Below, piece after piece: positions 1-5,165 of a stretch of DNA of 5,165 bases. The translations under genes and the position numbers were made by a program. Source of the stretch: Candidatus Latescibacterota bacterium. GTDB taxonomy: Bacteria > JAAXHH01 > JABIQT01. The first letter of the stretch is position 1. Every line of letters starts with the position of its first letter. Location of the stretch: assembly GCA_018667995.1 (NCBI GenBank), contig JABIQT010000692.1:1-5165 (forward strand), read 5' to 3'. The notes below the pieces were generated by a model that was given only the letters and a program-made list of their open reading frames with translations, made no database searches and was not told the DNA's origin.

Positions 1-1058
1 CTCTTGCCGACAATGGAGCCGTCAAGAGTAAGGTTGTCGAGATGAATCCTGCGCGTCGAATACATCATGCCGTTGATAACGATATCCGTGGTCGGCGCGT
101 CAAGATCTGTGGTGTCGATCAGCATATCTTCGCTGTCATCGGTGTCGTCCTGGTCATTATTGGAACCGCGCATGGCTATGACTGCCGGTAGGTATACCGA
201 GTCGGGCTGCGCTGCGCCGTCATAGGCCTTGGTGCTCTTGTTCCATTTCTTGCTCTTCTTCTTACTCTTGAATTTATAGTCAGTCGGGAACGGATACATC
301 TTAGCATTTATTTCCACACGGCCGGAGAAGGACACGTGGCCTGTGGCCGCAATTGTTCCGTTCAAGACCGTGCCATCGTGCAAATGAGCATTGCCCTTTA
401 CAATATGGATACCGTCTTCCATGGCACCTTCAAAGGTCTGATTGCCATTGTACACGTGCACGTAGTCCTGCTTCTTGCTCTTGCCGTGCTTCTTGGATTT
501 CTTGAAGAACTTGCCTTTGCCGAATATGGCGTGGTTGTATTTGGGTTTCCTGGCGACGCGGTTGGCGCCCCAACCCTTGAGTTGCTCAGGTCCGTTCTCC
601 TCGAATGGAACGTCGATCACAACTGTCGAGTCCAGATGCAAATGCTTCTTGTAGAGGATGACGTTTGCCAGATACATGGCCGTGTAAAGTGTATCTACCT
701 GAACGTGTACATTAACCGAGTCTGTTACGCCCTGGAAATGGCCGATGCCCGTTATGGTCGTGTTGATATCATCATAGTCAGCACCGTACATCGTATCGCT
801 GAACGTAGCCCAGGAAGGCCAATCCGAGATGTCGGTCCGCCCCATGCGCCACATGGCGACTCGAGCTCCCAGCTCGGCGTTGTACCTGGCCTGTATTTCG
901 GCACTTGTCGACCCGATCATGCTGGTCTGCGTCATGCCAACGCCCAGAAAGGCCATGCCGCTCACAAAAAGGATCCCCGACATCATCATGAGTATCGGTG
1001 TTACGGCGCCCTTTTCGTTCCGGCTGGCTTGCCTCATTTTATGAATGAACCGTTTCAT
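1..1058 (-). CDS. Large PilX/GspK-position prepilin-like protein with predicted beta-rich ectodomain (3' end outside window)
   Basis: The frame is open for 352 codons with no stop before the edge. The ATG at 1058 follows AAGGAG (1068-1073) at 9-nt spacing. A basic leader ends NEKG (14-17), followed by a Met-rich hydrophobic helix from Ala18 to about Val40 with Pro at +4 and Ile at +5, so the usual Glu5 is absent. Residues 53-72 (AEIQARYNAELGARVAMWRM) resemble the post-helix segment of PilX N-terminal domains. From about 200 the chain is made of short Gly/Asn/His-punctuated strands: IVKGNAHLHDGTVLNGTI (219-236), ATGHVSFSGRVEINA (238-252), and INGMMYSTRRIHLDNLTL (328-345). This suggests a beta-helix or polymer-forming type ectodomain (inference). 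Two Lys-rich patches (181-196 and 262-277) and an acidic one (302-311) stand out. It is third in the operon, the place of GspK, which also lacks Glu5. Family name uncertain; membership of the pilus system likely. Confidence 0.82.
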   Translation of the reverse strand, partial: MKRFIHKMRQASRNEKGAVTPILMMMSGILFVSGMAFLGVGMTQTSMIGSTSAEIQARYNAELGARVAMWRMGRTDISDWPSWATFSDTMYGADYDDINTTITGIGHFQGVTDSVNVHVQVDTLYTAMYLANVILYKKHLHLDSTVVIDVPFEENGPEQLKGWGANRVARKPKYNHAIFGKGKFFKKSKKHGKSKKQDYVHVYNGNQTFEGAMEDGIHIVKGNAHLHDGTVLNGTIAATGHVSFSGRVEINAKMYPFPTDYKFKSKKKSKKWNKSTKAYDGAAQPDSVYLPAVIAMRGSNNDQDDTDDSEDMLIDTTDLDAPTTDIVINGMMYSTRRIHLDNLTLDGSIVGK

Positions 1059-1083
1059 CGTCGCTTTCTCCTTAGGTTATCTG

Positions 1084-1581
1084 TTAAAGTCTGGGTGTCA
1101 GCCAGATCGTCGTTGAGTCCTTCTGGCCTTCCATCTCTACGACCATCATCACGGAAACCATGTCGAGCGTGTCGCCTTCCACTCCTACAACCGGTGTTTC
1201 AACTGAGAAGCTCGTCAACATGTCTTCCATAAACGTGAAGCTGTTGCCGTTCCTTTCAATAATCAGGTCATCGGAGTCCGTATAGTGATACATGACGTCG
1301 CTGCCAATACGTAAGGTGTCATTGGTTGCGGTGACAGTGATGGAATCCACCGTGGACCCCTGCACATCCTCCGCCAAGGTATTGAGCGTCATGGCCATTT
1401 CCATGGCCATACCACGCACGGCGTTTCCTTCTTCCCATTTCTGGGCCGATATTCCCATGAGGTTCATAACCGTAAGCATCAATATTCCGCTGGCTACGAT
1501 CGACATGGTCATCTCTACGAGGGTAAAACCCTTTTCTGTATGTTTGCGTTGAGTATTCATGACCTTCTGCACCCCCTTCAT
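1084..1581 (-). CDS. Type IV minor prepilin, PilW/GspJ-like
   Basis: Second prepilin of the operon, probably a minor tip subunit. It has 165 residues from the ATG at 1581. The class III signal is canonical: EKG (16-18), cleavage after Gly18, then FTLVEMTMS with Glu23 at +5, and a hydrophobic helix to about residue 45. After the helix come NTLAEDVQGS (67-76) and strands such as LRIGSDVMYHYT, SFSVETPVV and an ending TIWLTPRL. This matches the PilW/GspJ layout of a helix, a LA.D-type segment and a beta domain. Methionine is very frequent: 18 of 165 residues, including alternating MAMEMAM at 58-64. The ATG at 1581 overlaps the previous stop and has no clear ribosome site. The ATG at 1560 has GGGGG 11 nt upstream and would give an 11-residue leader, so it is a real alternative. 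The next gene follows after 25 nt. Confidence 0.9.
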   Translation of the reverse strand: MKGVQKVMNTQRKHTEKGFTLVEMTMSIVASGILMLTVMNLMGISAQKWEEGNAVRGMAMEMAMTLNTLAEDVQGSTVDSITVTATNDTLRIGSDVMYHYTDSDDLIIERNGNSFTFMEDMLTSFSVETPVVGVEGDTLDMVSVMMVVEMEGQKDSTTIWLTPRL

Positions 1582-2045
1582 TACGGTACGAGTACCGTAG
1601 TTAGAGTGACCGTTTTGGTGGCGCCATCGGGACCGTAGTTGATGTTAACGACTACTTCCTTGAAATCGTTGGGACCGTCCATGTCGCCGGCGCCCGTTGA
1701 GTCGGCCGGATCGTCTATCCATGTTATCGTGGTTACCCGAGTCGCGGGCATCTCGCCGGTTACGGTGAGATTTGAATCTGTTCGTGCGACGGCTGTAGTA
1801 ATGCCCTGGGCTATTACTTCTTCGACTCGCATGCGTGCCAGGTCGTAGGCGGATCGTTCCTGAATCCGCGTGGTGATTTGTCGTTGGCCGAATGAGAAGA
1901 TCTGTAGCGTTCCCATTACGACGATGCCAAGGATGGCAGCGCCAAAGGCGACGTCCATCATTGCAAAACCACGCATGCCATCGTGTTTTGCATCTTGGCC
2001 CCGCCGGTATTGTCGGTCAGCGGGTTTGTAAGTGCGGGTTTTCAT
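1581..2045 (-). CDS. Type IV minor prepilin, PilV/GspI-like, with Asp at the +5 position
   Basis: Inner-membrane prepilin that should be cut and methylated by a PilD-like peptidase and join the pilus or pseudopilus tip. From the ATG at 2045 it has 154 residues: a basic 26-residue leader ending MRG, then a hydrophobic helix beginning FAMMDVAFGAAILG (27-40). The +5 residue, normally Glu, is Asp (31). The helix continues into an amphipathic stretch, SAYDLARMRVEEVIAQ, like the GspI/PilV pattern. The C-terminal domain has WIDDPAD, a Gly/Asp-rich loop, then FKEVVVNINYG and a Thr/Val strand to the end, a small beta domain; the acidic loop could bind metal (inference). An in-frame ATG at 2084 with its own ribosome site would add 13 residues. 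The gene is first after the sigma-54 promoter, and its TAA overlaps the next ATG by one base (TAATG), indicating translational coupling. The identity rests on motif, size and gene order. Confidence 0.88.
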   Translation of the reverse strand: MKTRTYKPADRQYRRGQDAKHDGMRGFAMMDVAFGAAILGIVVMGTLQIFSFGQRQITTRIQERSAYDLARMRVEEVIAQGITTAVARTDSNLTVTGEMPATRVTTITWIDDPADSTGAGDMDGPNDFKEVVVNINYGPDGATKTVTLTTVLVP

Positions 2046-2052
2046 GTGGTGT

Positions 2053-2059
2053 CCTCCTT
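2053..2059 (-). promoter_or_regulatory. Strong Shine-Dalgarno that decides the start of the first prepilin gene
   Basis: The minus strand has AAGGAGG, a full match to the anti-Shine-Dalgarno core, 7 nt before the ATG at 2045. An in-frame ATG at 2084 also has AGGAG (2093-2097) at 8-nt spacing. The downstream site is the stronger and gives a more normal prepilin leader length, so it is preferred. Confidence 0.7.
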
Positions 2060-2109
2060 GGATGCACAGTGTATTGCGTGTCATTCGCTCGTCTCCTGCT
2101 GATGGTTAA

Positions 2110-2125
2110 CGCAAGATCGATGCCA
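2110..2125 (-). promoter_or_regulatory. Sigma-54 (RpoN) -24/-12 promoter for the prepilin operon
   Basis: The minus strand reads TGGCATCGATCTTGCG. It carries TGGCA at the -24 element and TTGC at the -12 element, with exactly 10 bases between the invariant GG and GC, as the sigma-54 consensus TGGCACG-N4-TTGCW requires. Only the less conserved positions differ. Taking the C of GC as -12, transcription would start near 2099, leaving leaders of about 15 nt to the ATG at 2084 and about 54 nt to the ATG at 2045. Sigma-54 promoters need an activator bound upstream; the phased TGTC array is the candidate site. Sigma-54 control of pilin genes is known in Pseudomonas, Geobacter and Myxococcus. No start site has been mapped here. 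Confidence 0.72.
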
Positions 2126-2248
2126 AACTCTGTGGCGAGGGTAGATCGTGCTGGTTTCTGTCAAACAACCTTGCTAAAGTCGTGAAACGGCCCGAAATCT
2201 GGCAGTTTTGGGATACCTGGTAAGGACTGAATGGGTACTCGATGAATG

Positions 2249-2278
2249 AATTTGAGACCATACCATCAATTAGAGACC
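2249..2278. repeat. Pair of 11-bp direct repeats in the regulatory interval
   Basis: AATTTGAGACC (2249-2259) and AATTAGAGACC (2268-2278) differ at one base and are offset by 19 bp. They lie between the TGTC array and the sigma-54 promoter. They could be a two-site operator for a second regulator or a chance duplication; nothing else in the window repeats the motif. Confidence 0.4.
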
Positions 2279-2283
2279 GCAAC

Positions 2284-2333
2284 GACATGACACAGTGTCG
2301 CATTGGTGTCACGAAATTGTCATGTGTCACATG
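2284..2333. promoter_or_regulatory. Candidate activator-binding array of phased TGTC half-sites
   Basis: On the plus strand TGTC begins at 2296, 2307 and 2318, an exact 11-bp period (GTGTC, GTGTC, TTGTC), and again at 2325. The inverted half-site GACA begins at 2284 and 2289. These create two odd-length palindromes, GACACAGTGTC (2289-2299) and CATGTGTCACATG (2321-2333), whose centres are 33 bp apart, about three helical turns. The array lies about 185-235 bp upstream of the start point predicted from the sigma-54 promoter, a normal distance for an enhancer. The PilR sites upstream of the Pseudomonas pilA gene are, as I recall, repeats of (C/G)TGTC spaced by a few bases, which this array resembles. 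Binding by a PilR-like activator is inference. Confidence 0.55.
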
Positions 2334-2386
2334 GTGCATATTTGATTTCAGGGTCGTGAAGTGCATGATTGGTGGTCCCGTATACC

Positions 2387-2426
2387 AAAAATGGGTAATG
2401 AGAGCCCTGGGGCCCTCATTACCCAT
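2387..2426 (-). terminator. Rho-independent terminator after the platform gene
   Basis: A 12-bp perfect inverted repeat, ATGGGTAATGAG (2391-2402) and CTCATTACCCAT (2415-2426), encloses a GC-rich inner stem, GCCCTGGGGC (2404-2413). In minus-strand RNA the remaining pair (2403/2414) is a G-U wobble, so the stem is continuous at about 16 bp. In plus-strand RNA the same pair is an A-C mismatch. The minus-strand hairpin runs into five U residues (2391-2387), and the plus strand has no U-run after it. Both points make it a one-way terminator for transcription arriving from the platform gene, whose stop is about 22 nt upstream. Confidence 0.88.
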
Positions 2427-2448
2427 AATGTCTTGTCCTGCTGGTTTT

Positions 2449-3669
2449 CTAGTGGGCACCTGAGGACATCTGGAAGATAGGCAGATATGTTGCCAGAACG
2501 GTTACGGCAACGATGATACCCAATCCTACGATCATTACAGGCTCAACTAATGATGTGGCTCCCAGGATAGCAGATTCCACGTCTCGTTTGAAGCTGGTGG
2601 CGGCTTTTGATAGCATCGGCCCAAGGGTACCGGACTGTTCACCTGTGGCGATCATGCTCACGAGCATCTTGGGAAAAAGGCCGGTTCGCTCCATCTCACT
2701 GCCTATGGTCTCGCCACCCATTATACCAGATCTAACCGAGCCAATGCCTTCCTCGTATATCAAGTTGTCGGCCGTCTTTTCAGCGATCGCCAGCGCATTG
2801 ACGACGGTGACGCCACTCTCAAGAAGAATGCCGAATGTCTGGCAGAAGCGTGCGATGATGGCTTTCTGGACTACTCCGCCAAGCACAGGCAGCTTGAGTT
2901 TAATTTTATCGATCTTGTACTTTCCCCCAGGCGTCTTCGCCCACATGCTGTAGCTGGCACCGATGACGATAATGCCTCCGAGCTCGTAGAGGATATTGTC
3001 CGTGAGAAACCGGCTGATACCCATGAGGATTAACGTAGGAAGCGGCAGTTCCATGTCAAATCCCGAGAAAATCTCCTCGAACTGAGGAATGAGGAAGAAT
3101 ACAACCCCAATCATGGCACAGAGGAAGAATCCCCCGATAAAGATAGGATACATACTGGCTGACTTGAGCTTCTTCGACAGCTCCGCCAGTTCCTCGAGAT
3201 ATGTGGCAAGTTTCTCGAGTATGTTGGCCATGCCACCGCCTTCCTCTGCGGCTTCAACCATGGCTACGATGTAATTGGGGAAGATGTCCTGGTACTTCTC
3301 AATAGCGTTGGAGAACGGGATGCCGGCTTCCACTTCTGCCTTCACGGCAGCCAGGATACCTTTAAGGTAGGCATTCTCCTCCCGGTCTACCAGGATGTCC
3401 AGAGTTTGAACGAGCGGAATGCCGGCGTCGATTAGCGTGGCCATCTGGCGAAAAAAGTCGGCCGTTTCCGCAGTGGATACCTTACCGGATGCCTTTGCTT
3501 TTGTTTCCTGGTCGGTCTTCTTGGCTGCAGCGCGGGTTTCCTCAATCGTGATGACTACCAGGCCCCGCCGTCTTAAGGTTCCTGCCAGGGCGCGGGCAGA
3601 TGCCGCATCCTCGACCGCCTTAATGCTACCGCCTTTATTGTCTTTGGCTGTATATCTAAAACGTGGCAT
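2449..3669 (-). CDS. pilC: Inner-membrane platform protein, PilC/GspF family
   Basis: Polytopic inner-membrane protein that couples the assembly ATPase to pilin extraction. It is complete at 406 residues, the usual family length. Order: a cytoplasmic N-terminal segment (MPRFRYTAKD, 1-45), a Lys/Ala-rich linker (46-64), a first T2SSF domain (about 66-195), a second (about 270-395), and a short tail. Hydrophobic stretches at about 173-197, 226-243 and 372-398 fit the three-helix topology. The second domain carries ATGEQSGTL (341-349), the family's GExSGxL-type motif; the equivalent site in the first domain reads AAEEGGGM (140-147), so the motif is degenerate there. The ATG at 3669 follows the ATPase stop by 12 nt and is preceded by AGGGGG at 7-nt spacing, which supports this start. 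A strong intrinsic terminator lies about 22 nt past the TAG stop, ending this transcription unit. No truncation or frameshift is seen. Confidence 0.96.
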   Translation of the reverse strand: MPRFRYTAKDNKGGSIKAVEDAASARALAGTLRRRGLVVITIEETRAAAKKTDQETKAKASGKVSTAETADFFRQMATLIDAGIPLVQTLDILVDREENAYLKGILAAVKAEVEAGIPFSNAIEKYQDIFPNYIVAMVEAAEEGGGMANILEKLATYLEELAELSKKLKSASMYPIFIGGFFLCAMIGVVFFLIPQFEEIFSGFDMELPLPTLILMGISRFLTDNILYELGGIIVIGASYSMWAKTPGGKYKIDKIKLKLPVLGGVVQKAIIARFCQTFGILLESGVTVVNALAIAEKTADNLIYEEGIGSVRSGIMGGETIGSEMERTGLFPKMLVSMIATGEQSGTLGPMLSKAATSFKRDVESAILGATSLVEPVMIVGLGIIVAVTVLATYLPIFQMSSGAH

Positions 3670-3681
3670 ACACTAACCCCC

Positions 3682-5165
3682 TCATTCCGCAAGAGCGACT
3701 TTTAGCACTTCGTCCAATGTGGTCGCACCTTCACCAGCGCGCCATAGTCCACATCCCATTAGAGACTCGCAGCCCATGTCTTTGGCCGCCTCCCAAATTT
3801 CCTCCTCGGTACCACCCTTCATTACAATCTTCTTTATAGCACTGTTTACGGAGAGTACTTCATGAAGTGCCAGTCTGCCTTTGTAGCCGGAGCCTCCACA
3901 TACCTCACATCCTTCGCCCCTGTACAACTTTTCAGGCAACGCTATCTTGGCGAAGTTTACAGCCCGATCGAGGACTTCGGCCGGAGGCGGCGCCTCTGTT
4001 TTACAGTTTGTACATATCCGTCGGACGAGACGCTGCGCCACTACCAGGTTGAGTGAACTACAGACCATAATCGGTGCAATGCCCATGTCGACGAGACGAG
4101 TCACACTCGACGGCGCATCATTGGTATGTAAGGTGCTGAACACGAGATGCCCCGTGAGTGCAGCTCGAACGGCAATTTCAGCAGTTTCCAGATCACGGGT
4201 TTCGCCAAGCATGATGATGTCCGGATCCTGGCGCAGTATGGCACGGAGCGCCGCGGCGAAAGTCATGCCAATCTCGGGATTCACGGGTACCTGATTGATA
4301 CCTTCCACTTCGTACTCGACCGGTTCCTCGACTGTGACTATGTTCACCTCTCGCGATTTTACATGGCCCAAAGCGGAATAGAGAGTGGTCGTTTTTCCGC
4401 TACCTGTTGGCCCGGTGAGATAGACCATCCCGTGAGGTCTCTGAATAGCGTCAAGGAAGAGCTGGGTGTTCAGTTCGCTGAGCCCGAGTTGGGTGATGTC
4501 GCCCAGCAGATTGCCTTTATCCAAAAGACGAAGCACGATCTTCTCGCCGTGTATCGTGGGCAAGGAGTTCACACGTAGGTCGATCTCTTTATTCTCTAAT
4601 CTTAGCTTGGCGCGCCCATCCTGTGGTATCCGTCGCTCAGCTATATCCATGCTGGCCAAGATCTTCATTCGAGAGACCACCGCGGGATACAGGCTTTTTG
4701 GCGGTGGGGAGATATCCTGCAGGACGCCATCAATTCTAAGTCTAACGGATACGGTTTTTTCGCCCGCTTCCAGATGAATGTCACTGGCGCCTGTCTGGGC
4801 CGCCTTCAGCAGGATCATGTTAACCAATCGAATGACAGGAGCGTCGTCCACTTCCAAGGAGAGGTCGGTTTCGTCAATCGTCTCCTCTTCTGCTGCTTCT
4901 ACGGTCACTAAGTCCAGAAGAGACTGGTCCACATCAATCTGGTCACCATAGACCTCCTCGATGACCTTCATGATCTCTTCGCGATCGCCCAGCATGGGTT
5001 TGATATCATTGCCGGTATGAGTGCCCAAGGTGTCGAGGGCCACTATATCGTGCGGATCCGCCATGGCTACTGTAAGCACCTGGCCTTCCCGGTCGGTCGC
5101 CACTACGCAGAAGGCGCGCGACATACGCTCAGGGATCAGGTTGACCATATCCTGATTCACCTTCA
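3682..5165 (-). CDS. pilB: Type IV pilus / type II secretion assembly ATPase, PilB/GspE family (5' end outside window)
   Basis: Cytoplasmic ATPase that powers fibre assembly by acting on the platform protein encoded just downstream. At least 492 codons are visible; family members run about 560-570 residues, so roughly 70 N-terminal residues are missing. The frame is still open at the window edge, and the GTG codon at 5160 is probably internal. Numbering from that codon: an N1-type segment with LTVAMADP (29-36) is followed by the ATPase core. The core has ASDIHLEAG (125-133), Walker A GPTGSGKTTT (250-259), an Asp box from EEPVEYEVEG (278-287), Walker B DPDIIMLGETRD (312-323) and the His box TGHLVFSTLHTNDA (336-349). 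A zinc-binding tetracysteine pair follows: C383-x2-C386 and C418-x2-C421. The Walker B region reads GETRD where GEIRD is commoner. The gene ends 12 nt before the platform gene, so the two are co-transcribed. PilB and GspE cannot be separated by sequence alone; PilB is preferred because the neighbours look pilus-like. Confidence 0.95.
   Translation of the reverse strand, partial: KVNQDMVNLIPERMSRAFCVVATDREGQVLTVAMADPHDIVALDTLGTHTGNDIKPMLGDREEIMKVIEEVYGDQIDVDQSLLDLVTVEAAEEETIDETDLSLEVDDAPVIRLVNMILLKAAQTGASDIHLEAGEKTVSVRLRIDGVLQDISPPPKSLYPAVVSRMKILASMDIAERRIPQDGRAKLRLENKEIDLRVNSLPTIHGEKIVLRLLDKGNLLGDITQLGLSELNTQLFLDAIQRPHGMVYLTGPTGSGKTTTLYSALGHVKSREVNIVTVEEPVEYEVEGINQVPVNPEIGMTFAAALRAILRQDPDIIMLGETRDLETAEIAVRAALTGHLVFSTLHTNDAPSSVTRLVDMGIAPIMVCSSLNLVVAQRLVRRICTNCKTEAPPPAEVLDRAVNFAKIALPEKLYRGEGCEVCGGSGYKGRLALHEVLSVNSAIKKIVMKGGTEEEIWEAAKDMGCESLMGCGLWRAGEGATTLDEVLKVALAE

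Follow-up and report, generated by a model that had tools for sequence, protein, structure and literature searches.

A cluster of TGTC/GACA half-sites upstream of a sigma-54 promoter as a probable enhancer of pilin genes in a Latescibacterota bacterium

The 45 bp between positions 2284 and 2328 of the window (the whole stretch of 5,165 nucleotides analysed here, which is all of contig C446 in the 6.06 Mb, 85% complete draft genome G000) hold six TGTC/GACA half-sites, and with considerable confidence we read them as an enhancer (upstream activating sequence) for the sigma-54 promoter at 2125-2110, addressed by an NtrC-type activator (bEBP). The array very probably serves as an activator landing site for switching pili on. 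A dimer of the activator would bind the inverted repeat GACA-N3-TGTC (2289-2299), further subunits would fill the adjoining GACA/TGTC half-sites, and the resulting oligomer would loop out the intervening ~160-200 bp, contact RNA polymerase-sigma-54 and open the promoter of the pseudopilin operon by ATP hydrolysis. The same activator class would act on the pilA promoters, so that major and minor pilins would be co-activated. From the DNA we infer the binding of a protein, the looping, the co-activation and which activator is at work. Genome-wide figures are based on pattern searches together with ~238 kb of G000 sequence. The window contains the following features:

3 to 1058, minus strand: third gene in the pseudopilin operon, with a PilX-like position and N-terminus, extending off the contig
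1084 to 1581, minus strand: prepilin-type N-methylation protein, a minor pilin (Pfam N_methyl; TIGR02532)
1581 to 2084, minus strand: pseudopilin-like gene (pilV-like), first behind the promoter, with an alternative start at 2045 that has a GGAGG Shine-Dalgarno
2110 to 2125, minus strand, read leftwards from 2125 to 2110: sigma-54 promoter TGGCATCGATCTTGCG (-24/-12), assigned by its sequence and by genome-wide pattern counts
2284 to 2328, no strand assigned: array of six TGTC/GACA half-sites spanning 45 bp, the putative enhancer core
2289 to 2299, no strand assigned: inverted repeat GACA-N3-TGTC, GACACAGTGTC, the predicted full operator, centred at 2294 and common to all five pilin-promoter arrays
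2321 to 2333, no strand assigned: palindrome CATGTGTCACATG, centred at 2327, not conserved at the other pilin promoters
2391 to 2426, minus strand: intrinsic terminator with a 16-bp stem and a T tail, between pilC and the array, ending the pilB-pilC transcript
2449 to 3669, minus strand: pilC, inner-membrane platform protein of the T2SSF family (profile match)
3682 to 5163, minus strand: pilB, the assembly ATPase; this is the C-terminal portion of a receiver-PilB fusion of 655 aa, the rest of which lies on contig C536

All genes of the window are read leftwards, in the order pilB, pilC, a 364-bp gap, the pseudopilin-like gene, the prepilin-type gene and the third gene; neither the pseudopilin-like gene nor the third gene matched a family in Pfam or NCBIfam. 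The region around the terminator (2370-2450) has a z of -4.1, and since this strong terminator lies between pilC and the array, the pseudopilin operon is an independent unit. Its promoter departs from the consensus by a G instead of A/T after the -12 TTGC and by a T for C in TGGCAC. Across the genome, TGGCACN5TTGCW was found at 17 sites and the reversed control at 2, by which the presence of RpoN is implied, and TGGCATN5TTGCW at 10 sites versus 5; promoters of the sigma-54 type appear to be used in G000. The sequence-only reading had placed the half-sites about 200 bp upstream of a sigma-54 promoter, and they indeed lie about 160-200 bp from TGGCATCGATCTTGCG, which heads the pseudopilin operon. 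Counted from the first base of this promoter they start at -203 to -162, within the roughly 80-300 bp upstream of a -24/-12 promoter where sigma-54 enhancers are placed.

On the plus strand, TGTC starts at 2296, 2307, 2318 and 2325 and GACA at 2284 and 2289. As first described, the TGTC at 2296, 2307 and 2318 share one strand and are spaced by exactly 11 bp, and the palindromes GACACAGTGTC and CATGTGTCACATG have their centres 33 bp apart. The inverted repeat typical of sigma-54 enhancers is thus accompanied by four more half-sites. Six half-sites in 45 bp were reached in 0 of 5000 dinucleotide shuffles of the 364-bp intergenic region (2085-2448), five of which reached five half-sites, and in 0 of 1000 shuffles of the whole window; the same-strand TGTC triplet at 11-bp steps came up in 1 of 5000 intergenic shuffles. 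The density is therefore far above that of shuffled intergenic sequence, the comparison on which the original proposal had been made to depend. GACA/TGTC is also the most clustered tetranucleotide of the intergenic region (6; runner-up 4). Over the whole window TGTC shows no enrichment (49 found, 48.6 expected), so the cluster is local.

Arrays of this kind recur in the same genome at pilin promoters. G000 has two pilA genes, both preceded by a sigma-54 promoter that lies 117-120 bp from the ATG, with an array further upstream. The promoter of pilA1 (L036, contig C368) ranks first among the other sigma-54 sites that have a half-site cluster and serves a major-pilin-like gene (MQRIRNQQSGFTLVELLIVVIIVGILAAVAIPLY...); it carries GACATGACAGTAACTGACACAGTGTCACATGACAC at -224 to -190 and has the 12-mer TGACACAGTGTC in common with the window. 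TGACACNGTGTC has only three loci in the 6.06 Mb, namely the window, the pilA1 promoter and one place within a coding region. The second gene, pilA2 (C784), is 99% identical over the compared part and differs in its upstream region, where a weaker array of four half-sites in 45 bp (shuffle P 0.0155) and GACAACATGTC are found. At 26 other sigma-54-like sites of the genome, no 45-bp stretch contains as many as five half-sites. The exact second palindrome, ATGTGTCACA, occurs at eight sites elsewhere in the genome, none with a cluster of four half-sites.

Conservation was followed in a phylum set of 16 genomes, none of which belongs to the same family; pilus-like genes are kept only in G001, G011 and G013, and no intact orthologue of the pseudopilin-operon promoter was found among the 16. 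PilA orthologues are present in G011 (84% identity) and G013 (77%), which represent other genera of the same order, and gene order identifies two orthologous promoters: pilA1 lies behind glycosyltransferase-like genes and pilA2 is divergent from an oxidoreductase-like gene (~1180 aa). Both syntenic pilA promoters of G011 carry arrays, one with 5 and the other with 6 half-sites in 45 bp (0 of 2000 shuffles for either), so that the motif is conserved in a relative, as had been asked of it; over the five arrays the shuffle P values are 0, 0.0015, 0.0155, 0 and 0. Both orthologous promoters of G013 are without an array (2 half-sites each, P 0.17 and 0.32), and pilB and pilC of this genome are remnants; the one contig that carries them also has an activator gene and part of a pseudopilin. 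The arrays are thus missing where the pilus decays. In G011, pilB and pilC were not detected though the arrays are present, which weakens the functional reading for that genome. Relatives have six exact matches to TGACACNGTGTC, all of them away from pilin and sigma-54 promoters, so the conserved unit is shorter than TGACACNGTGTC. Among ~22 pilin genes of other lineages, a weak negative control because almost none has a sigma-54 site, there was no cluster of four half-sites and no inverted repeat.

GACA-N3-TGTC is the one spacing common to all five arrays, centred at about -169, -204, -235, -210 and -213, with a shuffle P of about 0.01 in each array. When half-site density is allowed for, 84 of 3000 random arrays yield one spacing shared by all five, so the signal comes in part from half-site density. 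The other four arrays (spacings 5, 10 and 7 bp) do not share the 11-bp direct repeat, and phase concentration at 10, 10.5 and 11 bp is unremarkable in the arrays. The array is therefore one inverted repeat with a swarm of half-sites and not a phased array. Same-face phasing at 11 bp, put forward as the hallmark of the site, has to be given up in favour of the inverted repeat, since only the latter is conserved in the other four arrays, and CATGTGTCACATG, which had been counted as part of the site, is not shared with the other pilin promoters.

The use of GACA-N3-TGTC in G000 is not restricted to pilus promoters. Three divergent sigma-54 promoter pairs (C765, C815, C1006) have it two or three times, 41-43 bp apart, between the promoters (L126 2219-2311, L127 500-551, L128 1041-1094); UspA genes are among those downstream on C765 and C815, and a receiver protein gene and a dehydrogenase-like gene lie on C1006. 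These sites are mostly TTGACA-WWW-TGTC, with A/T-rich spacers, mostly TT/AA flanks (TTGACA-WWW-TGTCAA) and no half-site clusters, and a sigma-54 activator likely controls them as a stress regulon of their own. Of the 14 GACA-N3-TGTC sites in the 238 kb from G000, 10 lie within ~240 bp upstream of a sigma-54 site, a concentration with a Poisson probability of about 1e-17 relative to the rest in a sample that was partly chosen for sigma-54 sites or the motif. In this organism the repeat is, very probably, an enhancer element of sigma-54 promoters. From the divergent pairs, UspA genes included, one could argue that a broad stress/redox bEBP owns GACA-N3-TGTC and activates UspA-type genes as well as, through the arrays, the pilus genes, with no dedicated PilR-like regulator. 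We consider this doubtful, because the pilin sites, with other spacers and with clusters, differ from the Usp sites with their 41-43 bp pairing and A/T-rich spacers, and because a pair of paralogous activators that recognise similar half-sites is just as likely. The proposal of an enhancer for a PilR-like activator thus holds as far as the sigma-54 enhancer is concerned (recurrence, density and 22 activator domains in the genome) and fails in exclusive pilus use, in view of the UspA sites. Membership in a PilR regulon is not claimed, as the motif is not pilus-restricted and several regulators are candidates.

A repressor or other non-bEBP factor might bind the palindromes, the association with sigma-54 then being indirect. 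Short near-perfect palindromes would fit such a factor too, but the position near -200, the many half-sites and the concentration of inverted repeats upstream of sigma-54 promoters are traits of bEBP sites, which makes this improbable. Still less credit is due to a Pho box, i.e. an OmpR-family PhoB protein on TGTC direct repeats with an 11-bp period. The E. coli PhoB box consists of CTGTCAT repeats with a 4-bp spacer (CTGTCAT-N4-CTGTCAT) and has a period of 11 bp (PMC3333781), as have the three TGTC of the window. However, what the other four arrays have in common is the inverted repeat; they lack the 11-bp direct repeat, and its poor conservation disfavours a PhoB box; the arrays near -200 of sigma-54 promoters represent another promoter class and distance, and no sigma-70-like promoter was found in the region. 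A chance cluster in the intergenic region can be dismissed, since, despite the selection risk of a single window chosen by eye and the unconserved 11-bp phasing, no intergenic shuffle reproduced the six half-sites and arrays recur independently at four further pilin promoters in two genera: the TGTC/GACA cluster is real.

Among known systems, the PilR enhancer (Pseudomonas aeruginosa pilA; PilR of Geobacter and Myxococcus) is alike in its sigma-54 pilin promoter, its far-upstream site and its clustered TGTC-type half-sites. PilR half-sites are (C/G)TGTC repeats, and the enhancer is positioned at about -80 to -120. The proposed resemblance to the PilR motif is borne out by the TGTC-type half-sites, and sigma-54 pilin promoters with arrays are found at pilA1, pilA2, the pseudopilin operon and the orthologous G011 promoters. 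Unlike in PilR systems, the arrays sit at -160 to -300 from their sigma-54 promoters, contain one GACA-N3-TGTC each and share this core with UspA promoters. A NifA-like TGT-N11 sequence and nearby GTCT elements are hallmarks of PilR sites (PMC6058289). DVU2114 of Desulfovibrio vulgaris is a sigma-54-dependent response regulator with a pilin-upstream motif conserved in a few species (PMC3333781). By description it is similar in the type of regulator and in the place of the motif upstream of pilin genes, whereas its pilins are of the Tad type. Transcription of enterobacterial glmY is sigma-54-dependent. The GlrR/QseF sites upstream of this gene are TGTC-N10-GACA and are read by a two-component bEBP (PMC8745638); TGTC/GACA half-sites are common to both systems, but the arrangement is GACA-N3-TGTC here and the genes are different. 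As a putative conserved sigma-54 enhancer of pilin promoters, the array is ordinary in kind and new as a member, with a defined operator.

The genome has 22 matches to the sigma-54 activator domain (PF00158), so the kind of activator that the sequence-only reading required is present. Contig C536 encodes an activator of the receiver-AAA-Fis type and, after it, a receiver domain in a frame that runs on into the pilB of the window. C536 and C446 meet with a 5-base overlap, which yields an uninterrupted 655-aa receiver-PilB (L103 3047-3535 plus window 3682-5163); an intact 657-aa fusion of this kind is found in G001 (L151 8104-10077). The operon order is EBP, REC-PilB, PilC, array and pseudopilins, and the order activator-receiver-pilB is also seen in G013 (C387). 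This operon linkage makes the C536 activator the first candidate, and we name it tentatively as the possible cognate activator. Its helix-turn-helix has as best match in the set the pil-cluster bEBP of the distant genome G076 (45%). An in-frame TGA between the AAA and helix-turn-helix parts (L103 2692-2694) would be a nonsense mutation or an assembly error; the G013 copy (L130 3-701) spans the corresponding region without a stop. No PilS is adjacent to the C536 activator gene, and no close orthologue of this activator turned up in G011, a genome with arrays. Directly upstream of the activator gene lies a transposase-like reading frame (L103 426-1265), which possibly separates the gene from its original promoter.

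The C289 and C81 activators have counterparts of 75% and 63% identity in G011 and none as close in G013, a distribution that matches that of the arrays. Two activator pieces on C959 and C230, beside a membrane histidine kinase, may be one activator; no overlap of the two contigs was found, and their recognition helix WNRKQAASDLGIPYSTLRYKMQRLGIK, which we take to resemble that of PilR, is a lead only. As cognate activator we regard the C289 protein, conserved in G011, as unlikely and the split C959/C230 activator with its neighbouring kinase as similarly unlikely; that it is another one is somewhat less doubtful. Those of the candidate activators that were scanned against NCBIfam received no PilR name. 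The suggested search for a PilR/NtrC-type regulator with its sensor brought up the activator domains and the C959/C230 pieces with their kinase, and no PilS beside the C536 activator.

The findings suggest that TGTC-type sigma-54 pilin enhancers extend into this uncultured lineage with few sequenced relatives, and they offer a concrete candidate operator (GACA-N3-TGTC plus a half-site array) for sigma-54 control of its type IV pili. They also connect the expression of pili with another set of sigma-54 promoters, of a stress type, and enhancer turnover becomes visible where orthologous promoters of three genera have or have lost the array. A more far-reaching reading, which we rate as unlikely in its entirety, is that an undescribed activator with the operator GACA-N3-TGTC governs type IV pili and universal-stress genes together, as one sigma-54 regulon of this small candidate phylum, in which the pilus arrays would turn over base by base with their density kept and would be lost with pilus decay; with the activator gene heading an operon in which the receiver-domain-PilB comes next, one phosphorelay may control both pilus expression and the motor. 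In a literature search no paper on a receiver-PilB fusion stood out. In G013, L130 (C387, 3093 bp) is a decaying pilus operon: the activator C-terminus is intact, the receiver-pilB behind it is broken, and a remnant of pilC and the N-terminus of a pseudopilin follow. G000 itself has a second pilus cluster (L149, on C831) with a pilB 65% identical to that of the window and a stand-alone receiver protein; this cluster also encodes a diverged PilB-like protein of 524 aa with 31% identity to the PilB of the window.
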